From: Prochlorococcus marinus CUG1417
GTDB lineage: Bacteria > Cyanobacteriota > Cyanobacteriia > PCC-6307 > Cyanobiaceae
DNA: 64,000 nucleotides
Assembly: GCF_017695975.1 (NCBI RefSeq)
Contig: NZ_JAAORN010000002.1
Location: 124,001-188,000, forward strand
Direction: 5' to 3'
This document shows, one piece after another, positions 1-64,000 of this stretch. Within the stretch, counting starts at the first letter, position 1; the number at the start of each line of letters is the position of its first letter. Both the position numbers and the translations under genes were made by a program. Under the pieces are notes generated by a model that worked only from the letters and a program-made list of their open reading frames with translations, did no database searches and had not been told where the DNA came from.

Positions 1-642
1 AAAAGAAGATCTGCAAATATACCGAACTTTAATTCTTGATGAAATATAAGCTTTAAATCCTCTTTCCAAAAAATCATTAATTATCAATGAATCCTCAGAG
101 AGGATATCTTCTTTCTCATTAAATCTAATATTTTTTAAAATTGAAGTTACAAAACATCCTAAATAAATAGAAGCTGAATAACCACTATAGTTTATATTTC
201 TATGCTTAGGGAAAAAATAGAGATAGGGACGACCCATTATTTCTGCGCAAAGTTTGGGAATAAATTCACTCGAACTACTAATCACCTTAGGCACTCCACC
301 GACAACTGCGGCATCCAAACTTTTATTTTGTAAAGCTAATAATGCATTCTCAGCATAATCCTTTGTGAATCTTGATCTAGTATCGAACCTAAATGAATAT
401 TTGGAAGATGATTTATCGACAGCTAAATTTAGTGCCTTAACTCTAGACACTTTCGTGGAAATATAAACTAATTTTATCTCCTTATTACCAATCTTATCTA
501 ATATCTTCTTCTCAATATTAATTTCTCCAGAGTTTACTAAAATTATTTCTTTAGGACTAATTGTCTGATCTAAAATAGTTTGTAAACAATCAAAGAACTC
601 TTGATGATCGGAGTAACATGTCCCAAAAAAAGAATAATTCAT
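1..642 (-). CDS. Glycosyltransferase family 2, ExoA-like (C-terminus outside window)
   Basis: Open reading frame of 214 codons running from an ATG at 642 to the window edge without a stop, so the C-terminus is missing. It begins MNYSFFGTCYSDHQEFFDCL, the strand-helix start of a GT-A domain. Residues 90-110 contain KYSFRFDTRSRFTKDYAE, which looks like the metal/nucleotide-binding DxD-type loop of the succinoglycan ExoA-like GT2 group. A later VGG and an SGYSASIYLG segment fit the acceptor side of that group. Its ATG overlaps the stop of the preceding heptose gene by four bases (ATGA at 642-639), so it is probably translationally coupled and the last seen gene of the heptose operon. A heptosyl or other sugar transferase is an inference; donor and acceptor cannot be read from sequence. 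Confidence 0.82.
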   Translation of the reverse strand, partial: MNYSFFGTCYSDHQEFFDCLQTILDQTISPKEIILVNSGEINIEKKILDKIGNKEIKLVYISTKVSRVKALNLAVDKSSSKYSFRFDTRSRFTKDYAENALLALQNKSLDAAVVGGVPKVISSSSEFIPKLCAEIMGRPYLYFFPKHRNINYSGYSASIYLGCFVTSILKNIRFNEKEDILSEDSLIINDFLERGFKAYISSRIKVRYICRSSF

Positions 643-1883
643 AAATCATTAACGTTCAAAAAATTGCAGCCTGCATTCATCGCGGCCAAGTAGTCATTAT
701 CAGAATCGCCAATCATTAATGATTTTTTAAGATCAATATTTCTAAAAAAAGCCTGTTCTAAAAAAAGTCCGGGATTAGGTTTTCTGCAAAAACAATCTTT
801 TTTTAGTATCGAGATTTCACCTTGGTAACCTTTATGAGGATGATGTGGACAAAATGTTACGACATCAATTTTCAAACCCTTTGAAAGGCAAAATTTAACC
901 ACAAAAGTATTAATTCTGTCTAAATCTTTTAAATTTAATCTGCCCATCGATATAGATGGTTGATTAGTTAATAAGCAAACAAAATCATAATTAAAAGATA
1001 TTGGTAAAATTTTTTCAATATTATGAATATCAAAATCAATATCCTTTTCTTTAAGTATGTATTTACCAATATCACATTTTATAAGAGTGTTATCTCTATC
1101 TAAGAATAAAGTTTTTTGTGAATTAGTGTAATTTTTTTTGTTTACCTTATCTCTTAACAAATCATTTTCAACAACTTTTAATCTTTTAGGAGTCCCCATA
1201 TCTTTTATGTACTCAGTAGTGTTATAGGAGTAAATATTTATATTCAAGTTAAAAGCATTTTTAACGATAAAATGAAAAATTGATTTTGAATCATTTTCTT
1301 TTGGAGCGCTTATTTTTTCTAATAAAACTTTATTCAAAATAAAAATACCTGAATTACCAAGATATGCATCTTTATCAATTTCTTTATTTTTTTCTTTTGA
1401 AAATATAGCCTCTACTAAAGAACCATTTGGAACCGAAACTAAGTCTGAATCCTCAGGATGATCACTGGTATGAGTAACTAAAGTTAAATTTGAAGATAAT
1501 CGCTTATGGAAATATTTTAATTTCTTAAAATCAATTGAAAAAATAAGATCTCCATTAATAAAAATAAAATCATCACATAATTTCTCCTTCAAATTCCAAA
1601 GAGCTCCACATTCACCCATGGGCTTTTTTTCTAAAAATACTTCTATATAAATCTGATATTTTTTATTTAAATACTCTACAAATTCCAAAAAATTTTTACT
1701 CTTATATCCAATAGTAAGAATAACTCTTTTAAATTGATAATTTTCTAATTGTTCTATGCATCTTTCAAGGGTACTTTTCCCATTTACTAAAAATAGTGGT
1801 TTAGGGATATCTTTTGTTATTTCTTGTAGTCGTGTTCCTAAGCCTCCACAAGCCAAAACAACATCATATTTATCTGGCTTCAT
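639..1883 (-). CDS. hddC-gmhB: Bifunctional heptose-1-phosphate guanylyltransferase / heptose bisphosphate phosphatase (HddC-GmhB fusion)
   Basis: Two domains in one 414-residue chain. Residues 1-240 are a sugar-phosphate nucleotidyltransferase: GGLGTRL at 13-19, the IPKPL lysine at 28, and NGD at 110-112. Residues 257-414 are a HAD phosphatase of the GmhB type: motif I LDRDNT (Asp262, Asp264), motif II TNQ at 306-308, the zinc loop CPHHPH at 345-350 with CFC at 364-366, the RKP lysine at 368, and GDSDND at 392-397. In the GDP-D-glycero-alpha-D-manno-heptose route, GmhB removes the 7-phosphate and HddC adds GMP, so this fusion would carry out the last two steps. The start overlaps the stop of hddA by four bases. 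The nucleotide (GTP) is inferred from the neighbouring hddA; a different NDP-sugar is possible. Confidence 0.87.
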   Translation of the reverse strand: MKPDKYDVVLACGGLGTRLQEITKDIPKPLFLVNGKSTLERCIEQLENYQFKRVILTIGYKSKNFLEFVEYLNKKYQIYIEVFLEKKPMGECGALWNLKEKLCDDFIFINGDLIFSIDFKKLKYFHKRLSSNLTLVTHTSDHPEDSDLVSVPNGSLVEAIFSKEKNKEIDKDAYLGNSGIFILNKVLLEKISAPKENDSKSIFHFIVKNAFNLNINIYSYNTTEYIKDMGTPKRLKVVENDLLRDKVNKKNYTNSQKTLFLDRDNTLIKCDIGKYILKEKDIDFDIHNIEKILPISFNYDFVCLLTNQPSISMGRLNLKDLDRINTFVVKFCLSKGLKIDVVTFCPHHPHKGYQGEISILKKDCFCRKPNPGLFLEQAFFRNIDLKKSLMIGDSDNDYLAAMNAGCNFLNVNDL

Positions 1884-2872
1884 ATCTGAAAATTAGAAAG
1901 ACCTTCAGTTGCTGGCTTTGCCTTAAAAACACCCTTTAGACCTTCTTTAAAAGATAATTCGTAAATTTTATCTTGTCCAATTTTAGAAGAAACTAGAAAA
2001 TAACCACCATTTCCCGCACCGATTAATCTTATCCAATTATTAGGTATAATTTTGTCAATTAAATCATATTGTTCTTTCAAAGTACTATTCATTGTATTAC
2101 AAATTGATTTTTTTATTAACCAAGAATCTCTTACAGAATCATTAAAAAATTCTTCTATTTTGTAATCCCTTTGATCTTCAAATTCAATAAATTTAACTGC
2201 AATATCTCTAATTTGTAAAATTTTTTCTGCAGCCTCAATATCGTTTTTTATTTTTGCTAAAACCGAATCTGCACTCCTTTTCTTATTTGTTGGTATGAGG
2301 TAAAAATTATCTGATAATCTATTTAAGACATCAGTTTTCTGTTTTGAAAGAATGTTCCTTTTTACATTATTATCACTATAAAATGTGAATGAATTAAAAC
2401 CTTCTGATGCGCAAAGATACTGATCTTGTTTACCTATAGGTTTGCCTAATTTGTGAATTTCTAAGTAACAAGCTTTTTCAATTATTTCATTTTTAGAAAG
2501 TTCAAATTTAAATGCTTTAGATAATGAGCTAATTAACGCAAGTATAAATGATGCAGAACCTCCTAAGCCAGATCCACCTGTGGCAAATCCAAAAGTTTTT
2601 AGCTCTATATAATTCGGAATATCAAAATATGATAAAACCTCTCTGACAATAGGATGAACTATCTCATTAGAATTTGTATATTCTTCTCTATTAGAATATT
2701 CTAATATACCTTTTTTTGAAATTGATGGGAGAACATTTAGTACAGAGTATGAATATTTATCTAAAGAATATCCCAGACAGACTCCAAATCCTTCATCTTT
2801 AACAAACCAATCAAGATCAGAGCTACCACCTAACAAAGATACTCTATAGGGTGATTTACCAATGTAAATCAT
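1880..2872 (-). CDS. hddA: D-glycero-alpha-D-manno-heptose 7-phosphate kinase
   Basis: GHMP-superfamily kinase of 330 residues, the normal length for HddA. The N-terminus SPYRVSLLGGSSDLDWF (7-23) is the substrate loop typical of HddA-like sugar kinases. GGSGLGGSAS at 99-108 is the ATP-binding GHMP motif 2, and GAGNGGYF near residue 284 is motif 3. The enzyme phosphorylates C1 of D-glycero-D-manno-heptose 7-phosphate in the cytoplasm. It is flanked by gmhA (four-base overlap at 2869-2872) and the hddC-gmhB fusion (four-base overlap at 1880-1883), so the three genes form one tightly coupled operon. The alternative, an L-fucokinase-type GHMP enzyme, is less likely because all other heptose steps are present. 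Confidence 0.87.
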   Translation of the reverse strand: MIYIGKSPYRVSLLGGSSDLDWFVKDEGFGVCLGYSLDKYSYSVLNVLPSISKKGILEYSNREEYTNSNEIVHPIVREVLSYFDIPNYIELKTFGFATGGSGLGGSASFILALISSLSKAFKFELSKNEIIEKACYLEIHKLGKPIGKQDQYLCASEGFNSFTFYSDNNVKRNILSKQKTDVLNRLSDNFYLIPTNKKRSADSVLAKIKNDIEAAEKILQIRDIAVKFIEFEDQRDYKIEEFFNDSVRDSWLIKKSICNTMNSTLKEQYDLIDKIIPNNWIRLIGAGNGGYFLVSSKIGQDKIYELSFKEGLKGVFKAKPATEGLSNFQI

Positions 2873-3507
2873 GAAATAAGATCCTCAAGTGTTCTTTTTT
2901 GGTATTTTGGTAAATCAAAATTCGCAAAACAATCAGAATACTTTGATATCAATCTTTGTTTGATATAGTGAAAGATTGACAATTGTAAATCTTCGCAAAT
3001 TTCCATATCATCAAATTTAATATGAATTGGATAATCAACAATCTTATTAAGAGCACCCCCATTAAAACCAGTTAAAGCTGCTTGTTTGATATTTCTTTGC
3101 TTAGCCTTTCTAGCACACTTGACTAAATTTATAGAATTGCCACTCCCAGACAAATAAATCAAAAAATCATCTCTATCTATGATGGTATCTATTAACATTG
3201 AATAAGCCTCATCATAAGAGAGGTCATTAGATGCAGCAGTTAAATGGCAAACATTATCCGCCAAACATGAGATTTTTAATTTAAGTCCTGCAATGGAAAA
3301 TGTTTTCATGAAATCTCCAGATATATGATGAGCATTTGCTTGACTGCCACCATTTCCTAAAAGGTATATATTTGAGTTACTTCCAAAGTAAGAATCAAAA
3401 ACCTGAAAAAAGGCATCAAGCTGATCTTGCTTTACTAAATCCAATGCACCTATTAAACCCTTAGCATAATCTTTAAAAACAAATTTATTTTCTTTATTTT
3501 CCACCAC
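2869..3507 (-). CDS. gmhA: Sedoheptulose 7-phosphate isomerase (phosphoheptose isomerase)
   Basis: SIS-domain protein of 212 residues. LLGNGGSQANAHHISGDF carries the glycine/serine phosphate loop and metal-site histidines of GmhA. AASNDLSYDEAYS and YLSGSGNSINLV are the second and third conserved SIS segments. It converts sedoheptulose 7-phosphate to D-glycero-D-manno-heptose 7-phosphate, the entry step of the heptose pathway. The reading frame opens with GTG at 3507 followed by another GTG; no in-frame ATG is available upstream, and no clear Shine-Dalgarno is visible. It is the first gene of the operon gmhA-hddA-hddC/gmhB-GT, so its promoter should lie in the 238-base divergent gap 3508-3745, where several AT-rich -10-like hexamers exist but none stands out. 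Confidence 0.9.
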   Translation of the reverse strand: MVENKENKFVFKDYAKGLIGALDLVKQDQLDAFFQVFDSYFGSNSNIYLLGNGGSQANAHHISGDFMKTFSIAGLKLKISCLADNVCHLTAASNDLSYDEAYSMLIDTIIDRDDFLIYLSGSGNSINLVKCARKAKQRNIKQAALTGFNGGALNKIVDYPIHIKFDDMEICEDLQLSIFHYIKQRLISKYSDCFANFDLPKYQKRTLEDLIS

Positions 3508-3745
3508 AATGTACAGATAACTTTATAATTTTAACTCACAAAGTAAATTGATAAATTTGTTGTAGACACTTTTTCTAGTTAAATAAAATATATTTGAATT
3601 TTAATTTTTTTATATTTAGTTTTTTTATTATTACAAACAAAATCTTAATATAAATTCAATAAATTTATTTTTAATCGATATATTTGTAAAGTAATAAGAG
3701 AAATTGGATTTTAAAAAGCTTAACTAAATCCATATTTATAAATTA

Positions 3746-4594
3746 ATGGAAAATAATTTATTTAACACTGAATTTGCGAGAAATTCAAAATTCGATCCTA
3801 ATTTCGTAGGAAATATATCTAAAAAAAATGATTGGAAGTTTCTTGCAGATCAATTTAAATATTTTTTAGATGATAAGAAGTCTACAAAGCCTTTAATACC
3901 AAAACTAATTCATCAAATATGGTTAGGTGATAAGAAATTACCAAAGAACTGTATTCCTTGGATGAAATCTTGGAAAAACTTTAATCCGGACTGGGAATAT
4001 AAATTATGGAACGAAGATAATATCAAAACACTAAATATAAAAAATTTTGATGTTTATTCTAAAAAAATCAATCCTGGTTATAGAAGTGATATCTTGAGGT
4101 ACATTATTTTGAAGAAATTTGGCGGTCTTTATGCTGATACAGACTTTGAATGCCTTAAACCTTTACCCTTGGATATTCTCAAATATAAATTCATCGCTGG
4201 GATAATGTTTGGTAATAATCCTATTATTGGAAATTCAATATTACTAAGCACGCCAAATTTTATACTTTTAGATAAAATTCTCACTCATATAAAATCAACA
4301 GAATATAAAAATGATATCGATCATATAATTAAAAATTCAGGGCCTGAAAACGTTACTAAAGAATTTTTTTCATTGGAAAAAAAAATTAAAAATCAAATTC
4401 TTATTCTTCCATCTAATTATTTCTATCCATATCCAAACTTTAGGATAAATAATCATATTAATAAGTATTTGGAAATTGAAGATATAAGCATTGGCATTCA
4501 TCATTGGAATATGACTTGGATGAAAGGTAGTTTAATAAATAGAATAAAAAATAAATTGAAACTTTATTTTAAATTTAATAAAAATCAAAAATGA
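3746..4594 (+). CDS. Glycosyltransferase with DXD motif (GT32 / OCH1-like capsular sugar transferase)
   Basis: 282 residues. IPKLIHQIWLG at 51-61 is the start motif of the Gly_transf_sug / GT32 fold. YRSDILRYIILKKFGGLYAD followed by TDF places the DXD at 131-133 after the conserved R-x-D-x-x-R-Y helix. IHHWNMTW near residue 254 is the C-terminal HHW segment seen in these enzymes. The family transfers hexoses from nucleotide sugars to capsule, glycolipid or O-antigen acceptors. It overlaps the downstream ABC exporter by four bases (4591-4594), so the two are co-translated and probably build and move the same glycan. Donor sugar unknown. Confidence 0.85.
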   Translation: MENNLFNTEFARNSKFDPNFVGNISKKNDWKFLADQFKYFLDDKKSTKPLIPKLIHQIWLGDKKLPKNCIPWMKSWKNFNPDWEYKLWNEDNIKTLNIKNFDVYSKKINPGYRSDILRYIILKKFGGLYADTDFECLKPLPLDILKYKFIAGIMFGNNPIIGNSILLSTPNFILLDKILTHIKSTEYKNDIDHIIKNSGPENVTKEFFSLEKKIKNQILILPSNYFYPYPNFRINNHINKYLEIEDISIGIHHWNMTWMKGSLINRIKNKLKLYFKFNKNQK

Positions 4595-6381
4595 AAAGAA
4601 GCTATAAATTACTAAAATCCATTTTAAACTTATTTAGAGCACTAGATAGAAAAAGAAAATATCAATTTTTTGGAATAATATTCATCAATATACTTAATGG
4701 GCTTTTTGAGTTTATAACAATTGGCTCAGCTCTTTTATTTATAGAGTCTTTAACAAATCCAAATAAAATTTCTTCTTCTTTTTCATTGTTGATCATAACA
4801 TTTAATATTGAAAATGATAAAGATTTAGTTACTTTATCTACCTTAATTTTTTTAATAATTATATTTTTAACTACTATAATTAGAATTGTTAATTTATGGT
4901 TAAATACAAAATTCAGAATTTCCTTTATAAATTTTATTTCGAATAATGTTTATCGTAAGATAATTAATCAAGATTATTATTATTTTATTAATAATAATAG
5001 TAGTGATCTATTAACAGATTTAACTTCTAATATAGATAAAACAAATTTCTTCTTTGAAAACTTATTAACATGTACTACCTCCATAATATTATCACTAAGT
5101 ATTATTTTATCTCTTATCAAATTAAACTTTTATATAACATTTTCTTCAGTTATATTCTTCTTATCAATATATACTCTTTTAGGAATCTTTATAAATAAAA
5201 GAGTAGAAAAAATTAGCAAATATGAATTAAAATCCAATTATAATCTAATCAAAAATATACAAGACAGTTTAAATGCTATAAAAGAAATTATTATTTCAAA
5301 TAATCATGAATTTTATGTAAAGAACTTTAAAATAAACAACCTTAATTTACGTACTTATCAAGGTGTGATCGCATTCATAACTACGTTTCCACGATATTTA
5401 TTCGAAGGTATTGGTCTTTTGTTCTTAGGGATTTGTGGTTTCACAATTTTCTCAAAATTTGATAATTCAGCCAATATTATTGCTTTATTAGGAGCTTTTG
5501 CTCTTGGGGCACAGAAACTTCTACCTTCCATGCAAAGTTCTTATAAATCTTGGTCATTACTATATTTCTATAACAAGCCATTAGACAGGATACTAAATCT
5601 AATTAATTTAAATAGTAATGAGACTAATTCAGTAAAAGATAGGCTTTCATTTAAAAATGAGATAAAAATAACAAATCTAAACTTTTCTTATACAAGTAAT
5701 AGTGGGGAAATATCCAAAGATATTAATCTAACAATCAAGAAAGGAGAAAATATAGGCATATTTGGGAAGACTGGGAGCGGTAAAACGACGCTTATAAACA
5801 TTATGATGGGTCTCCTAACCCCCAAAAGTGGTTTTATAATCGTTGATAACACTGATCTTTTTAATAAAGATAAAACATTCATTTTAAAAAAATGGAAAAA
5901 TAATATAGCTCTTGTCCCACAAGATGTATTTTTGTATGATGCCACGATATTAGAAAATATAGCTTTTTGCATTCCTAAAGAAAAAATAGATTATAAAAGA
6001 GTTCGTAATGCAGCAAAGATTGCTTGTGCGCACGAATTTATAAATAAAACGATAGATGGTTATAACACTTTTGTAGGCGATAACGGTATTAAATTAAGCG
6101 GTGGTCAAAAACAAAGAATTGGTCTTGCTAGAGCAATTTATACTAATTCAGATTTGCTTATTCTTGATGAATCAACAAGTGCTTTAGATTTTAAAACTGA
6201 AAAATCCGTAATTGAGTCAATATTCAATCCAACAACAAATAAAAAACTTACCACTATTACTATTGCTCATAGATTATCTACTTTAAGATTTTGCGACAAA
6301 ATTATTGAATTAAATAATGGAATGATTAGAAACATTTATAACAATAAAGAGTTTGTAGAGAAATTTCAAAATTTATTTTAA
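4591..6381 (+). CDS. ABC exporter, fused permease-ATPase, PglK/MsbA-like
   Basis: 596 residues: about six hydrophobic helices in the first 330 residues, then a complete nucleotide-binding domain. Walker A GKTGSGKT is at 392-399, the signature LSGGQKQ at 502-508 and Walker B LLILDE at 522-527, followed by the H-loop IAHRL. The layout matches half-transporters such as PglK, which flip lipid-linked oligosaccharides, and MsbA. Translation is coupled to the preceding glycosyltransferase through ATGA at 4591. A second protein of nearly the same length and arrangement is at 19239-21026 and a shorter one at 51633-53243. A flippase role is inferred from context; export of another substrate cannot be excluded. 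Confidence 0.85.
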   Translation: MKRSYKLLKSILNLFRALDRKRKYQFFGIIFINILNGLFEFITIGSALLFIESLTNPNKISSSFSLLIITFNIENDKDLVTLSTLIFLIIIFLTTIIRIVNLWLNTKFRISFINFISNNVYRKIINQDYYYFINNNSSDLLTDLTSNIDKTNFFFENLLTCTTSIILSLSIILSLIKLNFYITFSSVIFFLSIYTLLGIFINKRVEKISKYELKSNYNLIKNIQDSLNAIKEIIISNNHEFYVKNFKINNLNLRTYQGVIAFITTFPRYLFEGIGLLFLGICGFTIFSKFDNSANIIALLGAFALGAQKLLPSMQSSYKSWSLLYFYNKPLDRILNLINLNSNETNSVKDRLSFKNEIKITNLNFSYTSNSGEISKDINLTIKKGENIGIFGKTGSGKTTLINIMMGLLTPKSGFIIVDNTDLFNKDKTFILKKWKNNIALVPQDVFLYDATILENIAFCIPKEKIDYKRVRNAAKIACAHEFINKTIDGYNTFVGDNGIKLSGGQKQRIGLARAIYTNSDLLILDESTSALDFKTEKSVIESIFNPTTNKKLTTITIAHRLSTLRFCDKIIELNNGMIRNIYNNKEFVEKFQNLF

Positions 6382-6394
6382 AAATATTTTTTAA

Positions 6395-7330
6395 TTACAT
6401 TTTTTTTAAATAATTAAGTACTATAGATATTTTTCTTTTTAATCTAAGAAAAATATTATTTTTTTTATTTAAATATGATCTTATCTGATTCATACAATTA
6501 GTATCTTCAATTATATTTTCAGGAAAATGTATAATATTTTTCTCGTTAACTTCCGAATTTAAAATATCATTGTCATAACTGGAGTGAATGCCGCTCCCAT
6601 CATGCCCTATATTTCTTGTTAAAGAAATTCTAGGAGTTAAGCATAAACCTTTATTAAGGAAAATAAAGCTATACCAAAAGATATCCCAAATATTATTTAA
6701 TTTTCCATTTGCATTATTTAATACTTGAGACCAAAATAGGCTCTTTCTCAAGTTAAGATCAAAGTCCTTAATCATTCTTGAATTAAAAACATTACTTAAA
6801 TAATATGGATCACAAGACAATGGATCGTCTATAAATTTATTCCATCTATCTTTCCATGTGGCCCATCCCCAACAAAACATAGTTCTAATAAAAAAGCACT
6901 CAAGTTTGGAATCTATTCTCGTAGGAAAATTATATCCATTAATATGCCAAACCTCCGTTTGATTTTTATAAATGACAAGAGCGTTATTCATGTAAGACAA
7001 AAAATATTTTGAAACAACAATATCATCTTCCAAAATTATTACAGTTTCATATTTTGATAAAACTCCTGAAATGCCTCTTTTAAGGTTAGGACTACATGAA
7101 AGATTAAATTTAGCCCTATTAATTGTTATTGTTTTAAATTTATTAGAAAATGATTTTATAATTTTCTCAACACTGTCAATTAAATGTATTTCAGAAATTT
7201 TTCTATGTCCATCAATGAATGCATATAGATCTGTATTTTTCGCCTCACTATTTTTACTTAATGAATTAAGAGTTTCATAAGTATGGTAAGGTCTGTTAAA
7301 AGCAAAAAAGGCAATTGGGCTATATTCCAT
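6395..7330 (-). CDS. GT-A-fold glycosyltransferase (sugar transferase)
   Basis: 311 residues. The N-terminus SPIAFFAFNRPYHTYETLNS is the opening strand and helix of a large bacterial GT-A group usually annotated as sugar transferase. VIILEDDIVVSKYFLSYM places an acidic EDD triad at 101-103, the expected nucleotide/metal-binding position. FCWGWATWKDRW near 152-163 is the conserved acceptor-side tryptophan cluster of this group, and IWDIFWYSFIF supports it. It converges with the ABC exporter on the other strand with only 13 bases between stop codons. Upstream on the same strand is a methyltransferase gene, 47 bases away. Specific sugar unknown. Confidence 0.78.
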   Translation of the reverse strand: MEYSPIAFFAFNRPYHTYETLNSLSKNSEAKNTDLYAFIDGHRKISEIHLIDSVEKIIKSFSNKFKTITINRAKFNLSCSPNLKRGISGVLSKYETVIILEDDIVVSKYFLSYMNNALVIYKNQTEVWHINGYNFPTRIDSKLECFFIRTMFCWGWATWKDRWNKFIDDPLSCDPYYLSNVFNSRMIKDFDLNLRKSLFWSQVLNNANGKLNNIWDIFWYSFIFLNKGLCLTPRISLTRNIGHDGSGIHSSYDNDILNSEVNEKNIIHFPENIIEDTNCMNQIRSYLNKKNNIFLRLKRKISIVLNYLKKM

Positions 7331-7377
7331 ATTTAAATCTTTTCATTTATTATATTTTAGTAAATCAAGGAAATATA

Positions 7378-8220
7378 CTACCTTATATTTTTAATTAGTT
7401 TTTTACTATAACTAAAATCACTTTGTGTAAGAGATTTTTCTTTGAAAATTAAATTTAGCAGAATTTTTTGAAGTTTTTCAAATAGTAAATTAATTTTCCA
7501 AATTATTCTTGCAAGCCGGAAAGCTATAATCCATTTTCTTGTATTCGCAAGAACATGTAGAGATTTTCCAAAACTAAAGATTCTATCAGGATCGTAACCT
7601 TCTTTTTTGAAAGCAATCTTAAGACTTTTAATGCTGTGAAATGATATATGTTGTCCAACTTCAAAGTTATAATAATCCCAATTTAAATTTGGTATCTTGC
7701 CAACATCTCTAAGTTCTGTCGAAAATAAAAACAAATTGACATCTCCTACTTTTTCTCTTAAGAATGATGGTAGAGAGGGAATATGCTCAATAACTTCAAA
7801 AGAAGTCTTTATTTTAATTTTTGACATCATTTCGTCAGAAGCTATAAAAGGTTTTATTAATGACATCGATGAAAATTCATCAAATCCGTAAAATAAGTAT
7901 CCTTTGTCTCTCATTAATCTTGGGAAAATACCAATTCCAGTTCCTAAATCCAAACATTTCTCAAAATCAGCCGTTCTATTAATTATTTGCCAAATTCTAA
8001 AATATAAGATCGTCTTCGATGCCAAAGAATTGTTTCGAATAACGTGACCCGTATCACATGAAAAGGATTCTTCATAAGCATTAATAAGCCAGGTAGGATT
8101 ACAAAGAAAAAGGATATCACAATCGTTGCAGTGCATTAAGTCTGATTTAATATAATCTTTAGTAACCTCTACTCTCTTTTTACAAACCAAATTAGTTCCA
8201 TTACAATTTGGACAATTCAA
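7378..8220 (-). CDS. SAM-dependent methyltransferase with N-terminal zinc ribbon
   Basis: 280 residues. Cys3/Cys6 and Cys31/Cys34 make a small treble-clef-like zinc ribbon, as in many surface-sugar methyltransferases. The SAM-binding glycine loop CLDLGTGIGIF lies at 89-99, followed by the acidic strand YGFDEF at 111-116 and a FEVIEHI post-motif. The start is TTG at 8220. No ATG, GTG or other TTG occurs in frame between it and the upstream stop, and starting here keeps the first CxxC pair intact. Probably methylates a sugar, C- or O-linked, during surface polysaccharide synthesis; the target is unknown. It may be co-transcribed with the downstream sugar transferase. Confidence 0.78.
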   Translation of the reverse strand: MNCPNCNGTNLVCKKRVEVTKDYIKSDLMHCNDCDILFLCNPTWLINAYEESFSCDTGHVIRNNSLASKTILYFRIWQIINRTADFEKCLDLGTGIGIFPRLMRDKGYLFYGFDEFSSMSLIKPFIASDEMMSKIKIKTSFEVIEHIPSLPSFLREKVGDVNLFLFSTELRDVGKIPNLNWDYYNFEVGQHISFHSIKSLKIAFKKEGYDPDRIFSFGKSLHVLANTRKWIIAFRLARIIWKINLLFEKLQKILLNLIFKEKSLTQSDFSYSKKLIKNIR

Positions 8221-8356
8221 GAATCTAATTGATAACTCGTATTATTATATACTTAAGAAAAACAATTTTAATAAGATAAAATTTTTGAAATTGTAGATTA
8301 TCTTTTTTTTAAAAATACTTTAAAACTATATTTTATAAGCTTTCCCCAGTCATCTG

Positions 8357-9217
8357 ATGCAAGATAAGAAATTTTTAATTGTTGGCACAGTTAAAAACTG
8401 CTCCAAAACTTTATTAAATACAGTAAATTGCATTGATAAAGCATTTTCAAAAACATTAAAGTATCAATTTTTCTTGGTTGAATCTGATAGTACTGACAAT
8501 ACATTACAAATCTTGAGAAATTTAAAGAAAAAAAGAAAAGATTTTAATTTCGAATCTTGTGGTTTTTTAAAATATAAACTACCTAATAGGACTGAAAGAA
8601 TTGCTTATTGCAGGAACAAATATTTAAATTATTTATTTAAAAATTCGATTTATAAATGGGTTGATTATTTGGTTGTTGCCGATTTTGATGGTGTATGCTC
8701 TAGTTTAAATGAAAAAAATCTCACATCGTGCTGGGAACATGATGGTTGGGATGTAATGACATCAAATAATAAAGGTTTATATTATGATATTTACGCATTA
8801 AGGCACGATATTTGGTCGCCAAATAATTGTTGGGAATATAAAAAAGCCCTAATTGAGATTGGATATAATGATTTTGATGCAGAGAGACAGGCTGTAAAGG
8901 GCAGAATGATAAAAATTAATCCAAACGCTAAATTAATAAAAGTCAATTCTGCATTTGGTGGATTAGCAATTTATAAAAAAATAGCCATATCTAGAGATGC
9001 TACATATAAAGGTAAGGATAACAATGGGCAACTTATTTGTGAACATGTAATTTTCAACAGTTTCATCACTTCAATTGGCGGTAATATATATATCAATCCT
9101 CAATTAGTTATTGGAGAATCACCTAAAGAACATGTGTTAGGAGGAAACAAGCTTTTTGTGTTTTTTAAAAAATTAATCCTAATTTTAAAAAGTGAATTAA
9201 AAAAATTATTCAGTTAA
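8357..9217 (+). CDS. Putative glycosyltransferase, GT69 (CMT1/Cap59)-like
   Basis: 286 residues. FLIVGTVKNCSKTLL opens a GT-A-like fold and VESDSTDNTL at 41-50 is the usual acidic loop. RTERIAYCRNKYL at 78-90 and VVADFDG at 106-112 resemble the R-x-x-R-I-A-x-x-R-N helix and acidic triad of cryptococcal-type CMT1/Cap59 mannosyltransferases. CEHVIFN near 228 fits the C-terminal part. It has its own short spacer on both sides: 136 bases from the divergent methyltransferase and 74 from manC, which makes GDP-mannose. That neighbour is compatible with, but does not prove, a mannose donor. Family assignment is by motif impression only. Confidence 0.68.
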   Translation: MQDKKFLIVGTVKNCSKTLLNTVNCIDKAFSKTLKYQFFLVESDSTDNTLQILRNLKKKRKDFNFESCGFLKYKLPNRTERIAYCRNKYLNYLFKNSIYKWVDYLVVADFDGVCSSLNEKNLTSCWEHDGWDVMTSNNKGLYYDIYALRHDIWSPNNCWEYKKALIEIGYNDFDAERQAVKGRMIKINPNAKLIKVNSAFGGLAIYKKIAISRDATYKGKDNNGQLICEHVIFNSFITSIGGNIYINPQLVIGESPKEHVLGGNKLFVFFKKLILILKSELKKLFS

Positions 9218-9291
9218 ATCAAATGCAAATCTTCAAATTATTTTCGCCTCATAAAAAAATATTACGTTAATAAATTTTGTTTAAATAAATC

Positions 9292-10737
9292 ATGAAAAAA
9301 CCTAAAATTATTCCAATAATACTTTGTGGAGGCAAAGGTTCTAGATTATGGCCGTTATCAAGACAAAGCTACCCTAAACAATTTCTTTCTTTGTATGGTG
9401 AAGATAAAAAGTCATTACTACAAAAAACACAAACTAGAATTTCTGGGATAAGCAACATAACTAGTCCCATAATAATTTGCAGTGAAGAGCATAGATTTTT
9501 AGTGGCTGAACAGATGAGAATAATAGGAGTTAATCCAAAAGCAATTATTCTTGAACCTGAAGGTAGGAATACTGCTCCTGCTATTACAATTGGAGCCCTA
9601 GAAGCAGTTGAAGAGGATAGCGACTCAATATTATTAATATTATCTGCTGATCATAAAATAGATAACAATAAAGAGTTTACCAGAGTGATCCACAAAGGAT
9701 ATGAATACGCCAATCAGGGTAGATTAGTTACTTTTGGAGTGATTCCAACCTATCCAGAGACCGGATACGGATATATTGAAAGTGAATCAACCCTAAATAT
9801 TGAAGATCTAAAAGGTTCTAAAATAAAAAAATTCATCGAAAAACCAAATCAAAATCTTGCTGAGAAATTCCTAAGAGATGGTAATTTCACGTGGAATAGC
9901 GGCATTTTTATGTTTAAAACCAAAGTTTTTTTAGAAGAATTAAAAACCTATTCACCCAAAACATACTATTGCTCTAGAGGAGCAATGGAATCAAAAATAA
10001 AAGATCTTGATTTCACAAGAATTAATGAAAATAAATTCAAAGATTCTCCCAATATTTCAGTTGATGTGGCAGTTATGGAAAATACCAATCTTGGAACAGT
10101 ATTACCTTTAGATGCCGGATGGAGTGATGTTGGAAGTTGGAAATCCCTGTGGGAGAGTCAAGAAAAAGATAAATCAGGAAACTACATCTCAGGAAAGGTT
10201 ATAGATAAAAACTCTAAAAATTGTTACATAAGAAGTGAAAGTAGATTAATTGTAACTCTTGGATTAAATAACTTAACAATTATCGAAACTTCAGATGCTA
10301 TCTTAATCTCCGATAAAACTAAAACTGACTCTATCAAATCTATAGTTGATCAATTACAAAAATCTGGTTTGGAGGAGGGCTCTATTCACAAAAAAATTTT
10401 TAGACCTTGGGGTAATTATAATTCAATTGCACAAGGGGAAAACTGGCAAGTGAAAAAGCTTGAAGTAAAAGCCGGGGCAAGTTTATCCCTTCAATTGCAC
10501 AAAAAAAGATCTGAGCATTGGATTGTAGTAAAAGGTACTGCTGATGTGCAAATTGGAGATAAGAATTTTTTATTAAATGAGAATCAAAGTACATTTATCC
10601 CACTTGGCACTAAGCATAGATTATCAAATCCAGGCAAGAAAAACTTGACTTTGATTGAGGTTCAGAGTGGGGATTATTTGGGAGAAGATGATATTATTAG
10701 ATTTGAGGATCAATATGGGAGAAAACCTCATAGTTGA
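9292..10737 (+). CDS. manC: Bifunctional mannose-1-phosphate guanylyltransferase / mannose-6-phosphate isomerase (type II PMI)
   Basis: 481 residues, the usual length for ManC/AlgA/CpsB proteins. GGKGSRLWPLSRQSYPKQF at 13-31 is the GTP-binding pyrophosphorylase signature. FIEKPNQ near 180 is the conserved FVEKP motif, and DAGWSDVGSW near 275 is also diagnostic. The C-terminal 110 residues form a type II PMI cupin: RPWGNY at 371-376, then QLHKKRSEHW around 401-410 with metal-binding His/Glu. It makes GDP-mannose from fructose-6-phosphate via mannose-6-phosphate when a phosphomannomutase is supplied; none is seen in this window. Its stop is 51 bases from the convergent galE. Confidence 0.93.
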   Translation: MKKPKIIPIILCGGKGSRLWPLSRQSYPKQFLSLYGEDKKSLLQKTQTRISGISNITSPIIICSEEHRFLVAEQMRIIGVNPKAIILEPEGRNTAPAITIGALEAVEEDSDSILLILSADHKIDNNKEFTRVIHKGYEYANQGRLVTFGVIPTYPETGYGYIESESTLNIEDLKGSKIKKFIEKPNQNLAEKFLRDGNFTWNSGIFMFKTKVFLEELKTYSPKTYYCSRGAMESKIKDLDFTRINENKFKDSPNISVDVAVMENTNLGTVLPLDAGWSDVGSWKSLWESQEKDKSGNYISGKVIDKNSKNCYIRSESRLIVTLGLNNLTIIETSDAILISDKTKTDSIKSIVDQLQKSGLEEGSIHKKIFRPWGNYNSIAQGENWQVKKLEVKAGASLSLQLHKKRSEHWIVVKGTADVQIGDKNFLLNENQSTFIPLGTKHRLSNPGKKNLTLIEVQSGDYLGEDDIIRFEDQYGRKPHS

Positions 10738-10788
10738 GAATTTAAAATAATTAATAAAGATCAAACAAAACCAATTTTTAAAAATTAT

Positions 10789-11832
10789 TTATGGATTGTT
10801 TAGATTATTATTTTGCCATCTCCAACCATCTACGCACATATCTTCAAGACTTCTTTTAGGTGTCCATTTTAATAAACTTTTGGCTAAAGAATTATCAGCT
10901 ATAACAATACCGTAATCTCCTTTTCTTCTATTAGTGAATTCATAATTAATTTTTACTTTATTAACATTCTCAAAAATCCTTATCAAACCTAACACACTTG
11001 TTCCCTTACCAGTACCGATATTGAGATTCAAAATTTGTGGTTCATTATTTTCTAAATATTCAAGAGCTTTGATGTGACCTTCAGCTAAATCCATCACATG
11101 TATAAAATCTCTTATACCAGTACCATCATAGGTAGGCCAATTTTTGCCATAGATTCTCAGCTTTTCTATTTCGCCAATTGCCACTCCATTAAGGATTGGG
11201 AAAATATTATTTTTAATGCCTTTTGGATTTTCACCAATTAAACCAGATTGGTGAGCTCCAATTGGATTAAAATATCTTAAATTTGCAATCCTCCAATTAT
11301 TACCTTTGTCATAAAGATCTTTTAATAATCTTTCAATAGCAAGTTTAGTTTGACCATAAGGATTTATCGGATTTATTGGGCTACTTTCATTTATTAATTT
11401 ATCTCCACTAATTTGATAAATTGTTGCACTACTACTAAAAATAACTGTTCTACATTTATATTTCTCCATTAATTTAAATAAAATTATTGAACCTCCTACA
11501 TTGTTATGCCAATATTGCAAAGGACTTGAAAGAGATTCAGCAACTGATTTCAATCCTGCAAAATGCATTACACAAGAAATAGGTTCACATTTCTCTTTAG
11601 CAAGCTTAAAAATATGGTCCAGTAATTTTTCGTCATTTATATCTCCTTTTATAAAGGTCAAATTATTTCTTATGTTTTTATCATTTAATAAAAAATTTAT
11701 CTTACTAATAACTTTTTCTGAACTATTTACTAAAGAGTCCAATATTATGACTTTATATCCTTTCTTTAAAAGTTCAAGACAAGTATGACTTCCTATATAT
11801 CCAGTGCCACCTGTAGCAAGAATAGTTTTCAT
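10789..11832 (-). CDS. galE: UDP-glucose 4-epimerase
   Basis: 347-residue short-chain epimerase close to E. coli GalE in length. GGTGYIGSHTC at 8-18 is the NAD-binding glycine loop. FSSSAT at 132-137 supplies the catalytic Ser, and YGQTK at 159-163 the Tyr-x3-Lys pair. NLRYFNPIGAHQSG and NLNIGTGKGTSV are diagnostic of GalE rather than of dehydratases. It interconverts UDP-glucose and UDP-galactose (or the N-acetyl forms). It stands alone on the minus strand between plus-strand manC and rfbF. A TATAAT hexamer on its strand at 11882-11877 lies 45-50 bases upstream of the ATG. Confidence 0.93.
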   Translation of the reverse strand: MKTILATGGTGYIGSHTCLELLKKGYKVIILDSLVNSSEKVISKINFLLNDKNIRNNLTFIKGDINDEKLLDHIFKLAKEKCEPISCVMHFAGLKSVAESLSSPLQYWHNNVGGSIILFKLMEKYKCRTVIFSSSATIYQISGDKLINESSPINPINPYGQTKLAIERLLKDLYDKGNNWRIANLRYFNPIGAHQSGLIGENPKGIKNNIFPILNGVAIGEIEKLRIYGKNWPTYDGTGIRDFIHVMDLAEGHIKALEYLENNEPQILNLNIGTGKGTSVLGLIRIFENVNKVKINYEFTNRRKGDYGIVIADNSLAKSLLKWTPKRSLEDMCVDGWRWQNNNLNNP

Positions 11833-11876
11833 TTCTGATTTTATTATTCTGAGTTTTAATTACTTATAATTTAATA

Positions 11877-11882
11877 ATTATA
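11877..11882 (-). promoter_or_regulatory. Putative -10 box for galE
   Basis: Perfect TATAAT on the minus strand, predicting a start site near 11870 and an untranslated leader of about 38 bases before the galE ATG. No good -35 hexamer is visible 16-18 bases upstream. In DNA this AT-rich a TATAAT alone is weak evidence. Confidence 0.35.
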
Positions 11883-12091
11883 CTTTTCCAAAGTAGAGTA
11901 TTAATGAAATAGATAAAGGTTGAGATAAAGATAAAAATTTTAAACATTTTTATCTTTTTTACCAAATACCATTCTTTAATAAATCTTATAAAGGTTTAAA
12001 TTAATAAATAACTAAATTCAAAAGTTTTATCTAAACCGTCTTATAATCTTCCTATGATCTGAATAAAACTAATAAAATTTTTTAATTTATA

Positions 12092-12121
12092 TTGTTAATA
12101 AAACTGCTATTTCTTTATAAT
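12092..12121 (+). promoter_or_regulatory. Putative sigma-70-type promoter of rfbF
   Basis: TTGTTA at 12092-12097, an 18-base spacer, and TATAAT at 12116-12121. This predicts transcription starting near 12128, leaving a very short A-rich leader before the rfbF ATG at 12144. It is the best two-box promoter noticed in the window, though chance matches are common in AT-rich DNA. Confidence 0.45.
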
Positions 12122-12143
12122 TACTCTAATTTAAAAAAAAAAA

Positions 12144-12917
12144 ATGAAAGCGGTTATATTGGCAGGAGGTTTAGGCACTCGTTTATCTGAAGAAACTCAC
12201 CTGAGGCCTAAGCCAATGGTAGAGATAGGTTCTAAACCTATTCTATGGCACATAATGAAAATCTTTAGCTCTTATGGAATTAAAGACTTTATAATATGTT
12301 GCGGATACAAAGGATACATAATCAAAGAATATTTTTTTAATTACTCTCTACATCTTTCAGATTTAGAAATAGATTTAGATTCTAATAAAATAAATATCCT
12401 TAACAAGAAAGGTGAAGATTGGAAAGTAACTGTTCTAGATACTGGTGAAACAACTCAAACTGGAGGGAGATTAAAAAGAGCGTATGAATTTCTCAAAAAT
12501 GAAGAAAGTTTTTGTTTTACTTATGGCGATGGATTGGCAGATATAAATATAGCGGATCTAATTTCTTATCATAATAGTCATAAAAAGCTTGCTACCATTA
12601 CTGCTGTCCTCCCTCCTGGCAGATATGGAGCACTTAATTGCGAAAATAATTTGGTAAAGAGCTTTCAAGAAAAACCTAGAGGAGATGGAGGTAGAATAAA
12701 TGGAGGATTTTTTGTACTATCTCCTAAATGTATTCCTCTCATAAAAGATGATAATACTGCTTGGGAAGAGTATCCCCTCAAAAAACTAGCTGAAAGTAGA
12801 GAGTTAATGGCCTATACACATGATAAATTTTGGCAGCCAATGGATACTTTAAGAGAAAAAAATCTGTTGGAAAAGTTATGGCAGGAAAATAAAGCCCCAT
12901 GGAAAACTTGGAGCTGA
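12144..12917 (+). CDS. rfbF: Glucose-1-phosphate cytidylyltransferase
   Basis: 257 residues, exactly the usual RfbF length. LAGGLGTRLSEETHLRPKPM at residues 6-25 is the RfbF-specific nucleotidyltransferase signature, where SEET distinguishes it from thymidylyltransferases. VLDTGETTQTGGRLKRA, FTYGDGLADI and FQEKPRGDGGRINGGFF are also characteristic. It makes CDP-glucose from CTP and glucose-1-phosphate. Its partner rfbG (CDP-glucose 4,6-dehydratase) is normally adjacent but here lies about 27 kb away at 39858-40976. It is the only gene on the plus strand between galE and asnB, with its own likely promoter. Confidence 0.95.
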   Translation: MKAVILAGGLGTRLSEETHLRPKPMVEIGSKPILWHIMKIFSSYGIKDFIICCGYKGYIIKEYFFNYSLHLSDLEIDLDSNKINILNKKGEDWKVTVLDTGETTQTGGRLKRAYEFLKNEESFCFTYGDGLADINIADLISYHNSHKKLATITAVLPPGRYGALNCENNLVKSFQEKPRGDGGRINGGFFVLSPKCIPLIKDDNTAWEEYPLKKLAESRELMAYTHDKFWQPMDTLREKNLLEKLWQENKAPWKTWS

Positions 12918-12974
12918 TAAATAAATTCCCCAAAATTTAATTAGTTAATATTTGAATCAAAACAATACTCTTTT

Positions 12975-14936
12975 TTATAGTTCTATATCAGAAAGCCAAG
13001 ATTGCCATATCAATAATGTCCATAATCTTGATGAATTATCTTTTTCACCACTTAAGTGAGAGGTCAAATTTTTAGATACTATTTCTGAATTTAAATAACC
13101 TTGCCTTTTAATAGTTGAGTCTGAAAGCAGATCACAAGCCCAATCTTTTAAAGGTCCTCTCAACCAATTATTAATTGGTATTGCAAAACCTTTTTTTTGA
13201 TTGTTAATTAAAGAATTAGGCAAATAATTGCTTAAAATCTTCTTAAGTATCCATTTTGTTTTTCGATTTCTTATTTTCATAGAAAGCGGCAATTCCCAGG
13301 CTAATTCAGCTACTCTATGATCCAAGAAAGGAGCTCTAACTTCTAAACCAGTTGCCATCGAGGCTCGATCAGTTTTTACAAGGATATCTGAATGAAGATA
13401 ATTTTGAACATCAGCAAGCATTATTCTTTCAGCAATGGAGGAAGCATATGGTAATATTTCTTTCTTCTGTTGACTACAATTAGTAAATTCTTCATTGAGT
13501 AAATATGATGTATCATTCGATCCACAAGTTAAAGAGTTATAAATAGACTCTAAGTTATCGGCATGTAAGATAGATTTTGATAACTTTTGAATTTTTTGTT
13601 GAGATAGACCTATATTTTTATTTGGTAAGTTTATTAATAAGCTACTAACTAAAGATCTAACTGAATAAGGTAAGTTTTTAAAAATTTTATGTATTTTAGG
13701 TATTAAATAATGACGATTGTATCCGCCAAATAGTTCATCAGCTCCATCCCCAGATAGAACGACTTTAAGACCATTTTTAGAAGCTTCTCTACAAACTAGA
13801 TATGTAGGGATTTGAGACGAATCAGCGAATGGCTCAGTATAAATACTTGATAAAGAGGGAATTAATTTGATCAAATCTGAGGAGGAAAGGGCCACTTCAT
13901 TATGATTTGTACCTAAATAAGAGGCTATCAATTTTGCAGCGGGTCCCTCGTCAAACCCCACTTCCCCTTGATTATTATCTGGGAAAGAGATAGTAAAGCT
14001 ATTTATAGGTTCTTTAGAGGAATGCATTAATAAAGAACAAATCAGGGAGGAATCAATACCGCTAGATAGAAAAACCCCTATAGGGACATCAGAAATTTTC
14101 TTTTCCTCAACTGATCTTAATAGTGAATTGTTGACTTCTTTAATTGCAAAATCGTCATTATTAAGATTCAATTCAGACCTATTCTGAGAAATTTTTAAAG
14201 GATCCCACCACTTTATAGGATTTATACTTCTGAACTCTAATCTTTCAATATTTTCATAGTTAATTTCCAAATAGTGGCCTGGACTCAATTGATTAATATC
14301 ATCTTCAATTGTCAAAGGTGCAGAAATAAAACCTTGATTTATAAAAGACTCAAACGCAGCCTGATTTATATTTATTTGATAGTTTTTTAGTGCCCTGAAA
14401 GCACTTAAATCTGAAGCAAATAAAAAACTTTTTCTGCTTCTATTATTAAATTTTTTCAAACCATAATAAAGAGGTTTTTCTCCAAATCTATCTCTTACCA
14501 AATAAATAGATCTTTTTTTTCGATCCCATAATGCAAAAGAAAACATTCCTGCAAATCTGTCTAATGCTGAATTCAATCCCCAAGTCTCTATACAGGCAAG
14601 AAGTGTTTCAGTATCTGAGTTTCCTTTCCAAAAGAAGTTTCCAGTGCTGTATTTGGAAAGATCTTTTCTTAATAATTTATGGTTATAAATTTCCCCATTA
14701 AAAACAATTACATATCTACCTGATTGACTTAAAAAAGGTTGGTTTCCATTCTTACTTAAATCTTGAATTGCCAATCTTCTATGAGATAATGCAATTCCAA
14801 TCTTTTCATCAATCCAACATCCAGAACTATCAGGGCCTCTTGACTTTATATTTTTCGCCATATCATTGACTTCTTTAGCCAAAAGATCTCCCGAAGTACC
14901 ATTATTAAAATCCCATATACCCGCTATTCCGCACAT
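12975..14936 (-). CDS. asnB: Glutamine-hydrolysing asparagine synthase-like amidotransferase
   Basis: 653 residues with both AsnB domains. Cys2, exposed after removal of Met1, is the glutaminase nucleophile (MCGIAGIWDF). KSRGPDSSG at 31-39 and FNGEIYN at 79-85 complete the N-terminal site. The synthetase half has the PP-loop SSGIDSS at 291-297 and LSGDGADELFGGYNRH. In polysaccharide loci, AsnB homologues (WbpS/WbmI type) convert uronic-acid carboxyls of sugars to amides. The UDP-HexNAc dehydrogenase and uronate epimerase in the same strand block make that role plausible here. Ordinary asparagine synthesis is the alternative. It ends the minus-strand block that starts near 23.5 kb. Confidence 0.88.
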   Translation of the reverse strand: MCGIAGIWDFNNGTSGDLLAKEVNDMAKNIKSRGPDSSGCWIDEKIGIALSHRRLAIQDLSKNGNQPFLSQSGRYVIVFNGEIYNHKLLRKDLSKYSTGNFFWKGNSDTETLLACIETWGLNSALDRFAGMFSFALWDRKKRSIYLVRDRFGEKPLYYGLKKFNNRSRKSFLFASDLSAFRALKNYQININQAAFESFINQGFISAPLTIEDDINQLSPGHYLEINYENIERLEFRSINPIKWWDPLKISQNRSELNLNNDDFAIKEVNNSLLRSVEEKKISDVPIGVFLSSGIDSSLICSLLMHSSKEPINSFTISFPDNNQGEVGFDEGPAAKLIASYLGTNHNEVALSSSDLIKLIPSLSSIYTEPFADSSQIPTYLVCREASKNGLKVVLSGDGADELFGGYNRHYLIPKIHKIFKNLPYSVRSLVSSLLINLPNKNIGLSQQKIQKLSKSILHADNLESIYNSLTCGSNDTSYLLNEEFTNCSQQKKEILPYASSIAERIMLADVQNYLHSDILVKTDRASMATGLEVRAPFLDHRVAELAWELPLSMKIRNRKTKWILKKILSNYLPNSLINNQKKGFAIPINNWLRGPLKDWACDLLSDSTIKRQGYLNSEIVSKNLTSHLSGEKDNSSRLWTLLIWQSWLSDIEL

Positions 14937-15005
14937 TTAAAAAACAAGAGCTTTATTTATACTAGTACAAACAAATGCTTGGGAGAAATAATCAAGGTTT
15001 CTAAT

Positions 15006-16133
15006 TTAAAATTTTTCGTATAAACTCATTGTTTGAGAAATTACCATTTCAGAATTGAATTTTTTAATTGTACTTAGTCTTGCATTCTTCCCAAATTTCT
15101 CAGAAATTACAGGATTATTAATTAAAAATAATATAGCTAGCTTAATCGAAACTGGATCATGCGGAGGAACTATCAAGCCTGATTCTCCATGCTTCACAAC
15201 ATCATTACAGCCGGGAACATTTGTAGTAATTATTGAACATTCCATTGCTGAAGCCTCTAATAATGCCATCGATAAGCCCTCTCTCCAGGACGGCAAGATA
15301 ACAATATCTGAATTTTCGTATATAGGCTTTAAGTCTGATAATTGACCAAGTAATTTAATCCAACTTTTATTTTTTAATTTGTCAATTTCTCTCTTAGAAA
15401 GAAAGCTTCTATTATGGAAAGATAAATCACTTGGCACATATAAACACAAATTAACATTGTCATCAATAAGACTTTCACATGCTTCTAAAAGTTCGATAAT
15501 ACCTTTTTCCTTGATAATCCTTGAAGGGAAAAATATTTTAATAGTTTTTTTAAGGTCAATTTTTTTAATTTCTTTTTCCCTCTTGTAATAATTCACATCT
15601 ACTCCTGAACCTCTAATAAGAAAAGACTTATTTTTTGAAATTATTTTCAAACTCTGAAAAAAATTCCTATCTTCTGAATTTTGAAAAATTAGATTTGAAG
15701 ATTTGTGATTAAAAACTTTTCGATATATGAATACCATAAATACTCTATATATAAATGCATTTGTATTTTTAGCTAGAAATACATGACCTAATCCTGTAAT
15801 GGCATTGAAAATTTTCTTTAAACCAACTATTCTTCCAGCTATAGTTCCATATAAACAAGCTTTAATTGTGAAATGATGAGCCATATCAGGTTTGATTTTC
15901 AAAAAAATATTTATCAAATCAATTATGGAAAAAATTTCTAATAGAGGATTTATAGAATTCCTATTGAGTTTCCAATTTACTATTTCACATCCAGTCTCTT
16001 TAAGAGGTTTAGAATAACCATCAAAAGGGAAAACCAGAGTTACATTATATTTCTTTAATAATTCTTTAATTAACTTGAATCTAAAATTATATAAATACCA
16101 TCCTGTATTGGATACAATAATTATTTTTTTCAT
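15006..16133 (-). CDS. Glycosyltransferase family 4 (GT-B fold)
   Basis: 375 residues. The N-terminus KKIIIVSNTGWYLYNFRFKL is the first strand and acceptor loop of the WbpH/PglA-like GT4 group. The C-terminal donor domain shows IFFPSRIIKEKGI and PSWREGLSMALLEASAM, the E-x7-E retaining motif, with TTNVPGCNDVV following. Such enzymes transfer HexNAc or hexose residues from UDP-sugars onto lipid-linked acceptors at the inner membrane face. It lies 69 bases upstream of asnB and 70 bases downstream of the putative polymerase on the same strand. Confidence 0.87.
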   Translation of the reverse strand: MKKIIIVSNTGWYLYNFRFKLIKELLKKYNVTLVFPFDGYSKPLKETGCEIVNWKLNRNSINPLLEIFSIIDLINIFLKIKPDMAHHFTIKACLYGTIAGRIVGLKKIFNAITGLGHVFLAKNTNAFIYRVFMVFIYRKVFNHKSSNLIFQNSEDRNFFQSLKIISKNKSFLIRGSGVDVNYYKREKEIKKIDLKKTIKIFFPSRIIKEKGIIELLEACESLIDDNVNLCLYVPSDLSFHNRSFLSKREIDKLKNKSWIKLLGQLSDLKPIYENSDIVILPSWREGLSMALLEASAMECSIITTNVPGCNDVVKHGESGLIVPPHDPVSIKLAILFLINNPVISEKFGKNARLSTIKKFNSEMVISQTMSLYEKF

Positions 16134-16203
16134 AAATCTAAAAGATAATTAAAGATCTAAAAATATGGACTAACTTTTTCATAATTTTCATAAATATAGG
16201 AAA

Positions 16204-17271
16204 TTACAATATTATTGTTGAAAAAATTATATTCTTATATGGGATCCAACAAAATGAGTGTTTAGCAAATAGCAACCAAATAGAAAGTACAATAAATACA
16301 CTTACTACTATTAAAACCTTCCAAGCAAATTTATTAAATTTGAAAATACCAGTATCTGGCAAATGGGAAGCAACCAATAATTGAATAGGTAAAAAATTTA
16401 AAGCAACCCTATCAACAGCAGTAGATGAAGGTACTATTGGTAGAGCAATTAAGGCGGCGAATGACATCAATGATATGACAAAAAATATTTTCTTAGAAAT
16501 GTTTGATATTTTAAATTTATTTACATTAAAAATAAATATAAATGAAGGGATAAAACATAAAATAATTCTAATTAATGCACCACTTGAGGCCATGTTTTGC
16601 CCCAAATAACCTAATACAAGATTGTCCCAACTAGAAATAATAAATTCGGATATAAAGTAATAACCTATTGGAATGATTAATAAAATTTTCAAAAGATTAT
16701 TGGATCTTTCGCTTTTAAATGTATAAATAAGTGGAGCGAAAAAAAATAAACCACCTGAACGATGGAATAACATTCCTATAATTATAAGAAAAATACTTTT
16801 ATAAAATTGACCTTTTTCTAAAATCAAAATCGCCAATAAAAATAGGGCAATAGACACTGATTGTCTTGTATAACCCATTGCTACAACTGTAATAAGATAA
16901 GGATAAGCAACACATAAACCTAACCAAGGTCTTGGAAGGCTATCGCAAAATTTAATTAAACAATATGAAAATATTACGGCACAAACTGCATTGACCAAAA
17001 TAATACCAAAATCGAATCTTGAGAAGATTGAATTAAGAGTGAAATATGCAGGTTCCAGTGTTAACCAATTTTCTATTACTCCATCTCGAATATCCAAAAA
17101 AATTTCTAGATATTGATCCCAGTCGCAACCAACTTCATTCCTGAACCCAATAAATAAAGAAAAAAATAATATTAATAAATTTTGGGCCTCTTTTTTAAAA
17201 GTATTAAATGCTTGTGTTTCCTCAATTGCTTTAAAACCTAGGAAAAAATAAAGAAGATAATAAAAAATCAT
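16204..17271 (-). CDS. EpsG-like polysaccharide polymerase (Wzy candidate)
   Basis: 355 residues with about nine to ten hydrophobic membrane segments. The loop after the second helix, FIGFRNEVGCDWDQYLEIF, is the R-x-x-x-G-x-D-x-x-x-Y hallmark of the EpsG/Wzy family. MGYTRQSVSIALFLLAI and LFHRSGGLFFFAPLI are further conserved pieces: the RQ helix and the H-x-S/G segment. EpsG-type proteins polymerise repeat units on the periplasmic face of the inner membrane. It is the only polymerase-like gene in the window. Its place among GT4, carbamoyltransferase and ABC exporter genes supports the call. Confidence 0.8.
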   Translation of the reverse strand: MIFYYLLYFFLGFKAIEETQAFNTFKKEAQNLLILFFSLFIGFRNEVGCDWDQYLEIFLDIRDGVIENWLTLEPAYFTLNSIFSRFDFGIILVNAVCAVIFSYCLIKFCDSLPRPWLGLCVAYPYLITVVAMGYTRQSVSIALFLLAILILEKGQFYKSIFLIIIGMLFHRSGGLFFFAPLIYTFKSERSNNLLKILLIIPIGYYFISEFIISSWDNLVLGYLGQNMASSGALIRIILCFIPSFIFIFNVNKFKISNISKKIFFVISLMSFAALIALPIVPSSTAVDRVALNFLPIQLLVASHLPDTGIFKFNKFAWKVLIVVSVFIVLSIWLLFAKHSFCWIPYKNIIFSTIIL

Positions 17272-17413
17272 TATATTTTTTAGTCAATTAATTAAGTTCA
17301 AAAAAATTAAATTAAATACTAGTTCATTATTTGTTTTATTTATATTCAAGAAATAAGTTTCTAATATCATTACTAATTTTCCTTTTTAAAAATTTATTTG
17401 TTGCCATATTCTT

Positions 17414-19156
17414 TTAACTCTTAATTTTCTTTAATATAAAACTTTCTATAACCAAATAATTTAGTCCGCTATTCTTAAAAACAGAAATCGCATCTTCTAA
17501 AGAATAAACCAATGGATAACCATGCAGATTGAATGAAGTATTTAATATGCATGGAATACCAGACATTTTATAAAAATCATTAATTAATTCCCAATATTCT
17601 GGATTCATTAACTTATCAACGATCTGAACTCTCGCTGTTTTATCTCTTGGATGGATAGCAGCACATATTTCAGACTGAGCTAATTCTGTAGTATCAAATG
17701 CCAACATCATATAGGGAGAAAACAAATTTTTAGGATTAACAATATATTTAGAAGCTTTTTCTTTCAATAATGATGGGGCAAATGGCATCCAAAAATCTCT
17801 TTTTTTTATTTTGGAATTAATTTTTTCAACGTTTGACCAATCTTTAGGATTCGCTAAAATTGATCTATTTCCTAATGCTCTTGCACCCCATTCCATTTTC
17901 CCACTACATCTTGCAAGAATATGATTATTCATAATAATTTCTGCACAATCGCGAGAAATATTCTCAGATTTATTTATAGATATATCATCTTCTTCATTTA
18001 TGTGTTTAGATATAATTTTTTCAATATTGCCTTCGTAACAAAGACCGCCTAAATATAAATTATTTAAAGAAAGTAAAGGTTTTAATTCTTTTTTTTGTTT
18101 TAATTCTTCTTTTTGTTTCAATAATTCTGAATATTCAATCCAAGATGCGCCAAGAGACAAAGATTCGTCCCCACAACTAGGGAAAATAAATAATTCTTCC
18201 AATCCATCTATCTCAGAAATTATTTTATTAGCTTTTACATTCATAAAAACACCTCCACCACAAACTACTCTTTTTATTCCAGTTTCTTTTATAATTCCCT
18301 CTACCCAAGTTTTTAGGATTTCCTCAGTAAATGTCTGAACTCCCCCTGCTATAGCATCAAATCTCTTGCATTCAAATTTTTCTCTCAAAAATTCATATAT
18401 GTAACTGGATTCATGTTCGCTGCCTAATTCAAAATTAAAACCATCTTTAGATACTTTTAGAAGTTCATCCAAAATATTTTTGATCTCCAAAGCAAATTTA
18501 TTTTCAGCATAAGGGGCTAATCCCATAACTTTATATTCATGCTCCCAAGGCTTTAAACCAAGCATATAAGTAACTCTTGAATAAATTTTACCAACAGATG
18601 CTTTTCTATTAGTTGAGGAAATTCTTTTAATTTCTAGTCCATTAGCTATTGAAACTGTTGCGGATAACCCATCTCCAGCGCCATCACAAGTTAAAATTAA
18701 AGTCTCCTCATTTAAATCAAAAGGAGAACCAAAATAAGCTGCAGATGCATGTGATAAATGATGATCTTGAAATCTTATCTTGTCTTTATTTATATTAATA
18801 TGTTGAGAAAGTTGTTCTATTCTTTCTTTTCTTCTCTGATCAAAAACAGCTTTTAAATATGACGGTTCTCTTTTTGAATCTTTTATAAAATCAGCCTTGC
18901 CAGCTTTGTACCATTCTGATGCATTCTCCAAATAGGATGCAGAATGCATAAAATTACTTGCATAAACTGCTATATCAATATCTTTAGGATCAATATCTGC
19001 TAGTTTTAAAACCTCTTCAATTGAAAGCTTAGGATAACCAATTTCATTTTTTTTTCTTGTTAACCTTTCTTCACTAATAGAATATTTTATCTGGCCATCT
19101 TGAAGAATTGTAGCTCCACTGTTATGACCATCATGAATACCTAAAATCGTTATCAA
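17414..19156 (-). CDS. Carbamoyltransferase, NodU/CmcH family
   Basis: About 580 residues. The N-terminal domain has ILGIHDGHNSGA and DHHLSHAASAYFGSPF, whose histidines bind metal in TobZ/CmcH-type O-carbamoyltransferases. CGGGVFMNVKANK, MEWGARALGNRSILANP and CILNTSFNLHGYP are the conserved YrdC-like and C-terminal segments. The family moves carbamoyl from carbamoyl-phosphate to a sugar or antibiotic hydroxyl, here probably a surface sugar. The frame has no ATG near the start. I chose TTG at 19156, giving MITILGIHDGHNSG, because AGGGA lies seven bases upstream; TTG at 19171 is the alternative. A two-copy 18-base tandem repeat inserts a charged KQKEEL/KQKKEL stretch about two-thirds along the protein. 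Confidence 0.88.
   Translation of the reverse strand: MITILGIHDGHNSGATILQDGQIKYSISEERLTRKKNEIGYPKLSIEEVLKLADIDPKDIDIAVYASNFMHSASYLENASEWYKAGKADFIKDSKREPSYLKAVFDQRRKERIEQLSQHININKDKIRFQDHHLSHASAAYFGSPFDLNEETLILTCDGAGDGLSATVSIANGLEIKRISSTNRKASVGKIYSRVTYMLGLKPWEHEYKVMGLAPYAENKFALEIKNILDELLKVSKDGFNFELGSEHESSYIYEFLREKFECKRFDAIAGGVQTFTEEILKTWVEGIIKETGIKRVVCGGGVFMNVKANKIISEIDGLEELFIFPSCGDESLSLGASWIEYSELLKQKEELKQKKELKPLLSLNNLYLGGLCYEGNIEKIISKHINEEDDISINKSENISRDCAEIIMNNHILARCSGKMEWGARALGNRSILANPKDWSNVEKINSKIKKRDFWMPFAPSLLKEKASKYIVNPKNLFSPYMMLAFDTTELAQSEICAAIHPRDKTARVQIVDKLMNPEYWELINDFYKMSGIPCILNTSFNLHGYPLVYSLEDAISVFKNSGLNYLVIESFILKKIKS
18080..18115. repeat. 18-base tandem repeat, two copies, in the carbamoyltransferase gene
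   Basis: Two adjacent 18-base units, 18080-18097 and 18098-18115, differ at one position. On the plus strand each reads TTTTAATTCTTYTTTTTG. A degenerate third unit may follow. The length is a multiple of three, so it adds six residues per unit (rich in Lys, Glu and Gln) without breaking the frame. It looks like replication slippage in a surface-exposed linker. Confidence 0.7.
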
Positions 19157-19238
19157 GATTTTTTCCCTCAAGATATAACCATAATAATATATTGCCCTTT
19201 ATTTTTAATTATTTAAAAGTTTTTAATCTTCTATTAGG

Positions 19239-21026
19239 TTACTTTAACTTAATAAGATTTCCATTCTTTACCCTGAATATTCTATTACAGAACTTAAGAT
19301 TATTGTCTCTATGAGTAATCATGATCATTGTTAATTCATTATTAATAGAAGATAGATTATTTAATATCTCGAATTCAGTTTTATAGTCAAGTGCACTTGT
19401 AGCTTCATCTAATATTAAAAATTGTGGGTTTTTATAAATTCCACGTGCAATTCCAAGTCTTTGCTGCTGGCCACCACTGAGCGAAATTCCATTTTCACCA
19501 ACTATCGTATCAATACCAAATCTTTTTTTTGAGATATATTCATCTAATAGAGTAGTTTTTAAAACTTTATTTATTTTGTCATTGTCAATTTTATTTTTTT
19601 CAACGCCAAAGGCAATATTTTCCTTAATAGAGGTTTCAGCCAAAAAGATTCTTTGAGAAACAAGGGATATTGATTCTCTCCAGTTTGCAATATCAGCTTC
19701 GCTACATTCGCCAATATTTATGCCATTAATATTTATTTGACCTAATGAAGGGGGAATTAACCCTATCAATAAGTCCACTAAAGTAGATTTACCTGAACCA
19801 CTTTCTCCAATTATTGCGATTCGATCACCTTTATTAATTTTCAAGCATAAACCATTTAGCAAATACTTTGAATCATTAGGATATTTAAAATAGATATCAT
19901 TAAGTTCTAAAGAGGAAAACGTATTTAAATATTTTTCTGAAAAGTTTTGTATATTTTCAGTGGTTTCTAAAAAATCTTTAATTTTATATTTATTTAAAAA
20001 TTCTAAAACTAAAATTAGACTATCTCTATACAATCTAGTTTTTACTACCCCCTCGTAAATTTTTTGCATCAAGGGAATAATTCTTTGTGATCCTAATGCT
20101 AAAGTTACTAAAAGTGGCAAAGCATTATTAAAACCTTCATAAATAACAGTTATACAAGCAACTACAGATAAAATAACTATTCCAAAAGGCTCAATTAAAA
20201 TCCTTGGATAGGCATTTATAAAAGCAGATTTGGCCATTATTAAATTTTTACTATAATTGGTTTTCTTAAAACTATTTAAAAAATAAGTATATTTTTGATT
20301 TAAAATTATTTCTCTTATGTATCCGAAACTTTCTTGGATTATTCTTACGAGTTTCATGTTAATTTTGGGCTGTAATTGACTATTTTTCCTTAATACATTT
20401 TTGGATAGACTTAAAGAATAATAATAAAAACAGAAAACTAAAATAGTTGAAATAAGGGTAGCTTTAAAATTAATTACTAATAATGTAATACATAAAAATA
20501 TGCTTAAAATAAGAGAACTTAAAAGTAAAAGTTGTGGAATTATTATTCCATACACAACTGAAGTAATTTCGGTATTTACAATTGATATAGAATCACCACT
20601 ATTTAAATGTTCTAAATAAGGTCTATTTATTATTCTGTTAAAAATTTCTGAACTTAAATCATGTCCAACAGAAGCAGCTAGTCTGAAAGAAAACCATAGA
20701 TTCAACAACCTTATAATTCCGCATAAAATTACAATAAATCCGAAAACCAAAGTTATTGGTAATCTTATATTTTCTGCTGATGTTATGTAAAATTTTGAAG
20801 CAATTGAATTTACTATTGATAAATTAAAAATTCTTTCTGGTTCAGACAAAACAGATAGCAAAGGGATTACGCTAGCTAGACTTATAACCTCAGCCAAACT
20901 GCTTATCAATAGTAATATTAGATAAACAAAAAACTGAGATTTCCTTTTCTTATTTAGGCTCAACCACAATTTTAATGATAGATTAATTGTTGATAAATCT
21001 TTTAATTTCTTGCTATTTGATTCCAT
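19239..21026 (-). CDS. ABC exporter, fused permease-ATPase, PglK/MsbA-like
   Basis: 595 residues with the same plan as the exporter at 4591-6381. A membrane domain with about six helices precedes a full ATPase: Walker A GESGSGKS, signature LSGGQQQRLGIARG, Walker B FLILDEATSAL, then MIMITHRD. The KKRKSQFF start and the SxAEVxSLASVIPLLSVL first helix parallel the other copy, so they are likely paralogues with different glycan substrates. It lies 14 bases from the UDP-HexNAc dehydrogenase gene and 82 bases from the carbamoyltransferase frame chosen here, all on one strand. Probably flips the lipid-linked unit polymerised by the EpsG-like protein; this is an inference. Confidence 0.85.
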   Translation of the reverse strand: MESNSKKLKDLSTINLSLKLWLSLNKKRKSQFFVYLILLLISSLAEVISLASVIPLLSVLSEPERIFNLSIVNSIASKFYITSAENIRLPITLVFGFIVILCGIIRLLNLWFSFRLAASVGHDLSSEIFNRIINRPYLEHLNSGDSISIVNTEITSVVYGIIIPQLLLLSSLILSIFLCITLLVINFKATLISTILVFCFYYYSLSLSKNVLRKNSQLQPKINMKLVRIIQESFGYIREIILNQKYTYFLNSFKKTNYSKNLIMAKSAFINAYPRILIEPFGIVILSVVACITVIYEGFNNALPLLVTLALGSQRIIPLMQKIYEGVVKTRLYRDSLILVLEFLNKYKIKDFLETTENIQNFSEKYLNTFSSLELNDIYFKYPNDSKYLLNGLCLKINKGDRIAIIGESGSGKSTLVDLLIGLIPPSLGQININGINIGECSEADIANWRESISLVSQRIFLAETSIKENIAFGVEKNKIDNDKINKVLKTTLLDEYISKKRFGIDTIVGENGISLSGGQQQRLGIARGIYKNPQFLILDEATSALDYKTEFEILNNLSSINNELTMIMITHRDNNLKFCNRIFRVKNGNLIKLK

Positions 21027-21040
21027 GAGATTTTTAAGCT

Positions 21041-22384
21041 TTAAATTCTCATAGGATTTAAAGTCCGAGGTATTATGCCTTTCAGATCAAATAATAATGA
21101 ATCATTATGTATTAAACTTCTCCATTGCTGAATATTGAGTTTAACAAATTTTTCATGAGCAACTAAAAGTAAAACAGCTTCGTAACTTTCTTCAAAACTT
21201 AGCTCATTACTATACTCAATATCTAAATCGATATTTGTATCGTCGGTAATATACGGATCAACCACCTTTAGCTTGAATGGATATTTAGAGAATTTTTTCA
21301 AAATATCAAAAACCTTAGAATTTCTCATGTCAGGACAATCTTCCTTAAAGGTAATTCCTAAAATTAAGATTTTTAGTCCTTTTTTAAAAAGACATTTTTC
21401 AACTATCTTTAGAATTATTCTATCTACAAGTCGATCACTAACTTTATCGTTAATTTTTCTTCCAGAACTAACTATTAATGGCTCATAACCTAACTGATTA
21501 GATTTATACGTTAAATAATAAGGGTCTACACCAATACAATGTCCTCCAACTAATCCAGGTTTAAAAGGCAAAAAATTCCACTTTGTACTCGCTGCATTAA
21601 TGACATCTAAAGTATCTATTTTTAGAAGATTACAAATAAATGATAATTCATTCATCAAAGCAATATTAATATCTCTTTGAGTATTTTCTATAATTTTTGC
21701 TGTTTCAGCAACCATAATGCTTTCTACTTTATATGTGCCTGCTTTAATAATTGATCCATACAAAAGATTAATCCATTCTGCAGCATCTTTATTTGAACCA
21801 CTCGTAATTTTAACTATATTGGTTAAAGTATTTTTTTTATCACCAGGATTGATTCTTTCAGGACTATATCCGCAAAAATAATCTTCATTTAGTTTTAAAT
21901 CTGAGGATTTTGATAAAAGAGGTATACAAACATCTTGTGTAGCACCTGGGAAAACTGTACTTTCATATATAACTATAGGTTTAAACTTATTTGTTTTTTT
22001 TGATAAAGCCTTACCTACCAAAGTACTTGCCTCTTTTAATGCCGTAAGGTCAGGTATGTTAAATTCATCTATTGGAGTAGGAACAGTAATAATAAATACA
22101 TCTGCCTCTTTAAGAAGTTCTTCTTCAAGAGTAAATTCTATATTTTTTAAATCTTTTAATTCTTTTTCTGAAAATTGGTTTGTATAGTCATAAAAATTTC
22201 TAAGTCCATATATTCTTTTTTTACTAATATCAAATCCAATAACTTTTCTTTCTAATTTTTTTCCAGTAATCAAGCAATTACTAACTTTAGAAAACTCAAT
22301 TGCCAATGGCAACCCAACATATCCAAGCCCTATTATTGCTATCTTACACTTCTCGTTAATGGGGAGAGATAATTCTTCTTTCAA
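21041..22384 (-). CDS. UDP-N-acetylhexosamine dehydrogenase (WbpA/TviB type)
   Basis: 447 residues. IAIIGLGYVGLPLAIEFSK at 15-33 binds NAD. YSPERINPGDKKNT near 173-186 is the WbpA/TviB hallmark. The catalytic cysteine lies in GLVGGHCIGVDPYY at Cys283. Members oxidise UDP-GlcNAc to UDP-GlcNAcA by two NAD-dependent steps, a precursor of GalNAcA or ManNAcA-type sugars. The start is TTG at 22384, the only start codon ahead of the glycine loop in this frame. A short charged insert, TGKKLERK at 40-47, sits between helix 1 and strand 2. The next gene upstream is a uronate epimerase 36 bases away. Oxidation of UDP-ManNAc is the alternative. Confidence 0.88.
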   Translation of the reverse strand: MKEELSLPINEKCKIAIIGLGYVGLPLAIEFSKVSNCLITGKKLERKVIGFDISKKRIYGLRNFYDYTNQFSEKELKDLKNIEFTLEEELLKEADVFIITVPTPIDEFNIPDLTALKEASTLVGKALSKKTNKFKPIVIYESTVFPGATQDVCIPLLSKSSDLKLNEDYFCGYSPERINPGDKKNTLTNIVKITSGSNKDAAEWINLLYGSIIKAGTYKVESIMVAETAKIIENTQRDINIALMNELSFICNLLKIDTLDVINAASTKWNFLPFKPGLVGGHCIGVDPYYLTYKSNQLGYEPLIVSSGRKINDKVSDRLVDRIILKIVEKCLFKKGLKILILGITFKEDCPDMRNSKVFDILKKFSKYPFKLKVVDPYITDDTNIDLDIEYSNELSFEESYEAVLLLVAHEKFVKLNIQQWRSLIHNDSLLFDLKGIIPRTLNPMRI

Positions 22385-22420
22385 TATCTTAATATGATTT
22401 GATTATTTTAATGATAAGCT

Positions 22421-23452
22421 TTAATCATAACCAATTTTATAAAATTCTTTATACCACTTTACAAATTCTTTAATACCATTTTTTATTGGTGTATTAGGTC
22501 TGTAGTTAATATAATCTTCTAAAATAGTCGTATCTGATTCTGTAGCCCTTACATCACCACTTTGCATTGGGAGATAATTTATATTTGCCTTTACACATAG
22601 GATTTCTTCTAGTACTTTCAAAAAGTCAAGTAGTTTTATTGGTTTTGAATTGCCTACATTAAAGACTTTATGAGGAGCCCAACTATTTTCTGGTGACAAG
22701 CCTGATTTTTCTAAAGATGAATTTTCCTTCGGTGGTTTTTCTAATACTTTAATGATGCTATTTACAACATCATCAATATAAGTAAAATCTCTTACCATAT
22801 TACCATTATTATAAACGTCTATTTTCTCACCTTTGATCATTGACTTTGTAAATAAAAATAAAGCCATATCAGGTCTTCCCCATGGACCATATACAGTAAA
22901 AAATCTTAACCCAGTAGAAGGTAAGTTATATAAATGACTATACGAATGAGCAATTAACTCATTTGCTCTTTTAGTTGCAGCATATAGGCTAACTGGATGA
23001 TCCACAGGATCTTTTTCTGAGAGTGGTAATTTCGTATTACCGCCATAAACTGAACTACTGCTAGCGTAAACAAAGTGTTCTATTTTATATTTAATGCAAT
23101 TTTTAAGAATATTACCAAACCCTATTAAGTTTGAATTGTAGTAAGAGTCGGGGTTTATTAATGAATACCTTACCCCTGCTTGGGCTGCCAAATTGATTAC
23201 CTTTGAAGGTTTATAAATTTCAAAAATTTCTTCTAGAAAACTATTTTCAGTTATATCACCTTTGAAAAATGAAAAAAGATTTTTAAATTCCTTTGATTTT
23301 GATTTAAGGTTCTCTAAACGAGCTTCTTTAAGATTTAAATCGTAATAATCATTTAAAGAATCAATTCCAATTACCCTTACCCCATCCTCAATGAGCCTTT
23401 TACATGTATGAAAACCTATAAAACCTGCTGCCCCAGTAACTAAAACAACCAT
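22421..23452 (-). CDS. UDP-uronate 4-epimerase (CapI/WbpP-like)
   Basis: 343 residues from the chosen ATG at 23452 (MVVLVTGAAGFIGFHTC). An ATG at 23485 would add 11 residues ahead of the glycine loop, which is unusual for this family. SSSSVYGGNTKLP supplies the catalytic Ser, and YAATKRANE the Tyr-x3-Lys pair. YGPWGRPDMALFLFTKSM is characteristic of CapI/LspL UDP-glucuronate 4-epimerases and separates it from GalE. With the neighbouring dehydrogenase it could yield UDP-GalNAcA or UDP-GalA. It is the first gene of the minus-strand block running to asnB and diverges from the initiating transferase gene at 23529. Confidence 0.88.
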   Translation of the reverse strand: MVVLVTGAAGFIGFHTCKRLIEDGVRVIGIDSLNDYYDLNLKEARLENLKSKSKEFKNLFSFFKGDITENSFLEEIFEIYKPSKVINLAAQAGVRYSLINPDSYYNSNLIGFGNILKNCIKYKIEHFVYASSSSVYGGNTKLPLSEKDPVDHPVSLYAATKRANELIAHSYSHLYNLPSTGLRFFTVYGPWGRPDMALFLFTKSMIKGEKIDVYNNGNMVRDFTYIDDVVNSIIKVLEKPPKENSSLEKSGLSPENSWAPHKVFNVGNSKPIKLLDFLKVLEEILCVKANINYLPMQSGDVRATESDTTILEDYINYRPNTPIKNGIKEFVKWYKEFYKIGYD

Positions 23453-23528
23453 ATTATATTGATCTCCAAAAGTATTTAAAGCCAATCAATATTATATACT
23501 AAAGTAATGTGGGAGAAATATTAAATAA

Positions 23529-24521
23529 ATGTTTTTTGTATCGTTTATTTTATTTTTAATAAATTTTTTTATAACCTCTAGCCTATCGCCAATACTTCAA
23601 AAAATTGGCTCCAAACTAGATTTAATTGATAGGCCTGACAATAGAAAAATAAACAAAAGATCTTTAGTTCGGGTAGGAGGTATATCTTTTATCGCAAGTT
23701 TTATTATTAGCTATATTATTTTAGTTTTTTTTACTAAATATAATTTAATAATAAATAATGAATACAAAAACTTCTTCACAATTTCAATAATAATTAGTCT
23801 TTCATCTTTCTTATTAGGATTTGCGGATGATTTAAAAAGTTTATCTCCTATTTTTAGATTATTTATGCAAATCATAATTTCTGCATTTGTCTGGATTTGT
23901 GGTATTCAAATAAATAATATTGATATATCGTTTTTAAGATTAGATATTGAATTTATACAGGTAAGTAGTTTAATAAGTTTTTTTCTTACAATCATTTGGA
24001 TAACAGGTATAACAAATGCAATCAATTGGATTGATGGTCTTGATGGCCTTGCTAGCTCTTTAGTTGGGGTGAGTTCTCTAAGTCTTGGAGTATTATTTAT
24101 GAGAGAGGGAAACATTCAAGAAGGATTAGTTTTAATAGGCATATCAGGTTCATGCCTGGGATTTTTAATATTCAATCGATATCCAGCAAAACTAATAATG
24201 GGCGATGGAGGATCCTATTTCTTAGGATTTAATTTAGGATATCTAAGTATTTTAGGGGGTAGCTCCTATTTAGTTTATGACTCGATTAATGTTTATACTC
24301 AAAAACTTCATATTTTTATTTTAATATTTCTCATTCCTCTTTTTGATATGACCTATGTCATATTAGTAAGATTATCAAAGGGATTATCACCTTTTTATCC
24401 AGATAATAATCACATACACCATAGATTAATGAATATTGGCCTAACTCACGATAAGGTAGTTAAGTTTTTGACAGTAGCGAATATAGTAATTTGTATTTTT
24501 AGTTTAATTATTTTATTTTAG
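23529..24521 (+). CDS. Undecaprenyl-phosphate sugar-1-phosphate transferase (WecA/TagO family)
   Basis: 330 residues with about ten membrane segments. The polyprenyl-phosphate N-acetylhexosamine-1-phosphate transferase signatures are present: ADDLKSLSP, the catalytic NAINWIDGLDGLA loop, KLIMGDGGSYFLG, and the C-terminal NNHIHHRLMNIGL histidine motif. DRPDNRKINKRSLVRVGG near the start is also conserved. It transfers HexNAc-1-phosphate from UDP-HexNAc to the lipid carrier and so starts a polysaccharide unit. It is the only initiating transferase recognised in the window and is transcribed alone. The exact sugar (GlcNAc, GalNAc or other) is unknown. Confidence 0.92.
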   Translation: MFFVSFILFLINFFITSSLSPILQKIGSKLDLIDRPDNRKINKRSLVRVGGISFIASFIISYIILVFFTKYNLIINNEYKNFFTISIIISLSSFLLGFADDLKSLSPIFRLFMQIIISAFVWICGIQINNIDISFLRLDIEFIQVSSLISFFLTIIWITGITNAINWIDGLDGLASSLVGVSSLSLGVLFMREGNIQEGLVLIGISGSCLGFLIFNRYPAKLIMGDGGSYFLGFNLGYLSILGGSSYLVYDSINVYTQKLHIFILIFLIPLFDMTYVILVRLSKGLSPFYPDNNHIHHRLMNIGLTHDKVVKFLTVANIVICIFSLIILF

Positions 24522-24547
24522 AAATCTCCTTATGCTCGATATATTAA

Positions 24548-25573
24548 TTAAGAATTACCTTTTAGAAGGTTCTTAAAACTACTAACCATAAATGCAGCTA
24601 ATTTAATTGAGTCAATTGTGATATTTATGAAAATAAAATTAGCCCAATTTATGATATTAAGATTTTTAAAGTTAAATCCTTTTAATAAAGGCAACCAAAT
24701 TATTCTTACACCAATATAAATCGCCATTATAGTATTGATCATTATTTTTGTTATGTGCGGCAAATAAAAAATACTATCTTCTTCCCATTGCGAAAACATA
24801 TAATTCCAATTAAAAGAAATAAAAATCAAACAAAGAGCTATAAAGAAAAAATAAAGATACTTCTGTCTTTGAAAAATTTGCACTTCGGCAGAAGAGGAAC
24901 AATAATATTTGTACCATTTTTTGCAAAGATAGGAAAAGGTCTTATTACGCAACCCAAAATAGTTAATTGTTGGGCATTTTTGGTTTTTGATATTTTTATT
25001 AAATAGTAAACATCTTTTAATCCAATCAGAATCTTCTCCAGATCTTACGAAAGGTAAAAACCATCCAATTTTGGCAAATAAATCTTTTTTTATTAATGCT
25101 CCAGGAATTGTATATAAAGGTTTAAAGCCATATGTCGCAGCAATAAATAATTTCTCAAAATCATTTGAATATTTATAAATTGTTCTACCTAAAAATCCAT
25201 CTGGATTATCAATAAGCAACTTTAAAGAATTCTCCAACCAGTTTGTTGCAGGAATAGTATTTACATCTAAAAATGCAATATAGTTTCCTGTAGAAAGATT
25301 AAGACCAATATTTCTTGCCTCCCCTGGACATAGTTTTTTATTTTTAAAGATATTGATCAACTTTCCATTAGTTATTAGTTTAAGTTGATCTATGTCAAAG
25401 TTTTTTTTTAAATAAGTGCAATCATTTATTACAGCAATAATCTCATGAGTATAGTCAATATTTTTTTTTAAATTTTCTATTAAAAAAATAAATTTTTCTA
25501 TTTCTTTTACTGATACTGGAATAACTAAAGAAACTTTTATTGGAGAATTTAAACCTGATTGATTATTAAGCAT
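24548..25573 (-). CDS. Glycosyltransferase family 2 with C-terminal membrane segments
   Basis: 341 residues. VSLVIPVSVKEIEKFIFLI opens a GT-A domain. LCPGEARNIGLNLSTGNYIA then leads into FLDVNT, the acidic donor-binding position. FLPFVRSGEDSDWIKRC supplies the ED acceptor-side motif. Residues from about 235 contain two or three hydrophobic segments, so the enzyme is probably anchored at the inner membrane. It converges with the initiating transferase gene (26 bases) and follows wza (17 bases) on the same strand, so it is likely co-transcribed with wza. Confidence 0.82.
   Translation of the reverse strand: MLNNQSGLNSPIKVSLVIPVSVKEIEKFIFLIENLKKNIDYTHEIIAVINDCTYLKKNFDIDQLKLITNGKLINIFKNKKLCPGEARNIGLNLSTGNYIAFLDVNTIPATNWLENSLKLLIDNPDGFLGRTIYKYSNDFEKLFIAATYGFKPLYTIPGALIKKDLFAKIGWFLPFVRSGEDSDWIKRCLLFNKNIKNQKCPTINYFGLRNKTFSYLCKKWYKYYCSSSAEVQIFQRQKYLYFFFIALCLIFISFNWNYMFSQWEEDSIFYLPHITKIMINTIMAIYIGVRIIWLPLLKGFNFKNLNIINWANFIFINITIDSIKLAAFMVSSFKNLLKGNS
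24557..24570 (+). terminator. Possible terminator hairpin after the initiating transferase gene
   Basis: ACCTT-TTAG-AAGGT (five base pairs, loop of four) followed by TTCTT. It lies 35 bases past the plus-strand stop and inside the last codons of the convergent gene. The stem is short, so this is weak. Confidence 0.27.
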
Positions 25574-25590
25574 ATAAATAAATTTTATAA

Positions 25591-26664
25591 TTAGTCATCA
25601 TTAATTAATTCATAAAATGTTATTCCAGTTATGATGTCTCTTAATGGTGCGAATATAGTCTGTACACCTCTACTGAATTTTGTGTAGTTAACAGCATTAA
25701 CATTAATAATATCTCCATCCTTTAATATTGGATTATTAATAATTGAATTATTTTTATTAATATTGTATTTATATCTTGATACGTTTATTGCTCCATATTC
25801 ATCTTCCCTAATTAATTGAATATTCTGCCTATTTGCTTGCCAATCAACTGGACCCCCAGCAATCATAATAGCTTCAATTAATGAAACCCCAGAAACAACC
25901 ATTTTTTCTCCTGGTGCTTTAACTTCGCCAACGACAGTAATACCTATTTTAGCTGGAGCCAAAGTGGCCTTAGCAAGTTTATACTGAGTTTTACTAAATT
26001 CATTTGTCGAATTAATTTTCAGAACATCCCCATGGCTTAGTTTAATATTATTAGACTGGTCTCCATCTTCAACTAATGATATCAGATTTAAAGATGTAAT
26101 TTTTTTTATTAATTCTCCATCCTCTTTAAAAAGCCTTATCAATTTTACATCTTCTAAATTTGATTTACTTGTAATTCCACCAGCCAGTTGTAATCCATCA
26201 ACTAATCTTGGTGGATTTTCTAAAATATCTTCAATTTGGTACAAACCAGGTTTCTGAACTTCACCAATTATTGAAATATCTAAAGGCCTTGAATGGCTTA
26301 AACTCAATTGAAGATCAGGAACAATCAATTCTTTAGAATATTTTGATATTAAATCATTTCTCGCTTCTTCTAAAGTTTTATTCTCGATAAAGTAATTTCC
26401 AATAACTGGGAGAAAAATCCATCCATCATTTAAAACTTGAAATTCGCCGTTATAAACTTCTAAATCAGTAAATTTTAATTCTAAAATGTCTCCTGATCCA
26501 ATCAGGTAATTGTATGATGTACTGGATATAGAATTCTTAAAATTATTACTTCCTATATTAGTTGAATCATTTATATTTATATCCTCAGATGCCGCAGGTA
26601 AAATGGGAAAAAATATATTAAAGATTCCAATAAAGATAAACGTAAAGAAAATATTTTTCCTCAT
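25591..26664 (-). CDS. Outer-membrane polysaccharide export protein (Wza/OPX family)
   Basis: 357 residues. A Sec signal peptide covers roughly residues 1-26 and ends PAASED, suited to signal peptidase I. No lipobox cysteine is seen, unlike E. coli Wza. YLIGSGDILELKFTDLE starts the polysaccharide-export domain, and IIGEVQKPGLYQIE and VVGEVKAPGEKMV start SLBB repeats. OPX proteins form the outer-membrane channel for polymer leaving via a Wzc-type co-polymerase. That gene lies divergently 121 bases away, so the two export parts share an intergenic control region. The C-terminal VQTIFAPLRDIITGITFY helix is typical of cyanobacterial OPX proteins. Confidence 0.9.
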   Translation of the reverse strand: MRKNIFFTFIFIGIFNIFFPILPAASEDININDSTNIGSNNFKNSISSTSYNYLIGSGDILELKFTDLEVYNGEFQVLNDGWIFLPVIGNYFIENKTLEEARNDLISKYSKELIVPDLQLSLSHSRPLDISIIGEVQKPGLYQIEDILENPPRLVDGLQLAGGITSKSNLEDVKLIRLFKEDGELIKKITSLNLISLVEDGDQSNNIKLSHGDVLKINSTNEFSKTQYKLAKATLAPAKIGITVVGEVKAPGEKMVVSGVSLIEAIMIAGGPVDWQANRQNIQLIREDEYGAINVSRYKYNINKNNSIINNPILKDGDIINVNAVNYTKFSRGVQTIFAPLRDIITGITFYELINDD

Positions 26665-26726
26665 AAATCTAAAACTTACTTCCGATTAGTTTGTATTTAT
26701 ATTATCAGAAAACGATAAATTTATTA

Positions 26727-26735
26727 TGATATAAT
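26727..26735 (+). promoter_or_regulatory. Putative extended -10 promoter of the wzc operon
   Basis: TGATATAAT is a perfect extended -10 element (TGnTATAAT). It predicts a start near 26742 and a leader of about 44 bases before the wzc ATG at 26786. No convincing -35 box is visible, which extended -10 promoters can tolerate. Confidence 0.42.
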
Positions 26736-26785
26736 AAATTAATTCCAAAAAAAAATATTTTAAATTAAAAAATTCTTGAAGCTAA

Positions 26786-29086
26786 ATGGAGAAAAATATA
26801 AATCTAAAAGATAGTTCAAGTAACGATGAAGAAAACTTAACCTTATCTCAGATTTTTTCAATCCTTATAAGAAGGTCAAAATTATTTGGCATAGTTACTT
26901 TATTCTTTTTTTCTGGATCAGTTTTTTTTACTATATATCAGCGAACCACGAATCCAATTTTCAGAGGTACTTTTATTATTATGACCTCGGATCCGATAGG
27001 AAATGAACCTGCATCTGCTCCTACTGCGAAAGATTTGGCTTTACAGTCATTCACTGCTAGTTCCAAAGTTGATTTTCCAACTCTAAGAATATTTCTAAAA
27101 AGTTCATTAGCATTGAAGCCATTAGCAAATAAGATGAATTTGAGTATGGAGTATTTAGAGAGGGTAATCAAGATAAAAGATGAAAAACTGGCTAGAAGTC
27201 CAGGAAATATAATTAATGTCTCTATTAATGTAAAAGACTATAAATTAGGAAAAAAATTAATTTCTAATTTATCAGATACTTATATGCAATTAGCCAATGA
27301 CTGGAGGAGAAAAAGATTAAATGATGGACTAGATTTTTTAAATTCTCAGGTACCTGAAATAAATCAAAGACGTAGCAAAATTAAATCAAAATTATCTGAC
27401 TTCAGAAAAAAATATACTTTTATTGACCCAAGAATTGAAGGATTAGGAATAAAAGAAAATATAAAAAAACATAACGACTCTATCAAAGAAATAAATCGAA
27501 ATATAATCAACCTAGAAGAACTTAAAAAAGATGTTGAATCTAGAAGATTAACATCATTAGGGTTTGAAGAAAGATTTGGAGATAAAGGTACTGGGCTTGG
27601 GGTTGAGATCGAGAATGCTAACTCCCCAATTATTAAAGAAGCATTGAAACTAGAGGAAAAACTTGAAATGAAAAAAGGTTTATATAAAGATAAATCTTTA
27701 GTTGTTCAAAATATACAAAACCATTTAGATTCGATAAGACCTACCGTAATTAAAGCGCAATTAGAAGCTATAGATGCAGCTTCAGAATTTTATAAAGATC
27801 AATTATCCTCTTATAAACTCGCAATAAACAATTACAAGAATGAATTTGTTTTACAACCAGACATAATAAAAGGCTTTGAGGATATTCAGCAAAGAATTGA
27901 ATTAAATGATGAGAGCCTTGGATCTATTATAAGAGCAAGAGAAATGTTTAGACTTGAAATTGCTCAAAAGACAGCCCCATGGACTTTGATTTCTCCTCCA
28001 AAAATGTATTCAGACCCTACTGGGCCTAATGTACTAAAATATCTCGCTTGGGGATCCTTCATAAGTATTTTTTTAGGAGCATTAATTGCTTACATTAGAG
28101 ACAGACTGGATAATGTCTACCATGATCCAGCTACAATTATCGACAATATAGGTTCTATTAGCCTAGGTCTCATTCCTTATATATCTTTTTTTGAGGGTAT
28201 TAGAGAACAAAAGAAATTCATTTTAAAAAACTTAGACAAACAAATAGAAGACGATAACCTTAATAAGGACAAAGAATCTTTAACAGCCAATAAAGATGAA
28301 AAAATCAATAGTTATCAAAGATTCTTTTATCAAGAGGCTTTTAGAAATATCCTTACATCTATAAGATTTCTTGAAAGTGATAAAGAAATAAATGTAGTTA
28401 CAATTACTAGCTCTGTCCCAGCCGAAGGTAAAACCTTAGTAAACATATTATTAGCAAAAACATATAGTGAACTAGATAAAAAAGTATTACTTATTGATGG
28501 TGACATGAGAAAACCACAATTACATTACAGATTGGGAATGAATAATATTTTAGGCCTCTCCAACATTCTTACAGATTCTTCATTAGATGTCAGTAAAGTT
28601 ATAAAAAAAGTTGAAGGCTATGAGAACTGGGATGTTATTACATCGGGTTTTGTACCACCCGATCCTGCAAGGCTTTTAAGCTCTGATCGAATGAATGAAT
28701 TTATATCCACCTTAAAAAATTTACAAAGATATGACATAGTAATATTTGATTGTCCTCCTGTTATTGGATTAGCAGATGCTTCTTTAATTGCTGAAAAAAC
28801 GGATGGTATGATTCTTTTGGTTTCATTAGACAAAGTGCCTGTTGGTCTTCCTTTAGAAGCTAAAAAAATTATGAAAAATAGCGGAGCCGAATTTTTAGGA
28901 GTAATCATTAATTCAATGAAAGAAGTTAACAATAATTTACTTACCAACAAAAGTTATGGTTATGGTGATCTTTACGCACAATATGCAGAAGAAGAGAATC
29001 TTTCAGAAGAATTAACCTCAAAACAAATTTTAATAAATAAGATCAAAGAGTATTTTGACAAATTTCTAAAATGGTTGGATAACTAA
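26786..29086 (+). CDS. Polysaccharide co-polymerase with cytoplasmic tyrosine kinase domain (Wzc family BY-kinase)
   Basis: 766 residues. A membrane helix at about 36-54 opens a Wzz-type periplasmic domain with long coiled coils (roughly 160-390). A second helix lies near 420-440 after a PPKMYSDPTGPN segment. The kinase domain has Walker A SVPAEGKT at 543-550, Walker A' VLLIDGDMRKPQLH and Walker B IVIFDCPP. Tyrosines 724, 726, 730 and 733 form a cluster near the C-terminus, as in Wzc, where cycling phosphorylation controls chain length and export. A 33-residue charged tail follows the cluster. It starts the plus-strand operon wzc-phosphatase-YdcF-exonuclease, with only seven bases before the phosphatase gene. 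Confidence 0.93.
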   Translation: MEKNINLKDSSSNDEENLTLSQIFSILIRRSKLFGIVTLFFFSGSVFFTIYQRTTNPIFRGTFIIMTSDPIGNEPASAPTAKDLALQSFTASSKVDFPTLRIFLKSSLALKPLANKMNLSMEYLERVIKIKDEKLARSPGNIINVSINVKDYKLGKKLISNLSDTYMQLANDWRRKRLNDGLDFLNSQVPEINQRRSKIKSKLSDFRKKYTFIDPRIEGLGIKENIKKHNDSIKEINRNIINLEELKKDVESRRLTSLGFEERFGDKGTGLGVEIENANSPIIKEALKLEEKLEMKKGLYKDKSLVVQNIQNHLDSIRPTVIKAQLEAIDAASEFYKDQLSSYKLAINNYKNEFVLQPDIIKGFEDIQQRIELNDESLGSIIRAREMFRLEIAQKTAPWTLISPPKMYSDPTGPNVLKYLAWGSFISIFLGALIAYIRDRLDNVYHDPATIIDNIGSISLGLIPYISFFEGIREQKKFILKNLDKQIEDDNLNKDKESLTANKDEKINSYQRFFYQEAFRNILTSIRFLESDKEINVVTITSSVPAEGKTLVNILLAKTYSELDKKVLLIDGDMRKPQLHYRLGMNNILGLSNILTDSSLDVSKVIKKVEGYENWDVITSGFVPPDPARLLSSDRMNEFISTLKNLQRYDIVIFDCPPVIGLADASLIAEKTDGMILLVSLDKVPVGLPLEAKKIMKNSGAEFLGVIINSMKEVNNNLLTNKSYGYGDLYAQYAEEENLSEELTSKQILINKIKEYFDKFLKWLDN

Positions 29087-29093
29087 GAAATAA

Positions 29094-29543
29094 ATGGGCT
29101 TGAGTAAATTTAAAATCAATTGGGTTCTTAATGAAGAGCTTGCTGTAGGAACAGCTCCTCAAAAGCAGAAACACTTAGAAAAATTAGCCGATGAGGGTAT
29201 TAAGGCAATATTAAGTCTTTGCGGTGAAAATGAAGTAAAAAATGACCTTAATTTGGATGAATTTTTTGATCATAAAAGATATGTTTTACCAGATCATAAG
29301 ACAGGGAAGATTCTTACTTGTATTGAATTAAATGAATCATTAGAAATTTTAAGAAATTTACTTAAGTCTGGGCCCGTTTTTGTTCATTGTTATGCTGCAG
29401 TTGAAAGATCTCCTTTAGTTTGTATGGCATGGTTAATGAAGGAACATCACTTAACTCTTCAGCAATCCCTTGATTATTTAATGCAGTCAAATCCTGGGAC
29501 AAATCCTTTACCTGGTCAACTGAGAGTGCTAAAAGAGATATAA
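29094..29543 (+). CDS. Dual-specificity-type protein phosphatase
   Basis: 149 residues. VFVHCYAAVERSPL holds the HCX5R catalytic signature with Cys99 and Arg105. VLPDHKTGK at 64-72 provides a candidate general-acid Asp67. The fold is that of compact dual-specificity phosphatases, not the low-molecular-weight phosphatase (Wzb) that normally accompanies Wzc. The gene begins seven bases after the wzc stop. The inferred job is removal of phosphate from the Wzc tyrosine cluster. A distinct phosphoprotein or phosphorylated carbohydrate substrate is the alternative. It is followed 13 bases later by the YdcF gene. Confidence 0.87.
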   Translation: MGLSKFKINWVLNEELAVGTAPQKQKHLEKLADEGIKAILSLCGENEVKNDLNLDEFFDHKRYVLPDHKTGKILTCIELNESLEILRNLLKSGPVFVHCYAAVERSPLVCMAWLMKEHHLTLQQSLDYLMQSNPGTNPLPGQLRVLKEI

Positions 29544-29556
29544 AACATATGTGTAA

Positions 29557-30306
29557 ATGTACTTTATAAGTAAATTAATTCCACTTTTAATACTTCCCTT
29601 CGGCTTGACATTAATATTTTTAATTATCTTTGCAAAAAAAAAATCCTTAATTTTATTAGTTCCAACAATATTTATTTCATTTTTTGGTAATGGTATTATC
29701 TCGGAAATGTTATGGAGATATATAGAGTCTCCATGGGAAAGATTGAGTGTAAAAGAAATGCCGAAAGCCGATGCGATTGTAGTTTTGAGTCAAAAAAGGC
29801 ATTTACCACCCGGCAAAAGTAAAATAATCGAGTGGTGGCACGATCCTGATAGATTCATGTCTGGTTTGATGCTTTTAAAAGCAAAAAAAGCAGAAAAAAT
29901 AATTTTTACAGGTGGGTCTAGTCCTTATCTTCCTGAGTTACCCCCTGAAGGAAATATTTATAAGCAAGAAGCGATAGCATTTGGAATCGAACCTAATAAA
30001 ATTTTAACTACAAGACCTGTAAGTAATACCATAGAAGAATCCAAAGCAGTTAAATCTATACTTAGTAATAAAAAGGCAACAATATTATTAGTAACCAGTG
30101 CATTCCATATGAAAAGAGCAAAAAAATTATTTGAAAAAGAATCAATTATTGTTATACCTTACCCTGTAGACTTCAAATCAAGTAAATACTTTGGGAAAAA
30201 AAAATTATTAAATCCATATAATTTTTTTCCAAATGCGAGCAGTTTACATTCAAGTTCTAAAGCTATTAGAGAAATTATGGGGAGATTAAAATACAACACT
30301 TTTTAA
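29557..30306 (+). CDS. YdcF/SanA/ElyC family membrane protein (DUF218)
   Basis: 249 residues. Two hydrophobic helices occupy roughly residues 5-50 and are followed by a DUF218 domain: ADAIVVLSQ, KAEKIIFTGGSSPYL, RPVSNTIEESKAV and LLVTSAFHMKRAKKLFEK, the last with the conserved SAFHMxR. ElyC and SanA affect envelope integrity and peptidoglycan or lipid-carrier metabolism, but the reaction is unsettled. In this operon with wzc and a phosphatase it may act on undecaprenyl-linked intermediates; this is inference. The gene lies 13 bases after the phosphatase gene and 29 bases before the exonuclease gene. Confidence 0.83.
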   Translation: MYFISKLIPLLILPFGLTLIFLIIFAKKKSLILLVPTIFISFFGNGIISEMLWRYIESPWERLSVKEMPKADAIVVLSQKRHLPPGKSKIIEWWHDPDRFMSGLMLLKAKKAEKIIFTGGSSPYLPELPPEGNIYKQEAIAFGIEPNKILTTRPVSNTIEESKAVKSILSNKKATILLVTSAFHMKRAKKLFEKESIIVIPYPVDFKSSKYFGKKKLLNPYNFFPNASSLHSSSKAIREIMGRLKYNTF

Positions 30307-30335
30307 AAGATAAAATGTTATTTGCTTAATTAAAA

Positions 30336-30953
30336 ATGGAAAATTATTCAAATTTATTAATCATTGATGCAGAATGGACTGCATGGGAAGGTTCGATGGA
30401 GAGAAATTGGAGCTTAGAAAATGAATATAGAGAAATAGTACAAATTTCAGCCATTAAAATTTATAACTTAGAAACCCTTCATAATACGCAATTTTTCTCG
30501 ATTTATATAAAGCCGAAAATCAATAGTTTATTAAGTGATTACTTTATAAATCTAACGGGTATCAAACAAAAAGATATAGAGACAAATGGTATGGATTTAG
30601 TATCAGGCTCAAAATTACTTTCTGAATTTATTAAAAATTGTCATTGTCTATCATGGGGAAATGATATAAAAAGAATAAATGATAATCTAGATTTAATTTC
30701 ATCAAAATTTAAAATTAAGCCTTCAAAATCTTCAGATATTCGAGAACTATTTAGACTTTATGGAGTTAATACTAAAGATTATACTTCTGGGTTAATTGAC
30801 AATTATAGTAATGAAAAAAGCATAATTAAACCAGGAAGTAACCATAACGCATTATCGGATTGTGTCTCCATGGTTTCTGCATTATCAAAATTCGAAAGGT
30901 CTCATGGGAAAGATGTTTTAATTAATTATTTAAGCAAACTAAAAAAAATATAA
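30336..30953 (+). CDS. DEDDh 3'-5' exonuclease (KapD/ERI-like)
   Basis: 205 residues. LLIIDAEWTAWEGSM supplies the first acidic pair (D-x-E) near residues 10-12. CLSWGNDIKRINDN supplies the third motif, and SNHNALSDCVSMVSAL contains the H-N-A-x-x-D ending typical of the DEDDh class (RNase T, ERI-1, KapD). It degrades RNA or single-stranded DNA 3' ends. It is the last gene of the plus-strand block, and its stop is two bases from the convergent AcpS gene. A link to polysaccharide synthesis is not obvious; it could be a housekeeping gene at a junction of the island. Confidence 0.85.
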   Translation: MENYSNLLIIDAEWTAWEGSMERNWSLENEYREIVQISAIKIYNLETLHNTQFFSIYIKPKINSLLSDYFINLTGIKQKDIETNGMDLVSGSKLLSEFIKNCHCLSWGNDIKRINDNLDLISSKFKIKPSKSSDIRELFRLYGVNTKDYTSGLIDNYSNEKSIIKPGSNHNALSDCVSMVSALSKFERSHGKDVLINYLSKLKKI

Positions 30954-30955
30954 AT

Positions 30956-31648
30956 TCATCTTTTAATACAATATCCAATTGCCACATCAATAGAATGTGA
31001 TATGGATATTTCTAAAAATATTTTTGGATAACTTTTTAATATTACATAAGGCTTACCATTGGAATAATGTCTTATCTCAATAAAATTAAACTGAATTTTA
31101 TTTTTATTATTTAACGCTTTTATAACTGCCTCCTTAGCAGCATATATGCCTAATAAAGTTATTTTAGGATCTGGCCTAGAAAGAGAATAAACCACTTCAA
31201 GTTCAGTAAACAATGAAGATCTAAGGTTTACATTATCTGATGAGAATATATCATCAGGGAAAGAAGACAAATGTTGTATATCTACTCCTATTCCAATTTC
31301 ATTTGAATTATGATCTTGTTCATTATTAGAAGAATCAAAATAAATATTTAAATCTTTTTCTATAGAACTTTCTTTATTATTTTTTGGGAAAGTTTGATTT
31401 TTTTCAATACTATTAAGAATCTCTCTTATTGTAGTTTCAGCTGTTATTTCTTCAAATTCAATTTGGGGGAATACTTCTTCTAATCTCACTTTAACCCTTT
31501 CTGCCAATAAGGAGCTAAAAAGATTTATTACTTCCCATAATTTTGATTCTTCTGTTATCTTTACATTTTTATTTAAAGGAAATTGTTTAATTACTTCAAC
31601 TAAATTTTTATAGATATTTTTTTCCAATGTTACCAGCCCCCCAAACAT
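30956..31648 (-). CDS. Fused acyl-carrier-protein-like domain and holo-ACP synthase (AcpS) domain
   Basis: 230 residues. Residues 115-230 are an AcpS-type 4'-phosphopantetheinyl transferase: IGIGVDIQ (Asp123), FTELEVVYS, then LGIYAAKEAVIKAL with Lys172-Glu173, and ISISHSIDVAIGY. Residues 10-83 look like an acyl carrier protein. Ser46 in LFSSLLAERVKVRLEEVF sits 14 residues before the Phe of the EEVF helix, the same spacing as Ser to Phe in E. coli ACP, although the usual DSL is SSL here. Linker 84-114 is Asn/Ser-rich. The protein could therefore pantetheinylate its own carrier domain; that is inference. The gene overlaps the upstream synthetase gene by 19 bases in the -1 frame. Confidence 0.78.
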   Translation of the reverse strand: MFGGLVTLEKNIYKNLVEVIKQFPLNKNVKITEESKLWEVINLFSSLLAERVKVRLEEVFPQIEFEEITAETTIREILNSIEKNQTFPKNNKESSIEKDLNIYFDSSNNEQDHNSNEIGIGVDIQHLSSFPDDIFSSDNVNLRSSLFTELEVVYSLSRPDPKITLLGIYAAKEAVIKALNNKNKIQFNFIEIRHYSNGKPYVILKSYPKIFLEISISHSIDVAIGYCIKR

Positions 31649-34065
31649 AAATCACAAATATATCTAGCATTATTCTCAGTAGATATTACCTTTAATAAAA
31701 AAGCGTCATTTCCTCTGTCTCTCTCTAATTCATTAATATTTGCTCTGCATTTAAAACAAAAATATTCTTTTTTAATAGAACTTGAATTTAAATTATTTTC
31801 TTTATCAGAAATATCAAAAAATTCTCCCTTTGAATTTATCTTACTCTTATTATTTGATAACTTATCAATGAGATTATAAATTTGACTCCTAATTATTTTT
31901 ATAGAATCATTTTCATGATTATCAAAGATTATATTTATTTTGAAGGTATTATTTTTAATATCAAAACTTTTAAAAATTATAATAATTGTTTTATTATTAT
32001 TTAAATCAATTCTTAAACATCCATTTATTATATCTTTAAAAAACAATGCATTTTTAAAAGAAGAATCAAAAAAGTTTTCATGAATATCTTTTATAGAATT
32101 ATTATTCAACTTATATGATAATTCGATATATTCTGAATTATGCAATTCAAGATTTAAGAATAAATCCTTAGGGAAAAATTCTGTTCCTAGTCGAAATAGT
32201 TTTTCAATCACCATTAAAATAAAATATTTAATAGTTGATTCAAAATTAAATAACTTAGTGAACTCCTTTTCAAAAAGATTTAAAGAAAATATTTCTGAAT
32301 TAGAAGTATATCTATCTATTTGCTCTTTGATGTATTTGAAATAAATTTTGAAAAATTTTTCTTTATTACTTAGAGTTGAATAATCTTTATTTTGATCAAT
32401 AATTAACTTTGATATTATTTCTCTCATTATTCTTCTTTGAATTTTTCCACTTTTTGTTTTGGGTAGATAATCAAATAAAATTATTTCTTCTGGCAGATGA
32501 TATACACTTAAATTTTGTCTAATCTTATCAAGAATATTTTTATGAATATTTTCAAATTCATACTCTCTATTTTTGTTTAATGAAATAAAAATTATAGGCT
32601 TTTCACCTAAAATATTATCATTTTTTGATACGACACAAGCTTCACTGACCCCTTTTATAGAGAGACATATACTTTCAATCTCTGCGCTAGATATTCTGTG
32701 ACCTGCGGTATTTATAACATCATCACTTCTACCTCCTACATAAAGAAATCCCTTATTATCAAAATATCCAACATCATGTAATCTATAAAAACCCTCTGAA
32801 GTGAAATAATTTACTTCTCTATCAGATTGAATTTCTTTGTATATTCCTTCCCAATATTTTGAAATAATTATTTCATTTGGGTCTATATTTTCAGCATCTA
32901 GTTTTTCATTACTAAATTTTTCCTTTGCAATAAATAATCCTAAATCCTCTCTAGGTTTACCAACTGATGAATAGTCATCCGGAAGACCATCCTCATCTCT
33001 CGGAGCAACTAATATACCCCCAGTTTCAGTCTGAAAATAAGTATTAACTATTGCTTTTCTTGAAGGCTTAAAAAATTCTGCAGCCCATAAACCAACTTCA
33101 TGTGCTAGAGGTTCACCACAAGATCCTATTCTTTCTAGGCTGGGAAAAAAAGAATTATTATTATTATAAATTTTATTCTCATCAAATCTACTTTTTAGTA
33201 ATCTGAGAAAAGTAACTGATGAATAGAAGCAAGTAATTTTTAATTTATTAATTAAATCAAAAATATTTGTATTTTCTAAAAGATAATTTAAATTTTCACA
33301 CAAAATAGTTTGTGAGCCATTTGAAAGTGGGCCATAAACTGCATAAGTGTGGCCATTAATCCAACCAGCATCAGTCGCACAGAAAATGATTGAATTTTCA
33401 TTAGCCCCAAAAAAATAATTAGTAGAAAATTTTGCGTAATTTATATATGATCTAACTCCATGAACCACGCCTTTAGGTAAACCTGTTGAACCTGAAGTAA
33501 ACAATGTAAAAAGTGCAGAATCTTTTGAATATAAATTAGGTAATGATGTATATTTAATATTTTCATTAAATTCTTCAAGTAAATTTTCAGCATTTATCTT
33601 ATATTTTGCTTTTATATTCATTATTTCTATATTTTCTAATTTTTCAATTTTTGAAGATTGATTATTTGAGAAAATAACTATATCAGGTTTGAATAATTCT
33701 ATCCTTGCTAGTATTGCTTTATGAGATAAATCTTCAAAGCAAATACTATGATGAGCTCCTAGATAAGCACAGGCCAGCATAAAAATCAAAGATTCCTCTG
33801 AACTACCAATAATTCCTAAAATTTTTATCTGTTTTTTTATAGAATTATTTAAAAGCCTAGTTATTTTTCCAACAAGAGATTTAACTTGTGAATCCAGATA
33901 ATCCTTATTTATCTCTTTAATTGTCCCATCTGATTTTATTATTTTCGCTAACACATCATTTTTATTATATTTTTTTAGAATAAATTCATATAAATTGAAA
34001 TTTTGGTTTTCAAACGAATTATCTCTCCAATTTTCCGGAGGAATATCAATTATTAAATTAGACAT
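31630..34065 (-). CDS. Acyl-CoA synthetase-like AMP-forming enzyme with unknown C-terminal region and zinc-finger tail
   Basis: 811 residues. Residues 1-555 are an adenylate-forming enzyme close to acetyl/propionyl-CoA synthetases: TSGSTGLPKG at 190-199, YFQTETGG, GRSDDVINTAGHR, and KSGKIQRR with catalytic Lys541. Residues 560-765 match nothing I recognise. The tail has a CxxC pair at 770/773 and another at 804/807, ending CLGGW, and probably binds zinc. The next gene encodes an ACP-AcpS fusion and overlaps by 19 bases, so the likely role is activating an organic acid and loading it on that carrier domain. A hexapeptide acyltransferase is divergent, 58 bases away. The acid is unknown. Confidence 0.85.
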   Translation of the reverse strand: MSNLIIDIPPENWRDNSFENQNFNLYEFILKKYNKNDVLAKIIKSDGTIKEINKDYLDSQVKSLVGKITRLLNNSIKKQIKILGIIGSSEESLIFMLACAYLGAHHSICFEDLSHKAILARIELFKPDIVIFSNNQSSKIEKLENIEIMNIKAKYKINAENLLEEFNENIKYTSLPNLYSKDSALFTLFTSGSTGLPKGVVHGVRSYINYAKFSTNYFFGANENSIIFCATDAGWINGHTYAVYGPLSNGSQTILCENLNYLLENTNIFDLINKLKITCFYSSVTFLRLLKSRFDENKIYNNNNSFFPSLERIGSCGEPLAHEVGLWAAEFFKPSRKAIVNTYFQTETGGILVAPRDEDGLPDDYSSVGKPREDLGLFIAKEKFSNEKLDAENIDPNEIIISKYWEGIYKEIQSDREVNYFTSEGFYRLHDVGYFDNKGFLYVGGRSDDVINTAGHRISSAEIESICLSIKGVSEACVVSKNDNILGEKPIIFISLNKNREYEFENIHKNILDKIRQNLSVYHLPEEIILFDYLPKTKSGKIQRRIMREIISKLIIDQNKDYSTLSNKEKFFKIYFKYIKEQIDRYTSNSEIFSLNLFEKEFTKLFNFESTIKYFILMVIEKLFRLGTEFFPKDLFLNLELHNSEYIELSYKLNNNSIKDIHENFFDSSFKNALFFKDIINGCLRIDLNNNKTIIIIFKSFDIKNNTFKINIIFDNHENDSIKIIRSQIYNLIDKLSNNKSKINSKGEFFDISDKENNLNSSSIKKEYFCFKCRANINELERDRGNDAFLLKVISTENNARYICDLCLGGW
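31636..31642 (-). promoter_or_regulatory. Possible -1 slippery heptamer G GGG GGC at the synthetase/ACP-AcpS overlap
   Basis: Read in the synthetase frame the minus strand is TTG GGG GGC TGG TAA, so the heptamer fits X XXY YYZ with X and Y both G. A -1 shift here enters the frame of the ACP-AcpS gene, 12 bases before... the synthetase stop at 31632-31630 would be avoided. Natural slippage, a recent indel and a sequencing error are all possible explanations. Confidence 0.4.
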
Positions 34066-34088
34066 ATTACTAACATATTCAAAAATAT

Positions 34089-34111
34089 ATTATCCTAAAA
34101 TTATGGATAAT
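34089..34111. repeat. Inverted repeat in the divergent synthetase/acyltransferase spacer
   Basis: ATTATCC at 34089-34095 and GGATAAT at 34105-34111 form perfect 7-base arms around a 9-base spacer. It lies in the 58-base gap between two divergent start codons, 12 bases before the acyltransferase ATG. It could be an operator or a leader hairpin; AT-rich chance pairing is possible, but the CC/GG core makes it stand out. Confidence 0.4.
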
Positions 34112-34123
34112 GAAAATTAGTTT

Positions 34124-34753
34124 ATGAAAGCATTAATAAAAGTTGTTGGGCTAAATTTTATTTTTAAAATCAATAGCGCCATATGGTTTTTAATACTTAA
34201 ATTAAAAGGTATAAAAGTTGGAAGAAATTTTTATATTGAAGGTGTTATATTTCTAAAGCTTAAAGGTGATGATTATTCGAAAATTTCAATAGGGAATAAC
34301 GTATCTATCAATGGTGATTTAGATTTAAGAACTAGAGAGTCTGGGAAAATAATTATAAAAAATGATATAAACTTCGATAGTGATATAAGAATAGTAGCAG
34401 CAAGGAATAGCGAAATAAATATAGAGAATGGAGTAAGGATTGGAAGAAATACTATGATAGTTGCAGGTGAAGATGTAAAAATTGGTGCAAACGTACTTAT
34501 TGGCCCTAATTCTTTAATTCAAACTTCTAATCATGGATTTTCAAATCCAGGAGATATAAAGGGACAAAAATATTCACACAAGCGCATCGAGATTGAAAAT
34601 GGAAGTTGGATTGCTACATGCGTAATATTATTACCTGGAGCTTTTATTGGCGAAGGATCAGTAATAGGAGCAGGTTCAGTTGTTTCAAAAAAAATCAGTC
34701 CAAAATCAATTGTTTCAACTCCGCCGGCAAAAATAATATCTAAAAGATCTTAA
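34124..34753 (+). CDS. Left-handed beta-helix (hexapeptide repeat) acyltransferase, WbbJ/LacA-like
   Basis: 209 residues. From about residue 55 the chain shows hexapeptide periodicity (isoleucine/valine every six residues), for example INIENGVRIGRNTMIVAG and VKIGANVLIGPN. SNHGFSNPGDI holds the catalytic-type histidine, and IEIENGSWIATCVILLPG and IGEGSVIGAGSVV close the helix. Family members acetylate or otherwise acylate sugars from acyl-CoA, sometimes acyl-ACP. It is divergent from the acyl-activating synthetase/ACP-AcpS pair, so it may use their product; this is inference. A hydrophobic N-terminal stretch (residues 5-30) may associate with the membrane. Confidence 0.85.
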   Translation: MKALIKVVGLNFIFKINSAIWFLILKLKGIKVGRNFYIEGVIFLKLKGDDYSKISIGNNVSINGDLDLRTRESGKIIIKNDINFDSDIRIVAARNSEINIENGVRIGRNTMIVAGEDVKIGANVLIGPNSLIQTSNHGFSNPGDIKGQKYSHKRIEIENGSWIATCVILLPGAFIGEGSVIGAGSVVSKKISPKSIVSTPPAKIISKRS

Positions 34754-34780
34754 ATATAATTTATAATGATTTTAAATTAT

Positions 34781-36052
34781 TCAAAAAATAATTAACTTTA
34801 TAGCATCAGTCAATTGATCTATTTTATCAAAATATTTATCAACATACTTATTAGTAGAACTAGTTATTAATTCCTTAGATTTTTCAAGAATATAAACTAG
34901 TGCGCCGTTTTCAGAAGCCTCAATAACGGTAGTTGATGTGGGATTACAAGGTATATATATTTTTGTTCTTTTAGCAAGTTCTACAAAATCTTCATTGCCT
35001 GCAAATATCTCAAAATTTTTATTTTCAGAATTTATTGTTGATAAAAAATCATTTTTTGTTTGTGCGGGATGTAATTTTATAGCAAAACTTATATTATTTA
35101 TTTGTAGCTTTTCAATTAAAGTTTTTAGGTTTGAATACATCACTCTAGAAGTACCTATAAGCAGATCTATATCCTTTTTAAAATTTTTAGCTTTGTTTTT
35201 TATATTTTTATTTTGTTTGTAAACTTTTGATTTAACGGGATAATTAACTTCAAACTCATTTCTTGTTAAAATTATTTCGGAAGGAAGAGTAAGAATCTTT
35301 TCATATAATTTAGGATACATATACCCTATATGATTTGGTGCAATAATGGAATGTTGAAATTCCTGAGAAATAATATTTAGCTTATTAGTAAGATAGCAAA
35401 CGCTTTTAAGAGAACCATCATTTATTAGTCCTACTGAATTAAGATTTTTAAATCTTTTTAATATGTTTTTCCAAATAAAATATGATGATTTAAATTTTTT
35501 ATAGTTTTCTGTAAATATTTTTACAAAATCAATTTCAGTTTTGAAATTATTATTAATTTTTTCATCAATATATTTAAATTCTGAGATTAGAGATTTTGGT
35601 ACAAATACAAATCTACTTAATAATTTAATAATAAAATCAACACTTTCTTTTTTAAGACCGTTTTGATTTATCAAGTTATTATTAGTAATCAAAAATGATT
35701 GAGATTTAAATTTATTAATTTCTTGATTAATACAAAATAAGTTTCTATTAAAGATAAATATTCTTTTATATTGATTTTTTTTCATAAAATAAAATTTGAT
35801 AAAATAACCTATTAAATTTAAAAACTTCCTTGTCAATCTAAAGATCTTTAAAATTAAATCCTCGTATGTTTTTAAAGGATAACTGTAAATACCATTAAAT
35901 TCACACAACGCGAATTGAACATCATACCTTACAATATCCCACCATTTAAATCCTTCTGAATCAATACAAATATAAAATAATTTATTTCTTTTCTCAAAAG
36001 AATTAAAATCCAAAATAAACTTTTCTAAGTTGTCAGAAATATTATCTTTCAT
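34781..36052 (-). CDS. Putative GT-B-like glycosyltransferase at the end of the sialic-acid operon (sialyltransferase candidate)
   Basis: 423 residues, not matched confidently to a named family. The C-terminal half has a GT-B look: EFQHSIIAPNHIGYMYP, then IDLLIGTSRVM, FAIKLHPAQ, and CNPTSTTVIEASENGALVYI. An HP motif, a later S/T-rich motif and an acidic-Gly motif (INDGSL near 213) are the three marks of bacterial GT-B sialyltransferases and polysialyltransferases, but the acidic-Gly motif here is NDG, not D/E-D/E-G. It overlaps neuA by four bases, so it is coupled to the gene making CMP-sialic acid. That context is the main reason for the sialyltransferase suggestion; a capsule-type transferase using another donor is possible. 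Confidence 0.55.
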   Translation of the reverse strand: MKDNISDNLEKFILDFNSFEKRNKLFYICIDSEGFKWWDIVRYDVQFALCEFNGIYSYPLKTYEDLILKIFRLTRKFLNLIGYFIKFYFMKKNQYKRIFIFNRNLFCINQEINKFKSQSFLITNNNLINQNGLKKESVDFIIKLLSRFVFVPKSLISEFKYIDEKINNNFKTEIDFVKIFTENYKKFKSSYFIWKNILKRFKNLNSVGLINDGSLKSVCYLTNKLNIISQEFQHSIIAPNHIGYMYPKLYEKILTLPSEIILTRNEFEVNYPVKSKVYKQNKNIKNKAKNFKKDIDLLIGTSRVMYSNLKTLIEKLQINNISFAIKLHPAQTKNDFLSTINSENKNFEIFAGNEDFVELAKRTKIYIPCNPTSTTVIEASENGALVYILEKSKELITSSTNKYVDKYFDKIDQLTDAIKLIIF

Positions 36053-36741
36053 TTCTCTTGATAATTATTTAAATATTTTCTTGCATTTTCTAAATCTTCA
36101 AAATTATCAATATCTATAGACCTCTCTTTTTCCATAATGACAAGTCCTAAATCCCCTCCCCATAATTTACCTGTTAAATCAAATAATTCTCTTTTTACAG
36201 AAAAAATGGCTCCATTTCTTCTATAAAAAATAGGTAACTTTTGCCTGCTTAAGAATTCATAATTCGGAAGGAGAGATTTAGCATTACCTTCTTCTAAAAT
36301 ATAAGTTTTTGCGGCGCTATTATCAGATTTATAAACACTTAAAACTGAATCATAATTTTCTTGATTAATCATATTTAATGCATTTAAAATATCTTTTTTC
36401 TGCCTTAAAGGTGAAGTTACTTGAAGTATAGTAATTGAATTAAATCTTTCACATTTGAAATCAACTTCTTTAAGTAAATGTTTTACAACAGATGCTGTAG
36501 TAGCATCATCAGTAGCCAGTTCCATTGGTCTATTTACTAAAAAAATACCATTATTCAATGTAATATTTTTAAGCTCGTGATCTTCTGTTGATACGAAAAT
36601 ATTATTTAATGGAAAAGCCGATTTTGCTTGATTAATAGTCCATTCTAGAAGAGAAATATTTTTATATATTTTCCTAGCATTTTTTCCAGGAATACCCTTA
36701 CTTCCACCTCTTACTGGAATAATACATAAATTTTTATCCAT
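36049..36741 (-). CDS. neuA: CMP-sialic acid synthetase (N-acylneuraminate cytidylyltransferase)
   Basis: 230 residues. CIIPVRGGSKGIPGKNARKI at 6-25 is the CTP-binding signature of CMP-Neu5Ac/CMP-legionaminate synthetases. LQVTSPLRQKKDI and FYRRNGAIFSVKRELF follow in the standard order, and ERSIDIDNFEDLENA is the usual C-terminal metal-binding segment. It activates a nonulosonic acid with CTP. It lies seven bases after neuC and overlaps the putative transferase gene by four bases. Whether the sugar is neuraminic, legionaminic or a related acid is not fixed by this protein, but no UDP-sugar dehydratase/aminotransferase pair for legionaminic or pseudaminic acid is present nearby. Confidence 0.9.
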   Translation of the reverse strand: MDKNLCIIPVRGGSKGIPGKNARKIYKNISLLEWTINQAKSAFPLNNIFVSTEDHELKNITLNNGIFLVNRPMELATDDATTASVVKHLLKEVDFKCERFNSITILQVTSPLRQKKDILNALNMINQENYDSVLSVYKSDNSAAKTYILEEGNAKSLLPNYEFLSRQKLPIFYRRNGAIFSVKRELFDLTGKLWGGDLGLVIMEKERSIDIDNFEDLENARKYLNNYQEK

Positions 36742-36748
36742 AATAAAA

Positions 36749-37915
36749 CTATTCTTTTATGTAATGTATTTTTTTCTGTATGGTAGTTTTACAAGTAGCT
36801 AAATAATTTGCAATCTTTTTACCAGATTTTCCGTCCCCTACAATAGTAGATTTTTTATATTTCCCATGTTTTATCTGATAATTTATAGCTTCATATATAT
36901 TATTACTATCATGATTTACATCAATTACATTATCACTTTTTTCTCTTCCTTCTTGTCTTGAACCAATATTTACACAAGGTGTTCCTAAGAAAGCACACTC
37001 TCTAAGTCCTGATGAAGAATTTCCAACAATACATTTCGCATTTGCCAATAAACATATATAATCCTCAGGTGAAAAATTTCTATAAAATCTCATATTTATA
37101 GTATTATTTTTCTCTCTGAATGATCTTATCCCTTTAGAGACATCATCTGAACCCGCATCAACATTTGGCCAAAGCCAAATAATTTGCATTCCCTTCTGGG
37201 CATGCTTAAAAGCAGCACTTAAAGTGTGATTAATTTGAGCAAATCCCTCTCCGTATTCTGTAGTAATTGGATGTTGTAGTACTACTATAAAGTCCTTATC
37301 TGGGTCAATCTCTTCACCAACTCCCCCATATTTTTTAAAAATTTCAGGGTCTAATTTCAGATCAGATTCTGCGACCAAGTCAATTGCTGGACAACCGGTT
37401 AAGTAAACTGAACTAGGATCTTCACCTAATCGTAAAATAAAATCTTTTGCTCTTTCCGTTGCCGGGAAATGAATATGAGCTAATTTTGTTATTGCATGTC
37501 TAACTGATTCATCAATAGAACCGGTTACTTCACCACCCTGAGTATGAGCAAGAGGAATATTCATATAACTTGATGCGATTGCAGTGGCAAGAGTTTCAAA
37601 TCTATCAGCAACTGTCAATACAATATCGGGTTTTAAATTTTCAAAATGCGTAGCTAATTCAATAATCGCCAAACCAGTAGATTTAGCCATTGTTGTTGGA
37701 TTTTCGCCTTCTATTATTGATGATACAGTTGCTAATTCTTTAAAACCATCTGCACGTATATTATTAATTGCCGAACCGAATCTTGTTAGTAGAGCTGATG
37801 AACCAACTATTAACTGTAATTCTAAGAGAGGATGTTTATCAATTTCTCTCATTACTGTTTTTATTCGACCATAGTTAGCTCTACTATGAACAGCTATACA
37901 AACCTTTCTTTTCAT
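36749..37915 (-). CDS. neuC: Hydrolysing UDP-GlcNAc 2-epimerase (NeuC/LegG family)
   Basis: 388 residues, the normal NeuC length. VCIAVHSRANYGRIKTVM opens the GT-B-like fold. ADRFETLATAIASSYMNIPL and HTQGGEVTGSIDESVRHAI are the conserved R/E/H active-site segments of the hydrolysing group. NSSSGLRECAFLGTPCVNIG is the C-terminal UDP-binding part. NeuC converts UDP-GlcNAc to ManNAc plus UDP, the precursor for NeuB; LegG does the same with the 2,4-diacetamido sugar. The ATG overlaps the neuB stop by four bases (37912-37915). It is clearly distinct from the two WecB-type epimerases at 53341 and 60879. Confidence 0.9.
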   Translation of the reverse strand: MKRKVCIAVHSRANYGRIKTVMREIDKHPLLELQLIVGSSALLTRFGSAINNIRADGFKELATVSSIIEGENPTTMAKSTGLAIIELATHFENLKPDIVLTVADRFETLATAIASSYMNIPLAHTQGGEVTGSIDESVRHAITKLAHIHFPATERAKDFILRLGEDPSSVYLTGCPAIDLVAESDLKLDPEIFKKYGGVGEEIDPDKDFIVVLQHPITTEYGEGFAQINHTLSAAFKHAQKGMQIIWLWPNVDAGSDDVSKGIRSFREKNNTINMRFYRNFSPEDYICLLANAKCIVGNSSSGLRECAFLGTPCVNIGSRQEGREKSDNVIDVNHDSNNIYEAINYQIKHGKYKKSTIVGDGKSGKKIANYLATCKTTIQKKIHYIKE

Positions 37916-38943
37916 TCAATCTCTTCTAATTTTAAAAGTCTGTTTATTTTAACATTGGTTTTTAATTTCTTCCCTATGAGTTTATGAAGATCTTGAATTG
38001 GGACCCCAGAACCAGGTTTTTTTAGAGAAAGATCTTTTTCATTAATTATGTGACCTTTTTCAAAATCACCATTGTATGTAAGACTTTTACCAAAAAGTTT
38101 TTTTTGTTTATTAAGATCCTTAGCTATAAGATCTTTATTGATTGGATTTAATCTCATAATTTCTAAGTCTTTTGAAAAACTAACAATTGATTCTATTTCT
38201 TCTAAAGTTAAAGAGGATGATACATCTGGACCAAACATTCTTTTATCGAATGTGGCATGGACTTCAATAATGTTAAAACCATTTGCTAATGCTGCTAGAG
38301 AAGGAGATATTGATCCAGAATGGTCAGATAATCCGACCCTACAATTATATTTTTTTTTAAAATCATGCAGAATGTTTAGACCAACTTCTGCCAAATTAGT
38401 TGGATACTTACTTGTGCACTGCATCAAACAAAAATTACTTTTCTCTTTTTTTAGTAATTTTATTAATTGATCTATTTCAGCCCAACTACTCATCCCAGTA
38501 CTTATTATCATAGGCATTTCTAATTTTAATAATGATCTAAAAATACCATTGATAGAAATGTCACCAGAACCTATCTTCCAACCTTCTACCCCAATATCTT
38601 TTAGTAATTTTACTGCCGCTAAAGAAAAAGGTGTACTTAAAAATAATATTTTTTTTTCATCAGCATGTTTTTTTAATTCTAACCATTCTTTCTTAGTAAA
38701 CTCCATTCTTTTCCAATATTCATATCTACTTTTATCTTGATATGAGAAATTTACTCTAAATTCATCATCAAATGATGACTCTTCTGCTGCTATATGAGTT
38801 TGAAACTTAATTGCGTTTACCCCTGCATCTGCACACGCATCAATATATGCATGAGCCATACCAAGAGATCCATCATGGTTTTGACCAATCTCTGCAATTA
38901 TTAACGATTTAGATTCTATAGATAAGATTTCGTCTAATTTCAT
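37912..38943 (-). CDS. neuB: Sialic acid synthase (N-acetylneuraminate synthase family)
   Basis: 343 residues. IIAEIGQNHDGSLGMAHAYI is the NeuB start motif, and AGVNAIKFQTH, WKIGSGD, MIISTGMS, LMQCTSKYPT and VGLSDHSG form the barrel active site in the right order. The C-terminus FGKSLTYNGDFEKGHIIN and LKKPGSGVP is the antifreeze-like SAF domain. The enzyme condenses phosphoenolpyruvate with ManNAc (or the legionaminate precursor) to a nonulosonic acid. It is the first gene of the neuB-neuC-neuA-GT operon. A TATAAT on its strand at 39007-39002 lies about 60 bases before the ATG. Confidence 0.92.
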   Translation of the reverse strand: MKLDEILSIESKSLIIAEIGQNHDGSLGMAHAYIDACADAGVNAIKFQTHIAAEESSFDDEFRVNFSYQDKSRYEYWKRMEFTKKEWLELKKHADEKKILFLSTPFSLAAVKLLKDIGVEGWKIGSGDISINGIFRSLLKLEMPMIISTGMSSWAEIDQLIKLLKKEKSNFCLMQCTSKYPTNLAEVGLNILHDFKKKYNCRVGLSDHSGSISPSLAALANGFNIIEVHATFDKRMFGPDVSSSLTLEEIESIVSFSKDLEIMRLNPINKDLIAKDLNKQKKLFGKSLTYNGDFEKGHIINEKDLSLKKPGSGVPIQDLHKLIGKKLKTNVKINRLLKLEEIE

Positions 38944-39259
38944 TGCAAAAATTCAATCACCCTCTAAATTAAAACATAATATCACCTAAGGTAATCTAGA
39001 AATTATAAAACTACTAAAAAATGTAGGTTAGTAATTACTGATTATGATATTTTTATAAAAGAATATTATTATGGTCAATCATTTATAACGCTCAAATTCA
39101 TAAAATATAGATGGTAAAAATTAACGAAAATTAGAATATTTTTATTGATCTTGATTACTTCAAAATAGAAATAAGTTTTACCAATTCCCTACAAAGGATT
39201 AAGAAAAAACTGCTTAATTTCAGAACATTTTGAAAATCTTATATTAAGCAAGATTTTAC
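38944..39259. other. Spacer upstream of neuB
   Basis: 316 AT-rich bases between the neuB start and the stop of the rfbC-like gene, both on the minus strand. I find no supportable coding frame. A minus-strand TATAAT at 39007-39002 could serve neuB, but no good -35 box accompanies it. No strong hairpin was recognised at the end of the rfbC-like gene. Confidence 0.5.
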
Positions 39260-39847
39260 TTATTCTTGAGTATTGAAATCAAATAACTCAATACCTTTAA
39301 AATTTCTATCTTTGATAAATTTTCTTTTTTTATCATTTTCGGATAGTAATGAACATGGTAAGGGCCAATTTATATTTATTGCAGGATCAAATGGATTAAT
39401 TCCATTATCATGTTCAGGAGAAAATTTTTCAGTTACGAAATAAATTATTTCAGTATCATTTTCCAATGTTTGAAAACCATGAGCAAAACCTTCAGGTATG
39501 ACAAGAAATTTTTTATTTTCTGGTGTAAGTATTTGCGAAAAATATTTTAAATAAGTTTCTGAACCTTTTCTTAAGTCTATTGCTACATCAAATAAAGAAC
39601 CATTACAACAAGAAACAATTTTTGTCTCGGCGTATGGATAAAGCTGAAAATGACACCCCCTAACAGTACCTTTTAATTTTGATAAAGACCGATTAATTTG
39701 AGAAATATTTTTTTTTAAATTGAAATTTTCTTTAAATTCATCAATACAGAATACTCTTTCAAAATATCCTCTTTCATCTTTTTTTGATATTATTTCTCCT
39801 TGCAACAAATCGTTGATAGGAGTCTTATTTATTAAGAAATTTTTCAC
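39260..39847 (-). CDS. rfbC: dTDP-4-dehydrorhamnose 3,5-epimerase-like protein (RfbC/RmlC family)
   Basis: 195-residue cupin of RmlC length. GTVRGCHFQLYPYAETKIVS has the conserved R-G-x-H-x-Q catalytic histidine and the following lysine. VAIDLRKGSETYLKYF, PEGFAHGFQTLE and EIIYFVTEKFSPEHDNGI are standard. The start is GTG at 39847, ten bases after the rfbG stop, so rfbG and this gene are an operon. Next to rfbG its substrate is more likely a CDP-4-keto-6-deoxyglucose than a dTDP-sugar; this is inference from context. No rmlA, rmlB or rmlD occurs in the window. Confidence 0.85.
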   Translation of the reverse strand: MKNFLINKTPINDLLQGEIISKKDERGYFERVFCIDEFKENFNLKKNISQINRSLSKLKGTVRGCHFQLYPYAETKIVSCCNGSLFDVAIDLRKGSETYLKYFSQILTPENKKFLVIPEGFAHGFQTLENDTEIIYFVTEKFSPEHDNGINPFDPAININWPLPCSLLSENDKKRKFIKDRNFKGIELFDFNTQE

Positions 39848-39857
39848 AGAGATTTAA

Positions 39858-40976
39858 CTAAAAATTTTCATTATTATACTCCCTTATATTTTCTGAACAT
39901 TTAATAAAAGGGCTAGCCCCTTTATTGACTTCAAAGTACCAATCAGATGTTTTTTTTATAGTTTTTTGAAAGTCCCACTTTGCACGCCAGCCTAAATATT
40001 TAATTGCTTTGTCACTTATCAGATTCAGTGTATTTGCTTCATGGTATTCAGAAATGCCAGTATCAATTTCGTAACTTCCATCCCAAAAAATTAAAAATTC
40101 CTTAACTAAATCTTCAACTGTTTTAGAGGAACTAATATTTGGTCCAAAATTAAAAGAACTTGCATAGAGTTGTTTGTCTTCTTTTTTATTAAATTGACAT
40201 TCATGTAATTTTTTAGCTAAACATAAATATCCATATAATGGATCTAAAACATGTTGCCAAGGTCTTATTGATTTAGGATTTCTTATGAGAATATTTTTTT
40301 GTAATGATAATGATCTAACAATATCTGGTACCAGTCTATCTTTAGCCCAATCTCCTCCTCCAATAACGTTGCCTGCTCTTGCAGTTGCTATTAACAGGTT
40401 TGAATTTTGATAATTATGATTACCACAAAAACTTTCTCTATAACTAGAAATTGCAATTTCCATAGCTGCCTTACTTGCACTATATGGATCGAGACCGCCT
40501 AGTTCATCATTTTCTCTATAACCATAAAACCACTCTTTATTTTTATAAACCTTATCAGTAGTTATAAAAACAGCAGAACATTTATTATTAAGACTTTTCA
40601 AACACTCTAATAAATTTAAACTACCCATGACATTTGTATTCCAAGTTTTCAAAGGATCCTTATAACTATTTAGTACTAAGGGCTCTGCTGCCAAATGAAA
40701 AACAATTTCAGGATTTACATTTTCTACAAATTTTTTTAGAGAATTAAAATTATTTATATCTCCCTCATTATGATTTAAATTTCCTGACAAATTTTTTAAA
40801 TTTTGATTATTCTCAAGAAAAAGATCTTTAAAAAATTTTTGTTCATTATTTAATTCTAATGAATATCCATTTACTTCTGCTCCAAGCATTAATAACCACA
40901 AAGTTAACCAGCTGCCCTTAAATCCTGTATGACCAGTAATCAAAACATTTTTTTTTTGCCAGAAATTGTTATTCAT
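39858..40976 (-). CDS. rfbG: CDP-glucose 4,6-dehydratase
   Basis: 372 residues from the ATG at 40976 (MNNNFWQKKNVLITGHTGF), which matches the usual RfbG N-terminus; an ATG at 41012 would add 12 residues. ITGHTGFKGSWLTLWLL is the distinctive RfbG NAD loop. VFITTDKVYKNKEWFYGYRE and LDPYSASKAAMEIA give the active-site Thr/Asp/Lys and Tyr-x3-Lys. ARAGNVIGGGDWAKDRLVPD is diagnostic. It forms CDP-4-keto-6-deoxyglucose from CDP-glucose, which would come from rfbF at 12144. No rfbH (CDP-4-keto-6-deoxyglucose 3-dehydrase) was found. Confidence 0.93.
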   Translation of the reverse strand: MNNNFWQKKNVLITGHTGFKGSWLTLWLLMLGAEVNGYSLELNNEQKFFKDLFLENNQNLKNLSGNLNHNEGDINNFNSLKKFVENVNPEIVFHLAAEPLVLNSYKDPLKTWNTNVMGSLNLLECLKSLNNKCSAVFITTDKVYKNKEWFYGYRENDELGGLDPYSASKAAMEIAISSYRESFCGNHNYQNSNLLIATARAGNVIGGGDWAKDRLVPDIVRSLSLQKNILIRNPKSIRPWQHVLDPLYGYLCLAKKLHECQFNKKEDKQLYASSFNFGPNISSSKTVEDLVKEFLIFWDGSYEIDTGISEYHEANTLNLISDKAIKYLGWRAKWDFQKTIKKTSDWYFEVNKGASPFIKCSENIREYNNENF

Positions 40977-41404
40977 TAAATTTATTAATTTTAAGGTAGA
41001 AATTTTTATCAAATCATTACAAATAAGATTTTCAAAAAATTAAATACTTTAGATAAATATTAAATATATAGATATAAAGATAACACAAACTCAAGTAGAT
41101 GAATTTTAATCTGAAATTTCTTAAAATGTAAATTTTTAAATCTAAATATTTATAAATTTATTTTTCTAATTTTTTAAATATTAGACATATAAATTTAAAG
41201 AAAGAAATTTTGTAGATTTACTCATATTTAATTGTGAAATTGATCTGAGTTTCTTTTTTTAAACTATTTAATTATAATTATAATGATTTAACATAAATCA
41301 TAGATTCATATAATAAATGATATTTTTGGATAATTTCTTTATAATATGAAAATTGAAACCTGAAGATTATAATCTGTTTTAAAGAGTATCTTAAAATAAA
41401 TTGT
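40977..41404. other. Divergent AT-rich spacer between rfbG and an orphan glycosyltransferase-like gene
   Basis: 428 bases, nearly all A/T. Two plus-strand TATAAT hexamers, at 41340-41345 and 41368-41373, lie 32-65 bases before the plus-strand ATG at 41405; neither has a clear -35 box. A 66-codon minus-strand frame ending here is antisense to the next gene and is not supported. Nothing else was recognised. Confidence 0.5.
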
Positions 41405-42256
41405 ATGAACTCTAAATTGAAGAATAATTTAAATAAAGATTTATTAGTTGCATGTGTTTTTGGGGTTAAATTTTCCAAATTATATCCAGCACTAGATAAC
41501 TATAGATGTGTTTTATTTTCTAACAATATAAAATTAAAAAAAGAGGCTCTGAAAAAAGGTTGGGAATTTGAATTTGTTGATAAATTTGAATTATCGAAAG
41601 ACCATCTTTTATCGTCTCTTCAATCGAAATATATTAAATTTCTTCAATTTCTAGATGATTATCCAGCTTATAAAAAATACAGATCTATTACTTATATAGA
41701 CCATACTATTAAAATTACAAAAGAAGAATCTAAAAGGTTAAAAGCTTTGTTTAATAAAAATAAAAGAATTTTTATGATTAGTTCGCGAAAGGGACATCTT
41801 GCAACTGAAACCCTAGATAAAGCATCTAAAAGTCATCAACGTTATAGAAACTCTTATAAACAAACTAAAGATTGGATCAATTATCAATTAAGTCACAAAA
41901 ATATTCCTAGTCCACCTCAAGAATATGCTACAGGTTTCATAATGTATAAAGACTTTAAAAAGTTAATACCATTTCTAAAAAATGTTTATGAAACTTTATG
42001 GCATTTACGTCAGCCACATTGTCAAACAATTTGGTCTGTTTTAGTACAATGGCATTTAGACGATCTTCAATATATTTATTGGAATGATACAAGCATAAAA
42101 AAAAGAACTCCTTTACCATTAGATCAAGATATAAAAAGGTTTATAAGAGAAAATTTAAGATCAATATTAAAACCTTTCTTAGAATTTTTTGGAATAGATT
42201 ATGAAAAATTCAGAAAAGAATATGTTCTGAAGTTATTTGGCGCAGGTATTCGTTAA
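41405..42256 (+). CDS. Uncharacterised protein, possibly glycosyltransferase-like (DUF616/TOD1-type resemblance)
   Basis: 283 residues that I do not recognise securely. It opens LLVACVFGVKFSKLYPALD, a first strand like a GT-A protein. YRSITYIDHTIKI near 98-110 may hold a donor/metal site (D-H). RKGHLATETLDKASKSHQRY, the EYATGFIMYKDFKKL segment and QPHCQTIWSVLVQWHLDD resemble the HP-like, glycine-rich and D-Q parts of DUF616/TOD1-type glycosyltransferases. No membrane helix or signal peptide is visible. It is transcribed alone between two AT-rich spacers (428 and 91 bases), which suggests a separately acquired gene. A surface-glycan role rests on context. Confidence 0.5.
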   Translation: MNSKLKNNLNKDLLVACVFGVKFSKLYPALDNYRCVLFSNNIKLKKEALKKGWEFEFVDKFELSKDHLLSSLQSKYIKFLQFLDDYPAYKKYRSITYIDHTIKITKEESKRLKALFNKNKRIFMISSRKGHLATETLDKASKSHQRYRNSYKQTKDWINYQLSHKNIPSPPQEYATGFIMYKDFKKLIPFLKNVYETLWHLRQPHCQTIWSVLVQWHLDDLQYIYWNDTSIKKRTPLPLDQDIKRFIRENLRSILKPFLEFFGIDYEKFRKEYVLKLFGAGIR

Positions 42257-42347
42257 AAGTAATAAATTATAATTTTTTTTAAACTAACAAAATTATTTTT
42301 GGATTGACTATAAAAATCACAAAAATTTCTTAATAATATTAATATAA

Positions 42348-43217
42348 TTATTTTTTAATACAAAATAATTTTGATAAAAATATGACTAAGGAATTAAGAC
42401 TATAAATCATTTTTATTTTTATTATGTGAAAGATGATTTTTTTAGAGTATATCCTTACTAATTTACTAGTAAAATAACCTTTTTTAAAAATCCCTAAATT
42501 TTCTGGGAAAATATAATTTGCATAGATATCTAAATTACAAAATTTTTTTTGATTTATTTCAAAAGGAGAAATTTCAAAAAATATATCGTAATTGTTTAAA
42601 TTATAATTTTTATCCCACGTCCAACAATTATATTTAATATAAATTTTTTTTATTGTTTGATATATGGATTTATTTACTGGAAATTTCAGAGAAGATTTTA
42701 CTGAGGTTAGTTTAGATTTCATATAATCATAATTTTTACCTGAAAAACTACCAAATATAAATATCTTATAATTGTAAATTTCGGCTAGATTTTTTATAAC
42801 ATTAAAAACTTGAATATGATCAACATTGCCATATTCCCCCCACGGAGAATGAGTGTATATAGTGTCTATATTTAAAATATGAGTAACCAGGGATTTTTTT
42901 ATTTCAAGAAAACTTTTCTTATACTCGTCTTGATTTTTTTTACCTTTAATTCCATAGATAGTCTCATATTTTTTTTCATAATTTACTTTCTGATTATTTA
43001 TTGAAGCCTCATCAATATTTAGAAAGTGGACATTTTTTAAAGGATATTCTAATTGTAATCTAGATCTAGATGATGAAAGTTTTTCATTCGAAGCAAGGTC
43101 ATTAAAACAAATAATTATTTTTTCTGCATTTTCTAAAATTGAACTTGCCCACAATATTTCATCATCTGGATGAGCGACTACAACCGCATACTTCTTACCA
43201 ATTAGAGAATTAGTCAC
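42348..43217 (-). CDS. PIG-L/LmbE family deacetylase
   Basis: 289 residues. AVVVAHPDDEILWASSILEN near residues 11-30 carries the zinc-binding H-P-D-D motif, and WGEYGNVDHIQVF near 125-137 supplies the second H-x-x-H-like zinc site. SHPW-type context is here THSPWGEYGN. The family removes N-acetyl groups from GlcNAc-containing lipids or sugars. The start is GTG at 43217; no ATG lies near the conserved start. A methyltransferase-like gene is 24 bases upstream on the same strand. Substrate unknown, likely a HexNAc in the surface glycan. The C-terminal 50 residues are hydrophobic and basic. Confidence 0.82.
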   Translation of the reverse strand: MTNSLIGKKYAVVVAHPDDEILWASSILENAEKIIICFNDLASNEKLSSSRSRLQLEYPLKNVHFLNIDEASINNQKVNYEKKYETIYGIKGKKNQDEYKKSFLEIKKSLVTHILNIDTIYTHSPWGEYGNVDHIQVFNVIKNLAEIYNYKIFIFGSFSGKNYDYMKSKLTSVKSSLKFPVNKSIYQTIKKIYIKYNCWTWDKNYNLNNYDIFFEISPFEINQKKFCNLDIYANYIFPENLGIFKKGYFTSKLVRIYSKKIIFHIIKIKMIYSLNSLVIFLSKLFCIKK

Positions 43218-43241
43218 AAATAAGTTACTTAAAGACTAAAA

Positions 43242-43829
43242 TTAAATTTTTTTTAAAAAAATAAAAGTATGTTTATTTATATTATCAACCATCATTCTTG
43301 ACTTATTTAGCATCTCATTATTAGGAATAAATTCAGAAAATTTATCATAAAAATTATTTTTTGGCATATCAAACAGTAGCAACTCGGAAGTATCATTAAA
43401 GCCTAATATTAATATACCATTTTCATTTAAAATTGAATAAATTTCATTTAAAACTTTTTTAAATTGACTTAACTTATCTACTCCAAAACCAATCAATCCA
43501 TTAGCAATAACTACATCAAATTTGAATTTATATATTTTTGAAAGTCTTTCTGCAGAATCAGTAATATGTTTTCCCTTATTGCCATATCTCCTTTTATTTG
43601 GATTTATATCGATAGTATAAACATCAAATAATAATTGATCGTAATAATGTTTTGTGTAAATATCAACCCCAATAAAAAGTAATTTTCTAGAAGAATTTAG
43701 ATAATCAAAAATAAATTTCTCAAGAAAAAATCTATCCTTGGTTTTCTTTGGGAACCTAAATCCAAATATAACTAAAAATTCTTGTATATATCTTTTAATT
43801 TTTCTGAATTTTTTTTGAAAATTAATCAC
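43242..43829 (-). CDS. SAM-dependent methyltransferase-like protein
   Basis: 195 residues. KLLFIGVDIYTKHYYD takes the place of the SAM-loop strand, YTIDINPNKRRYG gives the acidic ribose-binding strand, FDVVIANGLIGFGVD is motif post-I, and LNENGILILGFN is the usual L-x-x-G-G/x-L-L-I strand. The glycine loop is atypical (F-I-G-V-D), so activity is uncertain. The start is GTG at 43829. It precedes the PIG-L gene by 24 bases. It may act as a methyltransferase on the same sugar, or be a degenerate member. Confidence 0.68.
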   Translation of the reverse strand: MINFQKKFRKIKRYIQEFLVIFGFRFPKKTKDRFFLEKFIFDYLNSSRKLLFIGVDIYTKHYYDQLLFDVYTIDINPNKRRYGNKGKHITDSAERLSKIYKFKFDVVIANGLIGFGVDKLSQFKKVLNEIYSILNENGILILGFNDTSELLLFDMPKNNFYDKFSEFIPNNEMLNKSRMMVDNINKHTFIFLKKI

Positions 43830-44127
43830 AGAATTTTTTTTTTCATTTTTATATTACCTTAATTAAGGTTTAATTTATAGATAAATGTAATCTATGAATA
43901 ATTAAAAAAAAAATTAAGTAAAGCAAAAACTTTATTTTCTAGAAATTCTATAGTAAAAATTTTTTCTTAATTTGCAATTATAAATAAATATTTATTTTTG
44001 GTCCTTATGATAAAAAAAGTAAAAAATATAAAATTTTTCAAATTAAGATTTTCAAAATATTACAGTAGACTTAAATAATAAATTAATTTTAGAAATTTTT
44101 TTATTAGATTATTTTTTTTGTTAGTAA

Positions 44128-45060
44128 TCAATCTCTAGTTAAATTTTTTGCCTTAAAAATGTATATTATTAATTCTCTGAAAAAACCAATTAACGATGCA
44201 GAGATGATAAAAGGTAGCAATAAGAAATTGAAGCTTATTGCTTTAAAAATGTAAAGAAAATGAACATTAATCCTTCTAAGTAAAGTTCTTAATTTGTCTT
44301 TGATACCTCGAGATAGAGCATTCTTATAAAATTTTGATGTATAGTTGTGGCAAATCCAAGTCGCATTATTACTGAAACTTATTCTCCCTAAAAGAATAAT
44401 ATCAAAAAGTATTAAATAACAAAAGTTCGAAATTATTGATCGATTGGGAGGGAAATAACCTGTAAATCGACATTGTCTTAATTTATCAATACGATGTAAT
44501 CCATAAAAAGCACTATCATCATCAGCAAAGATAACAAAATATAACAAACGAAGAATAATATTTTTCATATCTGGACGGACTTGTTTCCTAAAAAAACCCT
44601 CATTTGGATTGAGCATATCCTTCCACCTTCCCATAGCAGTAACGGTACTTAGATCAGAATCTAATAATTGAACTAGCTCTTGAAGATAATTTGGAGAAAT
44701 CTCATCGTCATCAGAAAGCCACATAAAGTATTCTGTATTGGCAACCGATAAAACAAACTTGAAATTATTAAGAGATCCAATATTTTTCTCCTGAGAGATA
44801 AGAAAGACTTCAGGAAGATGATGCGAATAATCTTTTATAGCTTGATGAGTATTTTTATCAAATCCAGCGTTATCAGATACAACTAAGACAAAATTACGAT
44901 AAGTCTGAGAAGCTACAGAAGCCAATGCACGTCTTATAAGATGAGGACGGGCAAAAGTTGGCATTCCAATAGTAACCCGGGGAGTTACATCTTCATTTTT
45001 TTTATAAAAAGATATTTGGTCTTTTGCTATAGGGAGTTGAGTGTTCCAATTTAAATCCAT
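44128..45060 (-). CDS. Glycosyltransferase family 2
   Basis: 310 residues. PRVTIGMPTFARPHLIRRAL and VVSDNAGFDKNT form the GT-A donor site, and YFMWLSDDDEISPNYLQEL carries the D-D-D metal/nucleotide motif near residue 116. Hydrophobic segments around 195-215 and 265-300 suggest membrane contact. Base composition is unlike the neighbours: the 60-base line at 44941 is 26/60 G+C, against 9/60 in the line at 42541. Together with the next gene it looks recently acquired. It lies 11 bases after the epimerase gene and is probably co-transcribed with it. Sugar unknown. Confidence 0.87.
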   Translation of the reverse strand: MDLNWNTQLPIAKDQISFYKKNEDVTPRVTIGMPTFARPHLIRRALASVASQTYRNFVLVVSDNAGFDKNTHQAIKDYSHHLPEVFLISQEKNIGSLNNFKFVLSVANTEYFMWLSDDDEISPNYLQELVQLLDSDLSTVTAMGRWKDMLNPNEGFFRKQVRPDMKNIILRLLYFVIFADDDSAFYGLHRIDKLRQCRFTGYFPPNRSIISNFCYLILFDIILLGRISFSNNATWICHNYTSKFYKNALSRGIKDKLRTLLRRINVHFLYIFKAISFNFLLLPFIISASLIGFFRELIIYIFKAKNLTRD

Positions 45061-45071
45061 TCTTGAGAATT

Positions 45072-46013
45072 CTAATACTTATTTATAAGATTAAAAATTA
45101 CTTTTTCCATATGATTAACAGATTTTATTTTTTGGAAAATAGGTTTAAAAGAATTTGAGCTTACAATGAATTCATTTGAATAATTTGGCATATTTGAGAG
45201 AATTTTTAACTCTATAGGTTTATCTTTATTATTATTCCAAATTTTGTAAACTAATCTAGCAATATCTAATATTGTTGGATGCCAAGCAGAAACAACATTT
45301 ATTACATTAAATCCTTTTGGGAATTGATCTAATATCCTTTCTGTAAATTGAGAAACTTCATATAAAGAAACAAAGTTTCTACGTTGCAAACCTGATGAAC
45401 GTATTGTTAGAGAACCTTTATTTAATGCCTCAGAAATAAAACACATGGGCACTAGCGTCGAACGAGAAACTGTAGATACGCATGGGACACCGTACACATT
45501 AGATGGTCGAAGAACCACAATATCTATTCCATGAAGCTTAGCGGCTAATCTACAGATTTCTTCACCAAGATAATGATTTAGTCCATAGGTGCTCTCACAG
45601 TTTATTGGAGATAACTCATTAACAACTCCTGTAAGTTCAGTACCGTAAACTTGAAGAGTTGAAAGAAAGATAATACGTTTTATACCATAACGAATAGCCT
45701 CTTCTATTAAACGAAATGTCCCGAAAACTGCAAGGGGCATCCCTCCATCAGCTTCACGAGACTGAATATCATTTGGAGTTGCGCAGTGAATAAGAGTTTT
45801 AACTCCATAAAACACTTCATTCTTTGATTCTATATCTTTTATTACATCAAAACGAGTAACAGGTAGGCCAAATTCATTAGTCAATTTATCTATAGACCGC
45901 CTCGAGGTTGGTCTAACCAACCTTCCTGACTCAACTAGACTTCTTACAATTGAGCTTCCAATAAAACCTGAAGATCCAGTTACGAGAATATGATCATTAT
46001 TAATATTATTCAT
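45072..46013 (-). CDS. NAD-dependent sugar epimerase/dehydratase
   Basis: 313 residues. LVTGSSGFIGSSIVRSL at 11-27 is the Rossmann glycine loop. FLSTLQVYGTELTG supplies the catalytic Thr/Ser position and YGLNHYLGE a Tyr with the Lys replaced by Tyr/His (Y-x3-K is not perfect: Y-G-L-N-H). VVLRPSNVYGV is the usual R-P-x-N-x-Y-G segment. The missing Lys could impair hydride transfer, so the exact reaction is open. The lines at 45421 and 45541 are each 25/60 G+C, clearly richer than the rest of the region. It is flanked by GT genes on the same strand. Confidence 0.8.
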   Translation of the reverse strand: MNNINNDHILVTGSSGFIGSSIVRSLVESGRLVRPTSRRSIDKLTNEFGLPVTRFDVIKDIESKNEVFYGVKTLIHCATPNDIQSREADGGMPLAVFGTFRLIEEAIRYGIKRIIFLSTLQVYGTELTGVVNELSPINCESTYGLNHYLGEEICRLAAKLHGIDIVVLRPSNVYGVPCVSTVSRSTLVPMCFISEALNKGSLTIRSSGLQRRNFVSLYEVSQFTERILDQFPKGFNVINVVSAWHPTILDIARLVYKIWNNNKDKPIELKILSNMPNYSNEFIVSSNSFKPIFQKIKSVNHMEKVIFNLINKY

Positions 46014-46081
46014 TTTAAGAAATTAATAAAGAAATAAGCAACATTCATATAAATAAAATCAATGATAATATTAAAAAATTT

Positions 46082-47170
46082 TCATAATACATTATCCCAT
46101 AATTTAAATACTCTTAGATCTGAGTAATTACTTATAATTGTTTTTCTTGCTTCAGTTCCCACTTTTTCTAATATTATCCTTTCTTTATTCAAGTTAATAA
46201 GAACATCAATAATTTGTCGTGGATCTAATTTAGTAAGAAGTATTCCATTTTTATTATTTGTTATTATTTCGCCAGAAGTATAATAACTACTTACAACACA
46301 TTTACCACAAGCCATACCTTCTAGAACAACATTAGACATTCCTTCATATCTAGAAGTATGCAAAATAATATCTGACTTAAGAATAGTTTGAATAGGTTCC
46401 GAACTCTTTTTTTTTAAAGATACCCAATTTCTTAGGGATAAATTATTTATTGAATCTTTCACATAATCATATAAATTACCACTACCTACTATTTCAACTA
46501 GAAATGGCAAATTTTTATATTCTTCAGATATTATTTTTAATACCTCTATCAAAATATCAAGTCCCTTTTGATATTCGAGCCTACCTATGAATAATAATTT
46601 TAATGGCTTACTATAATTAAAAAATAAAGGGTAATTAATAAGTTCTAAATCCACAGAATTTGGGATAATATTAATTTTATTTTTGGGTACGTATTTCTGA
46701 AATATCTTTGCAATTTCATTAGATTGAACTACTAATCTTGACAAATTTCTATAAAGCATAAAGCGAGCAAATCTCCAATGTATGGATAAATTTACTTTTT
46801 CTGGGTTTATCCTTTCGGAGGCGACATGTAGAATCCCTAAATTTAAGGAAGAAATAATAGTTAAAATTATAGGGACAGTAAGAAAGGAAATATATTTAGA
46901 TTCCTTATTTGCATAAATATATTTCCTTAACTGTATAATTAACCAAAATGGATTTAATATTTTAGAGATAAAATTTTCAGAATTAAATCTATTAAGTTCT
47001 GTAATTCTTGTTTTTCTAGGAATATTGAACCTTTTAAAAACTTTTGCTTTACTAAGTAATACTATATTAGTTTTATAACCTTTTTTTTCATAATATCTTA
47101 TTAATTTTATAATAACTTTTTCTGTACCACCACAACCTAGATTTTCGCCAACTATTGTTATTGATTTCAT
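46082..47170 (-). CDS. Glycosyltransferase family 4
   Basis: 362 residues. ENLGCGGTEKVIIKLIRYYE is the G-G-x-E-K donor/acceptor loop found at the start of many GT4 enzymes. LKLLFIGRLEYQKGLDILIE starts the C-terminal domain. HTSRYEGMSNVVLEGMACG carries the E-x7-E retaining motif, followed by GEIITNNKNGILL. It likely adds a hexose or HexNAc to a lipid-linked intermediate at the cytoplasmic face. First gene of the minus-strand group 42.3-47.2 kb; it diverges from a GT2 gene 157 bases away. Its base composition is back to the AT-rich norm. Confidence 0.88.
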   Translation of the reverse strand: MKSITIVGENLGCGGTEKVIIKLIRYYEKKGYKTNIVLLSKAKVFKRFNIPRKTRITELNRFNSENFISKILNPFWLIIQLRKYIYANKESKYISFLTVPIILTIISSLNLGILHVASERINPEKVNLSIHWRFARFMLYRNLSRLVVQSNEIAKIFQKYVPKNKINIIPNSVDLELINYPLFFNYSKPLKLLFIGRLEYQKGLDILIEVLKIISEEYKNLPFLVEIVGSGNLYDYVKDSINNLSLRNWVSLKKKSSEPIQTILKSDIILHTSRYEGMSNVVLEGMACGKCVVSSYYTSGEIITNNKNGILLTKLDPRQIIDVLINLNKERIILEKVGTEARKTIISNYSDLRVFKLWDNVL

Positions 47171-47326
47171 TTTTTTATTAATAATAAATCTTATAAAAAA
47201 TTCAATTCTTATATTATAACGTTAAGTAAGATTACCTTTATATAAGATTTTTTTCTAGTTCTTATTAAATGTATACGATATAGTCAAAATTATAAATCTC
47301 AAACAGTAAATAACTTAAATAAAAAA

Positions 47327-48214
47327 ATGCTCTTTAGTATAATAACTCCAACCTACAATAGATCACATCTTCTCAAAAGAGTATATCTTTCCCTTGTTCC
47401 ACAAAAAAGTTATATCAAAGAGTGGATCATAATAGATGATGGATCGGAAGATAATACTAAATATTTAATTGATGAATTCAAAAAAGAAAAATTATTTCCA
47501 ATAATATATCAGTATCATACTAATAAAGGCATGGTTCATTCGATAAACCTAGCTTTAAAATATATTACGTCAGATTACTTTTTTAAATTAGATTCAGATG
47601 ATTTTTTATTAAAAGATTCTTTAAAGGAAATAGATGAATCAATATCAATTATCAGATCAATATATTCTATTAATGAGGTCTATGCCTTTTCATTACTTTC
47701 ACAGTCAATAACCAATAAAAGCCTAAATAACTATCAAAAACTAATTAAAAAAGGAAAAAGGATCTCTAAAAATATCTATTTAGCAGATTATATTTCAGCA
47801 AGATTCTCGAACTGGATTTCAGGAGATCTTCTTGATATTTTTCCCGCCAAACCAATAATCGATCACTTCAGATATCCAATTTTTACTGATGAAAACTATG
47901 CCCCTTCAGCATTTATAAGTTATTTCCTCGCAGATTATTTTAAATCAAAAGTTGCGTTCATTATAAATCCAGTTTTAGTAAAAAATTATCAGTTAGATGG
48001 AATAACAAAAACTCGCCATAAAAATAAAAAACATACTTCTTATGGTTCACCCAAAACATATTTATTAGCTAATCTATGGCTTCTAAATTTTTCAAGAAAT
48101 AATTTTTATAATCATTTACTTATTCTTAAAGAAGTTACTAAGTTATCAATTATTGTAATAATAAAAAGTATTTTAAAACTTTTATTTTTAGCAACAAGAA
48201 GAATTAAAAGATGA
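47327..48214 (+). CDS. Glycosyltransferase family 2
   Basis: 295 residues. FSIITPTYNRSHLLKRVYLS opens the domain, IIIDDGSEDNTKYLI is the nucleotide-binding D-D-G, and YFFKLDSDDFLLKDSL carries the D-S-D-D metal site near residue 88. The PIFTDENYAPSAFISYFLAD segment fits the acceptor region of a GT2 subgroup common in O-antigen loci. A short hydrophobic tail (about 265-290) may bind the membrane. It is 121 bases upstream of a GT4 gene on the same strand, and the two may share a transcript. Confidence 0.88.
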   Translation: MLFSIITPTYNRSHLLKRVYLSLVPQKSYIKEWIIIDDGSEDNTKYLIDEFKKEKLFPIIYQYHTNKGMVHSINLALKYITSDYFFKLDSDDFLLKDSLKEIDESISIIRSIYSINEVYAFSLLSQSITNKSLNNYQKLIKKGKRISKNIYLADYISARFSNWISGDLLDIFPAKPIIDHFRYPIFTDENYAPSAFISYFLADYFKSKVAFIINPVLVKNYQLDGITKTRHKNKKHTSYGSPKTYLLANLWLLNFSRNNFYNHLLILKEVTKLSIIVIIKSILKLLFLATRRIKR

Positions 48215-48335
48215 ATAAAATTTTAATTAGAAGTTTTTTTATATATTTAAATGTTCATAAGTATTAGTTTTAGAATTAATTAATTTGATATATTCATAAT
48301 TGATGATGCTAAAGTAAACTAAAATTATTATAAAT

Positions 48336-49478
48336 ATGAGACATAAGGTATGCATACTTTATATCAATTGGAAGAATCCAGGTGGAGTTGAAAAATACGC
48401 AAATACTTTAAAAAAAATTCTCAGTAATAAATATGATATTAATTTAATAAAAATTGAAATTCACAATATAAATAAGAGCAATTTATTTTTAATTAACTGG
48501 TTTTACAAAATAAAATATTTTATAAAACTCCAAGAAAAACTTAAAACTTATAATTTAGTAATAAGTTTCAGTCAGTTGCCTGCCTTAGTTTCAGTTTTTT
48601 CATCTAAAAAACATATATTTTTCATGAGTGGTTCTTCCTTTAATTATAGAGAATCTAATATAATTTCCAAATTTTATTGGGCATATTTTTTACAACCAAT
48701 AATTTTCTTAAAAACCTCAGCAATTGTTCCTGCTGCTCCACACTTAATACCTAAGCAAATAAAGAGATCTTATTTAGCTAAAAAAATTTATTATATAAAC
48801 GGCTTAATTGATTTAAAAGAATTAATAAATAAATTCTCAAGTGAATCGAATCTTAATCTGAAGCTAAAGAAAATTGGTAAATATATTTGTTTAAGTTCAG
48901 CTATTTTGAAACATAAAGGAATAATTGAATTTATTAATATATTTAATTCATATATAAAATTTTATAATCCAAAAATTAAATTAATTATTCTTGGGAATGG
49001 ACCAATTTTGAATGATTGCAAATTGATCTGTAATAAACTTTCCATATCATGGTCAACTAATTTACAAGATAGGAAAAATAAAAACACTAGTATTTTTTTT
49101 CTTGGTTATAAAAAAAATCCTTTAGAGTACATAAAAAATTCTAAAGCATTTGTTTTCCCTTCATTTGATGAAGGATTATCCAATCAATTATTAGAAGCTA
49201 TCCTCTGTAATGTGCCTATTATCGCAACAAATTGTCCTGGGAATAAGTTCATAGTTGACACTATTAAAAAAATTGACTCTAAAAATAAGCCACCTATAAA
49301 ATTATTACCGCCTCTAAGTTCAGAAAGTAGCCATAAGAAGTGGTTGCAGGTAATTGATAATTTTATTAATGGAAATATTATTTTTAAAAACAAACCAAGA
49401 TATAAGATTATTTATAAATTTTCGTTAGAGGAAAATAGTAAAAAATGGATAAATTTAACAGAAGGTCTTTTAAAATAG
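48336..49478 (+). CDS. Glycosyltransferase family 4
   Basis: 380 residues. WKNPGGVEKYANTLKKIL is the N-terminal G-G-x-E loop. ICLSSAILKHKGIIEFINIF starts the donor domain, and FPSFDEGLSNQLLEAILCNV gives E-G-L-S and the E-x7-E motif, followed by IIATNCPGNKFIV. NGLIDLKEL sits where many GT4 proteins have the N-G-V-D segment. Acceptor unknown. A small hairpin six bases after the stop may end the two-gene transcript that starts at 47327. Confidence 0.87.
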   Translation: MRHKVCILYINWKNPGGVEKYANTLKKILSNKYDINLIKIEIHNINKSNLFLINWFYKIKYFIKLQEKLKTYNLVISFSQLPALVSVFSSKKHIFFMSGSSFNYRESNIISKFYWAYFLQPIIFLKTSAIVPAAPHLIPKQIKRSYLAKKIYYINGLIDLKELINKFSSESNLNLKLKKIGKYICLSSAILKHKGIIEFINIFNSYIKFYNPKIKLIILGNGPILNDCKLICNKLSISWSTNLQDRKNKNTSIFFLGYKKNPLEYIKNSKAFVFPSFDEGLSNQLLEAILCNVPIIATNCPGNKFIVDTIKKIDSKNKPPIKLLPPLSSESSHKKWLQVIDNFINGNIIFKNKPRYKIIYKFSLEENSKKWINLTEGLLK

Positions 49479-49483
49479 TAAAT

Positions 49484-49498
49484 ACCTTTTTGAAAGGT
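49484..49498 (+). terminator. Possible terminator hairpin after the GT4 gene
   Basis: ACCTTT-TTG-AAAGGT, a perfect six-base-pair stem with a three-base loop, begins six bases after the stop at 49478 and is followed by TAATTTT. It is short, but its place just past a gene end supports a terminator. The remaining spacer to 49728 shows nothing else. Confidence 0.42.
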
Positions 49499-49728
49499 TA
49501 ATTTTCCTAAAATAGTGACTTCTAGAGATCAATATTTAGATGTTAAATTGAATTTAAAATAAAACAATAATAATTATTTCTAAATTTTAACAAGCTAGAA
49601 AATTTTTTTATTTCCAAGAATTCTGATAAAAGATTTGAATATAATTTTTTAAATAATAAAAGAAGCTCATAAGAAATTAAATAGAACTTGATAATTATCT
49701 TTTCGAAAGATGAATTTTTAAATATTAA

Positions 49729-50625
49729 TTAATTACTTTCTGAAAATATAACAGAGGATTTTTTTCCAATTGAATTATATTTATTCAATTTTTTATCTAA
49801 CTCATTTTTATTTGAAGCAAAAGAAGTGAAATTTATTTGAAACATTAATCTATTTGAACCTGGGACTCCTTTATGCAACATATTACCAGCATCAAAAATA
49901 AATGTTGAACCTATTTCACCATATAATTTAACTGTTCCTTTTTCTTTCTCCTCATTTTTTGCATAAGACATAAATTTTTTTTGCATTCTTAATTTATAAA
50001 ATTCAGCTTGGGGTCTAAAATTTTTATTTGTTTTAGGTATTAATTCAGTACAAGTGGAATTATAATTTGTTTTGTTTAGAAGCATAGTAAATCCTAATTG
50101 ATGCATTCCAAAGTCGATGTGATAGTAATTAGAAGGATGTTTTTTATATTTAAGATCTTTAATATCAGACAATAGCATTGGTCCATTTCTTATCCAAAAT
50201 CTAGAGTGTCCAAGATAACACTCTATTAACCATTCTAATTTTTCCCAATATTTTTTTTTCTGTAAAATCTTTGAATTAGAATTAATTCTCCTTTCTTCAA
50301 TACCATATAAATTTGAATTTATTTTTATCTCATCACTAAAAGTCATATAAGGGAATTCCGATTTTGAAAGCATTTTAAACTTTTTAAGATCATTTATTTT
50401 TGTAAGTAATTTATATTCAGATTCAGAAAGTAAAGATGGTAATTTCACATATCCATTATCTCTCAGATTCAAATAAGCTTGAAGCCATTCTTCGCTAGGT
50501 GGATTTTTAATTAATTTCCTTTTTAAAATAGGTGCGAGTATAAATCTCAGATGAAAATAAATCTTTATGGCAAGCAAAAATAGATACCTTATTAAAAAAA
50601 TCAATATGCGTATAAATTTAAACAT
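49729..50625 (-). CDS. Phytanoyl-CoA dioxygenase (PhyH)-like Fe(II)/2-oxoglutarate oxygenase
   Basis: 298 residues with an N-terminal hydrophobic helix (about 5-33). NYYHIDFGMHQLGFTMLLN gives His169-x-Asp171, and FDAGNMLHKGVPGSNRLMF gives His251 and Arg259, the iron triad and 2-oxoglutarate Arg of PhyH-type enzymes. The intervening length of about 80 residues fits the family. PhyH-like proteins hydroxylate small molecules, lipids or sugars. It sits 101 bases after a NodB-like deacetylase gene on the same strand, in a group that includes an ABC exporter, so a modified surface lipid or glycan is likely but not shown. Confidence 0.68.
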   Translation of the reverse strand: MFKFIRILIFLIRYLFLLAIKIYFHLRFILAPILKRKLIKNPPSEEWLQAYLNLRDNGYVKLPSLLSESEYKLLTKINDLKKFKMLSKSEFPYMTFSDEIKINSNLYGIEERRINSNSKILQKKKYWEKLEWLIECYLGHSRFWIRNGPMLLSDIKDLKYKKHPSNYYHIDFGMHQLGFTMLLNKTNYNSTCTELIPKTNKNFRPQAEFYKLRMQKKFMSYAKNEEKEKGTVKLYGEIGSTFIFDAGNMLHKGVPGSNRLMFQINFTSFASNKNELDKKLNKYNSIGKKSSVIFSESN

Positions 50626-50726
50626 CTTATTCTATAGATTCTTGTTTTTTTAAATCAATTTTAATTGAAATCAAAAAAAAATAAAAAAATTTAATGGTTA
50701 ATTATTTAATTGTAAAAATAAATATG

Positions 50727-51614
50727 TTATTTGGAAAGCCATAATTTATGAGCATCTTTTACGGTTAAAAAATTAGCTCCATTATCTTTTAGTTTATACA
50801 AAAATTCAAATGCCTTTGACCTGCTATATATATCCCATCTTTCTAAAATATTGCCCACATTAATATCAAATAAATCGTAATTGAAATGGGTATAAGGAAA
50901 AAAATATGAATTATTTGAGGCTCTGGAAATTTGATTAGATAGCATAGAAGCTTTATGCCTTTTAAATCTATTTAATCCGTCTTTTATATAAAAAAAATCT
51001 TCTAAAAGATAATTTTCTTTATTTTGATCAAGATAGTCATGCTCAGCCCAAACAGCCTTAATATTTTCTCTTAATATATCAAGAATATAATAATCACTAG
51101 AAATATTCTTTCCTTCAAATGCTAATGTTTCTTTTTTACACATCCCATCAATATGATGATTTTTTAAGCCCCCATGTTCAACATAAGTGTATGGCATTTC
51201 ACCTGTATATTCCCTAAATAATTTTAAACCTTTTTCGAATATTATTCTTTTATTAGATATTTGGGAAAAACCATGATAAGCAATTTCCAATCCATACTTA
51301 TCTCGCATATTCAATAAGAATTCTCTAAATTCCTTATTATCTAATGCAGTAGTTTCATTTTTATAACAATGCTTGGCTAAGGGACTTTTATCATCCTCTA
51401 AACATAAAAAAGTAGCTACCGTTATCTTAATCCCATTAGAACAAAGAGGTTGGATAATTGATTTATGTCTTTTTAATGTTGCATGATCACAATCACTGGT
51501 TAAAACAATATTTAAATTATTAACATCTAAATTTTTAATAAAGGAATCTATATTTTTATTATTTCTTATATATTGAAAACATTTTTTTAAATGAAATTTT
51601 AATTTACTTATCAT
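50727..51614 (-). CDS. NodB-like (CE4-fold) putative deacetylase
   Basis: 295 residues. NIVLTSDCDHATLKRHKSII at 35-54 resembles the first catalytic strand of carbohydrate esterase family 4 (T-x-D-D/C-D). KITVATFLCLEDD follows as the next barrel strand. LEIAYHGFSQISNKRI holds a conserved H near the SH-x3-H position, but only one histidine is seen. YVEHGGLKNHH could provide others. The metal-binding set is therefore divergent and catalysis is uncertain. It lies 18 bases after the ABC exporter gene and 101 bases before the PhyH-like gene on the minus strand. Confidence 0.58.
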   Translation of the reverse strand: MISKLKFHLKKCFQYIRNNKNIDSFIKNLDVNNLNIVLTSDCDHATLKRHKSIIQPLCSNGIKITVATFLCLEDDKSPLAKHCYKNETTALDNKEFREFLLNMRDKYGLEIAYHGFSQISNKRIIFEKGLKLFREYTGEMPYTYVEHGGLKNHHIDGMCKKETLAFEGKNISSDYYILDILRENIKAVWAEHDYLDQNKENYLLEDFFYIKDGLNRFKRHKASMLSNQISRASNNSYFFPYTHFNYDLFDINVGNILERWDIYSRSKAFEFLYKLKDNGANFLTVKDAHKLWLSK

Positions 51615-51632
51615 TATATTTTTTAAATTAAA

Positions 51633-53243
51633 TTAATTATTTCCATGATAATCTATGGCATAATCAAATAAATTTTTTAAATCTTGGTTATGAGATACTA
51701 ATAATAAAGTCATGTTACTTTGACCTATAAGATATTTAAGTATTTGAAGTTCTGTCTCTTGATCTAATGCAGATGTCGCTTCATCGAGTAATAATAATTG
51801 CGGTTTAAATAAAATTGCTCTTGCTATAGCTATTCTTTGTTTTTCTCCACCACTCAAGGTAGAACCTTGCTCTCCTAAATTGCAACTTACAGATAGTAAT
51901 CTTTTAATAACTTTATCGTTGAAATTAAGTTCTTTTAATAATTTTAATATTTTATTATCTGATATTTCTTGATTTGGGTGCACTAAATTACCTTTAATGG
52001 ATGAATTAAATATTCCACAATTCTGAGGTAAATAAAATTTACTTTGATCCATAGTTTTAGGGATTTCTACATTTAAATTGGTCTGCAAACCAAATATATT
52101 TTCTAAAAGATTTGTTTTACCAGCTCCCGAAGGTCCATAAATCAAAACCTTATCTCTTCTATTAATTATTATATTATTGAAATTTGAATTATTTTCATTT
52201 GAGATTATCAGACTTTTCTTTAAAGAAATTCTTCTTTTTAATTTAATTTGTGAATTAAATTTTAAATAATCTTGCTTTAACTTAAAGTATAATTTGACGA
52301 TCTTATCGTAACTTTTTTGAACAGATGCCAATTGATTTACAGAAGCGAAGTATTGTTGTGAAGCAGGTAACAATCTTTGTCCTGCAAAAGCAAAAATTAA
52401 AATTTGTGCAAAAAATTTAGAATCTAATTTTGAAGTATCAATAAATAAAAAAGATATTATTATTATTGCTAATGCCTCCAAACCATACTTTGGAATATAT
52501 TGGAAAACATATTGTAGAGATCTATTTTGTCTCAGTTTTATATCAACATTTCTATGCATATTAGTAAAATAATTCTCTCTTTTTGTAGTCTTTACTTCTC
52601 TTATGCGTTCTATACTTTCTTTGATTAATCCATAAAGATTTTCCTCAAGATTAGTATTAATTTCACCCTTATCTGACGTAATTCTAGATAGCGGATATCC
52701 AACAATTAAATAATAAAAAGATAATACTATTACTGCATAAATAGTAATCTGGAAATTTTCTATAATTAATGTTATCCCTATTCCAATAAAAGCTATCGAA
52801 TTTGAAATAATATTAGTAAAACAATCTAAAGCGTCATTTAACTTATCTAACTGGAGTGTCATATAGTTTATGATTGAAGAGGTTTTATTTTTAGTGAGAT
52901 CTGCAGGATTTTGTAAAAGTATAAATTTATATATATCCTTACTAATTTGAGTAGTTAACAAAGCAATAAATTTTTTCTGATAAAAAATTGAATATATTCT
53001 CAAAAAACTTATTAATAAAACAAGACTACTAAATAAAAGAAAGAAATTAGTTGAAAGTTTATTTGCTTCTCCTGAAAAATCTAATTTATCTATTAGATAT
53101 GCAAAGAAATTAACAATAAAAATATCAGAAAAGCCTGCACATAAAGCTGCGATAATTGCTCCAATTATTAATTTAGGAGATGCTTGCCAAGCAAAATAAA
53201 ATCTATAGGAAATTTTATTCAATAGTGATATGAAAGTACTCAT
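51633..53243 (-). CDS. ABC exporter, fused permease-ATPase, shorter form
   Basis: 536 residues, about 60 shorter than the two others in the window. A membrane domain of about six helices (30-290) precedes an ATPase with Walker A GPSGAGKT, signature TLSGGEKQRIAIARAIL, Walker B LLLLDEATSAL and LLLVSHN. The region between helix 6 and Walker A and the tail after the H-loop are short, but all catalytic motifs are present. It starts the group with the NodB-like and PhyH-like genes, 18 bases apart from the former, which suggests an exporter for the product they modify. Lipid-linked glycan flippase is the favoured but unproven role. Confidence 0.83.
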   Translation of the reverse strand: MSTFISLLNKISYRFYFAWQASPKLIIGAIIAALCAGFSDIFIVNFFAYLIDKLDFSGEANKLSTNFFLLFSSLVLLISFLRIYSIFYQKKFIALLTTQISKDIYKFILLQNPADLTKNKTSSIINYMTLQLDKLNDALDCFTNIISNSIAFIGIGITLIIENFQITIYAVIVLSFYYLIVGYPLSRITSDKGEINTNLEENLYGLIKESIERIREVKTTKRENYFTNMHRNVDIKLRQNRSLQYVFQYIPKYGLEALAIIIISFLFIDTSKLDSKFFAQILIFAFAGQRLLPASQQYFASVNQLASVQKSYDKIVKLYFKLKQDYLKFNSQIKLKRRISLKKSLIISNENNSNFNNIIINRRDKVLIYGPSGAGKTNLLENIFGLQTNLNVEIPKTMDQSKFYLPQNCGIFNSSIKGNLVHPNQEISDNKILKLLKELNFNDKVIKRLLSVSCNLGEQGSTLSGGEKQRIAIARAILFKPQLLLLDEATSALDQETELQILKYLIGQSNMTLLLVSHNQDLKNLFDYAIDYHGNN

Positions 53244-53340
53244 GAATTTTTACTTTTTACAGCTTCCTATTACTATTCTGATATATAAATAACTTATGCT
53301 CAAGCATGAAGAATTATTAGGGACAGAATTTTTCAATTTC

Positions 53341-54465
53341 TTAACTAAAGAAATATTTTTTAATATGTTCAAAAATCCTTTGACTTGCTTTACCATCCCC
53401 AAATGGATTTATCCGATTAGAGATTGATTGATATTTTTCTTTATTATTTAATAATTGATCAGCTTCTTCAACTATTGAAGATTTATTAGTTCCTATCAAT
53501 TTAGCAACTCCAGCATTTATAGCTTCTAGCCTTTCAGTTGTATCTCTTAAAATTAAAACAGGTTTCCCAAAAGTGGGGGCCTCTTCTTGAATTCCACCAG
53601 AATCAGACATTATAAAATAACAATTTTTCATAATATGAATTAAGTCAGTATATTTAAGGGGGTTAAGCAATAACACTTTTTTATTATTTGAAAACTTTTT
53701 AATTATTGGATCACTTACTTTTTTATTAGGATGCATAATAATAATAAAAAAGCAGCTGGGGTTCTTCTCTAATATCTCTTCGAAACCTTGAATTATATTA
53801 TTAAGGTTAATTCCCCAGTTTTCCCTTCTATGTATAGTCGATAATACAACTTTTTTATTATTAAAATCAATTTTTTCTAGCACTTCCGATTGTAAGCCTT
53901 TAGAGAATTTTAGTAGAGAATCTATAACTGTATTACCGGTAACAAAGATATTTCCATCTACATTTTCTTTTATTAAATTATCTTTTGAGATTTTTGTTGG
54001 TGCGAAATGCAAATTTGATATTTGACTAATTAATCTTCTATTTACTTCTTCAGGAAATGGATTATAAATATCATTTGTTCTTAAACCAGCTTCAATATGT
54101 CCTATTTTAATTTTTTTATAAAAAGCACTTAAAGCGGCTGAGAAAGCAGAATTAGTATCTCCTTGGACTATTACAAGATTTGGTCTGAAATTATCAAATT
54201 CTTTGGAAAGAGAATTAATTATTAAACTTGTTATTTCCGATAAAGAATTACCTTTATTCATAACTTTCAAGTTCTTATCATACTTAATACTAAATAAATT
54301 TAAAACATCTTTAACCAAATCTATATGTTGCCCCGTCAAAATAACTCTTGTGTAGAAATATTTGCAATCAATAAATTTCTCTATAACAGGAGCTAGCTTT
54401 ATTGCCTCTGGTCTAGTACCAATTATAAAAGTAATTTTCTTGACTGAATTCTTATTCTTTAACAT
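53341..54465 (-). CDS. wecB: Non-hydrolysing UDP-GlcNAc 2-epimerase
   Basis: 374 residues, the standard WecB length. TFIIGTRPEAIKLAPVIEKF at 12-31 is the N-terminal loop; VQGDTNSAFSAALSAFYKKI, HIEAGLRTNDIYNPFPEEVN and TIHRRENWG are the active-site segments. SDSGGIQEEAPTFGKPVLIL is the C-terminal UDP site. It interconverts UDP-GlcNAc and UDP-ManNAc. It is 97 bases upstream of the ABC exporter gene and 25 bases downstream of a GT gene. A second enzyme of the same class is at 60879. No dedicated UDP-ManNAc dehydrogenase (wecC) is seen beside it. Confidence 0.92.
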   Translation of the reverse strand: MLKNKNSVKKITFIIGTRPEAIKLAPVIEKFIDCKYFYTRVILTGQHIDLVKDVLNLFSIKYDKNLKVMNKGNSLSEITSLIINSLSKEFDNFRPNLVIVQGDTNSAFSAALSAFYKKIKIGHIEAGLRTNDIYNPFPEEVNRRLISQISNLHFAPTKISKDNLIKENVDGNIFVTGNTVIDSLLKFSKGLQSEVLEKIDFNNKKVVLSTIHRRENWGINLNNIIQGFEEILEKNPSCFFIIIMHPNKKVSDPIIKKFSNNKKVLLLNPLKYTDLIHIMKNCYFIMSDSGGIQEEAPTFGKPVLILRDTTERLEAINAGVAKLIGTNKSSIVEEADQLLNNKEKYQSISNRINPFGDGKASQRIFEHIKKYFFS

Positions 54466-54490
54466 AAATAAAGTTAGAGTAGTTTCTAAT

Positions 54491-55549
54491 TCATGAAATT
54501 ATTTCATTTTTATTATTATAAAAATTATTATTTAATAGATTTAGCTTTTCTTCTAGTGAAGAGACTCTATTTTCATAAGTATGATTCTCAATTATAGTCC
54601 TCTTATTCCTAATTAATATTTCTTGAATGATATCTTTATCACTCAGAGCTATTTCTAAAGCTTCATAAAAACTCCTAGTATTTTTACCAAATAAAATGCA
54701 AGACTTCATATCTTTAATTAAAGTCTTACCAAAATAATTTAAACTCTCATCATCAGGAACTAAAGGAATTGACCCTAAAAGCATTAATTCAAAGAATCTA
54801 GTTCCAATAATTCCCATAGCAGAAGTGGTAGCCAAAAAAGTTCTACATTGTGATAAAAATTTAAAATATTTAAAACCAGATGGCAATCTTGATTGTCTGG
54901 TCAATAAATTTTTGGAACCCCATTCTGCCCAATAGATTTTATATTTCTTATCTAAATAAGAAATATTACCCCTGAAAAATTTCTTATTTTTAGGAATTAT
55001 AAGTTCTTTTAATTTTCTTCTTTGATCCAGATATGAAGAATGAAGAGCACCTGTAAATGCAAAATCATATTTATAAATATTTTTTTTACTTAATAAAGTC
55101 TCAACCCTATCAATACTAACGGCAAATGGAAGGTGTATAAATTCAGTAAAGTCAAACCTTTCTTTAACATTTTCTAGAACACTAATTACTAAATTTATTC
55201 TATTCTTTTTAATATAAGAGACTTTCGATTCAAGTTGCTTATACTCTTTATTCAGAAAAAAAATTTTTGGGATTTCAATCTCTCTAAGATCAATAGCAGG
55301 TTCTGGATTAAATGAATCATCTGAATTCACTTCTGACCAAGAACTCATAATAAAAACAAAATCAATAGAACCAATTGATTTTGTTGCCAAACTAATAACT
55401 TGGTTTATTTCCATTTTCTTATCATAATTCGAGTAACCTTTACCCCAGAGGTAACAAGAGTGTCTTTTTTTTAAAGCATTTACCCAATCCTGATGGTAAT
55501 ATCCAGATAGATATTTTTCATAATTCTGAAGTAATAAAAGTAATTTCAC
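54491..55549 (-). CDS. Glycosyltransferase, CgeB/GT1-like
   Basis: 352 residues. The first part, LLLLLQNYEKYLSGYYHQDW, has the opening strand and W-x-x-A-L-K segment of CgeB-type proteins. DFAFTGALHSSYLDQRRKLK starts the donor domain. TTSAMGIIGTRFFELMLLGS followed by IPLVP is the C-terminal E-x-x-x-x-G region of the Glyco_trans_1_2 family. The start is GTG at 55549, immediately adjacent to the stop of the preceding epimerase gene (no spacer), so translation is coupled. Sugar and acceptor unknown. Confidence 0.78.
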   Translation of the reverse strand: MKLLLLLQNYEKYLSGYYHQDWVNALKKRHSCYLWGKGYSNYDKKMEINQVISLATKSIGSIDFVFIMSSWSEVNSDDSFNPEPAIDLREIEIPKIFFLNKEYKQLESKVSYIKKNRINLVISVLENVKERFDFTEFIHLPFAVSIDRVETLLSKKNIYKYDFAFTGALHSSYLDQRRKLKELIIPKNKKFFRGNISYLDKKYKIYWAEWGSKNLLTRQSRLPSGFKYFKFLSQCRTFLATTSAMGIIGTRFFELMLLGSIPLVPDDESLNYFGKTLIKDMKSCILFGKNTRSFYEALEIALSDKDIIQEILIRNKRTIIENHTYENRVSSLEEKLNLLNNNFYNNKNEIIS

Positions 55550-56656
55550 TTAAATTCTCTTTCTTACAGCTGAATTCATTCCTGGTTTGAAATCGGCTAA
55601 CTCTTCGATAAATTCCCAATTTTCATGATACCAACTGAAAGTCTCTTCAAGGCCTTTATTAAATTCAATTATTGGTTCATAATTAATTAAATCCTTAGCC
55701 TTTTTAATTGATGCTAATAATCTTGGCTTTGTATCCCATTTTCTTCTTGGCCTTTTAACAATTTTATAATCCTTTCCAAACGCCTTTCCAACCTTATTAA
55801 TTAAATCCATAATTTTAACTTCTTTACCAGAAGCCAAATTAAAATTTTGTCCTATTGCTCTGGTCTCAAAACCTGCCTTAATAAGACCCTGACACAAATC
55901 ATAAACATATGTAAAATCTCTTGTTTCTGAACCATCTCCAGTTAGGGGTATTTCAATAGATTTTTTCATCCAATACATAAAATTTGGAATTACATTGCGA
56001 TATTGCCCTGGAACTTCACCTGGACCATATGAATTAAAGAATCTGCAATTTACTATTGGCAAATTAAAGTGGTGAAGATAATAGTTGCAGTACATTTCTC
56101 CTGCCATTTTATTTATTTGATAAGGTGTAGTTAAATGCATACTTATAAAATCTTCTTTCAAAGGTAGCTCTGGATAAGAACCATAAATCGCACATCCACT
56201 TGAAGCATAAATAAATCTTTTAACATTGCAAATTGTTGAATAATCTAAAATATTTATTAGTCCTTTAATATCTACATCAGCTGAATTTCCTGGATAATCA
56301 ATACTGTTTTGGTTAGCAAAAAAAGCAGCCAAATGAAATACAATTTCAATTCTTTCTCTAAAGCATCTCTGTAAATCTATATTATTTCTTATATCACCCT
56401 GAACAAAAAGTATATTAGATGCGGGGTAAATATTCCAATTTGACTTTGTTCTATTTGCTGAAAGATTATCCAAAACAACTATCTTTCCATTTTCTCCTAC
56501 TAATTGGCTTAAAAATATAATTAAATTACTCCCGATACCACCAGCTCCTCCTGTAACTAAGACTGTCTTACCATCATAAAAATCCTTAAAAGAATTTAAT
56601 CCAGAATTGTTAATATAATTTACTATATTTTTTACTCTAGTTTGAAAATTTTGCAT
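55550..56656 (-). CDS. NAD-dependent nucleotide-sugar epimerase/dehydratase
   Basis: 368 residues. VLVTGGAGGIGSNLIIFLSQ is the glycine loop near 30-49, YASSGCAIYGSYPELP gives the catalytic Ser/Cys position, and YQINKMAGEMYCNY provides Tyr-x3-Lys. NCRFFNSYGPGEVPGQYRNV and RDFTYVYDLCQGLIKA are typical of GAE/RmlB/WbpP-like extended SDR enzymes. The first 28 residues are extra to the fold. Product unknown; it could feed the adjacent GT, whose gene starts directly at its stop codon. It opens the run of genes down to 49.7 kb. Confidence 0.85.
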   Translation of the reverse strand: MQNFQTRVKNIVNYINNSGLNSFKDFYDGKTVLVTGGAGGIGSNLIIFLSQLVGENGKIVVLDNLSANRTKSNWNIYPASNILFVQGDIRNNIDLQRCFRERIEIVFHLAAFFANQNSIDYPGNSADVDIKGLINILDYSTICNVKRFIYASSGCAIYGSYPELPLKEDFISMHLTTPYQINKMAGEMYCNYYLHHFNLPIVNCRFFNSYGPGEVPGQYRNVIPNFMYWMKKSIEIPLTGDGSETRDFTYVYDLCQGLIKAGFETRAIGQNFNLASGKEVKIMDLINKVGKAFGKDYKIVKRPRRKWDTKPRLLASIKKAKDLINYEPIIEFNKGLEETFSWYHENWEFIEELADFKPGMNSAVRKRI

Positions 56657-56871
56657 AACTTTTTGATGCCTATTTTAATATATCTTGTATTATTGTTTTT
56701 TAAATGCTTTATTAAATTTATAGAATCTTACATTTTGGAAGAATACTTTTAGCAAGGATCATTTTTCAATAAAAAGCTTATTCATTCCCTTAAATAAAAT
56801 AGCCTAATTAAGTTATCGAATTTATTAAGAGAGGAATTTAATTTAATCTATACAACAGCTTATTGGACAAT

Positions 56872-57849
56872 TTATCTTTGTAATATTTTATCCCAATAAT
56901 GAAAAGCTCCGTAAGCGGAACCAAAAACATAATCTTTATTATCAAAATTCAACATTGGTGCTCTTCCTAAAGATAAAAGATCTGAGTTCTTTTCTATTAT
57001 TTTGGAACTTGTTGTGAATGCATATTTTATTCCCTCTTCTTGAAGAATTTTTTTTACTTTTAAATTATATGATTGATTATGCCCAAAAGGATAAGCAAAT
57101 AGATCATATTTGCCTTGCAAATCTTTTATGTATTGTTTAGATTTTTTAATCTCCCACTTAAGCCAGTTATCAGGAAGTTCGGCTAGTGAATTATGACTCA
57201 TAGAGTGAGAAGCAATTGTTACTAAGGGATTTTTTGAAATTTCTTCGATTTCCTTCAAGGAAAGTAATTCTCTTGAGGCAGTAATGTTATTTTCTTTTTT
57301 TGGAGATCCTAGTTTCAATTCGTATTCGTACAACTCTTGGAAACTAGAATTTATTATTCGATCAAAAAATTTTGATTTTTCGTTTAATGTTAATCTTTCA
57401 CTGCTTGGAAATAATTCACGATATCGGCATAAAATTCTGCTTTTTATGCCATCCTCTTCATTTTTATCTATACATAAACCTACAGGAACAAATAGGGTTA
57501 TTGGTATTTGATATTTGATAAAATATTTTAAAGCATATTTGATTGATTTATCAGCATCGTCAATAGATATTAAAATCCCAGGCTTACTATTATTTGATTT
57601 TTTTTTAACAAAGGTTCTTAAAGCAAAATCAGTTTCTAATGGTTCGAAAAATTCTGAAAAGATTTTGAGTTGTTTATCCAATGCAGAGTAAGATACCTCT
57701 AATCCCAATTTAGGATAAATTATTGGATTATCGGTAAAATAATGATAATCAAGAGCTACTACTTTATTTTTTAAACTTTTCTTTTTGGAAAAAAAAATTC
57801 TATATGCCAGACTACTAAAAACATTTCTTAGTTTGAGATTGTCGATCAT
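56872..57849 (-). CDS. Polysaccharide deacetylase (CE4/NodB family)
   Basis: 325 residues. VVALDYHYFTDNP is the opening strand, GILISIDDADKSIKYALKYF has the catalytic D-D pair (D-D-A instead of D-D-G), and TIASHSMSHNSLAELP gives the S-H-x3-H zinc motif. FAYPFGHNQSYN is the R/Y-P-F/Y-G motif 3. It removes N- or O-acetyl groups from glycans. Its ATG directly follows the stop of the upstream methyltransferase gene, with no gap. A small basic, hydrophobic N-terminus (1-22) is not a clear signal peptide, so cytoplasmic or membrane-bound action is possible. Confidence 0.85.
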   Translation of the reverse strand: MIDNLKLRNVFSSLAYRIFFSKKKSLKNKVVALDYHYFTDNPIIYPKLGLEVSYSALDKQLKIFSEFFEPLETDFALRTFVKKKSNNSKPGILISIDDADKSIKYALKYFIKYQIPITLFVPVGLCIDKNEEDGIKSRILCRYRELFPSSERLTLNEKSKFFDRIINSSFQELYEYELKLGSPKKENNITASRELLSLKEIEEISKNPLVTIASHSMSHNSLAELPDNWLKWEIKKSKQYIKDLQGKYDLFAYPFGHNQSYNLKVKKILQEEGIKYAFTTSSKIIEKNSDLLSLGRAPMLNFDNKDYVFGSAYGAFHYWDKILQR

Positions 57850-58671
57850 TTATTTTTTTCTCATAGCTAAAAGATTACTAGCACCTATAAACTTTAGTGG
57901 GGTTTTTTTTAGGAAATCTAGTTTATTATTTAAATCTCCAGGGATTACATTAAATATAAGATCTAAAGGTGATGGTAGAACTGTAAAGCCTTGATATTCT
58001 GAAAATAATAATTCAAAGCCATTTATATTTGCTCTTCTAATAAATAGTGCTGGGAAATGTTTTCTTGGGTTAAAATTCAATTTATTGACTGTAACTTTTT
58101 CCTTGAAAAATTCTTTTTTTATAAAATTAGCGATACTAACTATCTTGTTAGATTTTTTTAAATAGTGGCCAATTCTATTTAGACAAGTTGACCATCCAAA
58201 AAGATTAGTAATATTTAATATTAATATTCCGTCATCTTTCAATAATCTTTTCACTTCTTTGAGAAGTTTTTCATCACTTGGCATATATTCAATTAACCCA
58301 GAGGCAATAACACAATCAAACTCACCTGAATTTAATTTTGTCTTTTCACAATCTCCAACAAAAAATTGCCACTTATCTGAAAAATTTTTTTCCAATGATC
58401 TGTTTTTTGCAAGGTTTATCATTGCGGGCGATGAATCTATACCTATTCCAAAAAATCCAAATGATGAAAGGTCTTCTTCTAGAAGACCTGGCCCACATCC
58501 TAAGTTTAGAATTTTGCAAGAAGATGATTTAAAAAATTTCTTAACTAATTTCTCTATTGTTTTTTGTCTTTGCCACTTAGGGTGTCTAATTTGACTTAGG
58601 TAGTAATCTTCTGTATATTTTTGAGCATTTTTGTCAAAGTATTTTTCTGACATAGATTTAATATTACTCAT
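57850..58671 (-). CDS. SAM-dependent methyltransferase
   Basis: About 273 residues from the chosen ATG at 58671 (MSNIKSMSEKYFDKNAQ); an ATG at 58653 is equally plausible, while the one at 58710 would add a hydrophobic MVELYLCFFLLIF that does not fit. KILNLGCGPGLLEEDLSSFG is the SAM loop, FGIGIDSSPAMINLAKNRS the acidic strand, and FDCVIASGLIEYMPSDEKL and LLKDDGILILNITN the later motifs. It probably methylates a sugar or lipid. It is the most upstream gene of the minus-strand block and lies 113 bases from tRNA-Ala. Confidence 0.82.
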   Translation of the reverse strand: MSNIKSMSEKYFDKNAQKYTEDYYLSQIRHPKWQRQKTIEKLVKKFFKSSSCKILNLGCGPGLLEEDLSSFGFFGIGIDSSPAMINLAKNRSLEKNFSDKWQFFVGDCEKTKLNSGEFDCVIASGLIEYMPSDEKLLKEVKRLLKDDGILILNITNLFGWSTCLNRIGHYLKKSNKIVSIANFIKKEFFKEKVTVNKLNFNPRKHFPALFIRRANINGFELLFSEYQGFTVLPSPLDLIFNVIPGDLNNKLDFLKKTPLKFIGASNLLAMRKK

Positions 58672-58784
58672 AAAAATTAATAAGAAAAAACATAAATATA
58701 ATTCTACCAAAAATAATTAATTTAAAATTTTTCGTTATGCATTAGATATAGTTTCATTCATAAATTATTTGATAGTAATTAGAA

Positions 58785-58857
58785 TGGAGCCAAGCGGACT
58801 CGAACCGCTGGCCCCCTGCATGCCATGCAGGTGCTCTACCAGCTGAGCTATGGCCCC
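58785..58857 (-). tRNA. tRNA-Ala (anticodon GGC)
   Basis: 73 bases fold into a complete cloverleaf on the minus strand. The acceptor arm pairs GGGGCCA with TGGCTCC (one G-T), the D arm has AGCTCAGCTGGTAGAGC, and the anticodon stem CCTGC/GCAGG encloses ATGGCAT with anticodon GGC. The T arm contains GGTTCGAGTCC. The discriminator base is A and CCA is not encoded (TTC follows). The 3' end points towards the polysaccharide genes at lower coordinates, a typical integration edge. No second copy of the tRNA 3' end was noticed in the window. Confidence 0.97.
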
Positions 58858-58964
58858 AAATCGTAGATCAATAGTATAACATTAAGAAATAGAATTTTTT
58901 TTTGTAATGAAAAAATTATAAGGTTAAATAACAATAAAAAAAAATATATTTATTTACTAAGATA

Positions 58965-60557
58965 ATGGAGTTAGATTTAAAAAGGGATAAATTCCAGAAA
59001 TCTCAAAATGTATTTATGGAAAAATCATCAAAATTATTTAATAAAATTGAAACCCAAAATCTTAAATTCTGGGGACATAATTGCTTTTCGATAGAATCAA
59101 AATCTAATGTTTTAATTATTGACCCTTGGTTCTCAGAAAAAGGAGCCTTTTTTAGTTCTTGGTATCAATATCCTAAAAATAATTTTTTTAAAGATGATGT
59201 TTTAAGATTATTATCGAAAAAAAATAATAGTTATATATTTATTTCTCATGAGCATGAGGATCATTTGGACGAAAATTTCTTAAAATCTATACCTTCTAAA
59301 ACTAATTTAATTATTCCTAATTATTTTGACAAAACATTAAAGAAAATTATTGGGAAATATACTAAAAATATCATCGAGTGTAAAGATAATGAAGAATTCT
59401 ATTTGAATTCAGAAATTAAGATTGTTTTAAAAATTTCTGATGTCGGAGTAAATAATGACGCATCTATTTTAATAAATACTAAGGAATTTTCATTTTTTAA
59501 TCAAAACGATTGCAAAATTTTTGATAGGTTATCAGAGATTAAACAAGATATCACATTTTATTCAACTCAATTTTCAGGAGCAAATGCCCATCCCTCTACA
59601 TTCATGTTCTCAGACGAAAAAAAAATTGAATTATCAATTAAAAAAGTTAATGCAAAATTAAATAATGTTTTAAAAGGTATAAAGACATTAAAACCTTCTT
59701 ATTTTTTACCTGCTGCAGGACCTGCTATTTTTCCTTTTTTAGATTCCGATCTATCTTTGGGTAAAAATAATATTTTTATACATCAAGATTATTTAAATAA
59801 ATTCCTTTTGCGAAATGGTGTGAAGAATACTATTTATTTGAAGCCTGGAAATTTTTTCAAAAAAAAATATGTTGATCCCATTCCTCCTCCAACTTTAGAA
59901 GAAATTAGTTCTTATAAAAAGAAGATTTTTAATACTTGGGATCAGATACCTAATAATTTAGATAGAAATGCACTTGAAAAATCTATTTTTGACAGATTTG
60001 CAAAAATTGAAGATATCAAACTACAAAATTGTCCCATTTTAATATTTAATTATTCAGGATTGTTTAACGAAAACGATTCAACAAGGAATCATAAAGTTTT
60101 TATAGATTTAAATACGAAGACCTTATTAGAAAATTTTAATTATTCGTCTAGTTTTATGGAAATTATATCTTCTAAAAAGTACTTTAATTTAATGACCTCC
60201 AAAAGATGGCAAAATGTTTCTCTCTCTTTTAAGGCAAAAATAGTTGTTAAGCCTGATCAATTTAATAATGACTTAAATTTATTTCTTTTTTCTGATCTTT
60301 CAAATATTAGAAATAATTTTATAACTACAAAAAAAAGAGTAAAAGAAAGGATAATAGTAAAATCCAAAGAAGGTAGATGTTTTAAAGTAGATAAATATTG
60401 TCCCCATCAAAAAGCGAATTTATCTCGTGCTGAATTGTATGAAAATGAGTTAATCTGTCCAGCTCACGGTTGGAAGTTTGATCTAGAAGAAAATGGACTT
60501 GATAAACAAAGTAATTTAAGTATTAATGCTGAAGAAATCAATAATGAAACAAATTAA
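58965..60557 (+). CDS. Metallo-beta-lactamase-fold / Rieske protein, CMP-N-acetylneuraminate hydroxylase-like
   Basis: 530 residues. Residues 30-330 are an UlaG/CMAH-like metallo-hydrolase: FWGHNCFSIESKSNVLIIDP, then ISHEHEDHLD with H-x-H-x-D-H at 95-100, VGVNNDASILINT, QNDCKIF and STQFSGANAHPSTFMF. The last 55 residues are a Rieske [2Fe-2S] site: Cys479-Pro-His481, 16 residues, then Cys498-Pro-Ala-His501, followed by GWKFDL. This pairing is that of CMP-Neu5Ac hydroxylase, which makes CMP-Neu5Gc, but there the Rieske domain is N-terminal as I recall. A sialic-acid operon (neuBCA) lies 20 kb away. The function is inferred; a different oxygenase substrate is possible. Confidence 0.75.
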   Translation: MELDLKRDKFQKSQNVFMEKSSKLFNKIETQNLKFWGHNCFSIESKSNVLIIDPWFSEKGAFFSSWYQYPKNNFFKDDVLRLLSKKNNSYIFISHEHEDHLDENFLKSIPSKTNLIIPNYFDKTLKKIIGKYTKNIIECKDNEEFYLNSEIKIVLKISDVGVNNDASILINTKEFSFFNQNDCKIFDRLSEIKQDITFYSTQFSGANAHPSTFMFSDEKKIELSIKKVNAKLNNVLKGIKTLKPSYFLPAAGPAIFPFLDSDLSLGKNNIFIHQDYLNKFLLRNGVKNTIYLKPGNFFKKKYVDPIPPPTLEEISSYKKKIFNTWDQIPNNLDRNALEKSIFDRFAKIEDIKLQNCPILIFNYSGLFNENDSTRNHKVFIDLNTKTLLENFNYSSSFMEIISSKKYFNLMTSKRWQNVSLSFKAKIVVKPDQFNNDLNLFLFSDLSNIRNNFITTKKRVKERIIVKSKEGRCFKVDKYCPHQKANLSRAELYENELICPAHGWKFDLEENGLDKQSNLSINAEEINNETN

Positions 60558-60878
60558 AAATATTTTCTATTAAAATTTAGAAAAAATATTTTAGTAAGTT
60601 TTAATTAAATTTTATAGAACTATTTTGAATACTTTTTTACAAAATTGGCTTTGGGTATAGCAAATTAATCTTTGATATTTATTTTTTCAGCAACACAAAA
60701 AATTGATAAATACCTGATAATTATTCTAGAAAAACGTTAGATATTCCTAATGGTAAAGAAAAAAGTTTTATTTAAAAAATAAAATAAAATGGGTTTTAAA
60801 TTTTATAGTAAAATTGATTACTAATATAATTTTCTCGATTTATCCAAGTAATCTAAGTATGAATAACTACGGAATAAA
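60558..60878. other. AT-rich spacer with a weak hairpin and a -10 box
   Basis: 321 bases with no supportable gene. Just after the upstream stop, arms at 60557-60569 and 60578-60592 (core AAAATATTTTCTA against its complement with two extra bases) could pair as an A/T-only hairpin. A promoter-like hexamer near its other end is listed separately. Confidence 0.4.
60825..60830 (+). promoter_or_regulatory. Putative -10 box for the second wecB gene
   Basis: TATAAT with a poor TTTATA -35 candidate 17 bases upstream (60802-60807). It predicts a start near 60837 and a leader of about 41 bases before the ATG at 60879. Weak evidence in AT-rich DNA. Confidence 0.3.
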
Positions 60879-61961
60879 ATGAAAAAGATTTTCTCTATAG
60901 TAGGCGCTAGACCACACTTTATAAAAGCAGCTCCATTAATGGAAATTTTAAGTGAGTCAAAATTAGAATTGAAAACTATTCATACAGGTCAACATTATGA
61001 TACTAATATGTCTGATATATTTTTTGATCAGCTTAAATTACCAACTCCTCAAATAAATTTAGGAGTTGGATCTGGTACTCATGCCACCCAAACCTCTCAA
61101 GTTATGACTGGAGTTGAGAAAATACTAATAGATGAAAAGCCAGATTTCGTTATTGTTTATGGGGATACCAATTCAACATTAGGTGCTACTTTAGCAGCAG
61201 CAAAATTATATATTCCAATTATCCATGTTGAAGGAGGTGTTCGATGTGAAAATAAGAAAATGCCAGAAGAAATAAATAGGGCAATTATTGATAAGTTAGC
61301 ATTTTATAATGCTTGTCCTAGTCAGTTAGCAGTTGATAATCTTCATAAAGAAGGTATTTTTAATAGTGCAAATTTTGTTGGTGACTTTATGTTTGATACT
61401 TATTGTTTAGCGAGATCACAAATAAAAAATCCTAATAATCTTATAGAAAAATATAATATTCACCCTAAAAAATTTATCCTTTCAACTATTCACAGAGAGG
61501 AGTCAACAAAATCCTATTCAAGATTAGAGTCGATTCTTAATTTATTCTCAAACCTTGATTATCCAGTTATTTTGCCTTTACATCCAAGAACAAAAAACTT
61601 CCTAACTTCAAATGGCTATAATTTCGAATCAAATATGAATTTAAAAATCATTGAACCTTTAGGATACCTAGAAATGATTTATCTACTTATAAATGCTAAA
61701 TTAGTAATAACTGATTCAGGTGGATTAACAAAAGAATCATTCTGGTCATCAGTTCCTTGTATTACTCTCATGGATGTGACTACTTGGCCAGAAACTGTTG
61801 ATTTAGGCTGGAATATATTAGCAGGATTAAATACGAATAAGATTGAAGATTCTATTTCAAAATTTATTAAAAACCCACCAAATACTTCAACTGAATTACT
61901 AAATCCCTATGGAGATAAAGGTTCAGCACTTAGAATGGTAAAGGATTTAAATTGGATATAA
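60879..61961 (+). CDS. Non-hydrolysing UDP-GlcNAc 2-epimerase (WecB/WbpI family), second copy
   Basis: 360 residues. IFSIVGARPHFIKAAPLMEI is the N-terminal loop with ARPH instead of TRPE. YGDTNSTLGATLAAAKLYIP, HVEGGVRCENKKMPEEINR and STIHREEST are the active-site segments; TDSGGLTKESFWSSVPCITL is the UDP-binding end. The changes PH for PE and the VRCE loop separate it from the canonical WecB at 53341, so it may use UDP-QuiNAc- or UDP-GlcNAcA-type substrates like WbpI. It is the first of a pair with a GT4 gene 75 bases downstream. Confidence 0.87.
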   Translation: MKKIFSIVGARPHFIKAAPLMEILSESKLELKTIHTGQHYDTNMSDIFFDQLKLPTPQINLGVGSGTHATQTSQVMTGVEKILIDEKPDFVIVYGDTNSTLGATLAAAKLYIPIIHVEGGVRCENKKMPEEINRAIIDKLAFYNACPSQLAVDNLHKEGIFNSANFVGDFMFDTYCLARSQIKNPNNLIEKYNIHPKKFILSTIHREESTKSYSRLESILNLFSNLDYPVILPLHPRTKNFLTSNGYNFESNMNLKIIEPLGYLEMIYLLINAKLVITDSGGLTKESFWSSVPCITLMDVTTWPETVDLGWNILAGLNTNKIEDSISKFIKNPPNTSTELLNPYGDKGSALRMVKDLNWI

Positions 61962-62036
61962 TTTTTATAACGATTATTAACTTCAAATTTACATGTTAAT
62001 TCTAAATGAATTTTATTTTCAGAATTTATTTTTCTT

Positions 62037-63161
62037 ATGAAGAGTAAATTGAAAATTGCATATCTAATAGTCGGCCGTTCTTTCCCTGGCCTTGCGAAGC
62101 AAATTGAATACGAAGATTTAATATTCTCTGAATTAAAAGAAATAGATTTCAATTTTTTTGCATTTCTCGTAAATGGACAAAGTCACAAGAAAATAATTGA
62201 CTTACCTAGGCCATTTAAAAGTCTAATTGGCCAAAAATTATTCGCTTGGATTTGGCTATTAAGATTTTCAAGAAAATTTGATTACGTAATCATAAGACAT
62301 ATTGTCTTTGATCCTTTCGTAATGTTTTTTGGATGGTTTGTTCGAAATAGAATAATTATTCATCATGCTAAGGAGTTTTTTGAAATAAAATATTATAAAT
62401 CTGGCTGGAGAGGAAAAATAGCAGCTTATATTGAATTATTTACTGGTTATCTTTCAACAAGAACTTCTGCAGGAATACTTGGAGTGACAAATGAAATATG
62501 TAATTTTCAAAAAGAATTTAAACATCTTCCTAAAAATTTTCCTATTTGTTTTTACCCAAATGCAATAGCTCCAGAATTAGTTAAAGTTATTGATGATAAT
62601 CGAAAAATAGATGAAATCAATATCGCTTTTATGGCAGGTAATTTTAAAGTTTGGCATGGATTAGATTTAATATTAAAAGCTATATTAAAATACAAAGAAT
62701 TAAATTCAAAAAAAATTTTTAAACTACACTTAATAGGCGAAGTATCAGAAGAATATTTTGAAAAGATTGAGGAAATTAATTCCAAAAGTAAAGATAAAAT
62801 AATTATTAATTATGGAGTATTAGATATCGAAAATTATCAAAAAATACTATCTTTTTGTGATGTTGGTTTAGGATCTTTAGCTATGCATAGAGCTAAAGTT
62901 AGAGAAGGATCAACATTAAAAGTTCGTGAAATGCTTGGGATGGGATTACCTGTATATTCCGCTCATATAGATACGGCTATACCAAAAGATTTTCCCTTTT
63001 ATTTTAATGGGCCAATTAGTATAGAAAAAATATTAGAGTTTGCGAAATATGTATCTTCTTTTTCTAGGGATGAAATTAGGAATAGATCATTAATTTATAT
63101 TGATAAAAAAATATATGTAAAGAAATTAAGTAAATTTCTAATTAATTTGTCTAAAAACTAA
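62037..63161 (+). CDS. Glycosyltransferase family 4-like
   Basis: 374 residues with a GT-B layout. KIAYLIVGRSFPGLAKQIEY is the first strand and acceptor loop. NIAFMAGNFKVWHGLDLILK begins the donor domain, and GSLAMHRAKVREGSTLKVREML carries the R-E-G-S/E-x7-E-like region that binds the nucleotide, followed by GMGLPVYSAH. GWRGKIAAYIELFTGYLS suggests membrane contact near residue 125-140. It follows the second wecB-like gene and probably transfers its product. The gene ends 137 bases from the convergent membrane-protein gene. Confidence 0.78.
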   Translation: MKSKLKIAYLIVGRSFPGLAKQIEYEDLIFSELKEIDFNFFAFLVNGQSHKKIIDLPRPFKSLIGQKLFAWIWLLRFSRKFDYVIIRHIVFDPFVMFFGWFVRNRIIIHHAKEFFEIKYYKSGWRGKIAAYIELFTGYLSTRTSAGILGVTNEICNFQKEFKHLPKNFPICFYPNAIAPELVKVIDDNRKIDEINIAFMAGNFKVWHGLDLILKAILKYKELNSKKIFKLHLIGEVSEEYFEKIEEINSKSKDKIIINYGVLDIENYQKILSFCDVGLGSLAMHRAKVREGSTLKVREMLGMGLPVYSAHIDTAIPKDFPFYFNGPISIEKILEFAKYVSSFSRDEIRNRSLIYIDKKIYVKKLSKFLINLSKN

Positions 63162-63205
63162 TGACAAGAAATTTATACTAAAAATCAAATAAACACTAAT
63201 CTTAT

Positions 63206-63225
63206 GAAAAAGGGTTAATGTCCCT
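63206..63225 (-). terminator. Weak terminator-like hairpin downstream of the membrane-protein gene
   Basis: On the minus strand AGGG-ACATTAA-CCCT is followed by TTTTC, about 73 bases past the stop at 63298. The stem has only four pairs. Low support. Confidence 0.22.
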
Positions 63226-63297
63226 AATAAAATAGCCATAATAATTATGCTTATCAAAAAAAAACTCAACGATTTTTCTTTAAATTTTATTTTTTTA

Positions 63298-63969
63298 TTA
63301 ATTTCTAAATAAATTTTTAAAAAATTCCCAGCAATGTAAAAATAATCCTGAAGGAAGCAAAAGTTCAAAAATTTCTTGATCATTTCTGATGTGCTGGACT
63401 GTTGAAAACCAAGAGACCTCATAATAAAAGAAATATAAAGATATTATTAGGAAAAATAAGCTGAATTTTTTGCTAGGTAAAGAAGTTAAATTTGGCCATT
63501 TTCTCCATCCCACCCATCCTAAAAAAAGACATATTATTTGTAATACTGGATCTAGAAGATAATTATGAAAAAAAGGGAGATTATGCAAATTAGTTTCACC
63601 CTGTATGCTCAATTCTGCTAATGATTCAATACTATAACCAAAAATTCGCTCTCCCCAACTTATTTCTTCTCCAGCGATAAAAAAACAGGATGAGCCAATA
63701 ATCAACCAAATAATGGAATTTATTGATCTTTTGTTTTTTATTTTAAAGTAAATTAAAAAAGATATTAATGATGATAATGCATATTCAAAAAACTGAAGCC
63801 ATTCAAGTGGACCATCCTCACTTCTTAGCCAGTCAAACCAACTTACTCCTATCAAAATTTTTCCATAAGGGAGAATATAAACAAAACCATATATAAATAT
63901 TAGATAATATATGGGCAATAAACTAACCTCTGTTGATATTGATCCCCAAGGAGTTTTTATTTTATTCAT
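63298..63969 (-). CDS. Conserved multi-pass membrane protein of unknown function
   Basis: 223 residues with about six hydrophobic segments. The most distinctive motif, IAGEEISWGERIFG near residues 98-111, recurs in a family of bacterial membrane proteins without assigned activity. EDGPLEWLQFFEYA (51-64) and NLHNLPFFHNYLLDP (about 127-141) look conserved too. Acidic residues within membrane helices hint at metal or substrate binding. It starts 31 bases from the window edge with ATG at 63969; a TAA directly before it (63972-63970) may end another gene. Convergent with the GT4 gene. No function is claimed. Confidence 0.72.
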   Translation of the reverse strand: MNKIKTPWGSISTEVSLLPIYYLIFIYGFVYILPYGKILIGVSWFDWLRSEDGPLEWLQFFEYALSSLISFLIYFKIKNKRSINSIIWLIIGSSCFFIAGEEISWGERIFGYSIESLAELSIQGETNLHNLPFFHNYLLDPVLQIICLFLGWVGWRKWPNLTSLPSKKFSLFFLIISLYFFYYEVSWFSTVQHIRNDQEIFELLLPSGLFLHCWEFFKNLFRN

Positions 63970-64000
63970 TTATGGCATCTTTAAGTAGTTCCTAGATTGT

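Follow-up and report, generated by a model that had tools for sequence, protein, structure and literature searches.

The window analyzed here, a 64,000-nucleotide stretch of Prochlorococcus marinus CUG1417 DNA, carries side by side on one strand a gene for an acid-activating ligase and a gene whose product appears to fuse an acyl carrier protein (ACP)-like domain to a holo-ACP synthase (AcpS). These genes raise the question as to whether the two products, within a surface-glycan island, form a unit dedicated to acyl loading, and we regard the prospects of this as about even. Both genes are real as open frames, as given in the preliminary description, and the fusion is found in three of 266 Prochlorococcus genomes (the window's own, G132, and G260). 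The relevant features are as follows.

30956-31627, minus strand: ACP-like/AcpS fusion gene, with a likely TTG start at 31627; the open frame (230 residues) is 30956-31648
31394-31627, minus strand: carrier-like half, residues 8-85, with the motif INLFSSL and the Ser46 codon at 31511-31513
31301-31393, minus strand: linker, residues 86-116, with nine nonsynonymous and no synonymous changes relative to G260
30959-31300, minus strand: AcpS half, residues 117-230 (PF01648)
31630-34065, minus strand: ANL-superfamily ligase, acetyl-CoA-synthetase-like, 811 residues
31633-32340, minus strand: ligase C-terminal extension, about residues 576-811, ending in a CxxC...CxxC tail

The fusion likely starts at the TTG at 31627 (residue 8 of the open frame), 2 nt past the ligase stop codon, and the G260 and G132 homologues have an ATG at about this place. 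The protein is then probably 223 residues long, and a start at residue 8 renumbers Ser46 as Ser39; open-frame numbering is used below.

The ligase is a member of the ANL superfamily

The earlier identification of a carboxylic-acid-activating enzyme is borne out by the presence of both ANL domains (PF00501, E = 2.1e-39; PF13193, E = 4.5e-14) and of the catalytic SGK lysine, with the motif LPKTxSGKI found in all four ligases compared. The nearest family is acetyl-CoA synthetase, although the TIGR02188 score of 320.9 bits is far below the cut-off of 724.95. The loop corresponding to that of the CoA residue Arg191 of acetyl-CoA synthetase contains no arginine in the window ligase; there are gaps in this loop, however, and the counterpart may be Lys139, which is invariant. 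Loss of Arg584 was dropped as a sign of ACP use because the genome's own Acs, as read, apparently lacks it too. One CoA-using enzyme has been described that lacks all three CoA-binding arginines (PMC10455477), and arginine loss therefore does not exclude the use of CoA.

The C-terminal extension with its previously noted CxxC/CxxC tail is shared with the G132 homologue and is absent from the 578-residue ligases of G143 and G160. When residues 571-811 were used as a query, matches were obtained in three of 229 genomes (the window's own, G132, and G102); the G102 match, interrupted by stops and overlapping a creatininase-like frame, was taken as chance.

A possible, highly divergent acyl carrier in the N-terminal half

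No Pfam ACP family, PF00550 included, matches the N-terminal half of any of the three fusions. The NCBIfam ACP model NF009104 matches residues 10-83 of the window protein with an E value of 0.025 (14.5 bits; the cut-off is 70), and no NCBIfam ACP model matches the other two fusions; profile searching of the two halves thus supported the AcpS half (PF01648) and yielded no significant match to ACP models. The ACP motif Gx(D/H)S(L/I) is absent, and all three fusions instead have LFSSL, in which Ser stands where an Asp usually precedes the ACP serine. Nonetheless, Ser46 is conserved among the homologues, being invariant in all three fusions, and INLFSSL, which contains this predicted phosphopantetheine serine, is the best-conserved stretch of the N-terminal half. 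The proposal of an ACP-like first half is supported in part by the invariant serine and by the register test described below, but not by Pfam, and by NCBIfam only at E = 0.025.

Comparisons with controls gave mixed results. The carrier half scored 15.95 by hhalign, compared with no more than 9.89 for 60 scrambled or reversed controls, whereas against 426 real decoy segments the three N-terminal halves ranked 3, 4, and 11 by hmmsearch and 8, 9, and 44 by hhalign. Alignment of the N-terminal half to six ACPs by hhalign gave an E value of 0.22, and no ACP was found among PDB sequences. In a hydrophobic-register test, which is post hoc, having been devised after a simpler test had favored Ser45, Ser46 falls on the phosphopantetheine serine, and none of 423 decoys reaches the window or G132 protein at slack 1 and 2. 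At slack 3 the scores are reached by 4 to 13 decoys, fusion 2 is reached by two to three decoys at slack 1 to 2, and a real ACP (L028) fails the test. With helix II alone, other registers are preferred for the window protein, register 7 being its third choice.

AlphaFold2 (AF2) models had pLDDT values of 49.1 (full-length, poor) and 67.7 and showed no significant carrier match. The single-sequence model of the carrier half shows three helices, not a four-helix bundle, and Ser46 lies within a helix; Foldseek returned no match to it at an E value of 0.001, with the carrier BlmI at rank 5 (E = 3.5), and VIA-align gave neither a carrier nor any Z score of at least 5. Taken by itself, the direct evidence for a carrier is moderate. 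Identification of a putative carrier draws on gene position, motif, and register, with no significant family match, and its main support is that a separate ACP or ACP-like gene lies beside the ligases of G143 and G160. In G143, a ligase without the extension is followed by a PF00550 ACP, and in G160 the genes after such a ligase encode a NeuD/PglD acyltransferase and a 94-residue ACP-like protein. Within the window's own genome, PF00550 detects a single, housekeeping ACP, and a profile of 11 ACPs matches none of the 136 window frames at an E value of 1 or below.

A different reading is that the N-terminal half is a helper domain, for docking or oligomerization, of an accessory AcpS, with the ligase making acyl-CoA or loading the housekeeping ACP for an acyltransferase. 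The missing Pfam match, the poor decoy ranks, and the three-helix model all fit such a role, as does the presence of the housekeeping ACP, and use of CoA is compatible with the lost arginine given the enzyme of PMC10455477. However, the ACP or ACP-like genes adjoining the G143 and G160 ligases, the placement of the predicted serine in the most conserved stretch of the N-terminal half, and the loss from the AcpS half of Arg14, the contact of the ACP Asp, all count against it, and we consider a helper domain unlikely, though worth keeping in mind.

The AcpS half retains catalytic residues but has altered contact residues

Identification of the second half of the fusion as a holo-ACP synthase was confirmed by profile searching. 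PF01648 matches residues 119-218 of the window fusion with an E value of 2.3e-11 (44.2 bits, above the cut-off of 25) and the G132 fusion with 37.9 bits; phmmer relates the AcpS half to Bacillus subtilis AcpS (2e-8), and the first Foldseek match of the full-length AF2 model is 1f7l, although the Foldseek matches support the AcpS half only. Counterparts of the catalytic Asp8, Lys57, Glu58, and Lys62 are present in all three fusions (Asp123, Lys172, Glu173, and Lys177 in the window).

Arg14 of AcpS contacts Asp35 and Asp38 of ACP. At this position all three fusions have Ser (Ser129 in the window), whereas 29 of 29 unfused AcpS proteins have Arg. The change leaves the family assignment untouched but lowers the likelihood that the AcpS half would modify ordinary ACPs. 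Arg53 of AcpS, a residue close to the 3'-phosphate of CoA, is replaced by Ile in all three fusions, and the predicted AcpS activity could therefore be reduced or lost. The altered contact residues on both halves suggest that the putative carrier and its own AcpS could be a private pair, and they would fit a bypass of the fatty-acid ACP pool.

It is also conceivable that the N-terminal half is a true carrier, primed by a host Sfp-type phosphopantetheinyl transferase (PPTase), with the AcpS half impaired or serving other carriers. A second PPTase gene, sharing 61% identity with the one in G032, does lie in the genome (G000:C1:84545-85189), and the AcpS half was accordingly discounted as the sole PPTase of the host. 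Such a division of labor would also accommodate the missing Arg14 and Arg53, but retention of the four catalytic counterparts in every fusion and a dN/dS of 0.10 in the AcpS half argue otherwise, and we think it improbable.

The fusion is rare and under purifying selection

The fusion gene evidently evolves under purifying selection, with a dN/dS of 0.23 between the window and G260. That the island is a decaying or unexpressed remnant with no present function is very improbable: the fusion is rare, but the window, G132, and G260 all have uninterrupted frames, dN/dS is low, and gene order is retained in G132 at 40 to 45% identity. In G132, genes for the ligase, the fusion, and an acyltransferase of the NeuD/PglD type directly follow one another, so that the window's order of ligase and fusion is repeated there, with an acyltransferase adjoining.

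In a search of the phylum, 96 of 386 genomes matched, including the window's own. The 29 other AcpS loci read out are all unfused, with stop-to-stop frames of 112 to 154 residues, and none matches the 11-ACP profile at an E value of 0.01. Among the remaining tabulated matches, the long ones reaching into the N-terminal half contain stops. Three N-terminal-half matches are in open frames (G621, G711, and G906); the one examined, in G621, has no Pfam match in the stretch and looked unrelated. When 400 Cyanobiaceae genomes were sampled for a profile search, the sole match was the genome of the window itself, G132 and G260 presumably being outside the sample. Scans of viral contigs detected no relative of the fusion (by protein or alignment), its N-terminal half, or the ligase, and tblastn of phages with the fusion found nothing. 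For plasmids, tblastn with the ligase at an E value of 1e-60 found nothing, and with the fusion gave eight records, each matching only from residue 111 on, which is the AcpS half.

A possible acyl-loading unit and its partners

If the ligase and fusion are a dedicated acyl-loading unit, the AcpS half would take phosphopantetheine from CoA and attach it to Ser46 in the carrier half, within a chain or between subunits. The ligase, to judge by its family, would adenylate a small carboxylic acid, probably of somewhat greater size or polarity than acetate, and pass the acyl group to the carrier thiol. A hexapeptide acyltransferase might then transfer it to a nucleotide sugar or glycan, at an amino or hydroxyl group; a sialic-acid-like sugar is one possible acceptor, as the neighboring genes hint:

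34124-34753, plus strand: divergent hexapeptide acyltransferase, WbbJ-like (NF007240, E = 1.6e-19), a possible partner
36049-36741, minus strand: cytidylyltransferase (TIGR03584, 106 bits, below cut-off)
36749-37915, minus strand: NeuC-like (TIGR03568, 385.9 bits, above cut-off)
37912-38943, minus strand: NeuB-like (TIGR03569, 287 bits, below cut-off)

The hexapeptide acyltransferase that had been placed at 34124 is present and is the sole match among the 136 window frames to a profile of the G132 and G160 acyltransferases. However, it most resembles the WbbJ O-acetyltransferase, whereas the enzymes beside the G132 and G160 ligases best match NeuD/PglD, and it is a weak candidate for the acyltransferase of the unit. 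The sialic-acid-like sugar genes (36049-38943) are a candidate acceptor pathway.

More tentatively, somewhat short of an even chance, the fusion may be a carrier that primes itself, is insulated from its host, and modifies only itself, and the partner ligase may favor it over CoA, the two together making a portable unit that supplies acyl groups for surface sugars. In such an insulated carrier, the pair would modify only itself because both sides of the canonical Asp35/Arg14 contact are lost. If so, the fusion would unite a carrier and its own synthase in a minimal protein of about 223 residues, outside the giant synthases, and would offer studies of carrier recognition a natural orthogonal ACP/PPTase pair. 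By acquiring such a small cassette, a streamlined ocean bacterium could then change the acyl groups on its surface; Prochlorococcus surface glycans matter in phage infection.

Relationship to known systems

The preliminary description named no known system with this arrangement. This holds for the fusion, as we recognized neither a small fused ACP-AcpS nor this gene arrangement in the open-licence literature, but not for ligase-plus-ACP loading, which is already described for RfbL/RfbK (acid activation) in the Vibrio cholerae O1 O-antigen cluster; the small fused ACP-AcpS is thus the only new part. The window likewise has a ligase among sugar genes, with a candidate carrier beside it; by description, the RfbL/RfbK carrier is a protein of its own, and the description drawn on here mentions no fused AcpS. 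CalE8, an enediyne polyketide synthase, is described as having a carrier and a PPTase domain in one chain, with Ser for the usual Asp in its serine motif HMSSI, as in FSSL of the fusion (PMC3107222); it is a large multidomain polyene-making synthase, in contrast to a small two-domain protein beside a ligase.

The Dlt system (DltA, DltC, and DltB) similarly pairs an ANL ligase with a dedicated carrier for surface acylation, and the G143 set includes, with its PF00550 ACP, a protein with weak similarity to DltB (TIGR04091, E = 7.3e-5; 22.2 bits, cut-off 375). A Pfam scan of 10 window genes found no DltB-type MBOAT protein, but the DltB-like protein of G143 likewise escaped Pfam. The Dlt system differs in having no fused AcpS, and the window ligase is nearer to acetyl-CoA synthetase than to DltA. 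In fungal fatty acid synthase, a carrier lies in the same chain as the PPT domain. This giant multienzyme has another function, but the AcpS half of the fusion matches its PPT domain (7bc4, phmmer E = 4e-6; 2wat, Foldseek E = 0.036).

Gene layout and start site

Downstream of a gene for an acetyl-CoA-synthetase-like ANL enzyme (the ligase) lies a frame that joins a carrier-like N-half to a holo-ACP synthase (AcpS) half (the fusion).

31630-34065, minus strand: ligase, 811 aa, open frame
31633-32340, within the ligase gene: C-terminal extension with a four-cysteine tail, from sequence
30956-31648, minus strand: fusion frame, 230 aa, open frame downstream of the ligase

The most probable reading of the pair, judged from sequence, is a dedicated unit for acyl loading, with a putative ACP-like carrier joined to a synthase of its own. 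The likely start of the fusion is a TTG at 31627, two bases past the ligase stop; the homologues in two other Prochlorococcus genomes, G260 and G132, have an ATG at about that position, and the ligase and fusion genes are therefore probably translationally coupled. With this start, the proposed phosphopantetheine serine, Ser46 of the 230-aa frame, becomes residue 39 (Ser36 in Escherichia coli ACP). The genome (1.65 Mb) is 99.99% complete, and the nearest named record, an uncultured Prochlorococcus contig, encodes a 90% identical fusion.

Relatives and gene order

The fusion was found in 3 of 266 Prochlorococcus genomes and the ligase (E of 1e-100 or better) in four, the G260 contig stopping short of the ligase position; among 386 genomes sampled across the phylum, the only ligase at that threshold is the window's own. 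The search for the three-gene set proposed in the preliminary description was partly borne out: extended ligase, fusion, and acyltransferase are consecutive in G132, but the acyltransferase there is of NeuD/PglD type, and that of the window is closest to WbbJ. The extension is present in both ligases accompanied by a fusion and missing from both that are not. One of the latter, in G143, belongs to a Dlt-like set in Prochlorococcus (L011 5273-10019): after it come a PF00550 ACP, a protein of 431 aa that matches no family, and, encoded on the other strand, a protein weakly resembling DltB. After the other, in G160, come a NeuD/PglD-type acyltransferase and a 94-aa protein, the latter ACP-like by eye and by a weak match (E 0.16) and having no ACP family match. 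In another genome, G100, two further surface-island sets (L055 5234-7873 and L056 7789-10809) each combine a short ACP-like protein, whose motif is LDSL or IDSM, with a protein judged by eye to be ligase-like. These gene sets make the carrier reading of the fusion more likely.

A protein encoded just upstream of the G160 ligase, at L012 7182-7910, weakly matches 2OG-Fe(II) oxygenases (E 0.00063, below the cut-off) and might modify the acid. Among surface-sugar genes of G205, beside usual island genes, is an Sfp-like PPTase of 227 aa (L020 8785-9468; PF01648, E 3.9e-10).

The AcpS half

The proposed synthase identity of the second half is secure, with matches to PF01648 (E 2.3e-11) and Bacillus subtilis AcpS (2e-8, phmmer), and 1f7l as first Foldseek match (E 3.6e-3) to a low-confidence structure model of the fusion. 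All three fusions retain counterparts of Asp8, Lys57, Glu58, and Lys62, and all three replace Arg14 with Ser and Arg53 with Ile, both positions being Arg in 29/29 unfused AcpS proteins. AcpS Arg14 touches ACP Asp35/Asp38, and Arg53 of Bacillus anthracis AcpS is located around the nucleotide 3'-phosphate (PMC3447402). Over AcpS positions 13 to 28, the 29 unfused proteins carry a net charge of 0 to +6, averaging 2.1, and the fusions carry -2, -2, and +1, such that the third fusion is inside the usual range.

The putative carrier half

Of the two halves, the putative carrier is the less secure. A single NCBIfam ACP model covers residues 10 to 83 of the window fusion (E 0.025), and a profile of the N-half aligned to 11 ACPs scores 15.95 by hhalign (E 0.0043, but with a probability of 3.3%), versus at most 9.89 for scrambled or reversed controls (n = 60). 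We also used a hydrophobic-pattern test permitting slight shifts among helices I, II, and III-IV; it was devised once a version with a single register had given its maximum at the neighboring Ser45. Its registers (6, 7, 6 in the window protein; 9, 10, 9 in G132) place the phosphopantetheine serine on Ser46. With a slack of one or two residues, none of 423 real decoys equals the window or G132 score, and 2 and 3, respectively, match that of G260; at three residues, 4, 13, and 4 decoys score as high as the fusions. Taken alone, helix II of the window protein favors two different registers, and III-IV of the G132 protein a different one. The test misses a real ACP segment, L028, and could not score L031.

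Several results count against a carrier. None of the three fusions has a Pfam ACP match, and the two outside the window have no NCBIfam ACP match. Among 426 segments, the N-halves rank 3, 4, and 11 (hmmsearch) and 8, 9, and 44 (hhalign); a six-protein ACP alignment gives E 0.22, and no ACP is among the matches to PDB sequences. Structure prediction, suggested in the preliminary description, agrees for the AcpS half (1f7l), but an AF2 model of one N-half sequence has three helices, with Ser46 within a helix, and fold searches with it gave no significant match. Comparison of the window fusion with that of G260 gives a dN/dS of 0.295 for the N-half (8 nonsynonymous and 6 synonymous changes) and 0.097 for the AcpS half, with values of 0.18 and 0.16 for two adjoining genes; the linker differs by 9 nonsynonymous and 0 synonymous changes.

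The ligase and known systems

Identity between the ligase and the Acs of the same genome is 29%. Asn237, Cys316, and Phe344, each invariant in the four ligases, replace Thr311, Val386, and Trp414 of the Acs pocket, suggesting as substrate an acid that is somewhat bulkier or more polar. The four-cysteine tail may bind zinc; a Pfam search of the extension gave nothing over the cut-off, and a PHROGs search nothing better than E 0.5. No Arg counterpart of Arg191 is visible in the window ligase, where gaps interrupt the loop and an invariant residue, Lys139, may substitute. The counterpart of Arg191 mattered most for CoA in mutants of a methanogen Acs, and another enzyme uses CoA while having none of the three Arg (both from PMC10455477), so the absence is suggestive only.

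Such components are already known: RfbL/RfbK pairs a ligase with a carrier in an O-antigen cluster (PMC12208996), and CalE8 holds a carrier and a PPTase domain in one chain (PMC3107222). Of the arrangement for which the preliminary description recognized no described system, only the small, putative ACP-AcpS fusion beside a ligase appears to be new; literature searches did not find it.

Neighboring genes

In the window and in G132, the two fusion loci whose sequence extends far enough, NeuB- and NeuC-like genes lie within about 8 kb. A profile built from the acyltransferases of G132 and G160 matches one of 136 window frames, the divergent gene at 34124; its best family is the WbbJ O-acetyltransferases, and it is a weak candidate for the partner. 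The genome has another PPTase gene and one ACP by PF00550. A protein of 423 aa (34781-36052), encoded in the interval from this hexapeptide gene to the sialic-acid-like genes, matches nothing in Pfam at E 1 or in NCBIfam at E 1e-10. A dual-specificity-phosphatase-like protein (29094-29543; PF00782, E 3.2e-14) is encoded just after a 766-aa protein that by eye resembles a polysaccharide tyrosine kinase.
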